Part shown: positions 1 through 64,000 of the stretch, piece by piece
Numbering within the stretch: position 1 is the stretch's first letter
Layout: the number at the start of each line of letters is the position of its first letter
Source of the DNA: Pseudomonadaceae bacterium
GTDB taxonomy: Bacteria; Pseudomonadota; Gammaproteobacteria; Pseudomonadales; Azotimanducaceae
DNA: 64,000 nucleotides
Assembly: GCA_024743175.1 (NCBI GenBank)
Contig: JANSXA010000008.1
Location: 124,001 to 188,000, forward strand
Direction of reading: 5' to 3'
Translations under genes and position numbers: made by a program
The notes under the pieces: generated by a model
Database searches by the model: none
What the model saw: only the letters and a program-made list of their open reading frames with translations
Told to the model about the DNA's origin: nothing

Positions 1-788
1 GCTGACGGAATCTGCCGTCGCTGAGGCAGGGGACTGCTGGTATCGGCGACGTCGCCGCCGTTACCTTGCCCTTCGGAACTGGTGGGTAACTCTAAAGCAC
101 CACCACCTTCCGGGTTGCCGGTCTGACTACTTGATATGATTTCACGTTCAGCAAGAATCTCGCCGTCGAAGTCTTTCAGGGCGCCATCCAGTTCATCATC
201 GCCGGTTGGCGTACCGCCGTTTTCATCACCGGCTGCACCCGCCGGGCCGTCCGTACCATTACCACTGTTGTCATCGGCGCTGCCGGGAGTGCCGGGAATT
301 TCGTTAGAGGTTTCCCAACCATCGTCGCCGCTGCCTTGAGCGCCTGCGCCACCGACACTACCGCCTGCTTCTGAACCCTCTCCGCCTGCAGCGCCACCTT
401 GCTCAACGTCCCATGTCGGCTCTGAAGACTGACCGTCGGGTGAATCGTTAGGATCGTTGCTGCCAGGCATACCGCTGGGTTGACCACCAGGCATACCACC
501 CCCCGGCAGTCCGCCGGAACTGTCCGAAGAAGGTTGTCCACCCGGTTGGCCGCCTTGTTCACCGCCGGGTTGTCCACCAGGTTGTCCACCGGGCTGACCA
601 CCGGGTAATGAGGGTGACCCGCCGGGTAATGACGGTGGTGTGCCGCCGGGCATGCTCGGTGCTCCGCCCGCAGAAGGCGGTTGTGGAATGGGTGCTGGAA
701 TGCCGCCAGGCAGCGGTGTGATGGGCGCACAGCCTGCCAGGGCAAAGGCGCTGCAGACACAAGCGAGAAGCAGTTTGATGCGTTTCAT
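1..788 (-). CDS. Gly/Pro-rich lipoprotein, partial (C-terminus outside window)
   Basis: The frame is open from the ATG at 788 to the window edge (262 codons and no stop), so the gene is truncated by the window and not broken. The N-terminus has a signal peptide ending in a lipobox (LAGC near residue 20), which predicts a lipid-anchored envelope protein. After it come roughly 120 residues of low-complexity Pro-Gly-Gly/Gln repeats (PGGQPGG units), then an acidic Gly/Ser/Asn-rich stretch. No enzymatic domain is visible. Its ATG overlaps the TGA of the TPR gene (ATGA), so the two are probably translated together. I do not recognise a family. The repeats suggest a flexible spacer between a membrane anchor and a domain lying beyond base 1. 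Confidence 0.75.
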   Translation of the reverse strand, partial: MKRIKLLLACVCSAFALAGCAPITPLPGGIPAPIPQPPSAGGAPSMPGGTPPSLPGGSPSLPGGQPGGQPGGQPGGEQGGQPGGQPSSDSSGGLPGGGMPGGQPSGMPGSNDPNDSPDGQSSEPTWDVEQGGAAGGEGSEAGGSVGGAGAQGSGDDGWETSNEIPGTPGSADDNSGNGTDGPAGAAGDENGGTPTGDDELDGALKDFDGEILAEREIISSSQTGNPEGGGALELPTSSEGQGNGGDVADTSSPLPQRRQIPS

Positions 789-2128
789 GATTCCTCTGTT
801 GGCGGTTGGGAGGCTGGGTTAATCACCGCAGCAGCAGGATCTAATTTCGGAAAGTAGCGAAATTCGTGGGTATAAGTCTGTGCCTCAGCCACAACCGGTA
901 ACCCGTCTATGAGCTGAGGTCGGAAGATTGCCAGGCGCATGCTGCGCCGCACCCGGAAGTCCATTAATTTTTCCGGTTTGCTCTCTACGGTGACCAGTTT
1001 GCGTATGCGTCCGGTTGGTGCAACATCAAAAGATAATGTAACCAGGCCGTCAGCGGGCTCCGCGCGCCTGTCTGCCGGTGGCGGACGAGGGTTGTCAGGC
1101 TTTGGCAGATACACGAGCGTTGGTTTGGCGAAAAAGGAGGCAGCGTCGACGCCGGATTCCAGCATCTGTTTATAGACTTCTGAATAAAGCGTATTTGCCA
1201 TATTGCTGCGGCCGAAGAGCAGGTGCCAGTCGGCGAGTTCAACAATAGCGTTGAGTGTTTCCTGTATGTCCTCCGGCTCCTGGCGTCTGCGTATTTCGAT
1301 GATCTGCTGCAGGGCCTTTTCGCCAGCAGGGAAATTGTTGAAAGCTATCTGCTGCCGATCGAATTCTGGTGATCGCAGGCCCGGGGTTGGATTGTCAAAA
1401 GCGCTGCTATCCGGGTTGGCAATGTATATCGGTGGAAAGCGTTCGAGTCGGTGAGAAATAGCGATACCTCGCAGGGCGGGTATAGCGTCAACAGAGAAGT
1501 CGGTCTGGTTGCTGCTGTGGACGTTCATGGCTGCGGTGTACATGGCGCGCGCAGACAGATAATTGAATGTGTTCAGATAAAAATCGCCTAAGCGCATCAG
1601 CCCAGGGAGGGTTGCCGCATCGTAATTCGGGTACGCTTTGCGCATGACCTCATAAGCGTATTCTTCGCGTTTTGCAGCACTTTTGATGTCGCCGGCGGCA
1701 ATCAGAGCGTCTGCTTCACGGTACACTACCGCCAGTTGCTTGATATCAAACAGACCGTGGCTGACGCGGGCGACATGACGCGCTCGCGCATACAGGTCCA
1801 ATGCCGCGTCAAGGTCCTGTTGCGCCATGCGGGCATCGCCGAGCAGCGTCAACGGCACAATCAGGTCTTCATGGTAGCGATGCCGGCTGGCTTGGATCTG
1901 ATTCAACGTGTTTTCCAGGACATTAGCTGCGTCATCTGCTTCGCCGCTGGCGATCTGTTGACTCAGGAACCCGTAGGCCGTCTCGTCTGCTGAGCCCGGC
2001 TCGATCAGTGCAGGCGTTGCTGGACTGTCAGACACGTAGAGCGCGCGGGGCTCGTCGGCGTGGCTGAGGCTGGCCAGGGTCCAGCACACAAACGCCAGCA
2101 GATAGGCTTTACAGGGGTAAAAGTTCAT
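785..2128 (-). CDS. Exported TPR protein with TonB-like C-terminal domain
   Basis: This is a protein of about 447 residues. I prefer the ATG at 2128 because it puts a signal peptide (MNFYPC..., hydrophobic core, cleavage near SHA-DEP) at the start; a GTG at 2158 would add ten residues. The middle is helical and TPR-like, with repeated Ala/Leu/Tyr-rich pairs around residues 60-210. The last 90 residues (VTLSFDVAPTGRIRKL, then FRVRRSMRLAIFRPQLIDG) resemble the TonB C-terminal fold, although no transmembrane anchor or Pro-rich TonB spacer is present. It is coupled by ATGA to the downstream Gly/Pro-rich lipoprotein, so the pair may form one envelope system. A periplasmic adaptor role is inferred; the partner is unknown. 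Confidence 0.75.
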   Translation of the reverse strand: MNFYPCKAYLLAFVCWTLASLSHADEPRALYVSDSPATPALIEPGSADETAYGFLSQQIASGEADDAANVLENTLNQIQASRHRYHEDLIVPLTLLGDARMAQQDLDAALDLYARARHVARVSHGLFDIKQLAVVYREADALIAAGDIKSAAKREEYAYEVMRKAYPNYDAATLPGLMRLGDFYLNTFNYLSARAMYTAAMNVHSSNQTDFSVDAIPALRGIAISHRLERFPPIYIANPDSSAFDNPTPGLRSPEFDRQQIAFNNFPAGEKALQQIIEIRRRQEPEDIQETLNAIVELADWHLLFGRSNMANTLYSEVYKQMLESGVDAASFFAKPTLVYLPKPDNPRPPPADRRAEPADGLVTLSFDVAPTGRIRKLVTVESKPEKLMDFRVRRSMRLAIFRPQLIDGLPVVAEAQTYTHEFRYFPKLDPAAAVINPASQPPTEES

Positions 2129-2313
2129 CTTGATATAGGTTTTTCCGAGCGATCTCACAAGTGACTACGTCTGGCTTTATCTTGGACCACAACCTGTCGA
2201 ATCAGTTCGAGTCTGGTTAGCCGGTGGCAGCCTGTCAAGGGTTGTGCAAAGCCCTCCACATGGCTGTGTATCTGTCTTACCATGCACCGCTGCGATTCGC
2301 TCAGGAACACTAA

Positions 2314-2547
2314 TTGGACAGTCATATCGAACTCGATACCCAAGGGTTATTGTGCCCGGAGCCACTTATGTTGCTCCGTAATCGCGTGCGTGACATGCAG
2401 GCTGGACAAACTATCCACATTCTTGCGACCGACCCGTCAACGCAGCGTGATTTTGAAAATTTCTGCCGCTTTATGGGGCATGAGATGCTGTGCGCTGAAA
2501 CGGATGCGGACGTGCTGCAATTCTGGATCAGAAAAAACGCCTCATGA
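2314..2547 (+). CDS. tusA: TusA/SirA-family sulfur carrier protein
   Basis: This 77-residue protein has the TusA signature GLLCPEPLM, with the sulfur-accepting cysteine at residue 14. Family members relay persulfide sulfur from cysteine desulfurase, for example to the TusBCD/TusE/MnmA route of tRNA 2-thiouridine synthesis. It has the family's usual length. The start is TTG at 2314 with AGGAA just upstream (TCAGGAACACTAATTG); no ATG fits the conserved N-terminus. The stop overlaps the ATG of the next gene (ATGA). Some TusA paralogues serve other sulfur pathways, so the exact acceptor cannot be told here. Confidence 0.85.
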   Translation: MDSHIELDTQGLLCPEPLMLLRNRVRDMQAGQTIHILATDPSTQRDFENFCRFMGHEMLCAETDADVLQFWIRKNAS

Positions 2548-3008
2548 CCCGATTCAGCGTGAAACACTACTTCGCCTATGGCTCAAACATGAATCCGGCG
2601 CGTGTAGCTGACCGAGGTCTGTCAGTGTGCGATGCCCAGGCAGGTGTATTGGACGGCTATCGCTTGATGTTCAACAAAATGTCCAGAGACCATGCGGGCG
2701 TTGGTCATGCCAATATCGAGTTTGATCGTCACAGTGTTGTTGAAGGGGTGTTGTACGAACTCCACAGCGCAGATGACATATTAAAAATGGACCCGTTTGA
2801 GCGCGCGCCATGGAACTACGGACGCGAAGTGGTTCCGATCCGGCAGGGGCAGCACATCACCTGGGCGTGGACCTATTTTGCTAACCCCGCTGTGAAAACG
2901 GCTGGTCTTCTGCCGCCCAGAACCTACATGGGACATTTACTTGCCGGTGAGGTTTTCCTGACCCCGGAGTATCTGCAGCATCTGCACGGGCAGCCCTTGC
3001 ATGACTGA
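2544..3008 (+). CDS. Gamma-glutamylcyclotransferase/AIG2-like protein
   Basis: This 154-residue protein has the hallmark N-terminal motif YFAYGSNMNPARV (residues 9-21), the glycine-rich substrate loop of the gamma-glutamylcyclotransferase-like fold. Later segments (GVLYEL, PRTYMGHLLAGE) also fit the fold. Relatives release 5-oxoproline from gamma-glutamyl amino acids or peptides. Which substrate this one uses is not shown by the sequence. It overlaps tusA by four bases and the following epmC by eight, so it sits inside a tightly packed plus-strand operon. Confidence 0.8.
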   Translation: MTRFSVKHYFAYGSNMNPARVADRGLSVCDAQAGVLDGYRLMFNKMSRDHAGVGHANIEFDRHSVVEGVLYELHSADDILKMDPFERAPWNYGREVVPIRQGQHITWAWTYFANPAVKTAGLLPPRTYMGHLLAGEVFLTPEYLQHLHGQPLHD

Positions 3009-3510
3009 TCTGGAGATTGTCGCCGTGTTTGCCCAGTGTTTCTGGGCATCCCATGCAACGGAACTGATTGGTGGTGCTGCTGAACCTCTCTACCAGCCGG
3101 CGCAGCGTTCGGGTGAGCCTCACCGTTTGTTCTATCGTGAAAATTTTGCGGCCAGTGCCTTGCACGAAACAGCCCACTGGTGTGTGGCTGGGTCAGTGCG
3201 GAGAACGCAGACTGATTTTGGCTATGTTTATAACGAGCCGCCAAGGTCCGCCCGGGCACAAGCCGCATTTTTTGCGGCGGAGTTGAAGGTGCAGGCGCTG
3301 GAACAGGTGTTTTGCGAAGCTGCCGGACTTGTTTTTGTGCCCAGTGCAGACCAGATAGGGGTCAACCTGAATGAGTTTCGCCAGCGCCTGGACACGTATA
3401 AGAGTGAGGTCAGAGGCTGGATGCAGAGCAGTCGCGATGATCGAGCCCGGCATTTTGAGCAGGCGTTGATCCGACACGTTACTGCACAGCGGAGGGCAGC
3501 TGTTGGATAA
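3001..3510 (+). CDS. epmC: Elongation factor P hydroxylase (EpmC/YfcM)
   Basis: This 169-residue protein matches the EpmC family, with SALHETAHWCVAGSVRR holding an HExxH motif (H55, E56, H59) and a downstream DFGYVY segment. EpmC hydroxylates the lysylated lysine of elongation factor P, the last step of a modification that relieves ribosome stalling at proline runs. The partners epmA, epmB and efp are not in this window. The gene overlaps both neighbours by eight bases (3001-3008 and 3503-3510). Confidence 0.85.
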   Translation: MTDLEIVAVFAQCFWASHATELIGGAAEPLYQPAQRSGEPHRLFYRENFAASALHETAHWCVAGSVRRTQTDFGYVYNEPPRSARAQAAFFAAELKVQALEQVFCEAAGLVFVPSADQIGVNLNEFRQRLDTYKSEVRGWMQSSRDDRARHFEQALIRHVTAQRRAAVG

Positions 3511-4591
3511 GGTGGAGTGTGTGGTTGTCGGTGCGGGTGTTGTTGGCCTGGCAGTAGCTGCTGAACTTGCACGTGCGGGGCGCGAGGTTGTTGTTCTGGA
3601 GCAGCACGATTGTATTGGCAGTGAAACCAGTTCGCGTAATTCGGAAGTGATTCATGCCGGTATCTATTACCCGCAAGGCTCACGCAAAGCAGATCTCTGC
3701 GTACTGGGGAAACAGCTGTTGTATCAACACTGTGAACAGTTTGATGTGCCGTTCAAACGGGTCGGTAAAGTCATTGTTGCCGCTGACAACACTCAGATCG
3801 ACACCGTGAAAGGCTATATCACCAAGGCAGCAGCAAACCGGGTGCCAGATCTGAGGTGGGTCTCCGCTTCTGAAATGGCAGAACTTGAGCCCGAAGTGGA
3901 ATGTTCAGGTGGGGTATTGTCACCTTCAACCGGCATCATCGATTCTCATGCGTACATGTTATCTCTGCAGGGCGAGTTGGAGCGCTGTGGCGGCATGATT
4001 GCGTTCCAAACCAGAGTTCAGAAAGTGAAGAGCCGTGGGACATCAGCAGAGCAGATTGTGCAGGTGACAACTTCAGATTTTGAATTGCAGGCAGACTGGT
4101 TTATCAACTGTGCTGGACTGCATGCCCCAGAGTTGGCGGCCGGCACGCCGAATGCACCTGCACCGTTTTACGCGAAAGGGCATTATTACGCTTACAGTGG
4201 ACGGCAACCGTTCTCGCGGTTGGTCTATCCCGTAGCACAAAGTGGTGGGTTAGGTGTGCACGTCACGCTGGATCTGGCCGGGCAGATAAAGTTCGGCCCG
4301 GATGTACGCTGGATTGAGCAATTGGATTACAGTTTTGACGAAAGCTATTTCGATGATTTTGTCGCTGCCATACGCCATTACTATCCGGCGCTGGATGAAC
4401 AGCGCCTGCACCCGAGTTACACAGGTATCAGGCCGAAAATTGCACCACCAGACAGTGGCTTCCAGGACTTTCGCATCGAAGGCCCGACAATCCACGGCGT
4501 ACCAGGCTGGATTAATCTGTTAGGCATTGAATCGCCTGGATTGACTGCCTCTCTGGCAATTGCCCGGGAGGTCTCATCACAAGTGCACTAA
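3503..4591 (+). CDS. FAD-dependent oxidoreductase, L-2-hydroxyglutarate oxidase-like
   Basis: This 362-residue protein starts with a Rossmann FAD-binding motif (VVVGAGVVGLAVAAELA), followed by the SRNSEVIHAGIYYP segment typical of the L-2-hydroxyglutarate dehydrogenase/oxidase branch of the DAO family. The C-terminal GIRPKI...GLIESPGLTAS-like region (IRPKIAPP, LLGIESPGLTASLA) contributes the second flavin-contact loop. It probably oxidises a 2-hydroxy acid and passes electrons to oxygen or quinone. The start is TTG at 3503 with GGAGGG six bases upstream. The neighbours do not reveal the substrate. Confidence 0.8.
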   Translation: MDKVECVVVGAGVVGLAVAAELARAGREVVVLEQHDCIGSETSSRNSEVIHAGIYYPQGSRKADLCVLGKQLLYQHCEQFDVPFKRVGKVIVAADNTQIDTVKGYITKAAANRVPDLRWVSASEMAELEPEVECSGGVLSPSTGIIDSHAYMLSLQGELERCGGMIAFQTRVQKVKSRGTSAEQIVQVTTSDFELQADWFINCAGLHAPELAAGTPNAPAPFYAKGHYYAYSGRQPFSRLVYPVAQSGGLGVHVTLDLAGQIKFGPDVRWIEQLDYSFDESYFDDFVAAIRHYYPALDEQRLHPSYTGIRPKIAPPDSGFQDFRIEGPTIHGVPGWINLLGIESPGLTASLAIAREVSSQVH

Positions 4592-5736
4592 GGGTCGGCT
4601 TACTGGTCAATCCTATTGCCGGTATTGGCGGTAGTGTTGGGTTGAAAGGCAGTGATGGCGCAGATCTGCAGGCGCAAGCTCAACAGCGTGGCGGTGTTCC
4701 TCAAGCGCCACAGCGGTGCGCAGATTTCCTGCAGCACCTCCATGCGGCGCTACCTGAAACCCAGGAAGTTCTTTGGCTGACAGGTCCAGGACCGCTGGGT
4801 GAGTTACCACTTGCACAGGCCGGCGCGGCGTTCAAAAAACTCGACTATGCGGTTGATGGGCCTACCAGCGCCGCTGATCTGCGCACCTGTGCCCGGATGT
4901 TGGTCGGAAATGTCGACCTGCTTGTTTTTGTTGGCGGAGACGGCACGGCCCGGGACATCTTGAGCGTGATCGGCGAAAGCTTGCCGGTTTTAGGTGTACC
5001 AGCGGGTGTGAAAATGCACAGCGGTGTTTTTGCGGTGTCGCCGCGAACTGCTGCGTTGTTGCTTGCGCAATTATTGACCGGCGGGTTGGTTGCACCGGTG
5101 CTGCGTGCCGTTCGCGACTATGATAATCAGGCTGAAGAAGCGGAAATCCTGTTGCGCACCTACGGTGAGTTAAGAGTGCCTGAAGCCGGCGGCTATCTGC
5201 AGCAGACCAAAATCGGTGGCAAAGAAAGTGAACCCCTTGCAGTGCAGGAAATTGTTGCCCACGTGCAGGAAGAAATCCTGCCGGGATTGCCGGAAGATTG
5301 CCATCTGGTGCTGGGACCGGGCAGTACCTGTCTGGCGATAAAACAGGTTTTGTATGCAACTTCCGCTGAGCCGCATGAACTGACATTGCGCGGTGTCGAT
5401 GTCTACACCCGCGACGGCCAGTGGTTGATTGATGTCGGCGCAGATACCCTGCAATCGCTGAAGGTGAAACAGCTTGTTGTCAGTTTTACTCGCGGGCAGG
5501 GGTTTTTGTTCGGCCGCGGCAACCAGCAGATTTCAGCATCATTTCTGCGGCAACTGAGCTGGCCCCGGGACGTCACCGTTGTGGGCACACGCACAAAGCT
5601 GGCGAGTCTCGAACAGCGACCCTTGCTGCTGGATACAGGAGACGACGCACTTGATCAGCAACTTGCTGGTCTGGTAGAAATTGTCACAGGTTACCAGGAC
5701 TGCCTGCTTTATCGTTTGGCCAACCAACTTGAATAA
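4576..5736 (+). CDS. ATP-NAD kinase-like protein (COG3199 family), start codon uncertain
   Basis: The protein carries the NAD-kinase/diacylglycerol-kinase-like N-terminal motif VGLLVNPIAGIGG and the nucleotide motif VGGDGTARDI, then a C-terminal domain typical of COG3199 proteins (about 370-390 residues). The conserved VGLLVNP motif lies upstream of the first ordinary start in frame (TTG at 4642). Between the in-frame TGA at 4528 and that TTG there is no ATG, GTG or TTG. GGGAGGT at 4566-4572 sits just before ATC at 4576, which is the start given here as a guess. Members are annotated as ATP-NAD kinase-like; the true substrate is not established. It follows the flavoprotein gene directly. Confidence 0.7.
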   Translation: MTSALRVGLLVNPIAGIGGSVGLKGSDGADLQAQAQQRGGVPQAPQRCADFLQHLHAALPETQEVLWLTGPGPLGELPLAQAGAAFKKLDYAVDGPTSAADLRTCARMLVGNVDLLVFVGGDGTARDILSVIGESLPVLGVPAGVKMHSGVFAVSPRTAALLLAQLLTGGLVAPVLRAVRDYDNQAEEAEILLRTYGELRVPEAGGYLQQTKIGGKESEPLAVQEIVAHVQEEILPGLPEDCHLVLGPGSTCLAIKQVLYATSAEPHELTLRGVDVYTRDGQWLIDVGADTLQSLKVKQLVVSFTRGQGFLFGRGNQQISASFLRQLSWPRDVTVVGTRTKLASLEQRPLLLDTGDDALDQQLAGLVEIVTGYQDCLLYRLANQLE

Positions 5737-6646
5737 TCTGCAGCTGGTGGGCAACGTCTGTGCGGAAAAACTGAGTCTGGATCAATCGGGCAACGCACGA
5801 CGGCTGTTTCATGGTCGTGGCCATACTTACCCTGGTTTAGAGCATGTAGTGGTGACCTATTATCCGCCTTTTCTGCATATTGCTCTCTACGCTGAGGTCG
5901 AGCAGTCCGCGTTGCATCATTTGCTCGCCGTGCTGGTCGATTGTGGCCATAACATTGAAGGTGTTGTGGTTCAGCATCGCTCGGGACGCAACACTCAAAC
6001 CGAAGTTGTGATGGGGCAGGTGCCTGCGCAACACCTTGTTAAAGAAGACGGTCTGTCGTTCTGGATAGCACCAACGCGTAATCAGAACACAGGCCTGTTT
6101 TTAGATATGGGCCATGTCCGCCAGGCTCTGCAACCCTCCATGTCTGGCGCAAAGGTACTCAATCTGTTTGCTTACACCTGTGCGTTTTCAGTGTCAGCCC
6201 TTGCCCATGGTGCCCAGCGTGTTGTGAATAATGATATGAATGCCAACATGTTGAACGTTGGCCGACGAAACCATCAGGCAAACAATCAGGATCTTCGGCA
6301 GGTGAAAATGCTGTCACACAATGTGTTGAAGGCATGGAAGAAGATCAGAATGTATGGCACCTACGATGTTGTCATCATCGACCCACCCACCAATCAGCGC
6401 GGCAGTTTTGTCGCTGAAAAGCACTATGCGCAGATCCTGAAGCGGATTCCGGAGTTTGCGGCGCCAGGTGCGCGCATCATTGCCTGTCTGAACTCACCTT
6501 TCCTGAACGCTGATTTTCTTGTTAACCAGATGTCCAGATGGGCGCCAGCCTGTAAGCTTCAACAGACTTTTGCAGCTCATCCTGACTTTCCGGAAGCGTA
6601 TACTGACCGGGGTCTGAAAGTGCTCGACTATCAGTATCAGCCTTGA
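5729..6646 (+). CDS. Class I SAM-dependent methyltransferase, RlmI/RlmK-like
   Basis: This protein of about 305 residues has a class I methyltransferase core: motif I VLNLFAYTCAFSVSALAHGA, an acidic motif II (VVNNDMN) and the catalytic-type motif DPPT (VVIIDPPTNQRGSF). This matches the COG1092 rRNA cytosine-methyltransferase group in architecture. The N-terminus lacks an obvious PUA domain, so it is not a classical RlmI. I chose TTG at 5729, which overlaps the stop of the preceding gene; a TTG at 5681 would extend it by 16 residues and overlap 56 bases. RNA methylation is the likely role, but the target is unknown. Confidence 0.75.
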   Translation: MNNLQLVGNVCAEKLSLDQSGNARRLFHGRGHTYPGLEHVVVTYYPPFLHIALYAEVEQSALHHLLAVLVDCGHNIEGVVVQHRSGRNTQTEVVMGQVPAQHLVKEDGLSFWIAPTRNQNTGLFLDMGHVRQALQPSMSGAKVLNLFAYTCAFSVSALAHGAQRVVNNDMNANMLNVGRRNHQANNQDLRQVKMLSHNVLKAWKKIRMYGTYDVVIIDPPTNQRGSFVAEKHYAQILKRIPEFAAPGARIIACLNSPFLNADFLVNQMSRWAPACKLQQTFAAHPDFPEAYTDRGLKVLDYQYQP

Positions 6647-7080
6647 GCCATGCGATGCAGCAACGGTGTAAACGCAGCCTGCACCTCGACAGATGATCGA
6701 CTTTTCAAGGCCTGGCTCAAGTGATAAATGACTGTTGCGTGCTCAGCTTTAATGCTTGGTGGTAACTCATCTTGTTCTGCTACCGCGGACTCCGGTGAAG
6801 GAAATAACAAGGCGGTAAAACAACGGCCTGTGAGCACAACCTGGTCGATGGCCTCGTTGCGAATGGTTTCGTTGTAGCGGATATAGCCTTCTTCGGCGAG
6901 CCACAGCAGAGTGGCAAAACACGCCAGATGTCGATGGCTGTGTACGCCATACTCATCCGGCTCGTCAGGGCCGCAGATGTCTTCGACAAAAATGGTAACC
7001 GGACGTGGAAAAACGTTGTAGAGGCTGACGATGATCTGCGCCGCATCAACGTAAAACTCATCTATGTGAATGCCTGCCAT
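6637..7080 (-). CDS. Conserved-looking protein of unknown function downstream of alaA
   Basis: This 147-residue soluble protein has no motif I recognise. It is acidic, with aromatic segments (DEFYVDAAQIIVSLYNVFPRP, HRHLACFATLLWLAEEGY) that look like a small alpha/beta or winged-helix fold; the LLWLAEEGYIRY segment resembles a wing helix. Its ATG overlaps the stop of alaA (TAATG), so it is almost certainly co-translated with the aminotransferase. The 3' end overlaps the convergent methyltransferase gene by ten bases. Clean codon usage and tight coupling argue it is real. Function is not assigned. Confidence 0.75.
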   Translation of the reverse strand: MAGIHIDEFYVDAAQIIVSLYNVFPRPVTIFVEDICGPDEPDEYGVHSHRHLACFATLLWLAEEGYIRYNETIRNEAIDQVVLTGRCFTALLFPSPESAVAEQDELPPSIKAEHATVIYHLSQALKSRSSVEVQAAFTPLLHRMAQG

Positions 7081-8345
7081 TACTGTCGATAGGTGCTCAG
7101 GAATCGCCCGATCCGACCGATGGCTTCATTCAGATCTTTTTCATAAGGTAGAAAGACAATTCGAAAATGATCCGGCTTCGGCCAGTTGAAGCCGCTGCCC
7201 TGAACAACAAGCACTTTTTCCTGTTGCAACAGATCAAGCACAAACCGCTCATCGTTTTTGATGTTGAATTTTTTCACATCAATTTTTGGAAACAGATAAA
7301 GCGCACCTTTTGGTTTAACGCAGGTTATGCCATCAATGTCGTTGAGTTTTTCCCAGGCAATCAGACGTTGTTCATGCAGACGCCCGCCAGGCGAGGTCAG
7401 TGTCTTTATGCTCTGGAAGCCTCCCAATGCGGTTTGAATTGCATGTTGTGTGGGTACGTTTGAACACAGGCGCATGGACGACAGTATCTCCAGGCCTTCG
7501 ATATAATCCTGGGCACGGGATTTGGCGCCGCTGACAATCAGCCAACCTGTGCGAAAACCTGCGACCCGGTATGACTTGGATAAGCCGGAAAGTGTCAGCA
7601 TGAGCAGGTCGTCAGTTAAAGATGCCATGGCAACATATTCGGCATCGTCATAAACAATCTTGTCGTAGATTTCGTCAGCCATCACAACCAGATCAAATTC
7701 TTTGGCGATATTAACCAGGCCCTGTAAAACCTGTCGCGAGTAAACTGCACCGGTAGGGTTGTTGGGGTTTATGACAACCATGGCTTTGGTGTTTGCAGTA
7801 ATTTTACTGCGAATGTCTGCAAGGTCCGGTTGCCAGTCGGCTTCTTCATCACACAGATAGTGAACCGGTTTGCCGCCACACAGGTTAACCGCAGCGCTCC
7901 ACAGCGGAAAATCCGGCGCTGGAATAAGCACCTCATCGCCGTCATTGATCAGCGCCTGCATGGCCATGACCACCAGTTCAGAAACTCCGTTACCGATATA
8001 GATATCTTCGATATCCACGTCTTTGATGCCAATCTGCTGGCTGTACTGCATAACCGCTTTGCGTGCAGAATAAATACCTTTGGAATCGCTGTAACCCTGT
8101 GATGCCGGTATATTGCGGATAACATCGCGTAAAATCTCTTCCGGAGCGTCAAACCCCCAGGGTGCCGGGTTTCCGATATTGAGCTTGAGGACCTTATGGC
8201 CTTCCTGCTCGAGACGCGATGCTTCTTTCAGCACCGGTCCTCTGATGTCGTAACACACATCTTCCAGCTTTGACGACTTTCTGATCAGGCGCGTTGGACT
8301 GGGTGAAATCGGGGTGACTTTATCCAAACTCATATCGAATTCCAT
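7080..8345 (-). CDS. alaA: Alanine-synthesising PLP aminotransferase AlaA
   Basis: The protein is a fold-type I aminotransferase, very close in sequence to AlaA: KSSKLEDVCYDIRGPVLKEA and KVLKLNIGNPAPWGFDAPEE at the N-terminus, NPNNPTGAVYS, and the PLP-lysine segment LSGLSKSYRVAGFRTGW. AlaA transfers the amino group of glutamate to pyruvate to make alanine. The ATG at 8345 (or the one at 8333) fits the family; an upstream ATG at 8390 would add a non-conserved extension. It is divergent from msrB and couples to the unknown gene at 6637-7080. Confidence 0.9.
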   Translation of the reverse strand: MEFDMSLDKVTPISPSPTRLIRKSSKLEDVCYDIRGPVLKEASRLEQEGHKVLKLNIGNPAPWGFDAPEEILRDVIRNIPASQGYSDSKGIYSARKAVMQYSQQIGIKDVDIEDIYIGNGVSELVVMAMQALINDGDEVLIPAPDFPLWSAAVNLCGGKPVHYLCDEEADWQPDLADIRSKITANTKAMVVINPNNPTGAVYSRQVLQGLVNIAKEFDLVVMADEIYDKIVYDDAEYVAMASLTDDLLMLTLSGLSKSYRVAGFRTGWLIVSGAKSRAQDYIEGLEILSSMRLCSNVPTQHAIQTALGGFQSIKTLTSPGGRLHEQRLIAWEKLNDIDGITCVKPKGALYLFPKIDVKKFNIKNDERFVLDLLQQEKVLVVQGSGFNWPKPDHFRIVFLPYEKDLNEAIGRIGRFLSTYRQ

Positions 8346-8460
8346 GACGTTCCGGCCTACCTGCCGGATCTGAGTAAAATGGCCGCCCACAACCGTTTCC
8401 TTGGGCGCCCGCGCACACTATCATAACATCCATAAATGCAGTGTAGTTTAGGAGAGGAAG

Positions 8461-8874
8461 ATGGCTAAAGTGGTTAAAAGCGACGACGAATGGCGCGCAG
8501 AGCTCAGCCCGGAGGAGTTTGAGATAACGCGACGCGCCGGCACCGAACGCGCTTTCACAGGTGTCTACAATGACACTAAAACACCTGGGCAATATAACTG
8601 CAGGTGTTGTGACACGCCATTGTTTGATTCGGCGACAAAATATGACTCCGGCAGTGGCTGGCCCAGTTTCTATGCACCTATCGACAGTGAAGTGGTGACA
8701 ACCCATGAAGATGTCAGTATGGGTATGCGGCGCATAGAAGTGAACTGTGCAACGTGTGATGCACACCTGGGTCATGTGTTTCCAGATGGCCCTGAGCCTA
8801 CTGGTTTGCGTTTCTGCATGAATTCAGCCTCGCTGAAACTTGATCCCGCTGATGCAGACAGCAACGCAGACTAA
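8461..8874 (+). CDS. msrB: Peptide-methionine (R)-S-oxide reductase MsrB
   Basis: This 137-residue MsrB has two zinc CxxC pairs (C47/C50 and C96/C99), the GSGWPSF substrate motif at residues 64-70 and the catalytic cysteine in RFCMN (C119). It reduces methionine-R-sulfoxide in proteins, using thioredoxin as reductant. A strong ribosome site (AGGAGAGGAAG) precedes the ATG. The next gene begins 11 bases later behind AGGAG, so the two are probably one transcript, although their functions are not obviously linked. Confidence 0.95.
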
Positions 8875-8885
8875 CAGGAGTATTT

Positions 8886-10415
8886 ATGAATCCCGCTGAC
8901 ATAGCCGCGCAAACGCCGGACAAAACCGCCTACATCATCGCTGAAACAGGTGAAGTGATCACCTATGCAGAGCTGGAAGCCAAAGCCAATCAGGCTGCAC
9001 ACCTGTTCCGTTCACTGGGTCTGCAGCGCGGCGATCACATCGCGCTGTTGCTGGAAAATCACGCCAGTTTTTATCAGATCTGCTGGGCAGCGCAACGGGC
9101 TGGCTTGTACTACACCGCGATCAGCTGGCGCCTGCAGCCGGCGGAAGTTGAGTACATTGTCAGTAACTGTGAAGCCAAAGTGTTCATTACCTCAAGCGCA
9201 CGCAAAGATGTTGCGGAGCCGTTGATTGAAGCGCTGCCGCAATTGCAGGCGCGATACATGCTGGATGGCACCGTTTCAGGCTTTGAGCCGTTTGAAGAAG
9301 CGATTGCAAATCAACCGACTACCCCCATCGCTGACCAGAGCGAAGGTGCGTCGATGTTGTATTCGTCCGGTACTACCGGTTATCCAAAAGGGGTCAAGCG
9401 GCCACTGCCGGAAGAACCTTACGGCACAGTTGAAGGACTGCCGGTAATGACGGCTTTGTATGGTGCCACTCAGGATTCCATTTATCTGTCGCCAGCACCG
9501 CTTTATCATGCAGCACCTCTGGGCTTCACCATGACGTGTATACGCAACGGTATCCCGGTGGTGGTGATGCAGCACTTTGAAGCAGAGTATGCTTTAGAGT
9601 TGATTGAAACCTACAAGATCACGCACAGTCAGTGGGTGCCGACCATGTTTGTGCGCATGTTGAAGCTGCCCGAAGAAGTGCGCCTGAAATATGATGTCTC
9701 GTCTCTACAATGCGCCATTCACGCCGCGGCGCCCTGCCCGATCCCGATCAAGGAACGCATGATTGAATGGTGGGGCCCGGTTATCTATGAATATTATGCA
9801 GGTACTGAAGGCAACGGTTTTGTTCAGCTGAACTCCGAGGAGTGGCTTGCGCATAAAGGTTCCGTTGGCAAGCCATTAAATTGTGAAATTCATGTCTGTG
9901 ACGATGAGGGTAACGATGTGCCTGTCGGCGAGTCGGGTACTATTTTCTTTGCGGGTGGTGGTGAGTTTGAGTACTACAAAGATAAAAACAAGACCGCTGA
10001 CTCCAGGCACAGCAAAGGCTGGAGCACGTTAGGTGACGTTGGCTACCTCGACGAAGATGGGTATCTGTACCTGACCGACCGCAAACATTTTATGATTATT
10101 TCTGGCGGAGTAAATATATATCCCCAGGAAGCGGAAAACGTCCTCATCAATCATGACAAAGTGATCGACGTTGCGGTATTTGGTGTACCAAACCCTGACT
10201 TTGGGGAAGAGGTCAAAGCCGTTGTACAACTGGCTGATATGAATGATGCCAGTGCGCTTCTGGAAGTGGAACTTCTGGATTACTGTCGTGAACATCTGTC
10301 TCACGTCAAATGTCCTCGCAGCATCGACTTCCGGCCGGAGCTACCCCGGCACCCTACGGGTAAGTTGTACAAGCGCCTGCTCAAGGACGAGTACTGGGCA
10401 GCGGCAGGAAAGTAG
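8886..10415 (+). CDS. Acyl-CoA synthetase (class I adenylate-forming)
   Basis: This 509-residue AMP-dependent synthetase has the phosphate-binding loop YSSGTTGYPKG at residues 159-169, the YYAGTEGN adenine motif, the hinge LTDRKHFMIISGG and the C-terminal lysine motif PRHPTGKLYKR. This set activates a carboxylic acid, probably a fatty acid, to the acyl-CoA through an acyl-adenylate. Length and motifs fit the FadD-like/cyclohexanecarboxylate-CoA ligase type. The chain-length preference cannot be read from sequence. An enoyl-CoA hydratase lies 2.3 kb away on the other strand. Confidence 0.85.
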   Translation: MNPADIAAQTPDKTAYIIAETGEVITYAELEAKANQAAHLFRSLGLQRGDHIALLLENHASFYQICWAAQRAGLYYTAISWRLQPAEVEYIVSNCEAKVFITSSARKDVAEPLIEALPQLQARYMLDGTVSGFEPFEEAIANQPTTPIADQSEGASMLYSSGTTGYPKGVKRPLPEEPYGTVEGLPVMTALYGATQDSIYLSPAPLYHAAPLGFTMTCIRNGIPVVVMQHFEAEYALELIETYKITHSQWVPTMFVRMLKLPEEVRLKYDVSSLQCAIHAAAPCPIPIKERMIEWWGPVIYEYYAGTEGNGFVQLNSEEWLAHKGSVGKPLNCEIHVCDDEGNDVPVGESGTIFFAGGGEFEYYKDKNKTADSRHSKGWSTLGDVGYLDEDGYLYLTDRKHFMIISGGVNIYPQEAENVLINHDKVIDVAVFGVPNPDFGEEVKAVVQLADMNDASALLEVELLDYCREHLSHVKCPRSIDFRPELPRHPTGKLYKRLLKDEYWAAAGK

Positions 10416-10438
10416 GTTACCGCAAAGGCAGCGTCAGG

Positions 10439-11344
10439 CTACTGCTCCTGTAACAGGTTGGCAGGCGCAAACTGGTCAGTCAGCACACGGGTGTTGACCC
10501 GCCAGTCTGGTTTGTCGTCCATCTGTCTTGCAATAAGCTGTGCGTATCGTTTGATTGGCACTGAATAGGGGCGCAGCCTGCCTTTCATCGCGTCGGCTCG
10601 AGCAAGTAACTCATCCTTTGTCAGCATTTCCCCGGGTACTAAAATCACCCGATTGGCACTTTCGGGTACGCGAAAGTTAATGAAGGAACCAAAAACGCTG
10701 GCGTAAGTTGCAGATTCAGAATGGTAAAGATCACTTTGCGCAAACGTATTGGCCACCAGAACGCCGTTGGGTCTCAGAAGTTGTCGGGTTTCTGTCAGAT
10801 ACTCCTGGGTCATTAAGTGTTCCGGGATATACTCGCCGTTAAAGGCATCTAATACGATCAGGTCGTAGCGGCGGTCCCGCATGAGTGCACGCTTTGTCCA
10901 TACCCGCGCATCTGTTGTGTGCACCTTGAGGTTCTCTGCCGGTCGGAATCCAAAGAAGTCTTCTGCCACCTTCACAACCGCAGTGTCGATTTCCACCGTA
11001 TCGATATGTGCATCGGGATAAAGCTGATGAAATGCTGTTGGCAGGGTACCGCCACCTAAACCGATAACCAGAATGCTCTGCGGTTGCTGGACATACAGCA
11101 GGCTGGCCATGCTCATGCGTGTGTAGGAAAACACCATTTCTTTTGGCCGTCTCGGGTCAATACAGCTCTGGTTGCGCTGATCACTGCGTACATTGAATTG
11201 CAGACAGACCGTGTTACCAATCTGTTTGACGATCAGCTGGCTGTACAGGGACCTTTCTTCATGCAGAATTTTTGCGTCCACGGGACTGCATGCAGCACTG
11301 GTTAACAAAAAGCTGAAAACAATAATTGTTAATTTCAGCTTCAT
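10439..11344 (-). CDS. Spermidine-synthase-like domain protein with export-type N-terminus
   Basis: This 301-residue protein begins with a hydrophobic signal-like helix ending in TSAACSP, a weak lipobox. It continues with an aminopropyltransferase/methyltransferase fold: SILVIGLGGGTLPTAF (nucleoside-binding loop), HIDTVEIDTAVV, then YDLIVLDAFNGEYIP. It is the C-terminal half of what is often a single membrane-bound spermidine-synthase-like protein; the membrane half is the preceding gene, overlapping by ATGA. Whether it makes polyamines is doubtful, because many fused relatives have no known product. If the N-terminal helix acts as a signal, the domain would be periplasmic. Confidence 0.75.
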   Translation of the reverse strand: MKLKLTIIVFSFLLTSAACSPVDAKILHEERSLYSQLIVKQIGNTVCLQFNVRSDQRNQSCIDPRRPKEMVFSYTRMSMASLLYVQQPQSILVIGLGGGTLPTAFHQLYPDAHIDTVEIDTAVVKVAEDFFGFRPAENLKVHTTDARVWTKRALMRDRRYDLIVLDAFNGEYIPEHLMTQEYLTETRQLLRPNGVLVANTFAQSDLYHSESATYASVFGSFINFRVPESANRVILVPGEMLTKDELLARADAMKGRLRPYSVPIKRYAQLIARQMDDKPDWRVNTRVLTDQFAPANLLQEQ

Positions 11345-11946
11345 GTCTTTTCGGCTCCCATACCGCGGTAGTGACAGGTTATGGCGATAATTGCCATGCT
11401 GAGCAGGGCGAGGGTTAACATAATCAGGATGCTGTTGATTTCAAAATGCAGAACAAAATAGAACGATGTGAACAGTGTGCCCAGAGCACTACCTAAAGTG
11501 GAGACAAAATACAGACGGCCTGCAACCTGACCGGAGCCTTCCACGCTCTTAACAAGTAATCGAACGGAGTAGGGTGAAATCATGCCAAGAATGATGGTAG
11601 GCACCATAAACAGAATGGTGGACGCCAGCAATGAGCCATAGCGGGGATCTTCAACGCGAGTGAATATCCACTGCATTGTCGGTTCGGCAAAAAGTACCAG
11701 CGGATACATCAGTAACGCACCACCCAGGAAGATGCTGCCGTAACGCAGCAGGTTAGGTTGTTTCACCGACCAACGACCACCGATCAGGTAGCCCAGCGAC
11801 AGAGACATCATAAAGACTGTAATGATGCTGCCCCAGACATAAATGCTGCTGCCGAAATAGGGCGCCAGTACACGTCCTCCCAGCAGTTCCATCGACATGA
11901 TGACAAAGCCACCGGTGAAGGCGAGCAGATAGATGATTAAATTCAT
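11341..11946 (-). CDS. Multi-pass membrane half of spermidine-synthase-like pair
   Basis: This 201-residue protein has about six transmembrane helices, with the signature ELLGGRVLAPYFGSSIYVWGS seen in the N-terminal membrane region of large spermidine-synthase-like proteins. A catalytic domain is absent here but is supplied by the next gene, translationally coupled by ATGA. The pair is therefore a split version of the usual fused protein. It lies directly downstream of the rhodanese gene on the same strand (nine bases apart). Confidence 0.75.
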   Translation of the reverse strand: MNLIIYLLAFTGGFVIMSMELLGGRVLAPYFGSSIYVWGSIITVFMMSLSLGYLIGGRWSVKQPNLLRYGSIFLGGALLMYPLVLFAEPTMQWIFTRVEDPRYGSLLASTILFMVPTIILGMISPYSVRLLVKSVEGSGQVAGRLYFVSTLGSALGTLFTSFYFVLHFEINSILIMLTLALLSMAIIAITCHYRGMGAEKT

Positions 11947-11955
11947 AGGCCCGGG

Positions 11956-12354
11956 TCAGCTGCGAGGTGCCACATCTTCAGTGGGCGCGCCGGCATCTTT
12001 CCAACCACGAAAGCCCTCGCCAATGTGGGTGACGTTCGCAAGCCCCATATCCTGGACGGCTTTGGTTGCCAGCGCGGATCGCCAACCGCTCTGACAATAG
12101 AAGACAAATTTTGCATCCGTGCCGAAAACGTCTTTGTAATAGGGTGAAGTTGGATCGACCCAGAATTCCAGCATGCCGCGAGGCGCATGCACTGCTCCCG
12201 GCACTTTTCCCTCACGTTCCAGCTCGCGTGGATCGCGTATATCTACAAATACCGTGTCGTCCCGGTCAAGCAGCGCAACGGCATCATCAATGTCGAGGGT
12301 TTCTACTTCTGCAAGCGCTGCTGCGATTAAATCCTTATGTGTGACCTTCAGCAC
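11956..12354 (-). CDS. Rhodanese-domain sulfurtransferase
   Basis: This single-domain rhodanese has 132 residues. Visible motifs are VFVDIRDPRELEREGKVPGA and the active-site loop FYCQSGWRSA, with catalytic Cys87. It probably carries or transfers sulfane sulfur; the acceptor is unknown. It is the first gene of a likely minus-strand operon with the split membrane/spermidine-synthase-like pair. Confidence 0.85.
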   Translation of the reverse strand: MLKVTHKDLIAAALAEVETLDIDDAVALLDRDDTVFVDIRDPRELEREGKVPGAVHAPRGMLEFWVDPTSPYYKDVFGTDAKFVFYCQSGWRSALATKAVQDMGLANVTHIGEGFRGWKDAGAPTEDVAPRS

Positions 12355-12563
12355 GTTTTGACTCCTAGTTACTTAAGTTAATCGGTTTTCGCCCCTGGGT
12401 GACGTTCTGCGACACCTGCGCCGCCAGTAAGCATTAATAATATTTCTAATAAAAACAATGGGTTAAAAGGTTTTTAGCGCCTGGCACCAAATTTGTATTA
12501 AAGCCATTACGAGATAGGTCGATGACTTAATACACGACCTTAAGCAGATATGGAGATAACACA
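12355..12563. other. Divergent intergenic region, AT-rich
   Basis: This 209-base region lies between the rhodanese gene (minus) and the small gene at 12564 (plus). It is clearly more AT-rich than its surroundings around 12435-12475 and presumably holds the two promoters. I found no convincing -35/-10 pair or operator. Confidence 0.4.
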
Positions 12564-12758
12564 ATGGCACGATCACGATATTACAGCGGGCAATTTGCAG
12601 TCACGCCGGATCTGTTGCACGTGACCGTTCCCCAGGTCGAAATTGTGACTGAAATGTCTAAACGCGGCGAAACCGAAACACTCAACGACATCTGCCTCGC
12701 AGTTGCCGTTGTGGCGGACGCCATAGTTGCCGCTCAGGCACTGCTGGTTAACTCTTAA
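12564..12758 (+). CDS. Small protein of unknown function (64 residues)
   Basis: The frame has a plausible ribosome site (TATGGAGATAACACAATG) and ordinary coding composition. The protein starts basic (MARSRYYSGQF), continues with a beta-like VTVPQVEIVTEM segment, and ends with a hydrophobic alanine/valine helix (AVAVVADAIVAAQALLV). I know no homologue. It sits alone on the plus strand and its stop overlaps the stop of the convergent enoyl-CoA hydratase gene by four bases. Confidence 0.55.
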   Translation: MARSRYYSGQFAVTPDLLHVTVPQVEIVTEMSKRGETETLNDICLAVAVVADAIVAAQALLVNS

Positions 12759-13525
12759 CGTCCCTGCCAGTTTGGTGGGCGTTTCTCTGCAAATGCTTTG
12801 GGTCCCTCGATAAAATCTTCGCTGCTGACCATATTCTGCACAGAATCATATTTGGCTTTCATCGATGCTTCCAGAGAAGCGTTATCGAGACTTTGATAAA
12901 CCACATCCTTACTGGCCCGGATAGATAGCGGTGCACATTCTGTAATCATATTCGCCCAGCGCAGGGCAGCAGACATCAGTTCGTCGTGCGGCACAACTTC
13001 ATTCACAAAACCCAGTTTCTCACCCTCTTCAGCGGCTACATGGCGACCCGTCAGGATCATACCCAGGGCACGTTTCGGTCCAATCTGTCGGGGCAATCGA
13101 TTCAAGCCGCCAGCCAGTGCAGCCAGACCAACTTTTGGTTCCGGCAGAGCAAAGCGCGCCTTGTCCGAAGCAATGATCAGATCACAGGCCAGCGCAATCT
13201 CGAATCCACCCCCCATGGCGACACCGTTTACCGCGGCGATGACGGGTTTGTTCAGGTCAAATCGAGAGGTTAAGCCACCAAAACCACGAGGCATCGGTAC
13301 ACGTTCACCGCCTTCTGCCTGGTAGCGTAAATCGTTACCGGCGCTGAAACCGCGACCTTCACCGGTGATGATCGCGACCCACATGTCGTTGTCAGCGGCA
13401 AAGTCGTCAAATACTTCTCCCAGTTCGGCGTTGGCCGGCGGATGTAGCGCATTCAGTCGATCCGGGCGATTCAGGCGCACGGTCATTATATGGTTGGATT
13501 TTTCTACGATGCAGAATTCGGTCAT
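12755..13525 (-). CDS. Enoyl-CoA hydratase/isomerase family protein
   Basis: This crotonase-fold protein has about 256 residues. The oxyanion-hole segments GRGFSAGNDLRY and NGVAMGGGFEIALACD are clear, followed by FALPEPKVGLAALAGGLNRLP. It most resembles the carnitinyl-CoA dehydratase/enoyl-CoA hydratase group. I chose the ATG at 13525 because GGAGGGG precedes it closely; the ATG at 13540 would place that site inside the gene. A role in fatty-acid or branched-chain acyl-CoA breakdown is likely, but the substrate is undetermined. Confidence 0.85.
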   Translation of the reverse strand: MTEFCIVEKSNHIMTVRLNRPDRLNALHPPANAELGEVFDDFAADNDMWVAIITGEGRGFSAGNDLRYQAEGGERVPMPRGFGGLTSRFDLNKPVIAAVNGVAMGGGFEIALACDLIIASDKARFALPEPKVGLAALAGGLNRLPRQIGPKRALGMILTGRHVAAEEGEKLGFVNEVVPHDELMSAALRWANMITECAPLSIRASKDVVYQSLDNASLEASMKAKYDSVQNMVSSEDFIEGPKAFAEKRPPNWQGR

Positions 13526-13567
13526 GTCCCCTCCAGGCATTTATTTTGCTTATTTTACACCGGCTCC

Positions 13568-14170
13568 CTAGAGATGTGCAGACTCATTGAACCGGTGTAC
13601 AACAGGTTCCGGGCTGAGCACCAGTTCTGACAGGCTGCAGTTGTTGAAGTGGTAGTTGACCCAGCGTGAGGGTGAGTCTTCCAGAAAAACCGCCAGGGCC
13701 ACAGCCAGCGCCACGCCATGGCTGACCACCAGTATTGTTTCATCAGGTTCGTGTTGCTGGTCGATGTGTTGCATGGCCTGGGTAACGCGCTCGGCCACAA
13801 CCGCAAGGCTTTCGCCGCCGGGTGCAGTGTAATGAATATCTGCGGTTGATCGGTTGATAAAGTCGTGGCGTTCACTGAGTTCTCTGAACGGGGTATCTTC
13901 CCATTCACCGATCGACATTTCTGCCAGACCCTCAAGGGGCTGCACAACCAGGTCGGTTCCGGCGCTCGCAAATTTTGCCGTGTCCATGCAGCGTTGTAAC
14001 GGACTGGAATAAACCGCATGGATTTTTTCATTCGCCAGCAGGTGACGCCCTGTGCGTTTTGCCTGACGCCTGCCGGTCCACGTCAACGGACTGTCTGTAG
14101 AACCGTGCCAACGGCCATCTCGGTTGGCCTTGATAAGACCATGGCGTAACAGTAACAAACGCGTGCTCAC
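13568..14170 (-). CDS. Histidine phosphatase family protein
   Basis: This 200-residue protein has the catalytic RHG motif (LLLLRHGLIKAN, His10), the PLTWTGRRQAKRTG helix, YSSPLQRCMDTA, and the second catalytic histidine in VVSHGVAL. It belongs to the cofactor-dependent phosphoglycerate mutase-like phosphatases. The family includes alpha-ribazole phosphatases and broad-specificity sugar phosphatases; no cobalamin genes are nearby, so no specific substrate is proposed. It starts seven bases after the symporter gene stop on the same strand. Confidence 0.85.
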   Translation of the reverse strand: MSTRLLLLRHGLIKANRDGRWHGSTDSPLTWTGRRQAKRTGRHLLANEKIHAVYSSPLQRCMDTAKFASAGTDLVVQPLEGLAEMSIGEWEDTPFRELSERHDFINRSTADIHYTAPGGESLAVVAERVTQAMQHIDQQHEPDETILVVSHGVALAVALAVFLEDSPSRWVNYHFNNCSLSELVLSPEPVVHRFNESAHL

Positions 14171-14176
14171 AGTCCG

Positions 14177-15388
14177 TTAGCTCCAGCGTTGCGCAATAAT
14201 TGAACCAATCAGATCACCTTCCACGTTAACAGCGGTGCGGAAAGTATCCAGCGGTCGTTCAATCAGCAACAACAAGCCTATGGCCTCCAGCGGGATGCCT
14301 ACAGACAGCAGTACAACCTGCAGGCCTGCCATTGATCCGGAGGGTATGCCCGGCGCCCCTGCGGAAGCCATCATGGTGATTAAAAAGACCATCACCACGC
14401 TGCCTGCATCAATGGGTACGCTGAACATATAGGCAAGAAATATCACCGCGATGCCTTCAAACAGGGCGGTGCCATCCATGTTGATGGTTGCACCCAGGGG
14501 CAAAACAAAGGCGGCCTTGCTGCGCTCAACGCCAAGTTTTTCCTCTGCGGTGGTCATGGACAGCGGCAGAGTGGCCGCGCTGGATGAGGTGATGAAGGCT
14601 GTGAGCATCGGCTGCGCTAGAGCGCTGGCGAGTTTCAGGGGAGAGATGTTGCCAAAAATCCAGGCGATGGTGGGTAGAACCACCAGCCCATGTAAGGCAG
14701 TTGCACCAAAAACCACCAGTGCAAACTGGCCCAGAGAGGCGAGCGTTGCCAGGTCAATCCTGCCGCTGAGCTGGAAGGTGATGGCAAACATCCCAATGGG
14801 CAGGGCGGTCAACACCCAACGGGCACAGGTGTAGACGACTTGAGTTATCTCATCCAGCATCTTCGGCCAGTGTGAATCTTCCGGCAGCGTGAACGCGGCT
14901 GCCAGACCGAATATCAAAGCTGTTGTCAGCACGCCAAGAATGTTGAGTTCCGCAAGTGCCGTAAACGGATTGACCAGCATGGACTGCAGCATTTTTCCAA
15001 TCAGTGCCAGCGCGCCACCCTGGTCCTGGGCGATCAGTCCGCTGGTCACCTCAGGCAGGTCGGTCAGGGGTGGATAGGCCGTCCAGGGGTGAATATAGAA
15101 GACAACAATAAGACCAATGCCTATGGCAATGGCGGAGGTTGCGCTGTAATACAGAACGGTAATGCCACCGAGCCGCCCCATGGAACGAGTTCCTCGCAGC
15201 TGCAGCACCCCGGTCATCAGCGAGAAAAAAATCAGCGGTACGATAATCATGCGCAGCGCAGCCAGGAAACTGTCCTGCAGGATTGCAGTGATGGTTTGTA
15301 ACCAGGCGACTTCGCCAAACAGGGTTGCCATCAGCCAGCCCAGAACGGCCGCAGCAATCAACAGCGGAGCAAACCAACGTGAAGACAT
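14177..15388 (-). CDS. Dicarboxylate/amino acid:cation symporter (DAACS family)
   Basis: This inner-membrane transporter has 403 residues and about eight helices plus re-entrant loops. Family signatures are visible: AFITSSSAATLPLSM (serine-rich loop), LPLGATINMDGTALFEG (the NMDGT cation site) and ASAGAPGIPSGSM. It imports acidic amino acids or C4-dicarboxylates with sodium or protons. The sequence alone does not separate glutamate from succinate transport. Confidence 0.88.
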   Translation of the reverse strand: MSSRWFAPLLIAAAVLGWLMATLFGEVAWLQTITAILQDSFLAALRMIIVPLIFFSLMTGVLQLRGTRSMGRLGGITVLYYSATSAIAIGIGLIVVFYIHPWTAYPPLTDLPEVTSGLIAQDQGGALALIGKMLQSMLVNPFTALAELNILGVLTTALIFGLAAAFTLPEDSHWPKMLDEITQVVYTCARWVLTALPIGMFAITFQLSGRIDLATLASLGQFALVVFGATALHGLVVLPTIAWIFGNISPLKLASALAQPMLTAFITSSSAATLPLSMTTAEEKLGVERSKAAFVLPLGATINMDGTALFEGIAVIFLAYMFSVPIDAGSVVMVFLITMMASAGAPGIPSGSMAGLQVVLLSVGIPLEAIGLLLLIERPLDTFRTAVNVEGDLIGSIIAQRWS

Positions 15389-15703
15389 CTGTGATTGCCT
15401 AGACGATCAGATTCACAAAGTGGCCCGGTTGCAGCGCTGGTCGCCGCAGGGTCTGATAGGCGCGTGGTTGCGTGCAGGTGCCTTTTTTAGGCGCCGTTGG
15501 TGTACGCAACCCCAGCGCCGGGGTGACGTTGAGCCCAATTGCGGCAGCGTGCTTGTCTGGATGCACGGGTCGTGTTCTCCTTGATCAGCCGCACAATACT
15601 TTGTTGCTCGGCAATTTTTTATACTGCGCAGTATTGTGCCCATCTGCGACGTTAAAACCAGTCGCGATCAGCGCTTTTCTGGCTGGGTTTGTGAGAATTT
15701 TTT
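15389..15703. other. Intergenic region between symporter and apbE with nested inverted repeats
   Basis: This is a 315-base gap between two divergent genes. It contains GCACAATACT at 15591-15600 and its exact reverse complement at 15630-15639. The second copy is overlapped by a perfect 14-base palindrome, ATACTGCGCAGTAT, at 15621-15634. These look like regulator-binding sites. I see no supported gene in the gap. Confidence 0.5.
15591..15639. promoter_or_regulatory. Putative operator: 10-base inverted repeat plus 14-base palindrome
   Basis: GCACAATACT (15591-15600) and AGTATTGTGC (15630-15639) are perfect inverted repeats 29 bases apart. ATACTGCGCAGTAT (15621-15634) is itself a perfect palindrome. 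The site is 65 bases before apbE and about 200 bases from the divergent symporter gene. A dimeric regulator binding two half-sites is a reasonable inference; which regulator is unknown. Confidence 0.4.
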
Positions 15704-16786
15704 GTGACGTTACCTTTTGATCGCCCTGTATCGGCAACCTGCCGTCAATTGTTTGACGTCAGCCGTCTGTTCCTGCTGTGCCTGATCGGCTGTTTACTGG
15801 GGTGTAGCGAGCAGCCGCGCAGCGGCCAGTTCAGCGGCCCGACCATGGGCACGATGTATGCCGTCACCTGGCATGATGTGGCAGGTGGACGACGGTGTCA
15901 GGTAACTCAGGCGCAGGTTGCTGCTCTGCTGGTGCAGATCAATGCAGCGATGTCTACTTATCAGTCTGATTCAGAGCTGTCCCGGCTGAATCAATCCCGT
16001 GCAGATGTCTGGATTGACCTGTCACCTGAACTTGCTGAAGTGCTCAGCGTCGCGCAGACGATCTGGGATCAGTCTGCAGGGGCGCTTGATGTCACCGTTG
16101 GACCGCTGGTTAACTTGTGGGGCTTCGGACCCGACGCTGGCGTGGTCCGTCCCAGCCCGGTCCAACAACAGCTCGCCGGCGAATATGTCGGTATGGATAA
16201 GTTGGCATTGAAGGGGGCGCGCCTGCGTAAAGCGCATGCGGATCTTTACATCGATCTTTCCGCCCTGGCGAAAGGTTATGCTGTCGATGAGGTGGCACAA
16301 CTGATGGACCAGCGTGGCTGCGATCAGTTCATGGTGGATATTGGCGGCGAGATCCTCGCCAAAGGGTACAACCGTCGTGGTAAGCCCTGGCAGATTGGCA
16401 TCGAGGTACCCGACCCTGGTCAGCTGGGTACGCTGCATACGGTACTTGGCTTATCCGACCTGAGTATTGCAACCTCAGGCGACTATCGAAATTTCCGACT
16501 TGTAGATGGCGTGCGGGTCGATCATGTTATAGACCCGAGAACGGGGCTGCCGGCCACTAATAATGTGGTCAGCGCCACGGTCCTGCATCCCTCTGCCATG
16601 TGGGCTGACGCTTATGCCACAGTGCTCATGGTGTTAGGGGTTGAAGAAGGCCTTGCGTTTGCTGACAGGCAGGGTTTTCCTGCATATGTAATGTATCGGA
16701 CTTCGATACCGGATGATCCGCAGGCAATGTCCTTCGCAGCGCGTTACAATGAACAGATGGTCGGTTTTTTGCCGACCGAAGAATAA
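15704..16786 (+). CDS. apbE: FAD:protein FMN transferase ApbE (lipoprotein)
   Basis: This 360-residue protein has a lipobox (LLGC, Cys34) after a hydrophobic stretch, then ApbE motifs: GPTMGTMYAVTW, the acidic/Ser segment MSTYQSDSELSRLN, the DLSALAKGYAVDEVA metal/FAD region and the late VDHVIDPRTGLPA motif. ApbE attaches FMN to threonine residues of flavoproteins such as NqrB/NqrC on the periplasmic side of the membrane. The start is GTG at 15704. The following gene is nqrM, the assembly factor of the same Na+-pumping quinone reductase, which supports the target. Confidence 0.92.
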   Translation: MTLPFDRPVSATCRQLFDVSRLFLLCLIGCLLGCSEQPRSGQFSGPTMGTMYAVTWHDVAGGRRCQVTQAQVAALLVQINAAMSTYQSDSELSRLNQSRADVWIDLSPELAEVLSVAQTIWDQSAGALDVTVGPLVNLWGFGPDAGVVRPSPVQQQLAGEYVGMDKLALKGARLRKAHADLYIDLSALAKGYAVDEVAQLMDQRGCDQFMVDIGGEILAKGYNRRGKPWQIGIEVPDPGQLGTLHTVLGLSDLSIATSGDYRNFRLVDGVRVDHVIDPRTGLPATNNVVSATVLHPSAMWADAYATVLMVLGVEEGLAFADRQGFPAYVMYRTSIPDDPQAMSFAARYNEQMVGFLPTEE

Positions 16787-16808
16787 ACTTTTTCTGGAAA
16801 GGCATCAG

Positions 16809-17057
16809 ATGTCCACAATGATACTTGCGTTTGTTTTCATGCTGCTGATGGTTGCTGCCATGGCTGTCGGCGTGCTTATGGGTCGTAAACCGATCAGTGG
16901 TACCTGTGGTGGCATGAAAGCACTTGGCATGGATATGGATTGCGAGATCTGCGGCGGCAACCCGGCTTTGTGTGACCCCGATGAAACACCAGACGCAACC
17001 TCCGGCCCGGTGCAAAAGGTTGATCCAGGTCTCATCAGAAACGCGGGTCGCAAATAA
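16809..17057 (+). CDS. nqrM: Na+-NQR maturation protein NqrM
   Basis: This 82-residue protein has one N-terminal transmembrane helix (residues 3-24) followed by four cysteines (C33, C45, C48, C55) in the arrangement typical of NqrM (DUF539). NqrM is needed to build the iron centre of the Na+-translocating NADH:quinone oxidoreductase. The ATG at 16809 follows GGAAAGG; a longer frame begins upstream inside apbE but has no conserved content. The nqrABCDEF genes themselves are not in the window. Confidence 0.88.
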   Translation: MSTMILAFVFMLLMVAAMAVGVLMGRKPISGTCGGMKALGMDMDCEICGGNPALCDPDETPDATSGPVQKVDPGLIRNAGRK

Positions 17058-17119
17058 TCTACCGGTAAGTTCAGGATCTGTGACTATGCTTAAGGGTAAG
17101 CAAATGCCCCGAGAAAGTT

Positions 17120-17959
17120 ATGTCACACGGCCACACAGAGGCTACCGAAAATTCGCTGGCCGCGCGCTTTCAGGCTGAATTAGACAGTCGCTCCCTGGAC
17201 CTGCCATTGCTGCCGACTGTCGCGGCCGAAGTGCTGTCTTCCTCTCTGGATGACCAATCGAATGCTGCTCGACTTGCTGAATTAATTCAACAGGATCAAG
17301 GGCTTGCGAGCCATTTATTACGTGTTGTTAACTCCCCGGCATTCCGTGGCAACTCAGAAATTGTGGCACTACAGCAAGCCATAGCGCGCCTCGGCATGGA
17401 GCGCATCCGCGAGATTGCCCTTACCGTATCCCTAAAAGGAACGATGTTGCAGGCCGGCCCATTTGAAAACCTGGTCAGCGCAGCGTGGCAGCACGGATTG
17501 CGCACCGCCCTGTGGTCCAAAGAAGTTGCCCGGGCGGCGATCAAGAATGTTGAAACGGCTTATCTTGGTGGCTTGCTGCACAACATCGGTACGCCCCTTG
17601 TTATCAACAGACTTGCGCAGCTGGATGGCAACCTGAGTCAGGCGGATATGCTTGAGTTGAGCGGTTTGTTCACGACACCAGCGGGTCTGTTGCTGGTGGA
17701 AGAATGGCGCCTGCCTGGCTCCGTAGATGTGACCATCAGATTCCTTGATGACTTCACCGAAGCGAAAAACGCCAAAGACAGCGTTGCAATAGTTGCGGCT
17801 GGCCGGTTGATTGCCGAACAGCAGGCTCTGGCGCAACTGAACGCCGATCTCATTCTGCAGAACCCGGCGCTGCAACACCTTAATTTTTATCCTGATGACG
17901 TTGAAAAGCTGCTGGAAAAAGCGCCGGACATTGCGCTTACCATGGAGAGCATGGCATGA
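17120..17959 (+). CDS. HDOD-domain signalling protein
   Basis: This 279-residue protein consists mainly of one HDOD domain: LPLLPTVAAEVL, LAELIQQDQGLASHLLRVVNS, QQAIARLGMERIREIAL and YLGGLLHNIGTPL. The last motif has HN where true HD phosphohydrolases have HD, as is usual for HDOD proteins, so hydrolase activity is not expected. Such proteins act as scaffolds in stress and c-di-GMP-linked signalling. Its stop overlaps the start of sthA (ATGA), so the two are co-translated. Confidence 0.82.
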   Translation: MSHGHTEATENSLAARFQAELDSRSLDLPLLPTVAAEVLSSSLDDQSNAARLAELIQQDQGLASHLLRVVNSPAFRGNSEIVALQQAIARLGMERIREIALTVSLKGTMLQAGPFENLVSAAWQHGLRTALWSKEVARAAIKNVETAYLGGLLHNIGTPLVINRLAQLDGNLSQADMLELSGLFTTPAGLLLVEEWRLPGSVDVTIRFLDDFTEAKNAKDSVAIVAAGRLIAEQQALAQLNADLILQNPALQHLNFYPDDVEKLLEKAPDIALTMESMA

Positions 17960-19371
17960 ACAAAATTTTTGATGCGGTGGTGATCGGCTCCGGTCCTGCC
18001 GGACAGAAAGCTGCCATTCAGCTCGCCAAGGCGGGTCGTCAGGTCGCTATTTGCGAGCGTCTGCGTGAAGTAGGCGGCGCGTGTGTTCACTACGGGACTA
18101 TCCCGTCCAAAGCGTTACGTGAACGCGCTGAAGAACGCGCGAAGGTAAACGCCAGATTGCTTGAGCTGAACCTGCCTGAAATGGATCGTTCTGTGGGTGT
18201 GGCCGAACTGATTGGTGAAATGTCGGAAGTGGTGAGTGCACATGACCAGTACATGACAGAACAATTGCAGAGGAACGGAGTTGAAATAGTGCACGGCCGT
18301 GCAACTTTCGAAGATGCTAACAGGGTCTCTGTGCTGACAACCACAGGCCAACAAGTTTCATTACAAGCTGCCAATTTTGTGATCTGCACCGGCTCAAAAC
18401 CCAGGCATCCGGACCATGTTGCCATTGACCACGAACATGTTTATGACAGCGATTCTATTCTGACGCTGGCTTATTTACCCCAGACAATGGTGGTGTTGGG
18501 TGGTGGTGTCATTGCTTGCGAATATGCTTCTATTTTTGCCATGTTGGGTGTTCGGGTCACCCTGATTGATCGATATGCCAAACCGCTGGGGTTTCTTGAT
18601 CACGATCTGACCGATGCCTTTGTTGCCGCATTTGAGCTGCGAGGTGGGGATTTTCTGGGTGAGGTAGACGTTGTCAGCTGCGCATTCGATGGTGTATCCC
18701 AGGTTGCCACAACGCTTGCTGATGGCACTGTGATCAAGTCTGACAAAGTGCTTTGTGCCCAGGGACGTGTTGCCGACCTGGCGAATCTGCAGATTGAGCG
18801 AGCGGGCCTGTCGATGGACGAGCGTCAGCTGCTGAGTGTCGATGAGCACGGGCGCACGTCGCAACCTCATATCTATGCTGCTGGCGATGTTATCGGGCCG
18901 CCGTCTCTGGCTTCCTCATCGATGGAGCAGGGGCGTCGAGCAGCTTGTCACATGCTGGGTAAGGAACTCGGCGTGATAGGTGATCTGTTGCCTTCCGGGA
19001 TCTATTCCATTCCCGAGTTATCCAGCGTGGGGCTGACTGAACAACAGGCTCGCGAGCAGTATGATGATGTCGTGGTCGGTCTTGCTGATTTTCGCGAAAT
19101 CGCGCGTGGACACATTGCCAACGCCCAGGATGGTCTGCTGAAACTTGTTGTCAGTGGTGATGGCGTCATCCGTGGGGTACATGTCATTGGTACTCATGCG
19201 ACAGACCTTGTGCATATTGGCCAGATGGGTCTGTTGCAGGGTGCGGATGTGAATACGTTTATCGAGAATATCTTCAACTTCCCGACCTATGCGGAAAGCT
19301 ATCGTGTTGCTGCCATACACGCCTCTGCAAAACTGGCCGAACAGGGCGGTTCGCGGGTTAACGTCGCCTGA
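17956..19371 (+). CDS. sthA: Soluble pyridine nucleotide transhydrogenase SthA
   Basis: This 471-residue flavoprotein of the pyridine nucleotide-disulfide oxidoreductase fold has FAD motif VIGSGPAGQKAAIQLA and NAD motif VVLGGGVIACEYASIFA. It has the SthA-type segment CVHYGTIPSKALRE, where the second redox cysteine of lipoamide dehydrogenases is missing. SthA balances NADPH and NADH pools in the cytosol. The length (about 465 in the family) and the single-cysteine active-site region distinguish it from Lpd and glutathione reductase. It is coupled to the HDOD gene. Confidence 0.93.
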   Translation: MNKIFDAVVIGSGPAGQKAAIQLAKAGRQVAICERLREVGGACVHYGTIPSKALRERAEERAKVNARLLELNLPEMDRSVGVAELIGEMSEVVSAHDQYMTEQLQRNGVEIVHGRATFEDANRVSVLTTTGQQVSLQAANFVICTGSKPRHPDHVAIDHEHVYDSDSILTLAYLPQTMVVLGGGVIACEYASIFAMLGVRVTLIDRYAKPLGFLDHDLTDAFVAAFELRGGDFLGEVDVVSCAFDGVSQVATTLADGTVIKSDKVLCAQGRVADLANLQIERAGLSMDERQLLSVDEHGRTSQPHIYAAGDVIGPPSLASSSMEQGRRAACHMLGKELGVIGDLLPSGIYSIPELSSVGLTEQQAREQYDDVVVGLADFREIARGHIANAQDGLLKLVVSGDGVIRGVHVIGTHATDLVHIGQMGLLQGADVNTFIENIFNFPTYAESYRVAAIHASAKLAEQGGSRVNVA

Positions 19372-19396
19372 GATAGCGCTTTTCCCAGATCGCTGA

Positions 19397-19909
19397 TCAG
19401 GCTCGCGTGCGCATGACCTGGCGTGCCAGGCGCTTTGAATTGCTTGCCGACATGGCGCTGAAGGTAATACCTATTTCATAGTTGTTGTTTACCGGACAGC
19501 ACCGGGTAACCCGGCCACATTCGAGAAAACTCAGTCCATCGTCCAGGATTATGTGAACCGCAATAAACTGATCCGCCTCAAGGGCCTGGCTGGCTGTCAG
19601 TTGCATACCATCGTGGGATAATACGAGGCTCTGGGTGGGGATGGGTTGCGGGCTGCAGTTTGTCGGCGCAAGCAGGTCGATTTTCTGATTGACCATACTG
19701 ATCGCATGTCGCACATGCAGGTCCTGGATATTTTCCAGGGCATTGTTGAGCGCGGCGCCAAGCTCTGTGAAGGCCGCTGCGACGCCGGTTCCGCCGGGTA
19801 ACGCAAAGACTTCATGCAGCCTGGCTGAATTCAGCTCGTCATCTACAAGTTGCCATTCGCAGGGCAGCCTGGTAGATACGCGCATGGATTGTCGTCTGTC
19901 ACGGTCCAT
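19397..19909 (-). CDS. PilZ-like domain protein
   Basis: This 170-residue protein starts MDRDRRQSMRVSTRLPCEWQ, an arginine-rich PilZ-like head, and ends with a beta-rich part (ADQFIAVHIILDDG, ECGRVTRCCPVNNNYEIGITF) typical of PilZ barrels. A long helical insert of about 70 residues separates them. PilZ domains bind c-di-GMP; the usual D/NxSxxG motif is not obvious here (VLSHDG is the nearest), so binding is uncertain. It lies convergent to sthA. Confidence 0.6.
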   Translation of the reverse strand: MDRDRRQSMRVSTRLPCEWQLVDDELNSARLHEVFALPGGTGVAAAFTELGAALNNALENIQDLHVRHAISMVNQKIDLLAPTNCSPQPIPTQSLVLSHDGMQLTASQALEADQFIAVHIILDDGLSFLECGRVTRCCPVNNNYEIGITFSAMSASNSKRLARQVMRTRA

Positions 19910-19928
19910 GCTTTAGTGTAGTCAACCT

Positions 19929-21200
19929 TTGGAGAAACGCCTGTCCGCTCGTAACCCCTCTTTTTTCAGTCAGCGGCTGTCCACCTGGATGGCACTGCGC
20001 TACCTGTTTGCCCGTCGCTCAGCGCTGTCCTATGTGTCGCGCCTGGCGCTGCTTGGCCTGATCCTGAGTGTGGCCGTGCTGGTGATTGTGCTGTCCATTG
20101 TCAACGGATTTGAGCGCGAACTGCGCGATCGCGTGCTCGGCGTGTTACCGCACATTTCTGCCCAGGTACCTGCTGGTCTGCAAACCAGTCAATGGCAGAC
20201 ATTAGTGGCGGAGCAATCTTTTGCCGGAATCACCGCCCTGGCACCTTACATCAGTGGAACCGCGTTGCTGGCAGCGAACAGCAAAATCCAGGGAATCAAC
20301 CTGACCGGCATTGATCCGGCGACTTATGCTCAGGTCACGGATATCGTGCAATACACCTCGAGTCAGGGGTTTGCCGCGCTGGATGAAACGCCATATGGCA
20401 TTATTCTCGGCGCGCGCCTGGCTGCAACGTTGAGTTTAAAGACAGGCGATCGCGTACTGGTCGTGTTGCCGGTAGGGGCGGTTACACCAGCTGGCGCGTT
20501 ACCCCGGCAACGACGGTTTCAGGTTGTAGATATTTTTGACAGTCAGTCCCAACTTGATGGACAACTGGCGTTGATCACACTGAATTCTGCGCAGAAGATG
20601 TTCCGCACCGCTGGTCGTGTTCACGGCCTGCAGGGCCGGTTGGATGATCTGTTTCTGACGCAGAACGCACAGGCTGGTTTACAGAATGCTCTGCAGGGAT
20701 CCCAAGTCAGGGTCCGCACCTGGATGGACACCCATGGCAACCTCTATCAGGCAATTGCAGTGCAGAAAATGACAATGTTTGTGCTGCTGTCGTTTCTGGT
20801 TGCGGTGGCCGCCTTTAATCTGGTGTCGGGTTTGATGATGATTGTTGAACAGCGTAAGAACGATGTCGCCGTGTTACGCACGATGGGTGCGGACTCGCGT
20901 ATGGTCATGACCCTCTTCTGTGCCCTGGGTTTACTTTTGGCATTGAGTGGTATCGCGTTTGGCGTCGTTATTGGCGCTGGGATTGCACTGGGATTGCCAG
21001 GCTTTTACTCACAGGTGACCCAGTTTTTCGGGCTGAACCTCATGTCGCAGTATTTTATCGCCTATCTGCCTGTTGATATCCGTATCGAAGACCTGCTTCA
21101 GGTTGCTGTGGCTGCCTTTGTGCTGACCCTCCTGGCAACGCTTTATCCTGCCTGGCGTGCTACCCGCCTGCTGCCTTCACGAGTACTTGCCCATGAGTGA
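19929..21200 (+). CDS. lolC: Lipoprotein-releasing ABC transporter permease LolC
   Basis: This 423-residue inner-membrane permease has an N-terminal helix (LALLGLILSVAVLVIVLSIVNGF), a large periplasmic loop and three C-terminal helices with the FtsX-fold coupling segment VAVLRTMGADSRMVM. With LolD and a second permease it extracts outer-membrane lipoproteins from the inner membrane and hands them to LolA. The start is TTG at 19929; an internal ATG at the MALRYLF segment is also possible. The stop overlaps lolD. Confidence 0.88.
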   Translation: MEKRLSARNPSFFSQRLSTWMALRYLFARRSALSYVSRLALLGLILSVAVLVIVLSIVNGFERELRDRVLGVLPHISAQVPAGLQTSQWQTLVAEQSFAGITALAPYISGTALLAANSKIQGINLTGIDPATYAQVTDIVQYTSSQGFAALDETPYGIILGARLAATLSLKTGDRVLVVLPVGAVTPAGALPRQRRFQVVDIFDSQSQLDGQLALITLNSAQKMFRTAGRVHGLQGRLDDLFLTQNAQAGLQNALQGSQVRVRTWMDTHGNLYQAIAVQKMTMFVLLSFLVAVAAFNLVSGLMMIVEQRKNDVAVLRTMGADSRMVMTLFCALGLLLALSGIAFGVVIGAGIALGLPGFYSQVTQFFGLNLMSQYFIAYLPVDIRIEDLLQVAVAAFVLTLLATLYPAWRATRLLPSRVLAHE

Positions 21201-21936
21201 TTCCCTGACAAATACCCGCCCCGACAAAGCCGCTTCTCTGTCAGCTGCGGGCGACAAAACAGTGCTGCAGGCGGTAAGCCTGGTAAAACAATATCGTCAG
21301 GGTTCAAGCACAATCGATGTTCTGCAGGGGCTGGATCTGAACCTCGCGGCAGGGGAACGGGTTGCGGTGGTCGGGCGGTCCGGGTCGGGTAAAAGTACCT
21401 TGTTACATGTGCTGGCGGGTTTGGATACCGTTGATAGCGGTACGGTTACGGTACGTGGTGAAAACATGACGGCTGCAGACCCCAACAGAAAAGCTGCTCT
21501 GCGCGGTGCGCATATGGGTTTTGTCTATCAGAATCATCATCTGTTGCCGGAATTCAGCGCGGTCGAGAATGTCGCGATGCCTATCCGCATTGCCGGAGGC
21601 GATAACCGGACTGCCATTGAGCAGGCCGGCGAGCTTCTGACCCAGGTGGGGCTGGCTGAGCGTTTACAGCACCTGCCCAGCGAACTGTCTGGCGGTGAGC
21701 GTCAGCGCGTGGCGGTTGCTCGAGCGCTGGCAGGTAACCCGGCAGTGGTGCTGGCTGACGAACCCACCGGCAATCTCGACAGTGAAACCGCAGCGGTGGT
21801 CATGGCGTTGATGGCGAGCCTGTGTCGCCGGTCAGGCACTGCCTTTCTTGTGGTTACGCATGATGTATCCATGCTGGGCGAATTTGACCGCGCGCTGCGT
21901 TTGATCGATGGCCAACTGCTGCCTTATGACAACTGA
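21193..21936 (+). CDS. lolD: Lipoprotein-releasing ABC transporter ATPase LolD
   Basis: This is an ABC ATPase of about 247 residues with Walker A VGRSGSGKST, signature LSGGERQRVAVARAL, Walker B VVLADEPTGNLD and the H-loop VVTHD. EPTGNLDSET and FVYQNHHLLPEFSAVENV are typical of the LolD/MacB-type subfamily. The ATG at 21193 overlaps the lolC stop; an upstream frame opening at 21157 would overlap lolC further and is not conserved. The 3' end overlaps lolE by 11 bases. Confidence 0.93.
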   Translation: MSDSLTNTRPDKAASLSAAGDKTVLQAVSLVKQYRQGSSTIDVLQGLDLNLAAGERVAVVGRSGSGKSTLLHVLAGLDTVDSGTVTVRGENMTAADPNRKAALRGAHMGFVYQNHHLLPEFSAVENVAMPIRIAGGDNRTAIEQAGELLTQVGLAERLQHLPSELSGGERQRVAVARALAGNPAVVLADEPTGNLDSETAAVVMALMASLCRRSGTAFLVVTHDVSMLGEFDRALRLIDGQLLPYDN

Positions 21937-23200
21937 TTCAGGTCTGTCGCACAATTCAGTATCTGCCGCGCAAGAGGTGCCGGTAGAGACTGCCTCACCT
22001 GGTCTGGCATTGGTTCTTGCGAGGCGGCTTTTGACCCATGGAGAGAATCGTTTTGCGCGCTTTGTTACATGGGTTTCTTTTCTGGGCCTTGCCCTGGGGG
22101 TCATGATCCTAACTGTGGTCATCACAGTAATGAACGGTTTTGACAGTGAGCTGAAGAGCCGTCTGCTGCAATCTGTACCCCACATTACGGTTGCAGGCGC
22201 TAAAACGGGGGACAGGCTTGAAAATGTTGCCGGCGCAATGCCGGAGGTTGCCAGTGTGCATGAATATTTTCAGGGATTAGGGGCGCTTTCCATCGCTGGC
22301 AGAGTGCAGCCGGTAACCATATACGCGGTAGGTGAACAAGGCATGGCCAGCCTTGATTATCTGCAGAAGACGATACAGCAGGGCAGTTTTGCGCAGCTTC
22401 AGTCGGATACAAACGGCATGCTGGTAGGGGCGCCGCTGGCCCGTTACCTGGGGTTGCAGGTAGGCGATCCGATTGTTCTGCTGGCAATTGCAACGTCGGC
22501 AGACGGCGTTGCACCAAGGTTGCTCCGATTTACACTGCTGGGCACGTTTGAGCTCGGCGCTGAACCTGACTATGGCCTGGTCATAGTAAATATCAATCGA
22601 CAAACCACTGCCCAGTGGCAGACGATGGGTTCACAGGGGTTGCAGGTTCAGTTGCATGAAGCGCTGCTGGCACCTGATGTGGCCAGGCGCCTGACAGCAG
22701 AGTTGCCGAACCTGGAAGTGGACACCTGGGTCACAGCGTATGGGGAGTTGTTTCAGGCGGTCCAACTTGAAAAATCCATGATGTTTGTGCTGTTACTGCT
22801 GGTGGTGGCTATAGCCTCCTTTAACATAATTGCCGGACAGACCATGGTTGTGAATGACAAGCGCGCCAGCATCGCAATTTTGCGAACCATGGGTTGCACC
22901 GCAGGGTTGATTCGGCAGGTGTTCCTGCTGCAGGGCGTTTGTATTGGTTTGTTAGGTACATTGATTGGCCTGGGGCTCGGCCTTTTGTGCGCGGGGTACA
23001 TCAACGAGATCATGTCGCTGATTGCATCAGTAAGTGGGCGACACCTGCTTGATGGGTCCTTTTTTGTAGAAATACCGGTGCGTGTTCTGCCGGTTGATCT
23101 GTTTGTCATTGGCGTCATGAGCTGTGGACTGTGTCTCTTGTCCGCCTGGTTTCCCGCGCGCAGAGCCGCCCAGATGGACCCTGTCGCCGCCCTTCATTAG
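21926..23200 (+). CDS. lolE: Lipoprotein-releasing ABC transporter permease LolE
   Basis: This protein of about 424 residues is a second FtsX-fold permease, paralogous to LolC. It has RFARFVTWVSFLGLALGVMI near the N-terminus, a periplasmic loop, then KRASIAILRTMGCTAGLIRQ and C-terminal helices. The ATG at 21926 lies inside the last codons of lolD. LolC/LolE heterodimers bind lipoproteins and LolA on opposite subunits; which of the two genes is functionally C or E is assigned here by order. Confidence 0.88.
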   Translation: MTTDSGLSHNSVSAAQEVPVETASPGLALVLARRLLTHGENRFARFVTWVSFLGLALGVMILTVVITVMNGFDSELKSRLLQSVPHITVAGAKTGDRLENVAGAMPEVASVHEYFQGLGALSIAGRVQPVTIYAVGEQGMASLDYLQKTIQQGSFAQLQSDTNGMLVGAPLARYLGLQVGDPIVLLAIATSADGVAPRLLRFTLLGTFELGAEPDYGLVIVNINRQTTAQWQTMGSQGLQVQLHEALLAPDVARRLTAELPNLEVDTWVTAYGELFQAVQLEKSMMFVLLLLVVAIASFNIIAGQTMVVNDKRASIAILRTMGCTAGLIRQVFLLQGVCIGLLGTLIGLGLGLLCAGYINEIMSLIASVSGRHLLDGSFFVEIPVRVLPVDLFVIGVMSCGLCLLSAWFPARRAAQMDPVAALH

Positions 23201-23733
23201 GGCATTTTGGACCGCGCCGCTTTGATGCGCGCACGTCTCGCCTGCCAGCGCTGCACAACATGCAGGCGCCACAAAACCCTCGTGATGACAAAGCCGGTGA
23301 CACCCGCCACCCAACCACAGATCAGTGAGCCAACCAGTAAAGGCAGGCCAATTGTGCCCAGATTATGCCAGAACCAGGTGAAGCTCAGCTCAATAGAATC
23401 CACTGCTATCCGCATGTCGAGTAACCATGCACCCAGACGGTAGGTGAAGTAAAAAATCGGCGGGATAGTGATGGGGTTGGAGATCCACACCAACACCACG
23501 GAGATTGGTAGGTTGCAGCGCGTGATGATGGCCAGCGTGGCAGCAATGACCATCTGCAGAGGAATGGGTAGAAACGCGCAGAACAGGCCAATGAAGACTG
23601 CGCCGGCAGCTGAACGACGGTTCAAATGCCAGATCTCACTGCCCATAAGGAGATGTGCCACAGGACGAAGTGCCGGGTTCTCACGGACCTGGTGCGGGCT
23701 GGGCAGATAACGTTTAAGGCGAGATCTCGGCAT
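23197..23733 (-). CDS. DUF2062 membrane protein
   Basis: This DUF2062 protein has about 178 residues: PRSRLKRYLPSPHQVRENPALRP at the N-terminus, then two to three hydrophobic segments with the family's AAGAVFIGLFCAFLPIPLQM and NPITIPPIFYFTYRLG motifs. The family is a conserved inner-membrane protein of unknown role. I chose the ATG at 23733 because GAGGGG precedes it and family members begin at this MPR motif. It is convergent with lolE (four-base overlap) and divergent from comEC, as in related genomes. Confidence 0.8.
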   Translation of the reverse strand: MPRSRLKRYLPSPHQVRENPALRPVAHLLMGSEIWHLNRRSAAGAVFIGLFCAFLPIPLQMVIAATLAIITRCNLPISVVLVWISNPITIPPIFYFTYRLGAWLLDMRIAVDSIELSFTWFWHNLGTIGLPLLVGSLICGWVAGVTGFVITRVLWRLHVVQRWQARRARIKAARSKMP

Positions 23734-23767
23734 CCCCTCATTATGCCCGTCAAAGGTTGGCACATCA

Positions 23768-25831
23768 TTGTCTAATGCCACAAAACTAGTCTGTTTGATG
23801 GTCATTATTATCCTGATGGCATTGCGCTGGGGCCTGTGGTACGCCACAGCGCATGAAATGCCTGGGTGTATTGAGCGTCAACCGCACGAGTTAACTTTAC
23901 AACTGCTTGAACCCGCTCCGGTGCTTGCTCAGCGGGTTCTGCTTGAGGCGCGGATTCTGACTGTGCACAGCGCTGGCTGCGGTCGCCTGGCGTCGAAGAA
24001 AGTCAGGCTGGTCTGGTATGACATGCAGATGTCGCTACCGGCGGGTACCCTTTTGAAAGCGGTAGCAAATCTGAAGGCTCCAGCGGCGCTTGGAAATCCA
24101 GGCGGGTTTAACTTTGCGCGCTGGTTGCGGGGCAAAGGGTTTGTTGCCAGTGGCTATGTAAAACAGGCATCTGCTTTGAATCAGGCACCCGAATCACCAG
24201 CTGGCCTGCAGATTGATTCCCGTCGCTATGTACACGCTGATCTGCTCAATGCGATGTTACTTGGCCAGCGTGGCCTGGTCAGTCAAGCCAGTTGGGAAGT
24301 TTTCAGGCGTACTGGAACGGTTCATCTTATGGTGATCTCGGGCCTGCATGTCGGCGTTTTTTTCGGTTTTGTGTTCATCATTACACAGGCTGGGTTTCGT
24401 CTTCTGCCTTTGCGGCTCGCGGGTTGGGTACCGCGGCGAGGTGCGTTGATTGTTGCGCTGGCCTGTCTCGTACTTCTGGTGGTGCAGGTAGGCGCCAACC
24501 CGCCCGTGGTGCGGGCGGCTTTGATGACGGGAGGTGTTGCGATGCTGTTTCTGCTGTCGCGGCGAACCCCATGGTGGTATGTCTATGCTGTGGTGATGCT
24601 GCTGGCGGTTGCCGTGCAGCCGCAAGTGACATTCCAGCAGGGATTCTGGTTGTCTTATGCAGCGGTCGGAGTTCTGCTGTACGCACTGGGCTGCCGTCGG
24701 CCGGTTTTCAGTGCGGTGACCGGCCTGTTGTTTTGTCAGATTACTCTGTTGTTGATGTTGACCCCGTGGCTGGGTGTTGTGCTGGGTGAGGTGCCTCTGG
24801 TGAGTCCGGTGGCCAATATCCTGGTGGTACCCCTGGTAACTACAATCACTATTCCGGTAGGTTTGCTCGGCTTGTTGCTGGACCAGTTACCCGGGTTGTC
24901 GAGACTGTCCGTTTTTTTCCTGAGTGTTGCCGATTTTTCGATCGCACTGGTCTTAAGTGTTCTGCAGAGATTCCCGGAAACCGGTTTTTCGGTGGGTTTC
25001 TTTGATTGGATCACTGCGGTGAACGCACTCATCGCAGGTGCAGTAGTTTTATCACCAGCGCCTGGCAAGGTGAAGCTGTTGGCTTTGCTCGGCTGGATAC
25101 CGGTTTTGCTGCAGCAGCCAGCACAAGTTCCGGCGGAACATTTTCGCATCCAGGTTGTTGATGTCGGGCAAGGCAGCGCGGCGATTGTTGATACCCACAA
25201 CCATCGGTTGCTGGTGGATACAGGTGCTAGTTTCAGATCGGGTTTCAGTATGGCGCAGGCTGCCGTAGTACCGGTACTGCGACGCAGCGGACCAAACAGA
25301 ATTGATCGTGTTCTGATCAGCCACAACGACAATGATCATGCGGGCGGATTGGCTTTGCTTAAGGATTGGTATCCGCGCGCGGATGTTTTTGGCGCAGGCC
25401 GGCCTTGTCGCAACGGTGACCGGTGGTTCTGGGACGGCGTCATGTTCAGTGTGCTGGTCGACATGCAGGCGGGCACCAGCAACGATGCGTCCTGTACGCT
25501 TGTGGTGAGCAACGGCACGCGCACAGCTTATTTCAGTGGTGATATCAGCAGCCGGATTGAACGCAGTCTGCTGCCTGAGCTGCCGCGCAATATTGATTGG
25601 CTGTTGGCGCCACATCACGGCAGTAGCACTTCTTCAGCACCAGGATTTGTCAGTTGGTTAAAGCCGTCGGTAGTGGTATTCAGCACAGGCCGTAACAATC
25701 GTTATGGACACCCCAGGCCACTCATAGTGAAGCGCTATCTGCGTCGGGGTGCAAAAGTATTCAATACCGCGGAGCACGGTGCGATCAGCTGGTCCAGCGA
25801 TCAACCGGCTACAGTCAGGACGTTCTGGTAG
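23768..25831 (+). CDS. comEC: DNA internalisation protein ComEC/Rec2
   Basis: This 687-residue protein has the three ComEC parts: an N-terminal soluble OB-like domain (residues 40-140), a multi-pass competence domain (FRRTGTVHLMVISGLHVGVFFG through about residue 430) and a C-terminal metallo-beta-lactamase-like domain with ISHNDNDHAGGL and LLAPHHGSSTSS. It forms the inner-membrane channel for single-stranded DNA in natural transformation. The start is TTG at 23768. No other competence genes are in the window, so actual competence is not shown. Confidence 0.9.
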   Translation: MSNATKLVCLMVIIILMALRWGLWYATAHEMPGCIERQPHELTLQLLEPAPVLAQRVLLEARILTVHSAGCGRLASKKVRLVWYDMQMSLPAGTLLKAVANLKAPAALGNPGGFNFARWLRGKGFVASGYVKQASALNQAPESPAGLQIDSRRYVHADLLNAMLLGQRGLVSQASWEVFRRTGTVHLMVISGLHVGVFFGFVFIITQAGFRLLPLRLAGWVPRRGALIVALACLVLLVVQVGANPPVVRAALMTGGVAMLFLLSRRTPWWYVYAVVMLLAVAVQPQVTFQQGFWLSYAAVGVLLYALGCRRPVFSAVTGLLFCQITLLLMLTPWLGVVLGEVPLVSPVANILVVPLVTTITIPVGLLGLLLDQLPGLSRLSVFFLSVADFSIALVLSVLQRFPETGFSVGFFDWITAVNALIAGAVVLSPAPGKVKLLALLGWIPVLLQQPAQVPAEHFRIQVVDVGQGSAAIVDTHNHRLLVDTGASFRSGFSMAQAAVVPVLRRSGPNRIDRVLISHNDNDHAGGLALLKDWYPRADVFGAGRPCRNGDRWFWDGVMFSVLVDMQAGTSNDASCTLVVSNGTRTAYFSGDISSRIERSLLPELPRNIDWLLAPHHGSSTSSAPGFVSWLKPSVVVFSTGRNNRYGHPRPLIVKRYLRRGAKVFNTAEHGAISWSSDQPATVRTFW

Positions 25832-25848
25832 ATGCTGGCAGGCGTGAA

Positions 25849-26373
25849 TTAACTGCTCTGGTACTGTTTTTCATCCGCTGCAGCCACCATACGTTTGAGT
25901 TCAGTGATGAGGGTTTGTTTTTCCTCGCTGTTGAGGTACTTGCCAATTTCGTACTCCTCATCACGGTGACGTAATGCCACGCGGCATGGGTACCAGGGGT
26001 GGCGCGGTGCCTCGACCAGTACTTTGGTGAAGAAACGTTGCCATTCGTGGCGCACTTCGGGCGCATTGCGACCGATTTCCATCACCACCTGATCAGCAGC
26101 GAAAGACAGTACTTCCTGAGTCTGATTACGCCTGATCAGATAGTAAAAACACGCCAGGAGAAAGGTCATTTCCAGGACGGTGAAAGGCAGAATCATCCAG
26201 TAACCCTGCAACAGAAATGCGATGGCCATGGTCAACGAGATAATCATCAGCGAGGCGAGGAAATAGCGGGTTGTCTGCCAGCCCATGGAATTATTGGGCC
26301 GGATAACAATCTGCCCGATATAGTCGCTCTGCTGTGCTGATTGTGTGTGCTCGAAATACTTTGTCGAAACCAT
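25849..26373 (-). CDS. DUF2244 membrane protein
   Basis: This 174-residue protein has two adjacent transmembrane helices (about residues 35-80, FLASLMIISLTMAIAFLL and a second containing WMILPFTVLEMTFLLACFYY), followed by a cytosolic beta-rich tail with RHEWQRFFTKVLVEAP. This is the DUF2244 pattern. The function of the family is unknown; some members sit near cytochrome oxidase genes. Here it follows the PilZ/Nudix-like gene by 12 bases and is probably co-transcribed with it. Confidence 0.75.
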   Translation of the reverse strand: MVSTKYFEHTQSAQQSDYIGQIVIRPNNSMGWQTTRYFLASLMIISLTMAIAFLLQGYWMILPFTVLEMTFLLACFYYLIRRNQTQEVLSFAADQVVMEIGRNAPEVRHEWQRFFTKVLVEAPRHPWYPCRVALRHRDEEYEIGKYLNSEEKQTLITELKRMVAAADEKQYQSS

Positions 26374-26385
26374 GGTTACTGCTGT

Positions 26386-27123
26386 TTAACTCTCGAATAA
26401 TGGTTTGATTAACGCCTCTACGGTGGTTCGCTGGAAGGGGATGGCAAACGTGATTTCGCGCAGGTCACGCAGCCTGTTTAGCCAACGCCAGTCTCGATAC
26501 TGACCCTGTTCGGGCAGATCGATGGCTGAGACGGTAGTGGTAGTTTGGTAAATAACGCTGTATGTGGCAGCTTCAGATAGACCGACATCAACTGTGCTTT
26601 CCGCGGCGCTGGGCGTGATAGTACTACTTAAGGGCAGGCCGAGACCAGACTCCGCAAAATCCCTTAATGCCTTTTCTGACGATTCACCTACGATCAGAAA
26701 TCTGCCGGGTAGCAGCCATTTGCCGTTTTCCTGAACCAGCAGAAGACCTTTCTTCTCGTTCAGTACAGCCAGGCTGAGGTGCACCTGAAAATAGTCCCTG
26801 CCAATGGCGAGCTCCTGGCGAGGCTGCTGCACACTGCTCCAGAGATGTTGAGCTGTTTTGTTAATAAACGCGAGACCCAGACCCTGTTCGGTTACCCGTT
26901 TAACCTGCATCTCTATAGTGGGTTTAGATTGTGTGTCCGTGGGGAGAGTTGTCAGCACGCGTAGTTTTATTTTGCCGCCCTCGCGTACTTTCGGGTTGGC
27001 CATAAAAACAAACAACCCTCCTTCAGAGATATCTTTAGCGGTTGTTTGCACTGTGCCGATGGCTGGGTGGATCAGCTCTACTAACAGTGGAATTTGTATG
27101 CGGGGGTGTTCGCGCTTTTCCAT
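26386..27123 (-). CDS. PilZ domain fused to a degenerate Nudix-like domain
   Basis: This is a two-domain cytosolic protein of 245 residues. The PilZ part (1-100) has the c-di-GMP signature: basic RxxxR at R4-R8 (KREHPR) and DISEGGLF at 31-38. The second part (about 112-240) aligns by eye with a Nudix hydrolase: KWLLPGRFLIVGESSEKAL at 135-153 and RDFAESGLG at 154-162 replace the canonical GG...E.GE and REUxEExGU, losing the metal-binding glutamates. It would thus be an inactive, nucleotide-sensing fold. The ATG at 27123 gives the conserved PilZ start. It is divergent from clpB and followed by a DUF2244 gene. Confidence 0.7.
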   Translation of the reverse strand: MEKREHPRIQIPLLVELIHPAIGTVQTTAKDISEGGLFVFMANPKVREGGKIKLRVLTTLPTDTQSKPTIEMQVKRVTEQGLGLAFINKTAQHLWSSVQQPRQELAIGRDYFQVHLSLAVLNEKKGLLLVQENGKWLLPGRFLIVGESSEKALRDFAESGLGLPLSSTITPSAAESTVDVGLSEAATYSVIYQTTTTVSAIDLPEQGQYRDWRWLNRLRDLREITFAIPFQRTTVEALIKPLFES

Positions 27124-27146
27124 GACCAGGCTGACCCAATTCACAG

Positions 27147-27173
27147 TTGAAAAATATGTAAACGACCACATTG
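27147..27173 (+). promoter_or_regulatory. Sigma-32-like heat-shock promoter of clpB
   Basis: TTGAAA at 27147-27152 is followed, 13 bases on, by CCACATTG at 27166-27173. This is close to the heat-shock consensus (CTTGAAA, 13-15 bases, CCCCATNT). The site ends about 50 bases before the clpB start. ClpB is a classical heat-shock gene, so position and sequence agree. Confidence 0.55.
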
Positions 27174-27224
27174 TAGCAGCACATCTGTATTGATGACCAA
27201 ATTCTGGATAGTGAGGACACGAAC

Positions 27225-29801
27225 GTGAGAATGGACAAATTTACCAACCGGGCGCAGACGGCTCTGTCCGATGCCCAGTCGCTGGCGCTCAGCCTGGATC
27301 ACAGTCAGGTTGAATCGGCGCATCTGTTGGCAGTGTTATTAGATGCGCAGGATCAGCTTGCTGCAAACCTGGTGGCCCGCTCAGGCGGCCGTGCCAAAAG
27401 TCTGCGACAAGCAGTGGCCGACTATCTGGAAGATCGCCCGAAGATTGGTTCAACTACAGGCGAAGTCAATGTTTCGCAGGACTTAGCACGTACGTTAGGT
27501 CGAGCGGATGCTTCAGCCACCAAGGCCGCGGACAAATTTATTTCAGTAGACCGGGTTCTGGTGGCTCTCGCAGAAGACTCAACCCTGAGTGCCATGTTTA
27601 AAGACGCTGGCGTCAGTAGTGGAGCTCTACTTGCTGCGGTAGATGCTCAGCGCGACGGGGAAACAGTTGATGAAGCTAACGCTGAAGACACTCAAGGTGC
27701 ACTGAGTAAATACACCCTTGACCTCACCGAGCGCGCCGCAGATGGCAAGTTAGATCCAGTTATCGGTCGTGATGAAGAAATCCGGCGCACTGTGCAGGTG
27801 CTGCAGCGTCGAACCAAAAATAACCCTGTGCTCATTGGTGAGCCTGGTGTAGGTAAAACCGCAATTGTTGAAGGGTTGGCCCAACGAATTGTCAACGGCG
27901 AAGTTGCAGACAGTTTGAAGAACAAGAAAGTCCTATCGCTGGATATGGGTGCTCTGATTGCCGGTGCCAAGTATCGCGGCGAATTTGAAGAGCGTCTGAA
28001 AGCGGTGCTTAACGATCTGGCGAAGCAGGAAGGCAACGTTATTCTGTTCATCGATGAGTTGCATACCATGGTGGGTGCAGGCAAAGCCGACGGCGCAATG
28101 GATGCGGGCAACATGTTGAAGCCCGCGCTGGCGCGAGGAGAGTTGCACTGTGTCGGAGCGACGACATTAGACGAATATCGGTCTTACATAGAAAAAGATG
28201 CGGCGCTGGAAAGACGATTTCAGAAAGTCCTGGTTGATGAACCGAGTCTGGAAGACACCGTGGCGATCCTGCGTGGTTTAAAAGAACGTTACGAAGTGCA
28301 CCACGGGGTTGATATCACCGACCCGGCGATTGTAGCGGCCGCGCGTTTATCCCATCGTTACATTACTGACCGACAGCTGCCGGACAAAGCCATTGATCTT
28401 ATCGATGAAGCTGCCAGCCGTATTCGTATGGAAATGGACTCTAAACCTGAAAGCATGGATATGCTCGATCGTCGCCTGATTCAGCAGAAGATGGAAATTG
28501 AAGCGCTCAAAAAGGAAAAAGACGATGCCAGTTTGAAGCGATTGAAAGTGCTCGAAGCTTCTGTTGCTGAACTGCAGGAAGAGTATCAGGCGCTGGATGA
28601 AATCTGGCAGACAGAAAAAAGTGTCCTGAAAGGTTCCCAGGGCGTGAAAGAAGAACTCGAAGCTGCACGCATCGAGTTTGATGCGGCTCGACGTAGTGGT
28701 GATCTCGCGCGGATGTCCGAACTGCAATACGGCGTGATTCCAGATCTCGAAGCGAAACTGGCTGAGCCAGAAGAGGAACTGACACACCGGCTTCTGCGCA
28801 ACAAAGTGACGGAAGGTGAGGTTGCTGAAGTGGTTGCGAAGTGGACGGGTATCCCGGTGTCAAAACTGATGGAAGGCGAGAAAGACAAGCTGCTGCAGCT
28901 GGAAGATTTACTGCATCAACGCGTCATCGGCCAGAATGACGCGATCAAGGCAGTCAGTCAGGCGGTGCGTCGCTCCAGGGCAGGGCTGGCCGATCCTAAT
29001 CGACCTAACGGTTCATTCATGTTCCTCGGCCCGACCGGGGTCGGTAAAACTGAATTGTGCAAAGCCCTTGCTGAGGTGCTTTTTGATAGCGAAGAAGCGC
29101 TTTTGCGCGTGGACATGTCAGAGTTCATGGAGAAGCATTCTGTTGCCCGTTTGATAGGTGCCCCTCCCGGTTATGTAGGTTACGAAGAAGGGGGGTATCT
29201 GACAGAGGCTGTACGTCGCCGACCGTATTCCCTGATTCTGCTGGATGAGATCGAGAAAGCGCATGCGGATGTGTTCAATATTCTGTTACAGGTCCTGGAT
29301 GACGGACGCCTGACGGATGGCCATGGGCGCACCGTGGACTTTCGCAACACAGTTCTCGTAATGACCTCAAACCTCGGTTCCGAAGTGATTCAGACGCTGA
29401 CGCAGGATGGCCAGCAGGCGCGCATAAAAGATGCCGTTATGGGGGTGGTTGCCCAACACTTCAGGCCGGAATTTATTAACCGCGTGGACGATCTCATCGT
29501 GTTTGAACCTTTGAGTGAAAGTCAGATCGGTGAAATCGCTTTGCTGCAACTGGCTGCGTTGAACAAGCGTCTCGCAGAACAGGAACTGGTTCTGGAACTG
29601 GACGAAGCTGCGATGCAGCAAATTGTGAAGCAGGGTTACGATCCGGTCTATGGCGCGCGACCCCTGAAACGTTCGTTCCAGCGGCTGATCGAAAATCCCC
29701 TGGCCAACGCCTTGCTGGAGCGGGGCTTTGAACGCGACAGTGTTATTAAAGGAACCTGGGCGGATGATGGACTTGTTCTGACGGAGCAGGCGGCTGGCTG
29801 A
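27225..29801 (+). CDS. clpB: ATP-dependent disaggregase ClpB
   Basis: This 858-residue Hsp100 protein has, in order: an N-domain of repeat motifs (residues 1-145), AAA1 with Walker A GEPGVGKT near 205 and Walker [11 protein letters not shown], the middle coiled-coil insert (about 405-525), and AAA2 with GPTGVGKT near 603 and [11 protein letters not shown]. The coiled-coil insert separates ClpB from ClpA. With DnaK it pulls proteins out of aggregates. The start is GTG at 27225 (an ATG two codons later is possible). A sigma-32-like promoter lies upstream. Confidence 0.95.
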
Positions 29802-29807
29802 AAAGGG

Positions 29808-29837
29808 TATTGTATAAATATACAGTAGTGGTATGAT
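29808..29837 (+). promoter_or_regulatory. LexA-type SOS box overlapping a sigma-70 promoter
   Basis: The 16-base core TTGTATAAATATACAG at 29810-29825 matches the gammaproteobacterial LexA consensus CTGT-N8-ACAG except for the first base. Flanks TA and TA extend the match to 20 bases (29808-29827) with two differences from the extended palindrome. A promoter TTGTAT (29810-29815), 16-base spacer, TATGAT (29832-29837) overlaps it, so bound LexA would block the -35 element. The predicted transcript starts near 29844, about 30 bases before the ATG of the unknown gene at 29876. Confidence 0.7.
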
Positions 29838-29875
29838 TTTAACCGTTGGACAGTCTTTCGTTACGTGGAATTGAT

Positions 29876-30238
29876 ATGGGTGAAACATTACCTTTATTTG
29901 AAAGCGCAGGGTTTGCAGAATCCGAAGTTGGTCATCCTCACCTGGAGGGTTTGAAAGGGCAACCGGCAATGGGGCTTGTTCAGCCCCGTCAGCCCGCTCG
30001 TCAGCAGCCCTATCGTCAGCAGCCCGATCATCAGCAAAGAGACGCAGATCGCCATATGCGCGTCGCGTGGCACCTGTCGAATGCACTGAAAGCGGGCAAG
30101 GCAGGTCGGCGTTCGGACGGCAGCAAAGCTAAGCTAACCGCAACGCAGAAACGTCAGGTTGGCAATGCAATCTGTGAGCACCTGCTTGCATCTCTGCGTG
30201 AACAGGTGACTGCGGAAAACGCCTCACCTACACAGTAA
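29876..30238 (+). CDS. Unknown 120-residue protein under a LexA-type box
   Basis: I do not recognise this protein. It has an acidic/hydrophobic head (MGETLPLFESAGFAESE), a Gln/Arg/Pro-rich linker around residues 40-62 (RQPARQQPYRQQPDHQQRD) and a basic helical C-terminus (MRVAWHLSNALKAGKAG, LTATQKRQVGNAICEHLLA). There is no signal peptide or membrane helix, so it is probably cytosolic. The ATG at 29876 has GGAA nine bases upstream; a TTG at 29846 would sit almost at the predicted transcript start. The SOS box suggests DNA-damage induction. It does not resemble SulA, UmuD, RecX or DinB. Confidence 0.65.
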   Translation: MGETLPLFESAGFAESEVGHPHLEGLKGQPAMGLVQPRQPARQQPYRQQPDHQQRDADRHMRVAWHLSNALKAGKAGRRSDGSKAKLTATQKRQVGNAICEHLLASLREQVTAENASPTQ

Positions 30239-30318
30239 CTACAATCTTGTGCAGAATTCCCCGCTTTTTTCTCAGGCGGCACGTTACAATCCGGGTTTTT
30301 TGATCCTGGGTTGAGTGT

Positions 30319-31149
30319 TTGATGATTAAGAAGTGTCTTTTCCCCGTTGCTGGTTACGGAACCCGGTTTTTGCCGGCCACAAAAGCGATGCCTAAAGAGG
30401 TGTTGCCGATTGTTGACAAACCACTTGTGCAATATGCGGTAGAAGAGGCAGCAGAAGCCGGCCTCACGGAAATTGGCTTTGTTACCGGCCGAGGCAAGCG
30501 CGCCATTGAAGACCACTTCGATGTCAGCTACGAATTAGAACACCAGATAGCGGGTACCGGCAAAGAGAAGGCCCTGGATGGCATTCGCTCACTGATCAAG
30601 AACTGTACTTTTTCTTACACCCGCCAGGTCAACATGGCCGGCCTGGGTGACGCAATTCTGAAAGGCCAGACCATTATCGGCGATGAACCCTTTGGGGTCG
30701 TGTTGGCAGACGATCTCTGTCTGGGCGAAGATCAAGGTGTGCTTGCTCAGATGGTAGGCCTGTTCCGGCAGTACCGCTGCAGCATTGTTGCCATCGAGGA
30801 AGTACCCGCAGATCAAACCGGTAGTTATGGTGTCATTGATGGCGAGATGATCAGTGATTCGCTGGTGCGGGTCACCAACATGGTAGAAAAACCTGCACCT
30901 GAAGACGCACCCAGTAACCTGGCTATCATTGGTCGTTACATTCTCACGCCGGATATTTTTGAGATTCTGCGCAACACGCCACCGGGTAAAAATGGCGAAG
31001 TGCAGATTACTGATGCGCTGTTAACCCAGGCGAAAACCGGTTGTGTAATGGCCTATAAATTTAAAGGTCGGCGGTTTGACTGTGGTTCGGTTGCCGGATT
31101 TGTTGAAGCCACCAACTATTATTACGAAAACTTCTTCGAACAAGCTTAA
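30319..31149 (+). CDS. galU: UTP-glucose-1-phosphate uridylyltransferase GalU
   Basis: This 276-residue nucleotidyltransferase has the signature FPVAGYGTRFLPATKAMPKE at its N-terminus, then VLADDLCLG (metal/nucleotide aspartates) and MVEKPAPEDAPSNLAIIGRY. GalU makes UDP-glucose from UTP and glucose-1-phosphate for surface polysaccharide and osmoprotectant synthesis. Length and motifs are standard. It stands 80 bases after the SOS-box gene; a TACAAT element at 30285-30290 may be its -10 box, with no good -35. Confidence 0.94.
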   Translation: MMIKKCLFPVAGYGTRFLPATKAMPKEVLPIVDKPLVQYAVEEAAEAGLTEIGFVTGRGKRAIEDHFDVSYELEHQIAGTGKEKALDGIRSLIKNCTFSYTRQVNMAGLGDAILKGQTIIGDEPFGVVLADDLCLGEDQGVLAQMVGLFRQYRCSIVAIEEVPADQTGSYGVIDGEMISDSLVRVTNMVEKPAPEDAPSNLAIIGRYILTPDIFEILRNTPPGKNGEVQITDALLTQAKTGCVMAYKFKGRRFDCGSVAGFVEATNYYYENFFEQA

Positions 31150-31173
31150 ACTGGCCGCTTCGTTTATTGCTGG

Positions 31174-32349
31174 ATGCCGCCGTTGAATGCTTCGTTTTTG
31201 ATTGAGCAGACTCAGAACCGTACAAGTGAGCCTGTGCTGCTTGAAGAACCCATTTCTATTGAGGCGTTACCCACGCCCGCGCTGGTCCTGGATCGGCCTG
31301 CTCTTGGTCGCAACATTGACAAGATGGCCGCTTTCCTGGGTGACCATGACAAAGGGTTCAGACCTCACGCAAAAACCCATAAATGTCCGTTGATTTCCCG
31401 TGAGCAGATTGCCGCCGGTGCGGTGGGTGTCTGCGTTGCTAAAGTGGGTGAGGCGGCGGCACTGCTGAGCGGTGGCATAGAGCAGATCCTGATCACTTCC
31501 CCAGTGACGACTCCCCTGAAAGCTCAGTGTATAAACCTGCTGGCTAAGCAGACGAGTGGTCTGCAGATTGTGGTCGACAGTCTGGCGGGACTGAATGTGC
31601 TGCAAGCCCATCTCGATGCAGAGGCATCCCTGGGGATCCTGCTGGATATAGATGTCGCTATGGGCCGCACTGGATCTCGGGATGTAGATCTGTTGTTAAC
31701 CTTGGCCGAGCAGATTGTTGCAGACCCGCGCATGACGTTTGCCGGCGTGCAGCACTACGCCGGTCATGTCATGCATATTGAAGATTTTGTCGAGCGCCGT
31801 AATAAATCTTTAGCGCTATGGGAAACGGTCACTGAACGACTGCAAATTCTGCGCGAGCATGGCTATGATGCCGCCATTGTGACCGGCGGTGGGACAGGCA
31901 CCTATAACATAGACGTGGATGTGGCAGCGTTAACCGATGTACAGGTGGGCAGCTATATTCTGATGGATCAGGAGTATCGGCAGATCGGTTCCGCTGAAAA
32001 TGATCAGTTTCTTGACTTTGAGGTGTCACTTCACGTCGCGTGCAGCACCATCAGCGCACCCCGACAGGGTACGATGACTGTAGACGGTGGTTATAAAGCT
32101 TTTGCTTCAGACTCGGTTGCGCCAGTGACAGATGATCATGCGGGCGTGAAGTTTCACTTCGCTGGTGATGAGCATGGTGTGCTGGTGCTGCCGAAAGGTG
32201 AACAGGCGCTACAATTAGGACAGGTTGTTCAATTTGTGGCACCGCACTGTGATCCGACGGTTAATTTGCATGATTATTACTGGGTCAAAGAGGCAGACAA
32301 CATGATTCACAGCCTCTGGCCGATAACCGCACGGGGTTGTGTCTGGTAA
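31174..32349 (+). CDS. D-threonine aldolase-like PLP enzyme (fold type III)
   Basis: This 391-residue enzyme has the alanine-racemase-like N-terminal barrel. FRPHAKTHKCP at residues 62-72 contains the PLP lysine (probably Lys67). The C-terminal metal site reads PHCDPTVN with His358 and Asp360; an H-x-D pair is what D-threonine/D-3-hydroxyaspartate aldolases use, while D-serine dehydratases use His and Cys. It would cleave or rearrange a D-3-hydroxy amino acid. The substrate is inferred from the metal motif only. It follows galU by 24 bases. Confidence 0.78.
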   Translation: MPPLNASFLIEQTQNRTSEPVLLEEPISIEALPTPALVLDRPALGRNIDKMAAFLGDHDKGFRPHAKTHKCPLISREQIAAGAVGVCVAKVGEAAALLSGGIEQILITSPVTTPLKAQCINLLAKQTSGLQIVVDSLAGLNVLQAHLDAEASLGILLDIDVAMGRTGSRDVDLLLTLAEQIVADPRMTFAGVQHYAGHVMHIEDFVERRNKSLALWETVTERLQILREHGYDAAIVTGGGTGTYNIDVDVAALTDVQVGSYILMDQEYRQIGSAENDQFLDFEVSLHVACSTISAPRQGTMTVDGGYKAFASDSVAPVTDDHAGVKFHFAGDEHGVLVLPKGEQALQLGQVVQFVAPHCDPTVNLHDYYWVKEADNMIHSLWPITARGCVW

Positions 32350-32402
32350 CGAGATAACCTGGCTTTTTTAAGTGCTTTGAGAAGGATAAACGAGGAACTT
32401 CT

Positions 32403-33023
32403 GTGTTAGAAATAATTCAAGCCGGTGGCTGGCTGATGGTGCCGATATTGTTGTGCAGCGTTGTTGCCGCCGCGATCAGCGTAGAACGATTGTGGACGCT
32501 GCAGCGTAAACGCATCCTGCCTAAGAATCTGCTGGCACAAACCTGGAATTCGCTTAAACAGGACGAGTTTGATCAGCAGAAAACCCGTGAACTGCGTGCC
32601 GGTTCGCCCCTGGGGCATGTTTTTGCGTCCGGTATCAGTAACGCCAAGCGCGGGCGCGAGATCATGAAAGAAGCCATGGAAGAAGCCACAAACCAGGTGA
32701 ATCAGGATCTCGAGCGGTATCTCACGGCCCTCGGCATTATCGCCAGTATTGCGCCGCTATTAGGGTTGCTGGGTACGGTGGTGGGCATGATCGATGTTTT
32801 TGATAACCTCATGCGTGAAGGTTCCGGTAATGCCAATCTGCTCGCCGGTGGCATTTCCACCGCGCTGATCACCACAGCTTCGGGGTTGTCAGTCGCTATC
32901 CCAGCCCTCATGTTCCACCGCTTTTTCCTTCGACGGGTAGACGAGCTGGTTGTCGAAGTTGAACATGAAAGCAGCAAACTGGCGGATATGGTTCACGGTC
33001 ATCACGTGGAACCGGTTGCTTAA
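32403..33023 (+). CDS. exbB: MotA/TolQ/ExbB proton channel family protein
   Basis: This 206-residue protein has three membrane helices: an N-terminal one (GGWLMVPILLCSVVAAAISVE) and a C-terminal pair containing ALGIIASIAPLLGLLGTVVGM and TALITTASGLSVAIPALMF. These are the ExbB/TolQ signatures. With ExbD it forms a proton channel that powers an envelope machine, usually TonB. The start is GTG at 32403. ExbD follows by three bases; there is no tonB here. The pair precedes lipid A genes, an arrangement I recall from Pseudomonas. Confidence 0.88.
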   Translation: MLEIIQAGGWLMVPILLCSVVAAAISVERLWTLQRKRILPKNLLAQTWNSLKQDEFDQQKTRELRAGSPLGHVFASGISNAKRGREIMKEAMEEATNQVNQDLERYLTALGIIASIAPLLGLLGTVVGMIDVFDNLMREGSGNANLLAGGISTALITTASGLSVAIPALMFHRFFLRRVDELVVEVEHESSKLADMVHGHHVEPVA

Positions 33024-33026
33024 ACA

Positions 33027-33455
33027 GTGGCAAAGCGCAGGCGCGGCCGCCACGAGGCCAATGTTGAGTTAACGCCCTTAATTGATGTGGTTTTCCTGCT
33101 GTTGATTTTTTTTATGGTTTCAACCACTTTTATTCGCGAAACCCAGTTGCAGATAAATCTGCCGGAATCCAGCGGTGAGCTGCAGGAAGTAGAGCCTGGT
33201 ACCATAGAGATTGTGATTGACCGAGGCGGCGATTACGCGGTGAATGATCGACTTCTGGTGAACTCGGAGAAAACCACGCTCGTTCGAGCCTTGCGGGAAG
33301 TTATGGATCCAGAAGCGTCGTCAACTCTGGTGGTGATTACAGCGGATGCGTCTGCGCAACATCAATCGGTTGTGCGGGCGATGGATGCTGCTGGTACCGT
33401 AGGCCTGACCCGCGTTAGCATTACAACGCAGCAACCCGAAGAGACTTCGGAATAA
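33027..33455 (+). CDS. exbD: Biopolymer transport protein ExbD
   Basis: This 142-residue protein has one transmembrane helix with the essential aspartate (ELTPLIDVVFLLLIFFMV, Asp25) and a periplasmic TolR/ExbD-type domain. It starts with GTG at 33027 right after exbB. It provides the proton-path residue of the ExbB-ExbD motor. The next start, of the MsbA-LpxK fusion, is 16 bases away, so all three are probably one transcript. Confidence 0.9.
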   Translation: MAKRRRGRHEANVELTPLIDVVFLLLIFFMVSTTFIRETQLQINLPESSGELQEVEPGTIEIVIDRGGDYAVNDRLLVNSEKTTLVRALREVMDPEASSTLVVITADASAQHQSVVRAMDAAGTVGLTRVSITTQQPEETSE

Positions 33456-33471
33456 ACTCCCTGTATTTGTA

Positions 33472-36384
33472 GTGGCGATGCCGCCCGAGAGGAATACCAA
33501 CATCGAAAAGTCGTCAGGCGACTGGTCTATCTATAAACGTCTTCTCAGGTACGTGGCTCCCCACTGGATGCTGCTGCTTGTCTCGTTTCTGGGATTTTTA
33601 GGCGCTGCCGGCTCGGAGGCCTATTTTGCCTATCTCTTTGGTCAGCTCATTGATTCATGGGAAGAAGCGGTTGTCATAGCAGCGGCCAGTATCCCGGTGC
33701 TGATGTTCATGACTGCGTTGGGTCGCGCCACCGGTTCAATTATTGGTGAATCCCTCATGGCGCGAGTGTCGTTTCATGTGGTGTACACCCTGCGACAGGA
33801 ACTGTTCAACCAGTTATTGAAACTGCCCAGCAGCTTTTTCGATAAAAACTCTCAAGGCCATACTGTTTCGCGCCTGACGTTCACTGTGGCGCAGCTGCGT
33901 GATACCGGTACCGATGCGCTGCGCGCAATTATTCAGGATGGACTGAAAGTAATCGTTTATCTGAGCGCAATGGTGTGGATGAACTGGCAGATGACCCTTC
34001 TGTTCATAGGCACGCTACCTGTGCTGGCCTTTGTTGTCGTATTCGCCAGTAATCGATTTCGCAGAATAAGCCGCCGCATACAGGGATCCATGGGAGATGT
34101 TACCCACGTGGTGTCTGAGACTACCGCGGGTTACCGGGTGGTGCGCACGTTTGGTGGTCAGGACTACGAAACCAGAAGATTTGAGAAGTCTAATCGCGTC
34201 AACCGCCAACAGAATTTGAAGATGGCGGTCACTAAAGTGTTCAGTGCGCAGATGAACGAAACCATTATCGCGTTGGCGATCTGCGTTCTTATCTTTCTGT
34301 TGTATGACAGCTCCGGGAGTATGACCAGCGGTGAGGCGGTGACGTTTCTGACCTGGGCGGGCCTGTTAGGATCGCCGATCAAAAAACTCTCTGAAGTAAA
34401 TGCCAAACTTCAGCGCGGGCTGGCGGCGGCTGAAGATGTCTTTGCGCAACTGGATTCTGCCGTCGAGCGGGATGAAGGTAGCGAAGAGATAGGGCGCGCA
34501 ACAGGTTCGCTGGTGTTTGAAGATGTGTCATTTACTTACGGTGGTGACACGCCAGTATTGCGCCATGTCAACCTCTCAATTGAACCAGGCCAGACGATTG
34601 CCCTGGTAGGGCGGTCGGGTAGTGGTAAGACCACCATCGCTAGTCTGATCCCGCGATTCTACGAATTGGAGCAAGGCCGGATTCTGCTCGATGGAAAAGA
34701 TATAAGGTCCTATTCATTACCGGCTCTGCGGCGTCAGATTGCCCTCGTTTCTCAACAGGTCACTTTGTTTAACGATACTCTGCGCAACAATATCGCATAC
34801 GGTGACCTGCAGGATTGCAGTGATGAAGCGATTCAGCAGGCCGTTTCTCGAGCTTATGCCAATGATTTTATCACCGCTCTGCCGGATGGATTCGATACCA
34901 TTGTTGGCGACGATGGCGTACTGCTGTCCGGCGGTCAGCGGCAGCGTGTAGCCATTGCCAGGGCGCTGCTTAAAGACGCACCACTGCTGATTCTTGATGA
35001 AGCCACCTCGGCTCTGGATAACGAATCTGAACGGTATATACAGGCTGCGCTTGACGCGGTGATGGAAGGGCGCACAACCATTGTCATCGCACACCGTTTA
35101 TCTACCGTGGAATCTGCAGACAGTATTGTTGTACTTGATGAAGGGCAGATTGTAGAAGTTGGAACGCATGATGAGCTGCTCGCCGCTGATGGGCTTTATG
35201 CCGAGTTGCACAGTGCTCAGTTCCAGGACGAAGCTCCGGCAAAAAAGAAGAAGCGAGCGGTGCGAAACAAAGATCAGGCGGTAGTGCGGACAAGCCTGCC
35301 CAGCGGTGAATATTTTGAAAGATCAGCTCTGGGTTTATCTCAGGCCTGGTATGACGGCGCCTGGTGGCTTCACCTGCTGCGTCCATTGTCCGGAGTGTAT
35401 AACTGGGGGCGAAAACGCCAGCTCAAACCTTATCAAACAGGTAAAAGAGCGCCTGCCCGTACCAGCCTGCCGGTTATTGTAGTCGGTAACATTACGGTTG
35501 GTGGGACCGGTAAAACTCCGATGGTGAGCTGGCTTGTTGAAGAGCTGCGAACGTTAGGTTTCGCTCCAGGTGTTGTGTTGCGGGGCTACGGTGGACGCTT
35601 GAGTAAAACGGGTACTCTCGTCCCCACCGGTGCAGATCCCGAACGTTACAGCGATGAGGCGGTGCAACTGCGTGATCGCCTCGGTTGTCCCGTGGCTATA
35701 TCTGCCAACCGCCTGAAAGGGCTGCGGCTGCTGGAAACACAGGTGTGCGATATCGCCATTTCTGACGATGGTTTACAACACTATGCTATGGCCAGAGATA
35801 TTGAGATTGCCATTATTGACGGCGCGCGTGGCGTTGGTAACGGCAGGTTGTTACCCGCCGGACCCTTGCGGGAGCCTGTTGAACGACTACAGGAAGTAGA
35901 CTGGGTGATCGCCAATGGTGAGTCCAGTGGCCTGGTTGAGGCTGAATCAGTGATGCGCATGCGTGCTGATGGCTTCATTAATCTGGCCAGTGGTGAGCAG
36001 CTGACCTGCGCGGCATTCTGCGGACGTTTCAGCCAGGTGCACGCCGTGTGCGGAATTGGCAATCCGCGACGCTTTTTTGAATCCCTGCATGAGTTGGGGA
36101 TCAGTACGATAAAACATACTTACAGCGATCATTACGACTTCTCTGGTCCTGAAGTGCGTTTTGGCGATGGCATGCAGGTTGTCTGCACGGAGAAAGATGC
36201 CGCTAAGCTTAAGCATCTGGAAGATGATTTCAGTCACGTCTGGTACCTGCGCGTTTCTGTGCAATTGGAAACCAACGCCCGGGACATATTGCAGGGTTTA
36301 CTGGTGGAACGTGCCATTGTGCCTCGGCCGGCGGATCCTGCAGACGAAATCGATGCTGGTCAGAATCTGGAAGTCACCCCGTGA
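33472..36384 (+). CDS. MsbA-LpxK fusion: lipid A flippase joined to lipid A 4'-kinase
   Basis: One uninterrupted frame encodes 970 residues. Residues 1-585 are a complete MsbA-type ABC exporter: six-helix domain, then Walker A GRSGSGKTT (381-389), LSGGQRQRVAIARALL and Walker B LLILDEATSALD. Residues 586-617 are a basic linker (AKKKKRAVRNK). Residues 618-950 are a full-length LpxK: P-loop GNITVGGTGKTP (672-683), GYGGRLSKTGTLVP, ISDDGLQHYAMARD and YSDHYDFSG. LpxK phosphorylates the lipid A disaccharide on the inner face; MsbA flips lipid A across the membrane. An in-frame GTG at codon 605 could start a separate LpxK internally. The start is GTG at 33472 or ATG at 33478. kdsB overlaps the stop. 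Confidence 0.92.
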   Translation: MAMPPERNTNIEKSSGDWSIYKRLLRYVAPHWMLLLVSFLGFLGAAGSEAYFAYLFGQLIDSWEEAVVIAAASIPVLMFMTALGRATGSIIGESLMARVSFHVVYTLRQELFNQLLKLPSSFFDKNSQGHTVSRLTFTVAQLRDTGTDALRAIIQDGLKVIVYLSAMVWMNWQMTLLFIGTLPVLAFVVVFASNRFRRISRRIQGSMGDVTHVVSETTAGYRVVRTFGGQDYETRRFEKSNRVNRQQNLKMAVTKVFSAQMNETIIALAICVLIFLLYDSSGSMTSGEAVTFLTWAGLLGSPIKKLSEVNAKLQRGLAAAEDVFAQLDSAVERDEGSEEIGRATGSLVFEDVSFTYGGDTPVLRHVNLSIEPGQTIALVGRSGSGKTTIASLIPRFYELEQGRILLDGKDIRSYSLPALRRQIALVSQQVTLFNDTLRNNIAYGDLQDCSDEAIQQAVSRAYANDFITALPDGFDTIVGDDGVLLSGGQRQRVAIARALLKDAPLLILDEATSALDNESERYIQAALDAVMEGRTTIVIAHRLSTVESADSIVVLDEGQIVEVGTHDELLAADGLYAELHSAQFQDEAPAKKKKRAVRNKDQAVVRTSLPSGEYFERSALGLSQAWYDGAWWLHLLRPLSGVYNWGRKRQLKPYQTGKRAPARTSLPVIVVGNITVGGTGKTPMVSWLVEELRTLGFAPGVVLRGYGGRLSKTGTLVPTGADPERYSDEAVQLRDRLGCPVAISANRLKGLRLLETQVCDIAISDDGLQHYAMARDIEIAIIDGARGVGNGRLLPAGPLREPVERLQEVDWVIANGESSGLVEAESVMRMRADGFINLASGEQLTCAAFCGRFSQVHAVCGIGNPRRFFESLHELGISTIKHTYSDHYDFSGPEVRFGDGMQVVCTEKDAAKLKHLEDDFSHVWYLRVSVQLETNARDILQGLLVERAIVPRPADPADEIDAGQNLEVTP

Positions 36385-37148
36385 AGGTGCATGTTGTCGT
36401 ACCGGCACGCTTGGCCTCAACACGTTTGCCTGGCAAACCTCTGGCACTGATCCAGGGTATTCCGATGATCGTGCGCGTGATGATGGCGGTCCAGGATGCG
36501 GGTGTAGATACGGTTACCGCGGCAGTTGATGACCACAGTGTTTTATCTGCGGTTGAAGCAGCAGGGTTTGCGGCGATGCTGACCTCAGAGGATCATCCGT
36601 CAGGGTCTGATCGGGTCATGGAGGTGGTAAGCCGCTCAGGCTGGCAGGACACAGATGTTGTCATTAATGTGCAGGGCGATGAGCCTTTGCTGCCGGCGTC
36701 TCTGATCTCTCAACTGGCTGAACTCATGCGAGCGGATTCTGCAATGGAAATGGCAACGGTCTCTGAACCGATTGTGAGTGTTGCAGATTTCCTGAATCCC
36801 AACATTGTTAAGGTTGTAACCACTTCTCAAGGGGACGCGCTGTATTTTTCCCGTGCGCCCATTCCTCTGCCGCGTGATCTGATTCTCAACGATGCCCTGA
36901 CGGACACTCAGATTGATAGCTTCAAACCACAGCGGCACGTAGGTCTGTACGCCTTTCGTGTAGCGGCTCTGAGGAAATTTGTATCACTGCGCGATGCGCA
37001 CCTGGAAGGCATTGAATCGCTTGAGCAGCTTCGCTGGCTGGAAGCGGGCGGGCGCATCCGGGTTCTATCCAGTCCGGTGCCGGTACCCGGCGGTGTCGAT
37101 ACACCAGAGGATCTGGCTCGTGTTGAGCAGATCCTGCTGGCGCAATAG
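36381..37148 (+). CDS. kdsB: 3-deoxy-manno-octulosonate cytidylyltransferase KdsB
   Basis: This 255-residue CMP-Kdo synthetase has the N-terminal VVPARLASTRLPGKPLALI nucleotide loop, VINVQGDEPLLPASLI, and YFSRAPIPLPRD, with RHVGLYAFR near the end. It activates Kdo for transfer to lipid A. The start is GTG at 36381, overlapping the fusion gene stop (GTGA), so lipid A kinase, flippase and Kdo activation are co-translated. The small Trm112/YcaR-like gene often found between lpxK and kdsB is absent. Confidence 0.94.
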   Translation: MKVHVVVPARLASTRLPGKPLALIQGIPMIVRVMMAVQDAGVDTVTAAVDDHSVLSAVEAAGFAAMLTSEDHPSGSDRVMEVVSRSGWQDTDVVINVQGDEPLLPASLISQLAELMRADSAMEMATVSEPIVSVADFLNPNIVKVVTTSQGDALYFSRAPIPLPRDLILNDALTDTQIDSFKPQRHVGLYAFRVAALRKFVSLRDAHLEGIESLEQLRWLEAGGRIRVLSSPVPVPGGVDTPEDLARVEQILLAQ

Positions 37149-37157
37149 TCACTGAGT

Positions 37158-37925
37158 TTATTTGGGTGCCATACGAATGCCGCCGTCAAGACGGATGGTC
37201 TCACCGTTGAGATAGGTGTTTTCGACAATGTGTGTGGCCAGCATGCCGTATTCGGGTGGAATGCCCAACCGCTTCGGATATTGCACCATGTCTATCAACG
37301 GGTTGCGCACCTGATCAGGCGCGCCGGCCATCATCGGTGTATCGAAGATGCCCGGTGCAATCGTGCACACGCGGATGCCCTGACGGGACAGGTCCCTGGC
37401 GATAGGTAAAGTCATCCCGGCAACGCCGGCTTTACTGGCTGTGTAAGCGGCCTGACCAACCTGTCCATCAAACGCAGCTACGGATGCAGTGTTAACAATC
37501 ACGCCGCGCTCCAGGGCTTCACCTTCGGGTTCGTTGTCCTGCATGATGGCGGCACATTTGCTCAGAACCGAAAAGGTACCCACCAGATTCACCTGGATAA
37601 TCATATTGAATTTGTTGATATCCAGCGCGCCGTCGCGACCAACGGTTCGGGCTGCAGCGCCGATGCCGGCGCAGTTCACATTGATGTGGATAGCCCCGTA
37701 ATCGGCTTTGATCTGCGCAATTGCGGCTGTGACGGAAGCATCATCGGTGACGTTCACCTGGTAGGCCCGCGCATTGCCCAGTTCTTTGGCAGTCTGTTCA
37801 GCAAGTTCATGGTTCAGGTCAAGGATGGCTACCTGACCACCTCGAGCGATAATCGCTTCTGCTGTAGCGCGACCAAGGCCCGAGGCGCCGCCGGTGATTG
37901 CAGCTACTTTGCCTTCGATATTCAT
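37158..37925 (-). CDS. SDR oxidoreductase, type-2 3-hydroxyacyl-CoA dehydrogenase-like
   Basis: This 255-residue short-chain dehydrogenase has TGGASGLGRATAEAI for NAD binding, NCAGIG, the catalytic serine region NTASVAAFDGQVGQAAYTASKAG containing YxxxK, and the C-terminal GETIRLDGGIRM. The inserted MQDNEPEGEALERGVIVNT segment is typical of HSD17B10-like 3-hydroxyacyl-CoA dehydrogenases. It would oxidise 3-hydroxyacyl-CoA in beta-oxidation or branched-chain acid breakdown. It is convergent to kdsB with nine bases between. Confidence 0.87.
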   Translation of the reverse strand: MNIEGKVAAITGGASGLGRATAEAIIARGGQVAILDLNHELAEQTAKELGNARAYQVNVTDDASVTAAIAQIKADYGAIHINVNCAGIGAAARTVGRDGALDINKFNMIIQVNLVGTFSVLSKCAAIMQDNEPEGEALERGVIVNTASVAAFDGQVGQAAYTASKAGVAGMTLPIARDLSRQGIRVCTIAPGIFDTPMMAGAPDQVRNPLIDMVQYPKRLGIPPEYGMLATHIVENTYLNGETIRLDGGIRMAPK

Positions 37926-38014
37926 ATTCTCTGTCTCCTTTGCATTGAATAGCGTGACTCATTATTTACGCGCGTTAGTATAACGGTCTTTGGTTAACCG
38001 CCGGCACCTGCAGT

Positions 38015-38548
38015 ATGGAATATGTGCACAATTTTTTATCCGACATTGAGACTCAGGTGCTCACCTGCTGGGCTCTGAACAGCGACGATCTGGACTGGCG
38101 AGCAGAAACCTTCAGCATCTACGGCCGCACGGTTACCGCGCCCAGGACCGCGGCCTGGTACGGTGACGATGGTTTGAACTATCGATACAGTGGCATTGAC
38201 CACACCACTTCAGGGTGGCCCGATCAACTCAAGGGCCTGCACCAGCGGGTAAACGAAAGGGCGGGCTGCCATTTCAATTTTGTACTGCTCAATCGATACG
38301 AAGATGGCGGCCAGTATATGGGATGGCACCGGGATGACGAGGCGGCAGCTGCACCGCTGATTGCATCGTTAAGTCTGGGGGGCTGTCGTCGCTTCCGTTA
38401 TCGGACAGGTCCAGGTGAAACGTCAACTGCGATCGACCTCGATGCCGGATCGCTGCTTATATTTGATGGCACACTTCAGCACACGTTAACCCGCACTGCA
38501 CGGCATGTGGCTCCACGCATCAATCTTACCTTCAGGTCAATTCACTGA
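38015..38548 (+). CDS. alkB: AlkB-family 2-oxoglutarate/Fe(II) dioxygenase
   Basis: This 177-residue dioxygenase has the AlkB motifs LLNRYEDGGQYMGWHRDDE with iron ligands H105 and D107, the third ligand H156 in GTLQHTL, and the 2-oxoglutarate arginine in APRINLTFR. It resembles the short ALKBH2/3-type nucleic-acid demethylases in that the nucleotide-lid region precedes a compact core. It removes alkyl groups from bases by oxidation. Its stop overlaps the murB start by one base (TGATG). Confidence 0.87.
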   Translation: MEYVHNFLSDIETQVLTCWALNSDDLDWRAETFSIYGRTVTAPRTAAWYGDDGLNYRYSGIDHTTSGWPDQLKGLHQRVNERAGCHFNFVLLNRYEDGGQYMGWHRDDEAAAAPLIASLSLGGCRRFRYRTGPGETSTAIDLDAGSLLIFDGTLQHTLTRTARHVAPRINLTFRSIH

Positions 38549-39558
38549 TGCGGATACAGCAAGACATGCCGATACCAAACACGTTGGCGCTGCCTGCCAG
38601 AGCGAAAATGGGTATCCGTGCAACCTGCGTAGAAGAAGTTCAGGAAGCTCAGCGCTACTGCCGGGAACATGGACTGCCTTTTTTGGCGTTAGGGGAAGGC
38701 TCCAACGTGGTGGCGCGCACCCACGTGGCACAATTTGTCTGCCTGATGGGATTAACGGGTATTAAAGTGGTGGCGCAGTCCCCGCGCGAAGTTCTCGTGG
38801 ATGTGGCAGCGGGGGAAAACTGGCATCAGACGGTGTCACATACGCTGTCCCAGGGTTGGTACGGGCTTGAAAATCTCGCTCTGATTCCCGGCTCGGCGGG
38901 TGCAGCCCCGGTGCAGAATATCGGCGCTTATGGGGTTGAGGTTGCGGGTCTTATTGACCAGGTGGAAATCATTGACGATCAAGGTGAACTGCAGTTACTG
39001 GACGTTGCCAGCTGTGAGTTCAGTTATCGGAACAGTATTTTCAAGACCCGCAGAGACTGGATAATTACGCGAATACGTTTGCGCCTGCACAGGCAGGCTG
39101 ACGTCGTGATCGCGTACCCGGAACTGCAGGCAGATCTAGCTGCGCAGCATCAATCGAATCCGACACCGGAAGCTGTGTTTGATGCAGTTCAACGGATCAG
39201 GAGAAACAAGTTGCCAGACGTAAACATAAACCCGAACGTCGGTAGCTTTTTCAAGAACCCGCTGGTCGCGGCCCCTTTTGCATCTGCCTTGAAAGATCAC
39301 AACACGTGGCTGAAAGTTTTTCCTCAGGATGGGGTCGGTGAGATGGTCAAATTAAGCGCTGCCCAGCTGATTGATCAGCTGGGATGGAAGGATCGCCCCG
39401 CAGCAGAAGTGATGTGTTGGCAAGCACAGCCACTGGTGCTGGTGAACCGAGGCAAAGCGGACAGCGATGCCGTCCTGAGCTTTGCCGAATCGATCCGTGC
39501 AGACGTTTTATCTCACTTTGGTGTTCACTTGGAACTGGAGCCGTCGGTACTGTCCTGA
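38548..39558 (+). CDS. murB: UDP-N-acetylmuramate dehydrogenase MurB
   Basis: This 336-residue type I MurB has the FAD-binding [10 protein letters not shown] and [24 protein letters not shown] segments, SYRNSIFK, and the catalytic serine in [11 protein letters not shown]. It reduces UDP-GlcNAc-enolpyruvate to UDP-MurNAc in peptidoglycan synthesis, using NADPH. Its last 34 bases overlap the end of the convergent rne gene. Confidence 0.94.
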
Positions 39559-42392
39559 CGTCCACTGCTGTTACTCATTACACCCTGCTTTTTGAGTTCC
39601 GCTTCACGTTGCCGGCGTTTAATCTCGCGCGGGTCGTTGTAAGCACGTGCTGGCCGGGCTGGAGCAGGTTCAGCAGCGGGAGTTTGCTCTGCGGCAGCAG
39701 CCTCCGGTGCGGCAACTTCTGTTTCAGCTTCTGCTTTTGGCTCAGCTTTTTGCTCAGCTTTTTGCTCTGTCTTCTGCTCTGCTTGAGACGTTTGTTCTGC
39801 AGTTTCAGCTGATTGATCATTTTCGCTTTGCGGTGCTGGATCTTTAGGAGTAGCCCGTCGGTTTCTGGCAGGTGCTTTTTCCGTCACTGCTTCAGCGGCG
39901 GCAACCGGTTGCTCCAGAACCGGAGGTTCAGACACCTCAGGCTGTTCCTGCCTGGATTGCTCTACAGGTTGCGTCTCTTTGCGGGCTGCTTCGCTGACCG
40001 TGTTGTTCTCTGCGCTCTTTTTATTTCGGTTGCGCGGGTCGTTAGATGCTCTGCCGCGTGGCTTTGTCGGTTTACGCTCCGAAAAATCAGCTTCAGCTTT
40101 ATCATGGGATGCAGCGGCAGACACAGTTCCACCAACGGCATTGGATACAACCTCTACAGTACTCTTGCTTCTGTCAGGCCCCTGGCTTTTGAAGGTAGAC
40201 GGGTTGGTTGCGGGTTTAGATTCTGAGCGGTCTCGCTTGGGTGCTCGTTTGCTGCTCGCAAGTGCATCCTCGCTGGGTGCTCGCTCAGCTGCAGAAGGTC
40301 TGGGTTTCTTAGGCCCTTCGCGCTTTGGCGTTCTGGACTTCTCAGCCGTTTCCTTGGATTCGCTTTTATTGCGGTTCTCAGGTTTGTCGCTTTTGCGGCT
40401 GTTACGTTTTGGCCGATCGCGGTTACTTTCGCGATTGTCTTCGCGCTTGGTCGCATCGCCGGCGGAGTTGTTGTCACTTTTTGCGGGTCTGCTTTGTTCC
40501 GCTTTGGATTGTGTTGTCCTGGCCTGATCGCGACTGGTCCTGCCGCGTGAAGGCTGCTCACGATCCTGACGCTTGGCTGGTGTCCGGGTGCGGTTTTCGG
40601 TTTTCCTTTTAGCGGATGGTCGCTCATCCGCCGCAGGTGCCGCATCATCGCTGAACAGGTTTTTGACCAGTTTTGACCAGAAGCCGGCTTTTGCGGTGCT
40701 GGCTTCGGGAGTAGCTGTCGCTGCCGCTGGCGTCGCAGCTGCCGCAGGTTTTTCTGGTGCTGCCACTGGTGCTGGCGGCGGTTGTTGAGGCTGTAAAGTC
40801 TGCACTGCCGCCTGTGGTCTGTTTATAACCACGCTGTCGTCCGGAATATCTTCGTCGTTCGCTTTGTTGGCCAGTTCTGAAAGCGTTGAACTGGGTACAA
40901 TACCTTCTTCTTTAACATGGTCATCTCGAAGGCGTTCAACAATGTAATGTGGCGTATCGAGATTGGTGTTCGGGATGATGACAACATGACAGCCGGTGCG
41001 CTGTTCAATTTCTGCCACATCCTGGCGTTTCTCGTTCAACAGGTAAGCGCCTACCGCCAGGGGTACCTGAACGCGCACTACCGCGCTGCGCTCTTTCAAC
41101 GATTCTTCTTCCAGAATTCGCAGAATAGCCAGCGCCAGTGACTTGGTGTCGCGGATGCGACCCTGGCCATTACAGCGCGGGCACAAAACGGTAGTGATTT
41201 CTTCCAGTGAGGGACGTAAGCGCTGGCGGCTCATCTCCATCAACCCAAAACGTGAGATCCGGCTGACCTGTACACGGGCTCGGTCAACTTCCAGCGCGTC
41301 ACGCATGCGGTTTTCCACGGCACGCTGGTTCTTCTGGTTCACCATGTCGATGAAATCAATCACGATAAGGCCACCGATATCGCGTATCCGCAATTGTCGG
41401 GCAACTTCGTCTGCGGCCTCGAGATTGGTGTTCAAGGCGGTTTCTTCAATATCTGCGCCTTTGGTCGCGCGCGCAGAGTTGATGTCTATGGATACCAGAG
41501 CTTCCGTGGGGTCAATGACAATGCTGCCGCCAGAGGGCAGTTTTACCGTGTGCTCAAAAGCCGATTCAATCTGGCTTTCAATCTGATAACGGCTGAACAG
41601 CGGAATGCCATCGCTGTACGGTTTAACTTTTTCTTTGTAATGCGGCATCACCTGGGCAATGAAAGACGAAGCTTCTGCATAGGCCTCTTCGCCTTCAATC
41701 AGCACCTCACCTACATCACGACGCAGGTTGTCGCGTATCGCGCGCAGCACGGCGCTGTTTTCCTGATAGATCAATGAAGGCGTTTTTTCGACTTCATTGG
41801 CACTCTGGATGGCTTGCCAGAGCTGTAAAAGATAAGCCAGGTCCCATTGCAGTTCCTCTGCACTGCGGCCAACACCAGCGGTGCGCACGATGACACCCAT
41901 ACCCTCAGGGATATCCAGGTGAGATAGTGCCTCGCGGAGCTCGTCGCGATCGTCCCCTTCAATACGGCGTGAAATACCGCCGGCTCTGGGGTTGTTGGGC
42001 ATCAGAACCATGTAGCGTCCGGCCAGACTGATGAACGTGGTGAGCGCGGCACCTTTGTTGCCCCGTTCTTCTTTATCAACCTGAACCAGCACTTCCTGGC
42101 CTTCCTGCACCAGGTCCTGGATAGGCGTGCGGGAGCCGCCTTCGCTCATACGTTTCTTGAAGTATCCGCGGGCGATTTCTTTCAGCGGGAGGAAGCCATG
42201 ACGTTCAGAACCGAAGTCGACAAATGCAGCTTCCAGGCTGGGTTCAACGCGGGTGATTCTGGCTTTGTAGATGCTGGATTTTTTCTGTTCGCGGGATCGA
42301 TTTTCTATGTCGAGGTCATTCAGTTTCTGACCATCAACCAGGGCAATGCGTACCTCTTCGGAGTGGGAAGCATTGATTAACATTCTTTTCAT
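39525..42392 (-). CDS. rne: Ribonuclease E
   Basis: This 955-residue RNase E has an N-terminal S1 RNA-binding domain ([21 protein letters not shown]), then the DNase-I-like catalytic core with [14 protein letters not shown] and [11 protein letters not shown] (catalytic aspartates), and the zinc link [10 protein letters not shown] near residue 400. About 440 C-terminal residues form a disordered Lys/Arg/Pro/Glu-rich tail, the usual scaffold for degradosome partners, ending with [17 protein letters not shown]. It initiates mRNA decay and processes rRNA and tRNA. Autoregulation through its 5' leader is expected (see 42412-42446). Confidence 0.95.
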
Positions 42393-42411
42393 GTTGGACT
42401 CTTAACGTGTC

Positions 42412-42446
42412 TAAAAATAAACGCGCTGATCGCGAGATAAGCGCGT
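42412..42446 (-). promoter_or_regulatory. Hairpin plus U-rich tract in the rne 5' leader
   Basis: On the rne strand, ACGCGCT (42446-42440) pairs perfectly with AGCGCGT (42427-42421) around a 12-base loop, and is followed at once by TTATTTTTA (42420-42412), about 20 bases before the start codon. This looks like an intrinsic terminator or an A/U-rich RNase E cleavage site next to a stem. Either fits feedback control of RNase E levels. Confidence 0.45.
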
Positions 42447-43025
42447 CGTTTGTCGACAACAAAGAGTGTCAGCCGTTGCTATTGGCAGGGTAGGAGGTTG
42501 CGCAATCTACTGATTCGCCACATGGCAGCGTCTGGTTGTAAACCTTCGGCATTCTCATGCGGCTTCAGCTCAGAAAGCTTTCAGCCTGTTTTGGGGACTG
42601 GTCACAGCGTTGTTAGGTGCTGGAAGAACTCAGTGCCCGCCTCAGGCCAGGTACGCCACGTTTTCGTTTCAACTTAAGCGGCGAGTGCGGATGAGCGCTT
42701 GACGCTTGAGTGTCTGTATCTGTTCCCGGTGACATCAACGATGTGTGCACGGGTTCTGGTGAGAGCCGGTGTCACGCGGTGACGTCAAAATCTTTTCCAA
42801 TAGTTCATCGACCAACAGGCGTTTATTTGAGGGCTGGCGCATTCCTTGAGTTGTCCAGGGGAATGCCAATATTGCTCTTAGGCCGTCAGGGCGCACAATG
42901 TTGTCTTGACTCGAGGTGGGCAATTCAGTCGACATCTTTGGATACTCATCTTTGTATTCAAAACGCTGTCGCTGGTTACAGTAAGCGCTGTCGCAGATAT
43001 CGTGCTCACGCCGAGACCAACTGAT

Positions 43026-43044
43026 GTTAGCATTGTTTGCTAAC
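43026..43044. repeat. Perfect inverted repeat upstream of rluC
   Basis: GTTAGCA (43026-43032) and TGCTAAC (43038-43044) are perfect complements around a five-base spacer. The repeat ends 37 bases before the rluC start. It may be an operator or a small RNA hairpin. Confidence 0.4.
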
Positions 43045-43081
43045 TCCTTCAAAGCCCTAAAGTTTATATGTTTTTACAGCC

Positions 43082-44053
43082 ATGACGGTCCAACATGTTG
43101 ATATTCAGGACCCCGAAGATGTCGGGCAGCGGATTGATAATTTTCTGCTCAGGACCTTAAAGGGTGTGCCGCGGCAATATGTGTATCGCATCCTGCGTCG
43201 CGGTGAAGTCAGAGTAAATGGCGGCCGTGTTAAGGCCAGCTATCGCATGCAGTTAAACGATCGGGTGCGGATTCCGCCAACGCGAGCGCGCCAGGAATTG
43301 CCTGTTGAGTATTCGACTGATATTGCAGAAACGTTAAAAGACAGCGTGATTTTCGAAGATGCAGATTATCTTATTCTGAACAAGCCGGCAGGCATTGCCG
43401 TACATGGTGGCTCCTCTATTCGTTCTGGCATCGTCGAGATTCTGCGTGATATCTATGCCAACCCGCGCCTGGAGTTGGTGCACCGCCTGGATCGCGACAC
43501 GTCAGGTTGTCTGGCTCTGGCGAAGAAACGCAGTGCGCTGCAGATTGCGCAAGCGGCATTTCGCGAACGCCGGGTTAAAAAGATCTATGAGCTGTATGTT
43601 CACGGACAATGGCCGCAGTCCAAACGCGTAGTGCAGCTCAAACTGGAACGCTACGAGACGTCCTGGGGCGAGCGCAGAGTCAGAGTCAGCGCAGCCGGTG
43701 TGAAGGCGCGCACAGACTTTGAAGTGCTGGAACGTGCGGGCGTACATGCGACACGCCTGCAGGCGACGTTACATACGGGTAGAACGCATCAGATCAGAGT
43801 GCATGCCAGCGCCAGCGGGCACAGCATCATGGGGGACGATAAGTATTCTGCAGCTCAAGACCCCGGCAGCGGGGCACATCAGCTGGATGAGGTGCCCAGA
43901 TTGTGTCTGCACGCGCGGAAGTTAACAATACCGATTGGTGCTGATGCCCTCAGAGTTGTTGCCCCGGTAGAGCCTGGGATGGCTCAATTCTGGGCGTCAT
44001 GTCAGGCTGTAGCCGAGAGTTCTGAGAAACCTTGCGGTGGCGATCAGGGGTAA
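43082..44053 (+). CDS. rluC: 23S rRNA pseudouridine synthase RluC
   Basis: This 323-residue protein has an N-terminal S4 RNA-binding domain (GQRIDNFLLRTLKGVPRQYVYRI) and a RluA-family catalytic domain with ELVHRLDRDTSG; the catalytic aspartate is D137. RluC makes pseudouridines 955, 2504 and 2580 in E. coli numbering. Divergence from rne is the usual arrangement. Its 3' end overlaps the convergent maf gene by 57 bases. Confidence 0.92.
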   Translation: MTVQHVDIQDPEDVGQRIDNFLLRTLKGVPRQYVYRILRRGEVRVNGGRVKASYRMQLNDRVRIPPTRARQELPVEYSTDIAETLKDSVIFEDADYLILNKPAGIAVHGGSSIRSGIVEILRDIYANPRLELVHRLDRDTSGCLALAKKRSALQIAQAAFRERRVKKIYELYVHGQWPQSKRVVQLKLERYETSWGERRVRVSAAGVKARTDFEVLERAGVHATRLQATLHTGRTHQIRVHASASGHSIMGDDKYSAAQDPGSGAHQLDEVPRLCLHARKLTIPIGADALRVVAPVEPGMAQFWASCQAVAESSEKPCGGDQG

Positions 44054-44587
44054 ACCTATCAGCGCGCTGGGGTCATCTGAAGTTACCGAATCGAACAGGC
44101 TGATACCCAGACCTTCGATTTTGAAGCCCCCTGCACAATCAAACGCAGGCTCAGCTGCAACATAGTGATCGATGTCCTGGCGGGATAGCTGCCGGAACTG
44201 AAGTTCTGTGGGCACAACGGCAGCCAGGCGCTGGCTATTGTCATGAATTGCCACGGCTGTATAAAAAGTCGCGACCCTGCCGCTGCAGCTTAGCAGCTGC
44301 TTGACTGCGCCAGCCGCATTGCCAGGTTTGTGCAGTTGCGACCCATTGCAGAAACCCACCTGGTCTGAGCCGATAACCACGCACTCAGGGTGGCTTTGCA
44401 GGCCAGCTGCAGCTTTGTTATGGGCCAGACGAAGCGCCAGCGCATCGGGTTTTTCTGCTCGTAAGGCCTGTTCATCCGTCTTTGGATCTATGGCGGTAAA
44501 GGCCAGATTCAGTGTCTTCAGGGCATTTGCCCGGTAGCGGGACGTTGATGCCAGGATCAGGCGCGTTCGATTTACTGATTCAGCCAT
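43997..44587 (-). CDS. Maf-family nucleotide pyrophosphatase (YceF type)
   Basis: This 196-residue Maf protein has the N-terminal LILASTSRYRANAL loop, VVIGSDQVGFCNG with the catalytic aspartate, and AGGFKIEGLGISLFDSV. The YceF subgroup hydrolyses m7GTP to prevent misincorporation of modified nucleotides. It is divergent from yceD, matching the yceF-yceD-rpmF layout of other gammaproteobacteria. Its end runs 57 bases into rluC on the other strand. Confidence 0.87.
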   Translation of the reverse strand: MAESVNRTRLILASTSRYRANALKTLNLAFTAIDPKTDEQALRAEKPDALALRLAHNKAAAGLQSHPECVVIGSDQVGFCNGSQLHKPGNAAGAVKQLLSCSGRVATFYTAVAIHDNSQRLAAVVPTELQFRQLSRQDIDHYVAAEPAFDCAGGFKIEGLGISLFDSVTSDDPSALIGLPLIATARFLRTLGYSLT

Positions 44588-44654
44588 GCCTGCAAACCTG
44601 TGAAAGTGTGGAAATTTGCATCGATTTACCTATAAATTCAGTGGCTTGTGCGGG

Positions 44655-44683
44655 TTTACATGGCCTGTTGAGATACCTATCAT
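44655..44683 (+). promoter_or_regulatory. Sigma-70 promoter for yceD-rpmF-fab genes
   Basis: TTTACA at 44655-44660 and TATCAT at 44678-44683 are separated by exactly 17 bases. The pair lies 28 bases before the GTG start of yceD in the divergent maf/yceD gap. Both hexamers differ from consensus by one base, so this is a credible housekeeping promoter. Confidence 0.6.
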
Positions 44684-44710
44684 TGCCGCCGCCCTGGGTA
44701 GTAAGAAGCT

Positions 44711-45304
44711 GTGAACAAAAAGCCTGTCGCCAAGAAGCCTGAAAACAGCAGAAACTCACAAAAAGAACGTCGCTCTGAGTCTGTTGTCCCCACCTATGTG
44801 GAACTGGCCAAGGCAGGTTCGAAAATTGCCCGCGAGGTACCTGCGCAGTCCTGCTTAAGGCTTGCTGCAGAGTGTAAAAGCGTGCAATCAGTAAAGACAG
44901 AGTTGGCGTTCGGCTGGGACAAAAAGTCGCGTATTGCTGTGAGCGGCCAGGCTGAGGCCGACGTTGAGTTACACTGTCAGCTGTGTATTGAGCCTGTCAC
45001 CCGTCATCTGCAGGCATCGGTAGAGGGCGTGCTGGCAAGGTCGGAAATTGAGGCGCAAGCCTGGAAAGAAGAAGACGACCAGCTGGACATTATTGTGGTC
45101 TCGGGACCGGGCTTGGACATTTTGGAATTAATCGAAGACGAGTTGCTTCTGCGCTTGCCTTCGCAGGTTTGTGTTGACCGCCTCTGCGCTAATCGCCCGG
45201 CCTTGAGCTATGGTGAAGACGAAGGGCCAGCAACAGATACCTATAAACCGTTTGCGGCGCTTGCTGAGTTAAAACAGCAGAAAGATGTTGCAGATAAACA
45301 GTAG
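44711..45304 (+). CDS. yceD: YceD family protein (DUF177), 23S rRNA accumulation protein
   Basis: This 197-residue protein has the DUF177/YceD layout: a basic N-terminus, paired cysteines in LHCQLCIEPV, the acidic IIVVSGPGLDILELIEDELLLRLP segment and a second cysteine pair in QVCVDRLCANR. YceD is linked to 23S rRNA accumulation and nearly always precedes rpmF, as here (35 bases). The start is GTG at 44711, downstream of a good promoter. Confidence 0.87.
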   Translation: MNKKPVAKKPENSRNSQKERRSESVVPTYVELAKAGSKIAREVPAQSCLRLAAECKSVQSVKTELAFGWDKKSRIAVSGQAEADVELHCQLCIEPVTRHLQASVEGVLARSEIEAQAWKEEDDQLDIIVVSGPGLDILELIEDELLLRLPSQVCVDRLCANRPALSYGEDEGPATDTYKPFAALAELKQQKDVADKQ

Positions 45305-45339
45305 CGCATATTTAACAATCTGAACTTTAGGAAAAAACC

Positions 45340-45516
45340 ATGGCTGTACAGAAGAATAAAGTGACGCGCCGTCGTCGCGGAACACGTCGCTCTCACGACA
45401 GTTTGAGCAATCCCACATTGTCGGTGGACGGCACTACGGGTGAAACTCACAGACGTCATCATGTCACTGCAGACGGCTACTATCGCGGCCGTCAGGTGAT
45501 CGCAGACAAAGAATAG
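45340..45516 (+). CDS. rpmF: 50S ribosomal protein L32
   Basis: This 58-residue protein begins [20 protein letters not shown] and carries the L32 pattern of a basic head and a short tail with GYYRGRQVI. The four zinc cysteines of some L32 versions are absent (a C-minus form). AGGAAAA precedes the ATG. It lies between yceD and fabD; the plsX gene that usually follows rpmF is missing. Confidence 0.95.
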
Positions 45517-45522
45517 AGACAG

Positions 45523-46428
45523 ATGAGCGTCGGAGCCGTCTTCCCTGGCCAGGGAGCGCAAAGCGTAGGAATGCTGGCAGAACTTGCCGGGCAGTTCCCG
45601 AGCGTTGTGCAGAAGTTTGAACAAGCCTCAGACCATCTTGGTTTTGATGTTTGGAAAATGGTCCAGGAAGGTCCTGCAGAAGACCTTTCCGCCACACAAA
45701 ACACTCAGCCGGTACTGCTGACTGCTTCTGCTGCAATCTGGGACGTGTGGCAATCTCACGCACCGGCGCCTGCGTTTGTTGCGGGACACAGTCTGGGTGA
45801 ATATTCCGCTTTAACCTGCGCAGGCGCGCTGGAGTTTGCTGATGCTGTGAAACTGGTTCGCCTGCGTGGTGAGCTGATGGAAGCGGCCGTGCCCAGAGGG
45901 CAGGGCGCCATGGCAGCAGTCATGGGGCTTGGCGATGAAGAAGTTGTCGCCTGTTGTGAAGCAACCCCCGGTATTGTTGTTGCAGCGAATTTTAATGCCC
46001 CCGGTCAGGTTGTTATCGCAGGTGCGGCAGCAGCTGTGCAGGCAGCGGCGGATGCCTGCAAAGATGCCGGCGCAAAGCGTGCGGTGATGCTTGATGTTTC
46101 CGGCCCCTTCCACTCTCCTCTTATGGCCAGCGCCAAGGCTGAGTTTGCTCAGGCCCTGGGTGCAATCGACCTGCAGATGCCTGCGATGGAAATTGTGCAG
46201 AACGTCAGTGGAGATATCCCCGCCACTGTTGATCAGCTTCGCGATAATCTGCTTGCTCAGATTGCTGAGCCCGTGCTGTGGACCAGGTCGGTTAACAGGA
46301 TGGTTGAGGGAGGTGTAGACCAGTTTGTCGAGTGCGGTCCAGGTAATGTGTTGGGTGGTCTGATCAGGCGTATATCCAAGGTTACGCCAACCACAGGTCT
46401 GGCTTCACCTGAAGTGCACGTCATCTAG
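45523..46428 (+). CDS. fabD: Malonyl-CoA:ACP transacylase FabD
   Basis: This 301-residue acyltransferase has the N-terminal GAVFPGQGAQSVGML, the nucleophile motif GHSLGEY (Ser90), arginine in KLVRLRGELM and the second catalytic residue in FHSPLM. It loads malonyl groups on ACP for fatty acid synthesis. It starts six bases after rpmF. Confidence 0.95.
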   Translation: MSVGAVFPGQGAQSVGMLAELAGQFPSVVQKFEQASDHLGFDVWKMVQEGPAEDLSATQNTQPVLLTASAAIWDVWQSHAPAPAFVAGHSLGEYSALTCAGALEFADAVKLVRLRGELMEAAVPRGQGAMAAVMGLGDEEVVACCEATPGIVVAANFNAPGQVVIAGAAAAVQAAADACKDAGAKRAVMLDVSGPFHSPLMASAKAEFAQALGAIDLQMPAMEIVQNVSGDIPATVDQLRDNLLAQIAEPVLWTRSVNRMVEGGVDQFVECGPGNVLGGLIRRISKVTPTTGLASPEVHVI

Positions 46429-46457
46429 CGCTCTTAATTACATTAATCTGAAATTTC

Positions 46458-47186
46458 ATGACTAAAAAAACAGCTCTAGTTACCGGTGCTTCCCGTGGCA
46501 TAGGTGCTGCCATTGCACGTCGTTTGGTTAACGATGGCTTTTTTGTTGTTGGCACCGCAACCTCTGAGCAGGGTGCGCAGGATATCGACGCGGCTCTGGG
46601 TGATGATGGCCTGGGACTGCAGTTGCAACTGCAGTCTGCTGATTCGATTGCGCAAGTGCTGAAAACCATAGCAGATCAGGCGGAACCACCGGTTGTTCTG
46701 GTGAATAACGCAGGGATTACTCGAGATAATCTGCTGCTGCGCATGAGCGAGGATGAGTGGTCGGATGTTATTGAAACCAATCTCAACGGACTCTATCGAG
46801 TGACCAAAGCAGTGCTCCGAGGTATGCTCAAGGCTCGTTGGGGGCGTATTGTTAACGTGGGCTCTGTGGTTGCACGAATGGGTAACCCCGGGCAGAGCAA
46901 TTATGTCGCGTCCAAGTCGGCGATAGAGGGTTTTTCCCGCGCTCTGGCCTTTGAGGTTGCATCACGCAATATCACAGTGAATACAGTTGCGCCAGGTTTT
47001 ATCGGTACCGATATGACGTCACAGTTAAGCGAAGAGCAAGCCAGGATTATGCTCGAACGAATTCCGTTAGGCAGGATGGGGGAAGTAGATGAAGTAGCGG
47101 GCGCGGTAGCATACCTCGTCAGCGAAGATGCAGCTTACATAACCGGACAAACACTGCATATTAACGGTGGTATGTACGCCGCTTAG
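46458..47186 (+). CDS. fabG: 3-oxoacyl-ACP reductase FabG
   Basis: This 242-residue short-chain dehydrogenase has VTGASRGIGAAIARRL for NADPH binding, NNAGITRDNLLLRM, the catalytic SVVARMGNPGQSNYVASKSAIEG (Ser/Tyr/Lys) and ITGQTLHINGGMY. Adjacent fabD and acpP confirm the fatty-acid role. It reduces 3-oxoacyl-ACP to the 3-hydroxy form. Confidence 0.94.
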   Translation: MTKKTALVTGASRGIGAAIARRLVNDGFFVVGTATSEQGAQDIDAALGDDGLGLQLQLQSADSIAQVLKTIADQAEPPVVLVNNAGITRDNLLLRMSEDEWSDVIETNLNGLYRVTKAVLRGMLKARWGRIVNVGSVVARMGNPGQSNYVASKSAIEGFSRALAFEVASRNITVNTVAPGFIGTDMTSQLSEEQARIMLERIPLGRMGEVDEVAGAVAYLVSEDAAYITGQTLHINGGMYAA

Positions 47187-47252
47187 TATGCTTGTCAATA
47201 AATAACAAACTAACGTGCAGAGTGTGCTGCATGTAGAGGTTTAAAAGCTCGC

Positions 47253-47279
47253 TTGCGTTGCTTAAACCCCCTCTATAGA
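47253..47279 (+). promoter_or_regulatory. Possible acpP promoter within an imperfect inverted repeat
   Basis: TATAGA (47274-47279) could be a -10 box with TTGCGT (47253-47258) 15 bases upstream, a short spacer. The region also forms an imperfect hairpin: TAGAGGTTTAA (47234-47244) against TTAAACCCCCTCTA (47262-47275). A dedicated acpP promoter between fabG and acpP is known in E. coli. Confidence 0.35.
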
Positions 47280-47327
47280 ATGCGCTCGCCCTGCCTCCAG
47301 GAACCTATTTAGGGAGACCCCTTTAGC

Positions 47328-47561
47328 ATGAGTAGTGTTGAAGAACGCGTAAAAAAATTAATTTGTGAACAGCTCGGTGTCAAGGAAGATGAAGTGAAAG
47401 ACGACGCGTCTTTTGTGGAAGATCTGGGCGCTGACTCACTGGACACAGTCGAACTGGTCATGGCGTTGGAAGAGGAATTCGAAACCGAAATTCCTGACGA
47501 AGAGGCTGAGAAGATCAGCACCGTCAAAGACGCTATCAGCTATATTCTAGCCCACCAATAG
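47328..47561 (+). CDS. acpP: Acyl carrier protein AcpP
   Basis: This 77-residue acidic protein has the phosphopantetheine site [18 protein letters not shown] (Ser37) and four-helix ACP pattern. It carries acyl chains in fatty acid and lipid A synthesis. The ATG follows AGGGAGACC. A strong hairpin lies after the stop. Confidence 0.97.
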
Positions 47562-47569
47562 CGTTGTTC

Positions 47570-47601
47570 CCGGCAACTCCCTTAAATCGGGGAGCTGCCG
47601 G
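47570..47601 (+). terminator. Strong hairpin after acpP, without U-tract
   Basis: CCGGCAACTCCC (47570-47581) pairs with GGGAGCTGCCGG (47590-47601), 11 of 12 positions, around an eight-base loop, nine bases after the acpP stop. No U-run follows, so it may act as a processing or stability element that sets the high acpP message level, and not as a full intrinsic terminator. Confidence 0.5.
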
Positions 47602-47845
47602 AATGCAACATAGTGCATGCGCCGCCAGGCGCATGGCGAGATATATGTGTGGAGCAGGCTGCAAGAGTCTGTTCCGTTCTGTACTATCTGTGTGGTCGCA
47701 GAGCACTTGCCTGGTTCGCGGCACACAATACAGGTGACGCGTTACGGCGTGCACGGGGTACAAATTCGCCAGCAGCGCTTTGATGTCGACAACTGTGTTT
47801 TGTCGCCAGATGTGAGCGTCGGCAAAGAGGGTGCAGACAACTGAT
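47602..47845 (+). other. acpP-fabF gap with second hairpin; short unproven frame
   Basis: The gap holds a perfect hairpin, CATGCGCC (47616-47623) and GGCGCATG (47628-47635). A 75-codon frame (47617-47844) stops two bases before the fabF ATG. Its product (MRRQAHGEIYVWSRLQ...) matches no family I know and its start lies inside the hairpin, so I do not call it a gene. Confidence 0.4.
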
Positions 47846-49081
47846 ATGAGCAGAAGAAGAGTCGTTGTTACGGGTTTGGGCATGGTATCTCCCATTGGAA
47901 ATACTGTTGATGAATCCTGGCAGGCTGCCCTTGCAGGCACCAGTGGCGTTGTCACTAACCCTTATTTTGATACTGAGGACTACAGCGCCAAGATTTGCGC
48001 GCCGGTGAAAGACTTCGATATCACCGAGTACATGTCCGCCAAAGAAGCGCGTCGAATTGACGGTTTTATCCAGTTTGGTATGGCTGCTGGCAGCCAGGCG
48101 ATAGCTGATGCCGGCCTGGAAGAACACCCTGCAGACGCTGATCGGATCGGTATTGCTATCGGTTCGGGTATTGGTGGCATCAATCTGATTGAAGAAACCC
48201 ATTCAACGCTGTTGAAAAGCGGACCGCGGCGGGTCTCGCCGTTTTTTGTCCCAGGTTCAGTGATCAACATGATTTCTGGCAACCTGTCGATTAAATATGG
48301 CTTCAAAGGACCTAATATCGCCATTGTTACTGCCTGTACGACGGGTACCCATAATATCGGCTTCGGTGCGCGCATGATTCAGTACGGCGAGGCCGACGTC
48401 ATGGTTGTAGGCGGCTCCGAATTTGCAACCTCACCCATCTGCGTAGCCGCCTTCAGTTCCATGAAAGCGCTGTCGACACGTAACGACGCACCTGGTGAGG
48501 CGTCGCGTCCCTGGGATGAAGACCGGGATGGTTTTGTCCTCGGCGACGGTGCGGGTGTACTGGTGATTGAAGAATATGAACGGGCAAAAGCCCGCGGCGC
48601 GAAGATATATGCAGAAGTGCGCGGGTTTGGTATGAGCGGCGATGCACACCACATCACCGGCCCGGCAGAAAATGGCGAAGGCGGTGCAGCGGCTATGGTG
48701 AACGCGTTGAAAGATGCAGCCCTGAATCCTGCAGATCTGGGTTATCTGAACGCGCACGGAACCTCTACACCGCTCGGTGACGTTGCAGAGACTAAAGGCA
48801 TCAAGTCGGTGTTTGGCAATGATACAAAGCTGGCCGTCAGCTCGACAAAATCAATGATTGGTCATCTGCTCGGAGCAGCAGGTTCTGTTGAAGCGATATT
48901 CACCATCAAAGCCTTAGCCGATCAGGTGCTTCCACCAACAATAAATCTGCACAATCCCAGTGCTGATTGTGATCTGGATTACGTGCCTAATGAGGCGCGC
49001 AAGGTCAATATCACAGCGGCAGCGAGCAATTCGTTTGGTTTTGGTGGAACCAATGGAACTCTGGTTTTCGGCACACTCTGA
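47846..49081 (+). CDS. fabF: 3-oxoacyl-ACP synthase II FabF
   Basis: This condensing enzyme of 411 residues has the nucleophilic cysteine in [12 protein letters not shown] (Cys164) and the two catalytic histidines in [11 protein letters not shown] and [14 protein letters not shown]. It elongates acyl-ACP with malonyl-ACP. The ATG at 47846 gives the conserved [16 protein letters not shown] start. The pabC gene usually located next is absent; mltG follows. Confidence 0.95.
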
Positions 49082-49090
49082 CGGTCTTTG

Positions 49091-50104
49091 ATGATGCCGC
49101 GTAAGTGGTTGATCGGTACCACAGGCCTGCTTGTCGCTGGCGCTGTTGTGGCAGCCCTGGCGTACTGGCAGTTTCTGCAGTGGGCAGACACACCGGCAGG
49201 TGCAGATGCGGATGTTGTCATCAACTTTTCCGCGGGAGAATCTCTCGCCACGCTTGCTGATGAACTGGCCTTAAAAAACTTCATGCCTGAAGTATGGCGC
49301 TTTGTACTTCTGGGTCGCATTACTGGCGCTGATACTCGCCTGCAGGCTGGCGAATATCTGTTTGAGCAAGACGCAACGCCACGGCAGCTACTCAACAAAC
49401 TGACCCAGGGCGATGTCATCCGTTACGCCTTCCGCATCAATGAAGGAATTACCGTCATGCAGTTGCTTGAACAACTGCGCAGTCAAGCCACACTCCGGCA
49501 AACATTGCAGGCTAAGGACGCGCACAGCCTGGCTGATGAGCTGGCACTGTCCAGGGCTTCTGCTGAGGGTCTGTTTTTTCCTGATACGTATCAGTACAGC
49601 CGCGGACATACCGATGTTCAGCTGTTGCAACGCGCGACTGCTGCGCTCGAAGTACAGTTATCAGAAGTCTGGCAGACCCGCAGTGAACGTTCGGTGTTGG
49701 TCAACGAATACGATTTACTGGTGCTGGCGTCAATTATCGAAAAAGAAACGGGTCGTGCGGAGGATCGTGAACAGATCAGTCAGGTGTTCCATAAGCGATT
49801 GGCGGACAATATGCGTTTGCAAACTGATCCCACGGTGATTTACGCGCTGGGTCAGGACTTCGACGGTGACCTGATCCGTGCACACCTGCAGGTTGACTCA
49901 CCCTACAACACTTATCGCTATCGGGGTCTGCCACCAACCCCTATTGCAACCGCCTCACGTGCCTCGCTATATGCTGCTGCACACCCTGCGCCTGGAGATT
50001 ACGTCTACTTTGTTGCAAAGGGTGATGGCGCCAGTCAGTTTTCCCGTACCCTGGATGAACACAATAAAGCGGTACGTAAATACCAGCTTGGGATGACGGA
50101 TTAA
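49091..50104 (+). CDS. mltG: Endolytic murein transglycosylase MltG
   Basis: This protein of about 337 residues has an N-terminal membrane anchor (residues 6-27), a LysM-like subdomain (FSAGESLATLADELALKN) and the YceG catalytic domain with EGLFFPDTYQY and ASIIEKETG, whose glutamate near residue 217 is catalytic. It cuts nascent glycan strands and so sets their length. Starts at 49088 (TTG), 49091 or 49094 (both ATG) are possible. Confidence 0.92.
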   Translation: MMPRKWLIGTTGLLVAGAVVAALAYWQFLQWADTPAGADADVVINFSAGESLATLADELALKNFMPEVWRFVLLGRITGADTRLQAGEYLFEQDATPRQLLNKLTQGDVIRYAFRINEGITVMQLLEQLRSQATLRQTLQAKDAHSLADELALSRASAEGLFFPDTYQYSRGHTDVQLLQRATAALEVQLSEVWQTRSERSVLVNEYDLLVLASIIEKETGRAEDREQISQVFHKRLADNMRLQTDPTVIYALGQDFDGDLIRAHLQVDSPYNTYRYRGLPPTPIATASRASLYAAAHPAPGDYVYFVAKGDGASQFSRTLDEHNKAVRKYQLGMTD

Positions 50105-50107
50105 ACG

Positions 50108-50740
50108 ATGGTCATGCCGGGTAAATTCATTACGCTTGAAGGCTCCGAAGGCGCAGGCAAATCCACCAGTCTCAATACACTTTGCCAACACCTGACCAGT
50201 GCCGGTATTGATGTTTATCAAACCCGTGAACCCGGCGGAACGCCGATGGCCGAAGCGATTCGTGAGGTGATGCTGGCCGACTGGCAGGAAAGTGTCAGTG
50301 GTCTGACCGAACTGCTGTTGGTGTTTGCTGCACGCCTGCAGCATCTGACTCATGAGATAAAACCGCGTCTGGCCAAAGGGCAGTGGGTTGTGTGTGATCG
50401 GTTTACCGATGCAACCTACGCTTATCAGGGCGTAGCGCGAGGGACACCGCTGCAATACGTTGCTTCGTTGGAAAACTGGGTGCAGGCAGATCTGCGGCCT
50501 GATCTGACTTTGTACCTTGACCTTGATCCTGAAATTGGGCGGCAACGCATTGCCGGTCGGGAGCAGGATCGGATGGAAAACGAGCAGGCAGAATTCTTTC
50601 GAGCGGTAAGAGCCGGCTATCTGCAGCGCGTAACAACAGAGCCTGCAATGCAGTTGATTGATGCCAGTCAATCCATCGACGAGGTGCATGCAGCCATACT
50701 TGCGGTTGTGGAACCCTTTATGCGGCAGCATCTGGTGTGA
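50108..50740 (+). CDS. tmk: Thymidylate kinase
   Basis: This 210-residue kinase has the P-loop FITLEGSEGAGKST, the DR(F/Y) motif VCDRFTDATYAYQG and the lid segment IAGREQDRMENE. It phosphorylates dTMP to dTDP. It lies four bases after mltG and overlaps holB (GTGA), the common mltG-tmk-holB arrangement. Confidence 0.95.
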   Translation: MVMPGKFITLEGSEGAGKSTSLNTLCQHLTSAGIDVYQTREPGGTPMAEAIREVMLADWQESVSGLTELLLVFAARLQHLTHEIKPRLAKGQWVVCDRFTDATYAYQGVARGTPLQYVASLENWVQADLRPDLTLYLDLDPEIGRQRIAGREQDRMENEQAEFFRAVRAGYLQRVTTEPAMQLIDASQSIDEVHAAILAVVEPFMRQHLV

Positions 50741-51609
50741 ATTCGTTTTATCCCTGGCACGGTGAACTGCTGCAACGGCTGACGCGCTTGCGAGATGACA
50801 GCAAATTACCCAACACGCTGGCGTTGACGACGCCACCGGGATGGGGCCACAGGCAGCTGCTCAGAGATGTTGCAGGTATGTTGTTGCAGACGCCGTTACC
50901 CGCCAATGAAACGGAGTTTGCGCACCCTGATTTTCGCTGGATTGAACCGGACGGCGCAGAAATTAAAATAGCTGAAATACGGCGGGTGACTGAATTTGCT
51001 GTGCAGACAACGCAGATTGCACCGCGCAAAGTCGTGGCGATTTATGACGCCCATCTGCTCAATCGAGCAGCTGCGAATGCGCTGCTGAAAACACTGGAAG
51101 AACCGCCTCCCAACACTCACCTGATACTCGCAACTCCGTTCTGGAGCCGCCTGATGCCCACTGTACGCAGTCGAGCCCAGCGCTACAGTCAGCGGCCTGA
51201 TCACGCAGCCGCCCGCAGTTGGCTTGAGCAGCAGGATGTCAGCGTCGCAGATGTTGCCTATGCAACGGCCGGTTACGCGCCTCTGAACGCGCTTGAGATG
51301 GCTGGGACCGCTTCGCTTGAAAAGTGGCTGGAGAATCTGCCTCGCACAGATCTTGCGGCGGCGCTTGAACAGGCACAAAGCGCAGGTGTAATGCAATGGC
51401 TTGACCAGTGGTATCGGCGACTGCTGGCACATCTCAGCGATGCACCAATTGTCGGTATCCAGGCTGAAGCGGCTGCGGTGCTTGGTTTTGCTGATTCCCT
51501 GCTTTCCGCCAGACGGCAGATTGATACCTCAAATTCAGCCAATCAGCGGCTCCTGCTGGAAGCACTGATTGTGCGTTGGGTAACGCTGTCGCGAAGAACT
51601 GGAGCTTAG
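50737..51609 (+). CDS. holB: DNA polymerase III subunit delta'
   Basis: This 290-residue clamp-loader subunit has the delta'-type AAA+ core: HPDFRWIEPDGAEIKIAEIR, VVAIYDAHLLNRAAANALLKTLEEPPPNTHLILAT and the arginine-finger region TVRSRAQ. The Walker A is degenerate (TPPGWGHRQ), as expected for a non-hydrolysing delta' subunit. The zinc-module cysteines seen in E. coli HolB are missing. The start is GTG at 50737 overlapping tmk. Confidence 0.9.
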   Translation: MNSFYPWHGELLQRLTRLRDDSKLPNTLALTTPPGWGHRQLLRDVAGMLLQTPLPANETEFAHPDFRWIEPDGAEIKIAEIRRVTEFAVQTTQIAPRKVVAIYDAHLLNRAAANALLKTLEEPPPNTHLILATPFWSRLMPTVRSRAQRYSQRPDHAAARSWLEQQDVSVADVAYATAGYAPLNALEMAGTASLEKWLENLPRTDLAAALEQAQSAGVMQWLDQWYRRLLAHLSDAPIVGIQAEAAAVLGFADSLLSARRQIDTSNSANQRLLLEALIVRWVTLSRRTGA

Positions 51610-51629
51610 GCCCGCAAAACTGCGGCCTG
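51609..51629 (+). terminator. Hairpin immediately after holB
   Basis: GGCCCGCA and TGCGGCC flank AAAC directly after the stop codon, a seven-pair stem with one bulged C. There is only a weak T-rich sequence downstream, so termination strength is uncertain. Confidence 0.35.
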
Positions 51630-51761
51630 CTTCATACTTTGGCCATTGACAGCAGTTGGAGTGGACTCGAGTATAGTGTCAGGCCGGGTCGAAGCTTTTG
51701 TACTCGGCTTTTGTCTTCAGGACAATTGTCATCACGAATATGAAAACAGGATGTTTTATTC

Positions 51762-52115
51762 ATGTCTGTAGCAAAACGCGGCGTCAGAAACGGAATACTG
51801 TCTTTGGCAATCAAAGATAAAGCCGTACTTTACGCGGCTTACATGCCATTTGTGCAGAACGGCGGCCTGTTTATTCCCACAAAGAAAGAATACGACCTTG
51901 GCGATGAGGTCTTCATGCTGCTGAACCTTATGGACGAGGCGGAAAAAATCCCCGTTGCCGGTAAAGTTGTCTGGATCACCCCCAAAGGTGCTCAGGGCAA
52001 TCGCGCCGCGGGTATCGGCGTTCAGTTCAACGACCAGGACGATGTGGCGCGCAGTAAAATTGAAACCTATCTTGCCGGAGCGTTACAGTCCGACCGCCAC
52101 ACTCACACCATGTAA
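51762..52115 (+). CDS. pilZ: PilZ-domain protein (type IV pilus-associated PilZ family)
   Basis: This 117-residue single-domain protein matches the original PilZ of Pseudomonas-type pilus biogenesis: GILSLAIKDKAVLYAAYMPFVQNGGLFIPT, LGDEVFMLLNLMDEAEKIPV and GKVVWITPKGAQGNRAAGIGVQF. The RxxxR c-di-GMP motif is absent, as in canonical PilZ, which works by protein contacts with PilB/FimX. Position between holB and tatD is conserved. Confidence 0.88.
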   Translation: MSVAKRGVRNGILSLAIKDKAVLYAAYMPFVQNGGLFIPTKKEYDLGDEVFMLLNLMDEAEKIPVAGKVVWITPKGAQGNRAAGIGVQFNDQDDVARSKIETYLAGALQSDRHTHTM

Positions 52116-52124
52116 CTTCTGTTT

Positions 52125-52874
52125 GTGTTTGTTGATTCACACTGTCATCTGAACTATCTCGAAGACCCGATCGGGGCCATCGACCGCGCCCGCGAGCGTG
52201 GCGTGAACGAATGCCTGTGTATTGGTGTTGATCAGCCTGCAATTGAAGAAGTGCTGACGTTTGCAGCTGACTATGAACATATCTGGGCGAGTGTTGGTGA
52301 ACATCCAGGTAGCTGCAGCGGTGATGCCGGCTGGGTAACCGACTACATGCACCGGCCGAAGGTCGTGGCGTTGGGTGAAATGGGGCTGGATTATCACTAC
52401 GTGGAAGACCCGGCTGCCCAGGCACAACAGCGCAAAACTTTTTCTCAGCAGTTGGCATTGGCTGACGAGCACAATTTTCCAGTGATCGTCCATACCCGTG
52501 CAGCTCAAGCAGACACAATTGCTCTGATCCGTGATTTTCCCGGCGTTATCGGTGTTCTACATTGTTTTACCGAGTCCTGGGAACTGGCCAGTGCAGCTAT
52601 TGACCTGGGCTATTACGTTTCCATATCAGGGATTGTGACGTTCAAGAACGCCGCCAACGTCAGAGAAGTGGCGCTGCAGATACCGCAGGAGCGACTGCTT
52701 ATCGAAACCGATGCCCCCTATCTTGCACCAACGCCGAACCGCGGAAAGAAAAATGAGCCTGCCTTTGTCACAGACACGGCTGCCTTCCTGGCAGAGTTGC
52801 GGGGTGTCGAGTTGCAGAGCCTGGCCCAGAGCACCAGAGACAACTTTTTCCGCCTTTTCAAGCGGGCCTGCTGA
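52125..52874 (+). CDS. TatD-family metal-dependent hydrolase
   Basis: This 249-residue amidohydrolase-fold protein has the metal motif VDSHCHLNYL at the start, GEMGLDYHY, VIVHTRAAQ, GVLHCFTESW and LIETDAPYLAP. Members are 3'-5' nucleases on DNA or RNA, and the YcfH type always follows holB/pilZ. The start is GTG at 52125. Its 3' end overlaps the convergent acetyltransferase by 17 bases. Confidence 0.9.
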   Translation: MFVDSHCHLNYLEDPIGAIDRARERGVNECLCIGVDQPAIEEVLTFAADYEHIWASVGEHPGSCSGDAGWVTDYMHRPKVVALGEMGLDYHYVEDPAAQAQQRKTFSQQLALADEHNFPVIVHTRAAQADTIALIRDFPGVIGVLHCFTESWELASAAIDLGYYVSISGIVTFKNAANVREVALQIPQERLLIETDAPYLAPTPNRGKKNEPAFVTDTAAFLAELRGVELQSLAQSTRDNFFRLFKRAC

Positions 52875-53343
52875 ACAATTCCTCATACAGTCTGTAGTGA
52901 GTTTCATACATACCTATCTGGCGATAAGTGTGCTGTGCGGGTGTATTGTCCTGTTCGACATAAAGTCTGATTCCGCAGCTTAAGTGGTCTGTTTGAGCTT
53001 GTCTTCTCACAGCTTCATGTAATGCACTGTAAACGCCTTGACGTCTGTTCTGAGGTGTCACGTAAACACTTTGAATCCACCAGAACCGGCCTGCACGCCA
53101 ATCGCTCCACTCAAAGGTCACCATCAGTGTGCCTGCAGGCTCGCCCTGTTTTTCCGCGACCAGGTAGAAACCCTCTGCGGGATGGGAGAACAGATAGCTG
53201 ATGCCTCGTCGCAACACGGCTTCATCCAGACCGGCGTCTTCAGTCTCAGCTGCCATGGCACGATTGCAGGCAACAATAAATTCGAGATCTGAGCTCTGTG
53301 CCGCTCTGACGAGAGTGGTTTCCGGCAGTGCGCTATCACTCAT
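52858..53343 (-). CDS. GNAT-family N-acetyltransferase
   Basis: This 161-residue acetyltransferase has the GNAT core: GTLMVTFEWSDWRAGRFWWIQSVYV, then the acetyl-CoA loop PQNRRQGVYSALHEAV and YVEQDNTPAQHTYRQIGM. The Trp-rich beta strand and loop are typical of RimI/PhnO-like members. The substrate is unknown. It overlaps the S9 peptidase gene stop by ATGA, so it is the third gene of a pepQ-peptidase-GNAT operon. Confidence 0.82.
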   Translation of the reverse strand: MSDSALPETTLVRAAQSSDLEFIVACNRAMAAETEDAGLDEAVLRRGISYLFSHPAEGFYLVAEKQGEPAGTLMVTFEWSDWRAGRFWWIQSVYVTPQNRRQGVYSALHEAVRRQAQTDHLSCGIRLYVEQDNTPAQHTYRQIGMYETHYRLYEELFSRPA

Positions 53344-55523
53344 GCGCGCAGGTGCCGTTTGAAAAATGCCAGAATCATGTTGAACCGGTGGATGGACACA
53401 TCCCGCTCCTGCATGGAATGTTTGGCGCCGGGATAAGTCATCAGTTCAAACGCTTTGCCTAACTGCTGCAACCTGGCCATGATCTGCGTACTGTTGGTGA
53501 ACAACACGTTGTCGTCAGCCATACCGTGCATCAAGAGCAGCGGTGCATCCAGCGCCGCCAGGTGAGACAGGACGTTGGCGTTGGTGTAACCGGCTTCATT
53601 TTCAGCCGGTAAGCCCATATACCGCTCGGTGTAGTGGGTATCGTATAAGCGCCAGTCACAAACCGGCGCAACAGCCACGCCAGCTGCAAAATGTTGCGGC
53701 GCAAGGCTTAAGCTCATCAGTGTCATATAACCACCGTAGCTGTGACCAAATATTCCAACGCGACTCAAGTCAGCCCAGGTGTACTTATTTAAAGCCTGTA
53801 AACCAGCTACCTGATCCTCTACCTCAGCATGACCCATGTTGCGATAGATCGGGGATTCGAACTTGATACCGCGATTGCCGCTGCCTCTGTTATCAATCTC
53901 CAATACGGCAAAACCATTCTGCGCAAACAGCTGTACCGTTAAAGGACTCCATTCGCGTTTACTCTTCTGTGGGCCCGGACCGCCATAGACGTAGACGATG
54001 GTTGCGTGCTGACCCTCAATCTCTGCAGGTGGTGTCAGCCGGTAATAAACCTGCTGACCATCCGTCGCAGTCACGCTGCCGAATTGCGCTGTCGCGTGAA
54101 GCGCTTTGAAGGGATGGTAAGGGTGTTCTGCATTGAACTCCTGCGCCCATAATTCCTTGCTTACACTATCTTTGAGGTCACGCAAATGAATACTGGGTGG
54201 CTGGCTTTCATGACTGTATCTGTCAATGAACCTGCTGGCATCCGGTGACATCACAACGTCGTGCCAGCCCTCCTGGGTGGTGAGCTGCAGCCATGGGTCG
54301 CCACTTAATGATATTTTGAACAGGTGGTTTTCAAGGGGTGACTCGTGCCAGCCTGAAACAAAGATGTGTTCATCATTGGCATGTCTTATCGCATTGATAT
54401 GAGTTGGGCAGAGCAGGGCAGTACAGTCACCCTGGCCATTGAGTAGATACAGCTGGTTGGTGCCAGTGTTTTCGCTGCTGATCACAATCCGATGTTTATC
54501 CAGGAAAGTCAGATCGTCGTTCAGGTTGATCCAACTGGTGCTGCTTTCCTGATGTAATCGCTGCCATGCAGCTTCGCTTGTTTGCAAAGCCAAACACTTC
54601 AATGTCAGATGCTGCTGGCGTCGGTCCTGTGTCTGAATGTAAACACTGTCAGCTTTTACCTGTACTCGAGCAAGATAGACATCTTCGTTATCTACCTCGG
54701 TACTGTTCTGCCAGATACATCGGTTGCTGCTGTTCTGCAGATCAAACACCCACAAACTGACGCTTGGATTAGCTGCGCCCGCGTAGGGATAGCGCTGCTG
54801 GATGGTCTGCGCACCATCAGCCTGCATTTCCAGGCGATAGCTTATTGCCACGGGGGATTCGTCAACTTTGCAATACACCAGATAGCGACCGTTGGGGCAG
54901 AACCAGTGTCCGCGAAAACGGTGCATTTCTTCCGCGGCAAGGAAGTCCGGGAGACCATTACTCAAGGTTGCGTTTGCATCCGAGGTAATCTGTAGTGGTT
55001 GATCGCTGGTTTGAGCCAGAGGATCGTCCGGGTTCAGCGGTTGGGTAAACAGGTTGCCATCATGTACAAAACTCAACCAGCCCCCGTCGGGTGAAATCTG
55101 GAAAGCGCTCTGGCGCTGGTCAGCGGGTGTCATGACCGCAGTCTTGATTGCAGATCCGGAGGCATCGATCAATACAGCCTGACCATCAATTGGCGCGAGC
55201 AGTACCTGGTGCTTGGGATGCCAGCTGTACTCGGTTATGCCATGGTTAAACTGCCGGCGCCGCTCTCTTTCGGCGCGTTCGGCGTCAGTCAGATCTGCGA
55301 CCTTGAGACGCTCGCCCTGCAGCAAACGGGCATTAATCCACTCTTCATGTTCTCCGGTGTCCAGATTAACCCGCCAGAGATCCATGCGTTCCCGGTCATC
55401 CGCTGCTGCCCTGAGATAACAGACAAACCTGCCGCAGGGTGAGAACTTGAGGTCACCGGGTAATCCGCCGGTCAGCGGCGGGTCACTGAACAGTCGCTCT
55501 GGCGTCAGTCGTTGGGCGCTCAC
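53340..55523 (-). CDS. S9-family prolyl peptidase, dipeptidyl peptidase IV-like
   Basis: This 727-residue protein has an N-terminal beta-propeller (repeated aromatic/WSP-like blades, residues 25-470) and a C-terminal alpha/beta-hydrolase domain with GHSYGGYMTL (Ser595), HGMADDNV (Asp670) and GAKHSM (His702). The EEMHRFRGHWFCP segment carries the double glutamate of DPP IV-type N-terminus recognition. No signal peptide is seen, so it is probably cytosolic. It lies directly after pepQ (GTGA overlap), which suggests joint breakdown of proline-containing peptides. Confidence 0.88.
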   Translation of the reverse strand: MSAQRLTPERLFSDPPLTGGLPGDLKFSPCGRFVCYLRAAADDRERMDLWRVNLDTGEHEEWINARLLQGERLKVADLTDAERAERERRRQFNHGITEYSWHPKHQVLLAPIDGQAVLIDASGSAIKTAVMTPADQRQSAFQISPDGGWLSFVHDGNLFTQPLNPDDPLAQTSDQPLQITSDANATLSNGLPDFLAAEEMHRFRGHWFCPNGRYLVYCKVDESPVAISYRLEMQADGAQTIQQRYPYAGAANPSVSLWVFDLQNSSNRCIWQNSTEVDNEDVYLARVQVKADSVYIQTQDRRQQHLTLKCLALQTSEAAWQRLHQESSTSWINLNDDLTFLDKHRIVISSENTGTNQLYLLNGQGDCTALLCPTHINAIRHANDEHIFVSGWHESPLENHLFKISLSGDPWLQLTTQEGWHDVVMSPDASRFIDRYSHESQPPSIHLRDLKDSVSKELWAQEFNAEHPYHPFKALHATAQFGSVTATDGQQVYYRLTPPAEIEGQHATIVYVYGGPGPQKSKREWSPLTVQLFAQNGFAVLEIDNRGSGNRGIKFESPIYRNMGHAEVEDQVAGLQALNKYTWADLSRVGIFGHSYGGYMTLMSLSLAPQHFAAGVAVAPVCDWRLYDTHYTERYMGLPAENEAGYTNANVLSHLAALDAPLLLMHGMADDNVLFTNSTQIMARLQQLGKAFELMTYPGAKHSMQERDVSIHRFNMILAFFKRHLRA

Positions 55524-56854
55524 TTCTGGATATTCCGGAATGCGTTTCGAGTCAGGTTTTCGACGCCGTCCGCAAGTACTCTGACGTTGTCTTCTATGCG
55601 TATGCCCCCATATCCTTTGAGTGCTTCAACTGCGTCCCAGTTGATCAACTTGCGCTTTGTGTTGTGGTTTCTGGCATCCGCCAGCAGAGACGCTATAAAG
55701 TACAAACCCGGTTCAATGGTAAATACATGATCCAGTTCAACGGCACGTGTAAATCGCAGGGTCGGATACTGTTCAGGCGGCGGAGCGCTGTTGCCCTGGT
55801 CGTCTGCCAGATGGCCGCCAACGTCGTGCACCTGTAATCCTAACAAATGGCCTAAGCCGTGGGGGCAGAAGTCCTCTGTTATCGATTCTTCAAACGCCTG
55901 TTCAGGGCTGCAGTTGACCAGCTCAGCATCTGCCAGCACCTGTGCCAGCTGCCTGTGCATCTGGACGTGCAGGTCAGCAAACGTGACGCCCGGTGCAACC
56001 TTATCAATCAGGGCCAGCTGGTGGTCCTGCATGGCGCTGATCAGGTCCCTGAAGCGCTGATGTGTTGAGCCCTGGGCGGTGTAAGTCCTGGTAATGTCTG
56101 ATGCGTATCCCCGGTAATTGCCGCCTGCGTCGATCAGCAGGCTGCGGGAGGGGTTGGGAACGGTGCGATCCTGAAACTGATAGTGCAGCACGCTGCCGTG
56201 TTCGTTCAAAGCAACGATATTGCCGTAGGGAAGTTCTACTTCGGACTGCTGTGAACCCACAAGATAGGCCATATGAATATCAAACTCACTGCCTCCGCTG
56301 TGAAAACACGCCTCTGCGGCAACGTGCCCGGCGGCACCAATATCGCTGGCCGTACGCATGACAGCCAGTTCATAGCTGGTTTTATGCGCCCGATGGAAAT
56401 GCAGATAAGCAGTCAGTTCAGCTGGGTTGGGTTCGCCAAACTGCTCATTAGATGCTCCCTCAGGGCCGATAACGGCCATCTTTTTATCCGCCTGCATATG
56501 CTGCTGACAGGCTTGCAGAAGCTCTGCTGTTTCCGCAAACGGTCGAATGTCCACATACGGTGCTATCTGCTGGGGCAGTGGCGAGTGAGCATGCCAGTAG
56601 TCGGTAGGCTGGTGCAGGAACAGCACCGGCTTGTGTCCCGGTTGCAGCAGCAGACGCGAGCCCGGGCTTATGAATTCCGGCGCGACCCATTGCGCCAGGT
56701 ACGGATTTGGTTTGAAGCGCGGGCCGTGATCGTCCTGAAAATCGAAGATCGCTTCACCCGCAACCAGCCAGGCACCGTCAAACTGGTGCTGTTCGAGCGC
56801 CTGACTCCAGTGATTCTCAAGATGTGCAATGTGAGCAGGAAGATGTTGGTCCAA
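55520..56854 (-). CDS. pepQ: Xaa-Pro dipeptidase PepQ
   Basis: This is a pita-bread-fold prolidase of 444 residues with metal ligands in LLIDAGGNYRGYASDITRTY, the HGLGHLLGLQVHDVGG histidine motif, FTIEPGLYF and GGIRIEDNV. I chose TTG at 56854 because it reproduces the E. coli PepQ N-terminus and length (443). ATGs at 57022-57028 would add over 50 non-conserved residues and overlap the divergent gene. It cleaves dipeptides with C-terminal proline, complementing the DPP IV-like peptidase downstream. Confidence 0.85.
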   Translation of the reverse strand: MDQHLPAHIAHLENHWSQALEQHQFDGAWLVAGEAIFDFQDDHGPRFKPNPYLAQWVAPEFISPGSRLLLQPGHKPVLFLHQPTDYWHAHSPLPQQIAPYVDIRPFAETAELLQACQQHMQADKKMAVIGPEGASNEQFGEPNPAELTAYLHFHRAHKTSYELAVMRTASDIGAAGHVAAEACFHSGGSEFDIHMAYLVGSQQSEVELPYGNIVALNEHGSVLHYQFQDRTVPNPSRSLLIDAGGNYRGYASDITRTYTAQGSTHQRFRDLISAMQDHQLALIDKVAPGVTFADLHVQMHRQLAQVLADAELVNCSPEQAFEESITEDFCPHGLGHLLGLQVHDVGGHLADDQGNSAPPPEQYPTLRFTRAVELDHVFTIEPGLYFIASLLADARNHNTKRKLINWDAVEALKGYGGIRIEDNVRVLADGVENLTRNAFRNIQK

Positions 56855-57012
56855 TTCAGCAGGTTGTGCTGTTGTCTGGTCAAAGCTGATGGTAGGGCTC
56901 CGGTTGTCTGTAAAAGTGTGAGTGTAAGTCGCCGGCGGTAAAGCCGCCAGAAGGCTTTTCGCGATCCACGCGCCGTGATAGATTCGCTGCTCGTTTTTGT
57001 AAGGGGATACTG

Positions 57013-57891
57013 ATGGGAGCATACGCATACGTGGCGCCTGCAACTGTGGATGCACTTGTCGCCACGTTGGATGAACACGTCAAAAGCGGCGAACGCGCCC
57101 AGGTAATTTCCGGTGGTACAGATCTCCTGGTGCAGATGCGCTCTATAGACAAAACACCGCGCACCATCGTTGATATCAAAAAACTCGCGGAAACCAATCG
57201 CTGCGAAATCGGCGCTGACGAAATCTACATTGGTGCGGCGGTCAGCAGCGCTTTGATGAACGAAAATGCGGAACTGCGCAAACTGCTGCCCGGGCTGCTT
57301 GAGGCAGCGGACCTGATTGGCTCTACACAGATTCAGGGTCGCGCCACTATCGGCGGCAATCTGTGTAACGCAAGTCCTGCAGGGGACAGCATCCCGGCGA
57401 TGATTGCCGTCGGCGCGGTTTGTGATATTGCCAGTAGTGCTGGACAACGCAGTCTGCCGGTAGAGGAATTTGTAGTGGGTGTTGGCAGGAACGCCCTGGC
57501 CCCTGGAGAAGTGCTGCTGGGTTTGAAAATCCCCATGCCTGGAGCACGGCAGAGTAGCGCCTATCTGCGCTTTATACCGCGCACAGAGATGGATATTGCC
57601 GTCGCGGGGTGTGGTGTCGATCTGACGTTGGATGAAAAAGGTGTTTGTACGGCCGCCCGTGTTGCCATTGGTGCAGTGGCGCCAACTGCTCTGCTGGTTC
57701 CTGCTGCAGCCGATGCGTTGATTGGCACAAGCCTTGATGATGCGGCTATCCATGCAGCCGGTGAGGCCTGTACCGCAGCAGCATCGCCGATATCGGATAA
57801 ACGCGGCACAGTAGAATATCGCAAGAAAGTGGTCGCGGTGCTTGCCCGGCGAGCCGCTGCGATTGCTAAACAAAGAGCTTTGGGAGCCTGA
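57013..57891 (+). CDS. Xanthine dehydrogenase family FAD-binding subunit
   Basis: This 292-residue protein has the CoxM/CutM FAD-binding fold: AQVISGGTDLLVQMRS, IGSTQIQGRATIGGNLCNASPAGDS and a C-terminal CO-dehydrogenase flavoprotein domain. It accepts electrons from iron-sulfur clusters in molybdenum hydroxylases. The next gene is the 2Fe-2S subunit, but no molybdenum-subunit gene follows. The start is ATG at 57013. Confidence 0.87.
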   Translation: MGAYAYVAPATVDALVATLDEHVKSGERAQVISGGTDLLVQMRSIDKTPRTIVDIKKLAETNRCEIGADEIYIGAAVSSALMNENAELRKLLPGLLEAADLIGSTQIQGRATIGGNLCNASPAGDSIPAMIAVGAVCDIASSAGQRSLPVEEFVVGVGRNALAPGEVLLGLKIPMPGARQSSAYLRFIPRTEMDIAVAGCGVDLTLDEKGVCTAARVAIGAVAPTALLVPAAADALIGTSLDDAAIHAAGEACTAAASPISDKRGTVEYRKKVVAVLARRAAAIAKQRALGA

Positions 57892-57894
57892 ATC

Positions 57895-58371
57895 ATGTCC
57901 AAAATGCATGTAACAAGTCGTATAAATGGCGAATCGCGTGAGTTTCTTTGTGACCCCAACCAGACCCTGTTGGATGTTCTGCGTGATGAGCTGGGTTTGA
58001 CGGGCACAAAAGAGGGGTGCTCAACAGGTGATTGTGGCGCCTGCTCAGTGCTGGTGGACGGTCGGCTGGTCTGTTCCTGCCTTGTGCTGGCGGCTGAAGC
58101 TCAGGACAAACTCGTCGAAACGATTGAAGGCATCGCCGGAGATGAGCTGCATCCGATACAGCAGCAATTCCTCGAGCACGCAGCCTTGCAATGCGGCATC
58201 TGCACGCCGGGTTTCATAGTCGCTACGAAAGCGTTGCTGGACAAAAATCCCGACCCGGATGAAAAAACCATCCGCTACTGGTTGGCAGGTAACCTCTGTC
58301 GTTGCACCGGATATGACAAAATCATCCGCGCTGTGCAGGATGCGGCGAAAGACCTTGCTCACCCGGCGTAA
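57895..58371 (+). CDS. 2Fe-2S subunit of xanthine dehydrogenase-type enzyme
   Basis: This 158-residue CoxS-type protein has an N-terminal ferredoxin cluster motif GCSTGDCGACSVLVDG with a fourth cysteine in LVCSC, and a C-terminal helical cluster motif CGICTPGF and LCRCTGYDKI. The two [2Fe-2S] clusters connect molybdopterin to FAD. It lies three bases after the FAD-subunit gene. The catalytic subunit must be elsewhere or absent. Confidence 0.92.
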   Translation: MSKMHVTSRINGESREFLCDPNQTLLDVLRDELGLTGTKEGCSTGDCGACSVLVDGRLVCSCLVLAAEAQDKLVETIEGIAGDELHPIQQQFLEHAALQCGICTPGFIVATKALLDKNPDPDEKTIRYWLAGNLCRCTGYDKIIRAVQDAAKDLAHPA

Positions 58372-58377
58372 TATCGC

Positions 58378-59295
58378 GTGGCTAAACTTGTTAACGTAGG
58401 CTCGCTGTGTATTGATCTGGTATATCCGGTACCTTCCATAGTGAAAGCAGGGGAGACACTGGCCAGCGGCACGCGTCAGGTGTTCCCAGGGGGTAAAGGC
58501 CTGAATCAATCCATTGCTGCGGCTCGCGCAGGCGCTGAGGTCAAACATTTTGGTGCTGTGGGTGACGATGGCGATATGCTGCTTGAACAGTTGCAGCAGG
58601 ACGGGGTGGACACAGCAGGGGTTCAACGTCTCACGGGACCTTCCGGTCAGGCCATTATTCAGGTGGATGCCGAGGGTCAGAATGCCATTGTGATCAGCGG
58701 TGGCAGTAATCGCGCATTATCAGAGGATCTGATTGAACAGGCTGTGGCTGAGCTGGACGCTGGCGATTGGCTGCTGTTGCAGAATGAGGTGAATGACGTC
58801 GGGCAGATTATGGCGAGAGCGGCCGAAACCGGAGCAGACATTGCCTTTAATGTAGCGCCACCGGATGAGCGTATTTTTGACTACCCCATTGAGCTGTTGA
58901 AACTGCTGGTGGTGAACGAACCAGAAGCGATGGCACTGGCACGTCAGGATACACCAAAAGCTGCCTTTTCAAGCCTGGTTGAGCGCTATCCAAAGACCCA
59001 CGTTGTACTGACACGCGGCAAAGATGGCCTGCTGCTGCATGACGCAGATACCGGTGAGCAACATGAGTTAGGTACCTTCAAAGTCACCGCGGTGGATGAA
59101 ACTGCTGCGGGTGATGCGTTTGTCGGATATTTGCTGGCAGCGCTGGTGGCGGGCAAACCATTGCTCGACGCCATGCCGATGGCCAGCGCTGCAGGCGCCC
59201 TGGCTGTGACTGGCGCTGGTGCGGCGCCATCAATTCCAACTGCCGCTGCAGTAGCCACTTTACTTAAGGAACAGCCTGATGCGATTGGTGGGTAA
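58378..59295 (+). CDS. PfkB-family sugar kinase, ribokinase-like
   Basis: This 305-residue kinase has the GGKGLNQSIAAARAGA motif near residue 38 and the catalytic ETAAGDAFVGYL motif with GD, typical of ribokinase. It would phosphorylate ribose or a related sugar or nucleoside. The start is GTG at 58378, six bases after the 2Fe-2S gene, so it is co-transcribed. The linkage to purine-type oxidoreductase subunits suggests use of the ribose part of nucleosides, but a nucleoside hydrolase is not present. Confidence 0.82.
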   Translation: MAKLVNVGSLCIDLVYPVPSIVKAGETLASGTRQVFPGGKGLNQSIAAARAGAEVKHFGAVGDDGDMLLEQLQQDGVDTAGVQRLTGPSGQAIIQVDAEGQNAIVISGGSNRALSEDLIEQAVAELDAGDWLLLQNEVNDVGQIMARAAETGADIAFNVAPPDERIFDYPIELLKLLVVNEPEAMALARQDTPKAAFSSLVERYPKTHVVLTRGKDGLLLHDADTGEQHELGTFKVTAVDETAAGDAFVGYLLAALVAGKPLLDAMPMASAAGALAVTGAGAAPSIPTAAAVATLLKEQPDAIGG

Positions 59296-59327
59296 CGCGG
59301 GCGGGCGAATCGTGCCCAACGTTTATC

Positions 59328-59978
59328 TTAAGGAAACTCAAGGCCGGTAATCGAGCTTAATGCCTCTATGGCCTGGTCTTCATTCAGCACCTTTATGGTC
59401 TGCATACCCAGTGCCTTAGCGGGCTTCAGGTTGATACCAAGATCATCCAGAAATACAGCCTGATCCGGGGTAACGCCAAGACGCTGACAGGTGAGGGTGT
59501 AGATATCCGGATTCGGTTTGCGTATGCCTTCTTCGCTGGATTGCACAACCAGGTCAAAAGTTGCCATGACCTCAGCTATTGCTGCGGCCTTGGCATCGCT
59601 GCGGCTCATCCCCGGTCCCTGTCCGGCTTTCACATTATTGGTGATGCACGCCACCTTGTAGTGTTGTTTGCACAGTTTAAGCACGTTAAACATACGCGGA
59701 CGCAGATCACCGCTCAGGCGTGCGATGACGTCACGACCGGGAATAGGGTGGCCTGCGGCGCTGGATTCCGCGGCGAAAAGCTCATCAAATTCTTCCAGCC
59801 CGATCTGGCTTGATTCGAACTGGGCCCACGCGTTGGATTCCGGATTGGTGGCATTGATGGTTCTGATAAAGTCTTTCGGCGCACCAATACTCGCTTCAAG
59901 GACGTTAAATGCTTCGAAAGGGCTGGACGTCAGGACGCCGCCAAAGTCCCACAAAATGGCTGATATAGACTGGGTCAA
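59328..59978 (-). CDS. HAD-IA family hydrolase
   Basis: This 216-residue haloacid-dehalogenase-type hydrolase has LWDFGGVLTSSP (nucleophile Asp11), VACITNNVK, the lysine region GIRKPNPDIY and the acidic VFLDDLGINLKPAKALGM. The sequence is close to the ACAD10/epoxide-hydrolase-N-terminal phosphatase branch. The substrate is unknown. It lies 114 bases after phoB on the same strand, in the position where phoR would be expected. Confidence 0.82.
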   Translation of the reverse strand: MTQSISAILWDFGGVLTSSPFEAFNVLEASIGAPKDFIRTINATNPESNAWAQFESSQIGLEEFDELFAAESSAAGHPIPGRDVIARLSGDLRPRMFNVLKLCKQHYKVACITNNVKAGQGPGMSRSDAKAAAIAEVMATFDLVVQSSEEGIRKPNPDIYTLTCQRLGVTPDQAVFLDDLGINLKPAKALGMQTIKVLNEDQAIEALSSITGLEFP

Positions 59979-60092
59979 AAGTCACTCCGAACTGATGCAC
60001 AGGCACAGGCCCGGCAGGTAAAAAAAACGAACTATAGGCGTTTGGGGTGAGTCTTGGCAAAATTTTAATGCCCGCGGGCTGTCAGATTCTGC

Positions 60093-60776
60093 TCAGCCAG
60101 GAGAAAAACGATAGCCAACGCCGCGAACGGTTTGGATCAGATGGTGCAGGTTGTAGGGCTGCAGAATTTTGCGCAGGCGTAAAACATGCACATCAACGGT
60201 GCGTTCTTCGACGTAGACACTGCGCCCCCAGACACGATCAAGCAGCTGGCTGCGGTCAAACGCGCGCTCCGGATGCCGCATCAGAAGCTCCAGCAGTCGA
60301 TATTCAGTAGGCCCCATGTGGATGGGTTCATCCTCAATGCTGACCCTGTGACTGGCGAGATCCAGTTTGATGCCGCCAACCTCTAACAAGTTATCTTCGG
60401 GTGCGCCGGTGCGTCGTAGCAGAGCCTTAACCCGCGCCATGAGCTCTTTAGGTGAAAACGGTTTGGTAACGTAGTCGTCTACACCGGAGTCGAAGCTCTT
60501 AAGTTTGTCAGCTTCTTCCCCGCGCGCAGTGAGCATGATTATCGGTAAAGACGCTGTCAGTTCATCCTGGCGTAACCGCTTGGCTAAGTCGATTCCGCTC
60601 ATGCCAGGCAGCATCCAGTCGATGACTAACATCTCTGGCAAGCCGCGATCGATGAGTTGCAGGGCCTGTTCCGCGGATTCTGCAGTGACTACGTCGTGAC
60701 CCGCCCGGGTGATAGTGAAGCTAAGTAGCTCGCGAATTTCCGGCTCGTCTTCGACGACCATGATAGAAGGGGCCAT
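60093..60776 (-). CDS. phoB: Phosphate regulon response regulator PhoB
   Basis: This 227-residue OmpR/PhoB-type regulator has an N-terminal receiver domain with phospho-acceptor Asp53 (MLVIDWMLPGMSG), TARGEE and the lysine in DDYVTKPFSP. Its C-terminal winged helix contains MGPTEYRLLELLMRHPERAF and VDVHVLRLRKIL. It activates phosphate-starvation genes when phosphorylated by PhoR. No phoR or phoU lies next to it. Confidence 0.88.
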   Translation of the reverse strand: MAPSIMVVEDEPEIRELLSFTITRAGHDVVTAESAEQALQLIDRGLPEMLVIDWMLPGMSGIDLAKRLRQDELTASLPIIMLTARGEEADKLKSFDSGVDDYVTKPFSPKELMARVKALLRRTGAPEDNLLEVGGIKLDLASHRVSIEDEPIHMGPTEYRLLELLMRHPERAFDRSQLLDRVWGRSVYVEERTVDVHVLRLRKILQPYNLHHLIQTVRGVGYRFSPG

Positions 60777-61006
60777 GCTGGTTTGCTCTGCGCTTCTCTT
60801 ATTGGAAAAAGACCGATTTCAGTATTATGAATCATCCGGCTCTTATTCGCATTAAATAGCCAAAATGTGACGTTTGCATTACGTCAGGAAAATCTCTTCG
60901 AACCGGGGTGTTATTGAAAAATAACGTTTTACAGACAATCCTCTTGCGACAATCTGCTGGGAGAATTAGGGTTCCTGGCGACATTAATTATACGGGGAAA
61001 TTAACT
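60777..61006. other. phoB/dienelactone hydrolase divergent region with inverted repeat
   Basis: This 230-base gap contains TGACGT (60868-60873) and ACGTCA (60881-60886), perfect inverted repeats seven bases apart, central to the two divergent genes. I saw no typical Pho box (CTGTCAT repeats). The repeat could bind a dimeric regulator of either gene. Confidence 0.4.
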
Positions 61007-61681
61007 ATGGGCTCTGATATCACACTGACGACACCGGATAACTTTGCGCTCGGCGCCTACGTCGCCGAGCCGACCGCTTCACCAAAAGGTGCGGTGGTGG
61101 TTATCCAGGAAATTTTTGGTGTCAACAGCCATATCCGCGAAGTCACCGACGGCTATGCAGCTGCTGGTTACTGGGCAATTGCGCCGAAGATATTTGATCG
61201 CATCGAGGCAGATATAGAACTGGGTTACAGTGAAGCAGATATGGGCACGGGGATTGAACTGGCGTTCCAGAAACTGGATATGCAGCAGACGCTTGCAGAT
61301 CTGCAGGTCGCGGTCACCGAAGCGGGCAAACACGGCAAAGTTGGCGTTGTAGGTTACTGTTTTGGTGGCCTGCTGACCTGGCTCAGCAGTTGTCATCTGG
61401 ACGGTGTGGCCGCCGCGAGTTCCTATTACGGTGGTGGTGTTGCCGGACAACTGGACAATACACCAAAATGCCCGGTGATCTTCCATTTTGGCGAACTGGA
61501 TGCGCACATTCCAATGACGGACGTAGAGAAGGTCAAGGCCGCACAACCGGATTCCCCAGTCTACGTTTACGCCGCTGATCACGGCTTCAATTGTGACCAT
61601 CGCGAAAGCTATGACGAAGCGGCTTCGAAATTAGCCCTGCAGCGAACACTGGCGCATTTTGCAAGCCACCTTGCCGCGTGA
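61007..61681 (+). CDS. Dienelactone hydrolase family protein
   Basis: This alpha/beta hydrolase of 224 residues has the DLH triad: nucleophile Cys118 in GYCFGG, Asp165 in ELDAHIP and His192 in AADHGFNC, with Glu36 in IQEIFGVN. The ATG at 61007 follows GGGGAAA; an in-frame upstream start at 60908 has no conserved content. No aromatic-degradation genes are nearby, so the substrate is open. Confidence 0.87.
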   Translation: MGSDITLTTPDNFALGAYVAEPTASPKGAVVVIQEIFGVNSHIREVTDGYAAAGYWAIAPKIFDRIEADIELGYSEADMGTGIELAFQKLDMQQTLADLQVAVTEAGKHGKVGVVGYCFGGLLTWLSSCHLDGVAAASSYYGGGVAGQLDNTPKCPVIFHFGELDAHIPMTDVEKVKAAQPDSPVYVYAADHGFNCDHRESYDEAASKLALQRTLAHFASHLAA

Positions 61682-62012
61682 AGGTTTGCAGCGACAGTGG
61701 CTGGCAATCAACAAGCCTCGATATCGAGCCGGTCGGCGAGCATTGCTTACATATCGAATGCCCTCGTGCTTGACATCTACAGGGGGTTTGTTGATCCTTC
61801 GCGGACGGAATGGGGTGGGCGAAGCAAATTTCTCCCCGGTTAGCGCTGCTAAGCGTTTTGTGTAACTTTTTGTGACACAAGATGCCGACCAGTGAATAAA
61901 AAGACACTTGCCGCACGCAAACATTGAAACCTGTCGGGTAGTCGAGCTACTTGGCTGGCGTTGAGTGTGTTAGGTGAAAAGAACGAACGGATCTTTCCAG
62001 TAGGAAGTTGTA
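61682..62012. other. 331-base intergenic region, no gene seen
   Basis: The gap contains a perfect 12-base palindrome CTCGATATCGAG at 61717-61728 and a short hairpin (TTAGC, GCTAA near 61840-61855). No coding frame is supported. The promoter of the DUF3450/ExbB-type operon must lie here, but no clear hexamers stand out. Confidence 0.4.
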
Positions 62013-62804
62013 ATGAAAAATCATATGCAAAGGTTAACCACCTTACGGCGCGTCACGGCGTTGCTTGGGGTGCTGGTATTTATGACCAGCACAACTGTAT
62101 CCGCGACGACGTTGTCGGATATCTTTCAGGTAGCTGAACAGATAAATCAGTCGGCAATCCGGTCGCAGTCAAAAATTGACGCGCTGACCGCGGAAACGCG
62201 CGAGTTGCTGAGTACCTATAAAACGGTGCTCAAAGAGATTGAAGGCTTGCGGGTGTACAACCGCCAGCTGGAAAAACAGATCGACAATCAGGAAACCGAG
62301 ATGTCTGAGTTGGCTGGCGCCATCGATAAGGTCACCCTCATCGAGCGTCAGATTACGCCGCTTATGCTGCGCATGATTGACGGGCTCGAGCAGTTTGTGG
62401 AACTTGATATTCCTTTCCTGCTGGATGAACGCATGGATCGTGTTGATCGTCTGCGTGAAATGATGGATCGCGCTGACGTTGCTGTTTCCGAGAAGTTTTC
62501 CCAGGTGCTGCGCGCATTCCAGATTGAGAATGATTATGGACGTACCATGGAAACTTATGGCGACACAATCTCCATAGGCGGTACTGAGCGTAAAGTAGAT
62601 ATTCTGAAGGTAGGCCGGATTGCTCTGGTTTACCAAACACCCGACGGTAGTGAAACGGGTATGTACAACCGTAATTCCCAGGCTTATGAACCGATCGACG
62701 ACACTTACCAGTCTTCAATCCGACAGGGTATTCGTATGGCGCGGCAGCAAGCCACCCAGGATCTGTTCAGCATTCCGTTACACGGCGCGGAGGCAGCACA
62801 ATGA
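62013..62804 (+). CDS. DUF3450 periplasmic coiled-coil protein
   Basis: This 263-residue protein has a signal peptide (cleavage near VSA-TT, residue 32), a long coiled coil (about 40-115) and a C-terminal beta segment (VDILKVGRIALVYQTPDG, SQAYEPID). This is the DUF3450 pattern. Family members accompany a second TonB-type energy system with the long ExbB-like protein encoded next. The ATG follows AGGAAG. Its stop overlaps the next start (ATGA). Confidence 0.85.
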   Translation: MKNHMQRLTTLRRVTALLGVLVFMTSTTVSATTLSDIFQVAEQINQSAIRSQSKIDALTAETRELLSTYKTVLKEIEGLRVYNRQLEKQIDNQETEMSELAGAIDKVTLIERQITPLMLRMIDGLEQFVELDIPFLLDERMDRVDRLREMMDRADVAVSEKFSQVLRAFQIENDYGRTMETYGDTISIGGTERKVDILKVGRIALVYQTPDGSETGMYNRNSQAYEPIDDTYQSSIRQGIRMARQQATQDLFSIPLHGAEAAQ

Positions 62805-64000
62805 GCGCACAACCTATGAAAATGATTAACCTGTTACGTGGAATTCTGCTGAGCAGTCTGCTGGCTGTCGTGCCAGTCACGTTCGCTGAAGAAGCTGCTG
62901 ATGCATCAACGCCGGCCAGTGACCTCACCGTTACCGAAGCAAATTCGCTCGACGAGTTACTCGACAATGTTGAACAACGGCGTGTGGTTGAATCCCGAGA
63001 GCACACGGCGCGCGAGCGTCGCTTCACGCAGAATCGTGCCAACCAGGCCAAGCTGCTGCAGGATGCTCAGGCTGAACGCACTCGTGAAGAGCGTCGCTCG
63101 GACCGACTTGAAACCACGTTTGAAGAAAATGAAATTCGAATTGGTGATCTTACCGAGCAGCTGGATAAGCGCTTGGGCAGCTTAAGAGAGTTGTTTGGTG
63201 TGTTGCAGCAGGTTGCAGGCGATACCCGCGGTCTATTCGAAGCGTCACTCATATCTGCTCAATATCCTAACCGCGGTGAGTGGTTGGATGCGCTGGCGAA
63301 GAAAATGGGCACTGCAAGTCAGTTGGCCACCATCGAAGAGATGGAAACAATCTGGTTTGAACTGCAGCGTGAGATGACCGAATCCGGCAAGGTGTCCCGT
63401 TTCCCCGGCACCATCACCAAACTTTCTGGTGAAAAAGTTAACACCGATATCGTTCGTGTAGGTTCCTACGCTTTGATTGGCGAAGGTGAATATCTGCAGT
63501 GGGATGCCGACACGCAGTCGATTATTGAACTGGCTCGCCAGCCCTCAGGGCGGCACGTTGATACCGCAGCCGCTGTGCAGAACTCTTCTGCAGGCGAGAT
63601 TGTTGAGTTTTCCATCGATCCGCTACGCGGCTCTTTGCTCGCGCTGTTAATCCAGGCGGCAACCATTGGTGAACAGGTTGGTTCGATAGGCGCTGTTGCT
63701 GACTGTTATCTGCCGTTCTGTGACGGTCAGGGTGGTACGGTAGGTGCAATCATCATCCTTGGTGGTTTCATTGGTGTACTGCTTGCACTGGAACGCCTGT
63801 TAACGCTGACAATGATCGGTGCGAAGGTGAACTCGCAACGTAAAAACCCAACGCCAAGTGATGACAACCCGCTGGGTCGTGTTCTGAAAGTTTATGATGA
63901 AAACAAAGATGTTGACGTGGAAACGCTGGAGCTGAAGCTCGGTGAGGCGATTCTGGGCGAGACGCCGAAGTTGACACGGAACATAACGCTGATCCAGGTG
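62801..64000 (+). CDS. MotA/TolQ/ExbB-type channel with long N-terminal region, partial
   Basis: The 400 visible codons run off the window end. A signal peptide (cleavage near TFA-EE, residue 29) is followed by a coiled coil (45-130, Arg/Glu-rich), a domain resembling DUF3450 in its VRVGSYALIGEGEYLQW segment, then a transmembrane helix (about 313-335, VGAIIILGGFIGVLLALERL). The ExbB/TolQ helix pair should follow beyond 64000. Relatives (TtpC-like) power the second TonB system of vibrios and marine gammaproteobacteria. Confidence 0.83.
   Translation, partial: MSAQPMKMINLLRGILLSSLLAVVPVTFAEEAADASTPASDLTVTEANSLDELLDNVEQRRVVESREHTARERRFTQNRANQAKLLQDAQAERTREERRSDRLETTFEENEIRIGDLTEQLDKRLGSLRELFGVLQQVAGDTRGLFEASLISAQYPNRGEWLDALAKKMGTASQLATIEEMETIWFELQREMTESGKVSRFPGTITKLSGEKVNTDIVRVGSYALIGEGEYLQWDADTQSIIELARQPSGRHVDTAAAVQNSSAGEIVEFSIDPLRGSLLALLIQAATIGEQVGSIGAVADCYLPFCDGQGGTVGAIIILGGFIGVLLALERLLTLTMIGAKVNSQRKNPTPSDDNPLGRVLKVYDENKDVDVETLELKLGEAILGETPKLTRNITLIQV

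Follow-up and report, generated by a model that had tools for sequence, protein, structure and literature searches.

On the forward strand of the window, that is, the whole 64,000-nucleotide stretch of DNA analysed here, a single open frame (33472–36384) runs from GTG 33472 to TGA 36384 and comprises 970 codons plus the stop, with no internal stop codon. This msbA-lpxK fusion gene may truly start at ATG 33478 rather than at GTG 33472. Its MsbA part (residues 1–586, 33472–35229), delimited by Pfam, NCBIfam and alignment, is followed by a linker of 39 residues (587–625, 35230–35346) that stops just short of the W-Y of LpxK, and then by the LpxK part (residues 626–970, 35347–36381), delimited by Pfam and by alignment with A. 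aeolicus LpxK. An ExbB/TolQ-like gene (32403–33023) and an ExbD/TolR-like gene (33027–33455), whose best NCBIfam models score below their cut-offs, lie upstream on the same strand, and kdsB (36381–37148, forward strand), identified by NCBIfam, lies downstream. The first-pass annotation had placed ExbB/ExbD and KdsB in these positions and had read complete MsbA and LpxK in one frame; the neighbours are as described, in the looser terms given here, and the two complete halves are borne out by the open frame, Pfam, NCBIfam and the sequence motifs. Since the fusion gene and kdsB overlap by four bases (GTGA, 36381–36384), their translation may be coupled.

The hmmscan search against Pfam found, in order, ABC_membrane (residues 36–301), ABC_tran (363–513) and LpxK (634–941, E = 2.7e-90). 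The MsbA equivalog TIGR02203 of NCBIfam matches over its full profile (1–572 of 572) with 697.8 bits against a cut-off of 602, while the stricter E. coli-type MsbA model NF008381 gives 576 bits, below its cut-off of 867. The LpxK part scores 212 bits with the lpxK equivalog TIGR00682 (cut-off 92) and 303 bits with PF02606 (cut-off 27). The best solved relatives are the MsbA entry 9bd6 and A. aeolicus LpxK (4ehw, 4ehx). In the MsbA part, Walker A (380–388), the signature (485–492), the Walker B region (505–516) and the H-loop His541 are intact. The LpxK part contains the P-loop (677–683), Asp728/Glu729, Asp765/Asp766, His770 and His887; using the residues listed as important for LpxK in an excerpt of PMC6286764, Lys51, Thr52, Asp99, Glu100, Asp138, Asp139 and His261 of the A. 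aeolicus enzyme correspond to Lys681, Thr682, Asp728, Glu729, Asp765, Asp766 and His887 of the window protein. These catalytic residues, including His770, are kept in 39–41 of 41 aligned fused proteins, except residue 682, which is Thr in 33 and Ser in 8 of them. The MsbA part is a predicted lipid A-core flippase and the LpxK part a predicted lipid A 4'-kinase.

The linker, which had been called Lys-rich, owes this character to the window species. Over 99 distinct junctions, the median net charge is 0 and the length varies from 22 to 51 residues with a median of 36. This spread, together with the varied sequence, indicates that linker length and sequence drift while the frame stays open. Nei-Gojobori estimates from 10 close pairs, of which 8 were finite for each part and some were near saturation, gave dN/dS of about 0.02–0.12 for MsbA, 0.06–0.14 for LpxK and 0.15–0.53 for the linker. 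Both halves are under purifying selection, which is much weaker on the linker.

The fusion gene is contained whole in its own 4.72 Mb genome (98% complete), where LpxK has one match, leaving no second, free LpxK. Six further ABC exporters in this genome score 367–413 bits with the MsbA model against the cut-off of 602, counting their matched segments only, which are N-terminally cut.

A search for other single MsbA-LpxK proteins found them across the window's family, in SAR86 and in other gammaproteobacterial families. Within the same genus, among the matches listed, the match runs from MsbA into LpxK in 32 of 37 genomes, and the remaining five (G007, G012, G027, G029, G033) have no such match or are cut by a contig end. 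The match of one of the 32, G003, includes a TAA at its far end; the junction itself reads as fused. The same-genus junctions read comprise 30 fused and one unresolved, with neither a stop nor another frame in any. In a family sample of 120 genomes, 107 of which have LpxK, hand counting placed LpxK in a frame of at least 939 codons in 84 genomes (50 read, all 50 fused) and in a shorter frame in 23 (7 fused, 9 separate, 7 unresolved). A stop or another frame in close relatives, to which the first-pass annotation had pointed as counter-evidence, therefore occurs in 9 of the 107 family genomes and at none of the same-genus junctions read. The family loci fetched come from 93 genomes, 81 of them with the fusion, 9 with separate genes and 3 unresolved, and a fused member is present in 29 of the 31 genera covered; this set is not random, since its same-genus loci were top-ranking matches and every short frame taken for separate was fetched, and the 120-genome sample is the less selected figure. 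The separate genes belong to genera g217 and g213 and to four of the six genomes read in g24, where G141 and G397 are fused and G451, G436, G419 and G466 are separate. The repeated occurrence of separate genes within the family shows that the fusion is dispensable. In G417 (L116), the MsbA part lies in two frames (396 and 588 codons) with the ATPase-LpxK junction still fused; the split appears to be a frameshift or assembly error. The fusion gene of the window is not a missed stop.

The window's family is probably HTCC2089 (the K189A or KI89A clade), since the single K189A-clade record, K189A clade bacterium (L160), which is fused, nests among the family rows in both trees described below. NCBI places HTCC2089 in the K189A clade, and an excerpt of PMC12629253 equates KI89A with HTCC2089. 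From at least 590 candidate stretches, 80 named loci were kept, with the window's own records possibly left out, and 11 of the 80 are fused (L152, L153, L154, L156–L160, L162, L172, L189). Three of these (L158, L159, L162) carry the name SAR86, and three further fused genomes (L232–L234) group with SAR86; all six SAR86-type sequences read are thus fused, and all six were found through their similarity to fused proteins. The Pseudomonas, Halomonas, Methylobacter and Alcanivorax loci of the named set are not fused. In a class sample of 369 genomes, among the matches listed, which were the best by E-value, at least 11 genomes, the window's included, have one stop-free match across both halves, and at least 31 further rows span both halves with at least one stop. 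In the small order f54, three of four genomes are fused. The carriers of the fusion form a large group of probably marine bacteria. The rest of the window's order, its own family aside, yielded 135 genomes with LpxK, a few of them cut by contig ends, and no real fusion among them. A fusion was suspected from the length of the LpxK frame in G138, the sole long LpxK frame outside the family in the order sample, and in G320, and was ruled out since MsbA lies in another frame. G201 and G270 also have long frames, without a second Pfam domain, and were not counted as fusions.

Eleven genomes of 90–100% completeness, eight from the window's family (G369, G399, G421, G438, G372, G402, G383, G393) and three from f9 (G044, G149, G176), gave no match to LpxK, LpxC or LpxB and none to KdtA over the cut-off, G393 having one hit below it. 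LptD is kept in ten of them (not in G383). All eleven have one to three LpxL-family acyltransferases, which form close pairs in eight, with a fatty acid hydroxylase between them in G044. LpxK and LpxB are both present in G087, which belongs to the genus of G044. From their gene content, these eleven look like gammaproteobacteria without lipid A, in which the Lpt machine may carry another lipid.

The gene order around the fusion is also found around separate msbA and lpxK genes. Of 265 LpxK loci, 109 carry the fusion; in 46 an upstream MsbA shares the frame of LpxK but is separated from it by one or more stops, in 50 it lies in another frame, and in 60 no upstream MsbA was found. Some genomes are counted more than once in the 205 loci with MsbA just upstream, and the class-sample search favoured the same-frame pairs. 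In testable fused genomes of the family, the gene immediately upstream is exbD in 43 of 50, and the one immediately downstream is kdsB in 74 of 77. Outside the family, relatives with separate genes commonly show this order too: among same-frame genomes, kdsB lies downstream in 34 of 40 and exbD upstream in 27 of 35, and among other-frame genomes in 36 of 41 and 17 of 26, respectively. Since fused and separate relatives have this order in common, the gene cluster that harbours the fusion is widespread. The likely and simplest route to the fusion would be stop loss, since msbA and lpxK are often neighbours that already share a frame and are kept apart only by stop codons.

From the 205 loci, 197 were long enough for a tree, 179 remained after removal of identical LpxK, and 161 after 28 same-genus rows were cut to 10. 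Both this 161-row tree and a hand-picked 78-row tree need nine changes of fused or separate state. The fused state is found in the window's family, with SAR86 and G517 close to it, in f54, f157 (G535) and f243, and in f152 together with f252. The nine changes may be read as, for example, five gains and four splits, the splits being g217, g213, the four g24 genomes and the f5 pair L106/L175. Since the root was not inferred, the division into gains and losses is our own reading, and since, in addition, both trees share one alignment and contain many weak deep forks, the number of gains is an estimate. The fusion has apparently been gained several times.

We consider it likely that the gene encodes one bifunctional inner-membrane protein, in which stop loss would have joined a flippase to a tethered, co-localised kinase at a ratio of 1:1. 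According to excerpts of PMC6286764, MsbA is a dimer with cytoplasmic ATPase domains, and LpxK is a membrane-associated kinase that requires its N-terminal amphipathic helix for activity. In the proposed arrangement, the N-terminal 586 residues would act as the lipid A-core flippase MsbA, and a membrane-surface LpxK would hang from the end of each cytoplasmic ATPase domain on the probably flexible linker, whose 39 residues could be enough for the kinase to touch the membrane next to MsbA. As MsbA functions as a homodimer, there would be two kinases per exporter. The kinase acting on the lipid A disaccharide and the exporter removing the finished product would then be supplied in fixed proportion at one membrane site. 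In E. coli, msbA and lpxK are co-transcribed and LpxK was calculated to be about twice as abundant as MsbA (excerpt of PMC4412817); fusion would set the ratio at 1:1. Since KdtA and late acyltransferases act between LpxK and MsbA, we favour stoichiometry and co-localisation, rather than direct hand-over, as the benefit of the fusion.

Close behind this benefit comes a near-neutral operon fusion, in which the stop was lost by chance, the fused protein performs as the two proteins do, and splits arise equally easily. This explanation contests only the benefit, since the one-chain protein is common to both readings, and we regard it as quite possible, though short of probable. Neighbouring genes that share a frame and are parted only by stop codons are common (the 46 loci, which the search favoured), separate genes reappear inside the fused family, and the linker is little constrained in length (22–51 residues) and sequence (dN/dS 0.15–0.53), all of which speaks for chance joining. 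On the other hand, drift between equivalent states fits poorly with retention of the fusion in 29 of 31 family genera read, with the six of six fused SAR86-type sequences, even though these were found by similarity to fused proteins, and with several further apparent gains. At the opposite end, selection could have produced the fusion convergently as a means of tying lipid A phosphorylation by LpxK to the export capacity of MsbA, perhaps with movement of the ATPase domain gating the kinase, so that one protein would set the LPS flux in HTCC2089-like and SAR86 bacteria; we consider this stronger form unlikely.

The first-pass annotation had proposed that finished lipid A is channelled from LpxK to MsbA. 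Physical linkage of the two would suit such a transfer, and E. coli transporting lipid IVA can be viable (excerpt of PMC6286764), so the LpxK product might be passed directly into MsbA and a reduced lipid A exported. However, LpxK yields lipid IVA, and the steps of KdtA/WaaA and the late acyltransferases come before that of MsbA (excerpts of PMC4412817 and PMC6286764), and MsbA is less active on intermediates without core or secondary acyl chains (excerpt of PMC6286764). The intervening enzymes are encoded: the window genome has KdtA and two Lip_A_acyltrans proteins in addition to the adjacent kdsB, and among 12 fused genomes checked, KdtA is found in 11 (not in G660, 58% complete) and an acyltransferase-family protein in 11 (not in G535). 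Since KdtA and the late acyltransferases act in between, direct hand-over is doubtful, and we give the channelling of a reduced lipid A only a slim chance. LpxC was likewise found in 11 of the 12 genomes (not in G660); it has two matches in the window genome (G000:C1:115329-116144 and G000:C7:431357-432172) and also two in G006.

An equally slim chance attaches to the production of both fused and free LpxK, through internal initiation or through cutting, to which a disordered linker could be exposed. Internal initiation had been suggested from an in-frame GTG at codon 605 (35284–35286, forward strand) behind an AGGCGG-like site. Both elements are present, but AGGCGG (35276–35281) ends two bases upstream of the GTG. 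Such a gap between ribosome-site motif and start is closer than usual. The start is also not conserved: the linkers of the same-genus loci L009, L010, L016 and L027 contain no in-frame ATG, GTG or TTG. Starts behind a ribosome-site-like motif are not enriched in frame, being found at 16 of 99 fused loci in frame against 21 in frame +1 and 2 in frame +2, whereas the identical motif precedes 38 of 87 distinct separate lpxK genes (Fisher p = 4.5e-5, for windows that differ in length and loci that are related). At synonymous sites, the linker diverges less than either domain in 5 of 10 pairs, which a hidden start signal could explain, but more than either in 3 and to an intermediate degree in 2, over only 25–42 codons. 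Finally, although many of the relatives are metagenome-assembled, an assembly or sequencing artefact concealing a stop has a negligible probability, as the open linker is common to 30 same-genus genomes and 57 family-sample genomes (50 with long and 7 with shorter frames) and is also found in records of other families.

The single protein favoured here can be set against known systems. As in the E. coli ycaI-msbA-lpxK-ycaQ operon (excerpt of PMC10328246), lpxK follows directly after a complete MsbA, and in many separate-gene relatives with MsbA beside lpxK, exbD precedes and kdsB follows as at the window. A known MsbA of the TIGR02203 type ends at its own stop, whereas the window MsbA runs into LpxK without one. 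A. aeolicus LpxK (TIGR00682, PF02606; 4ehw, 4ehx and others) has the P-loop, the Walker B Asp pair and the catalytic Asp-His in common with the window protein, but known LpxK is a free membrane-surface enzyme, whereas that of the window is the C-terminal domain of an exporter. In G297, from another family of the phylum (L102:1508-3955), the KdtA (WaaA) N-terminal domain and LpxK lie in one 816-codon frame. There, LpxK is likewise fused at its N terminus to a protein of the lipid A pathway, but the partner is the next pathway enzyme and not the exporter.

Our search of the literature on LpxK/MsbA fusions, including SAR86 lpxK, found no description of an MsbA-LpxK fusion. None is described in the available parts of PMC10328246, which covers the E. 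coli operon and knock-downs, PMC4412817, PMC4421995, which gives the operon by name only, or PMC6461280, which contains a separate gene list and unrelated fusion proteins; such proteins may already be visible in database annotation. MsbA and LpxK are essential in E. coli (excerpt of PMC10328246), and LpxK has been proposed as a drug target (excerpt of PMC4412817). That the two occur naturally as one chain, apparently the result of several gains and retained across most of one family, suggests that their relative amounts and their placement may be important. The split and fused pairs within genus g24 would provide a ready-made test of physical coupling between LPS synthesis and export.
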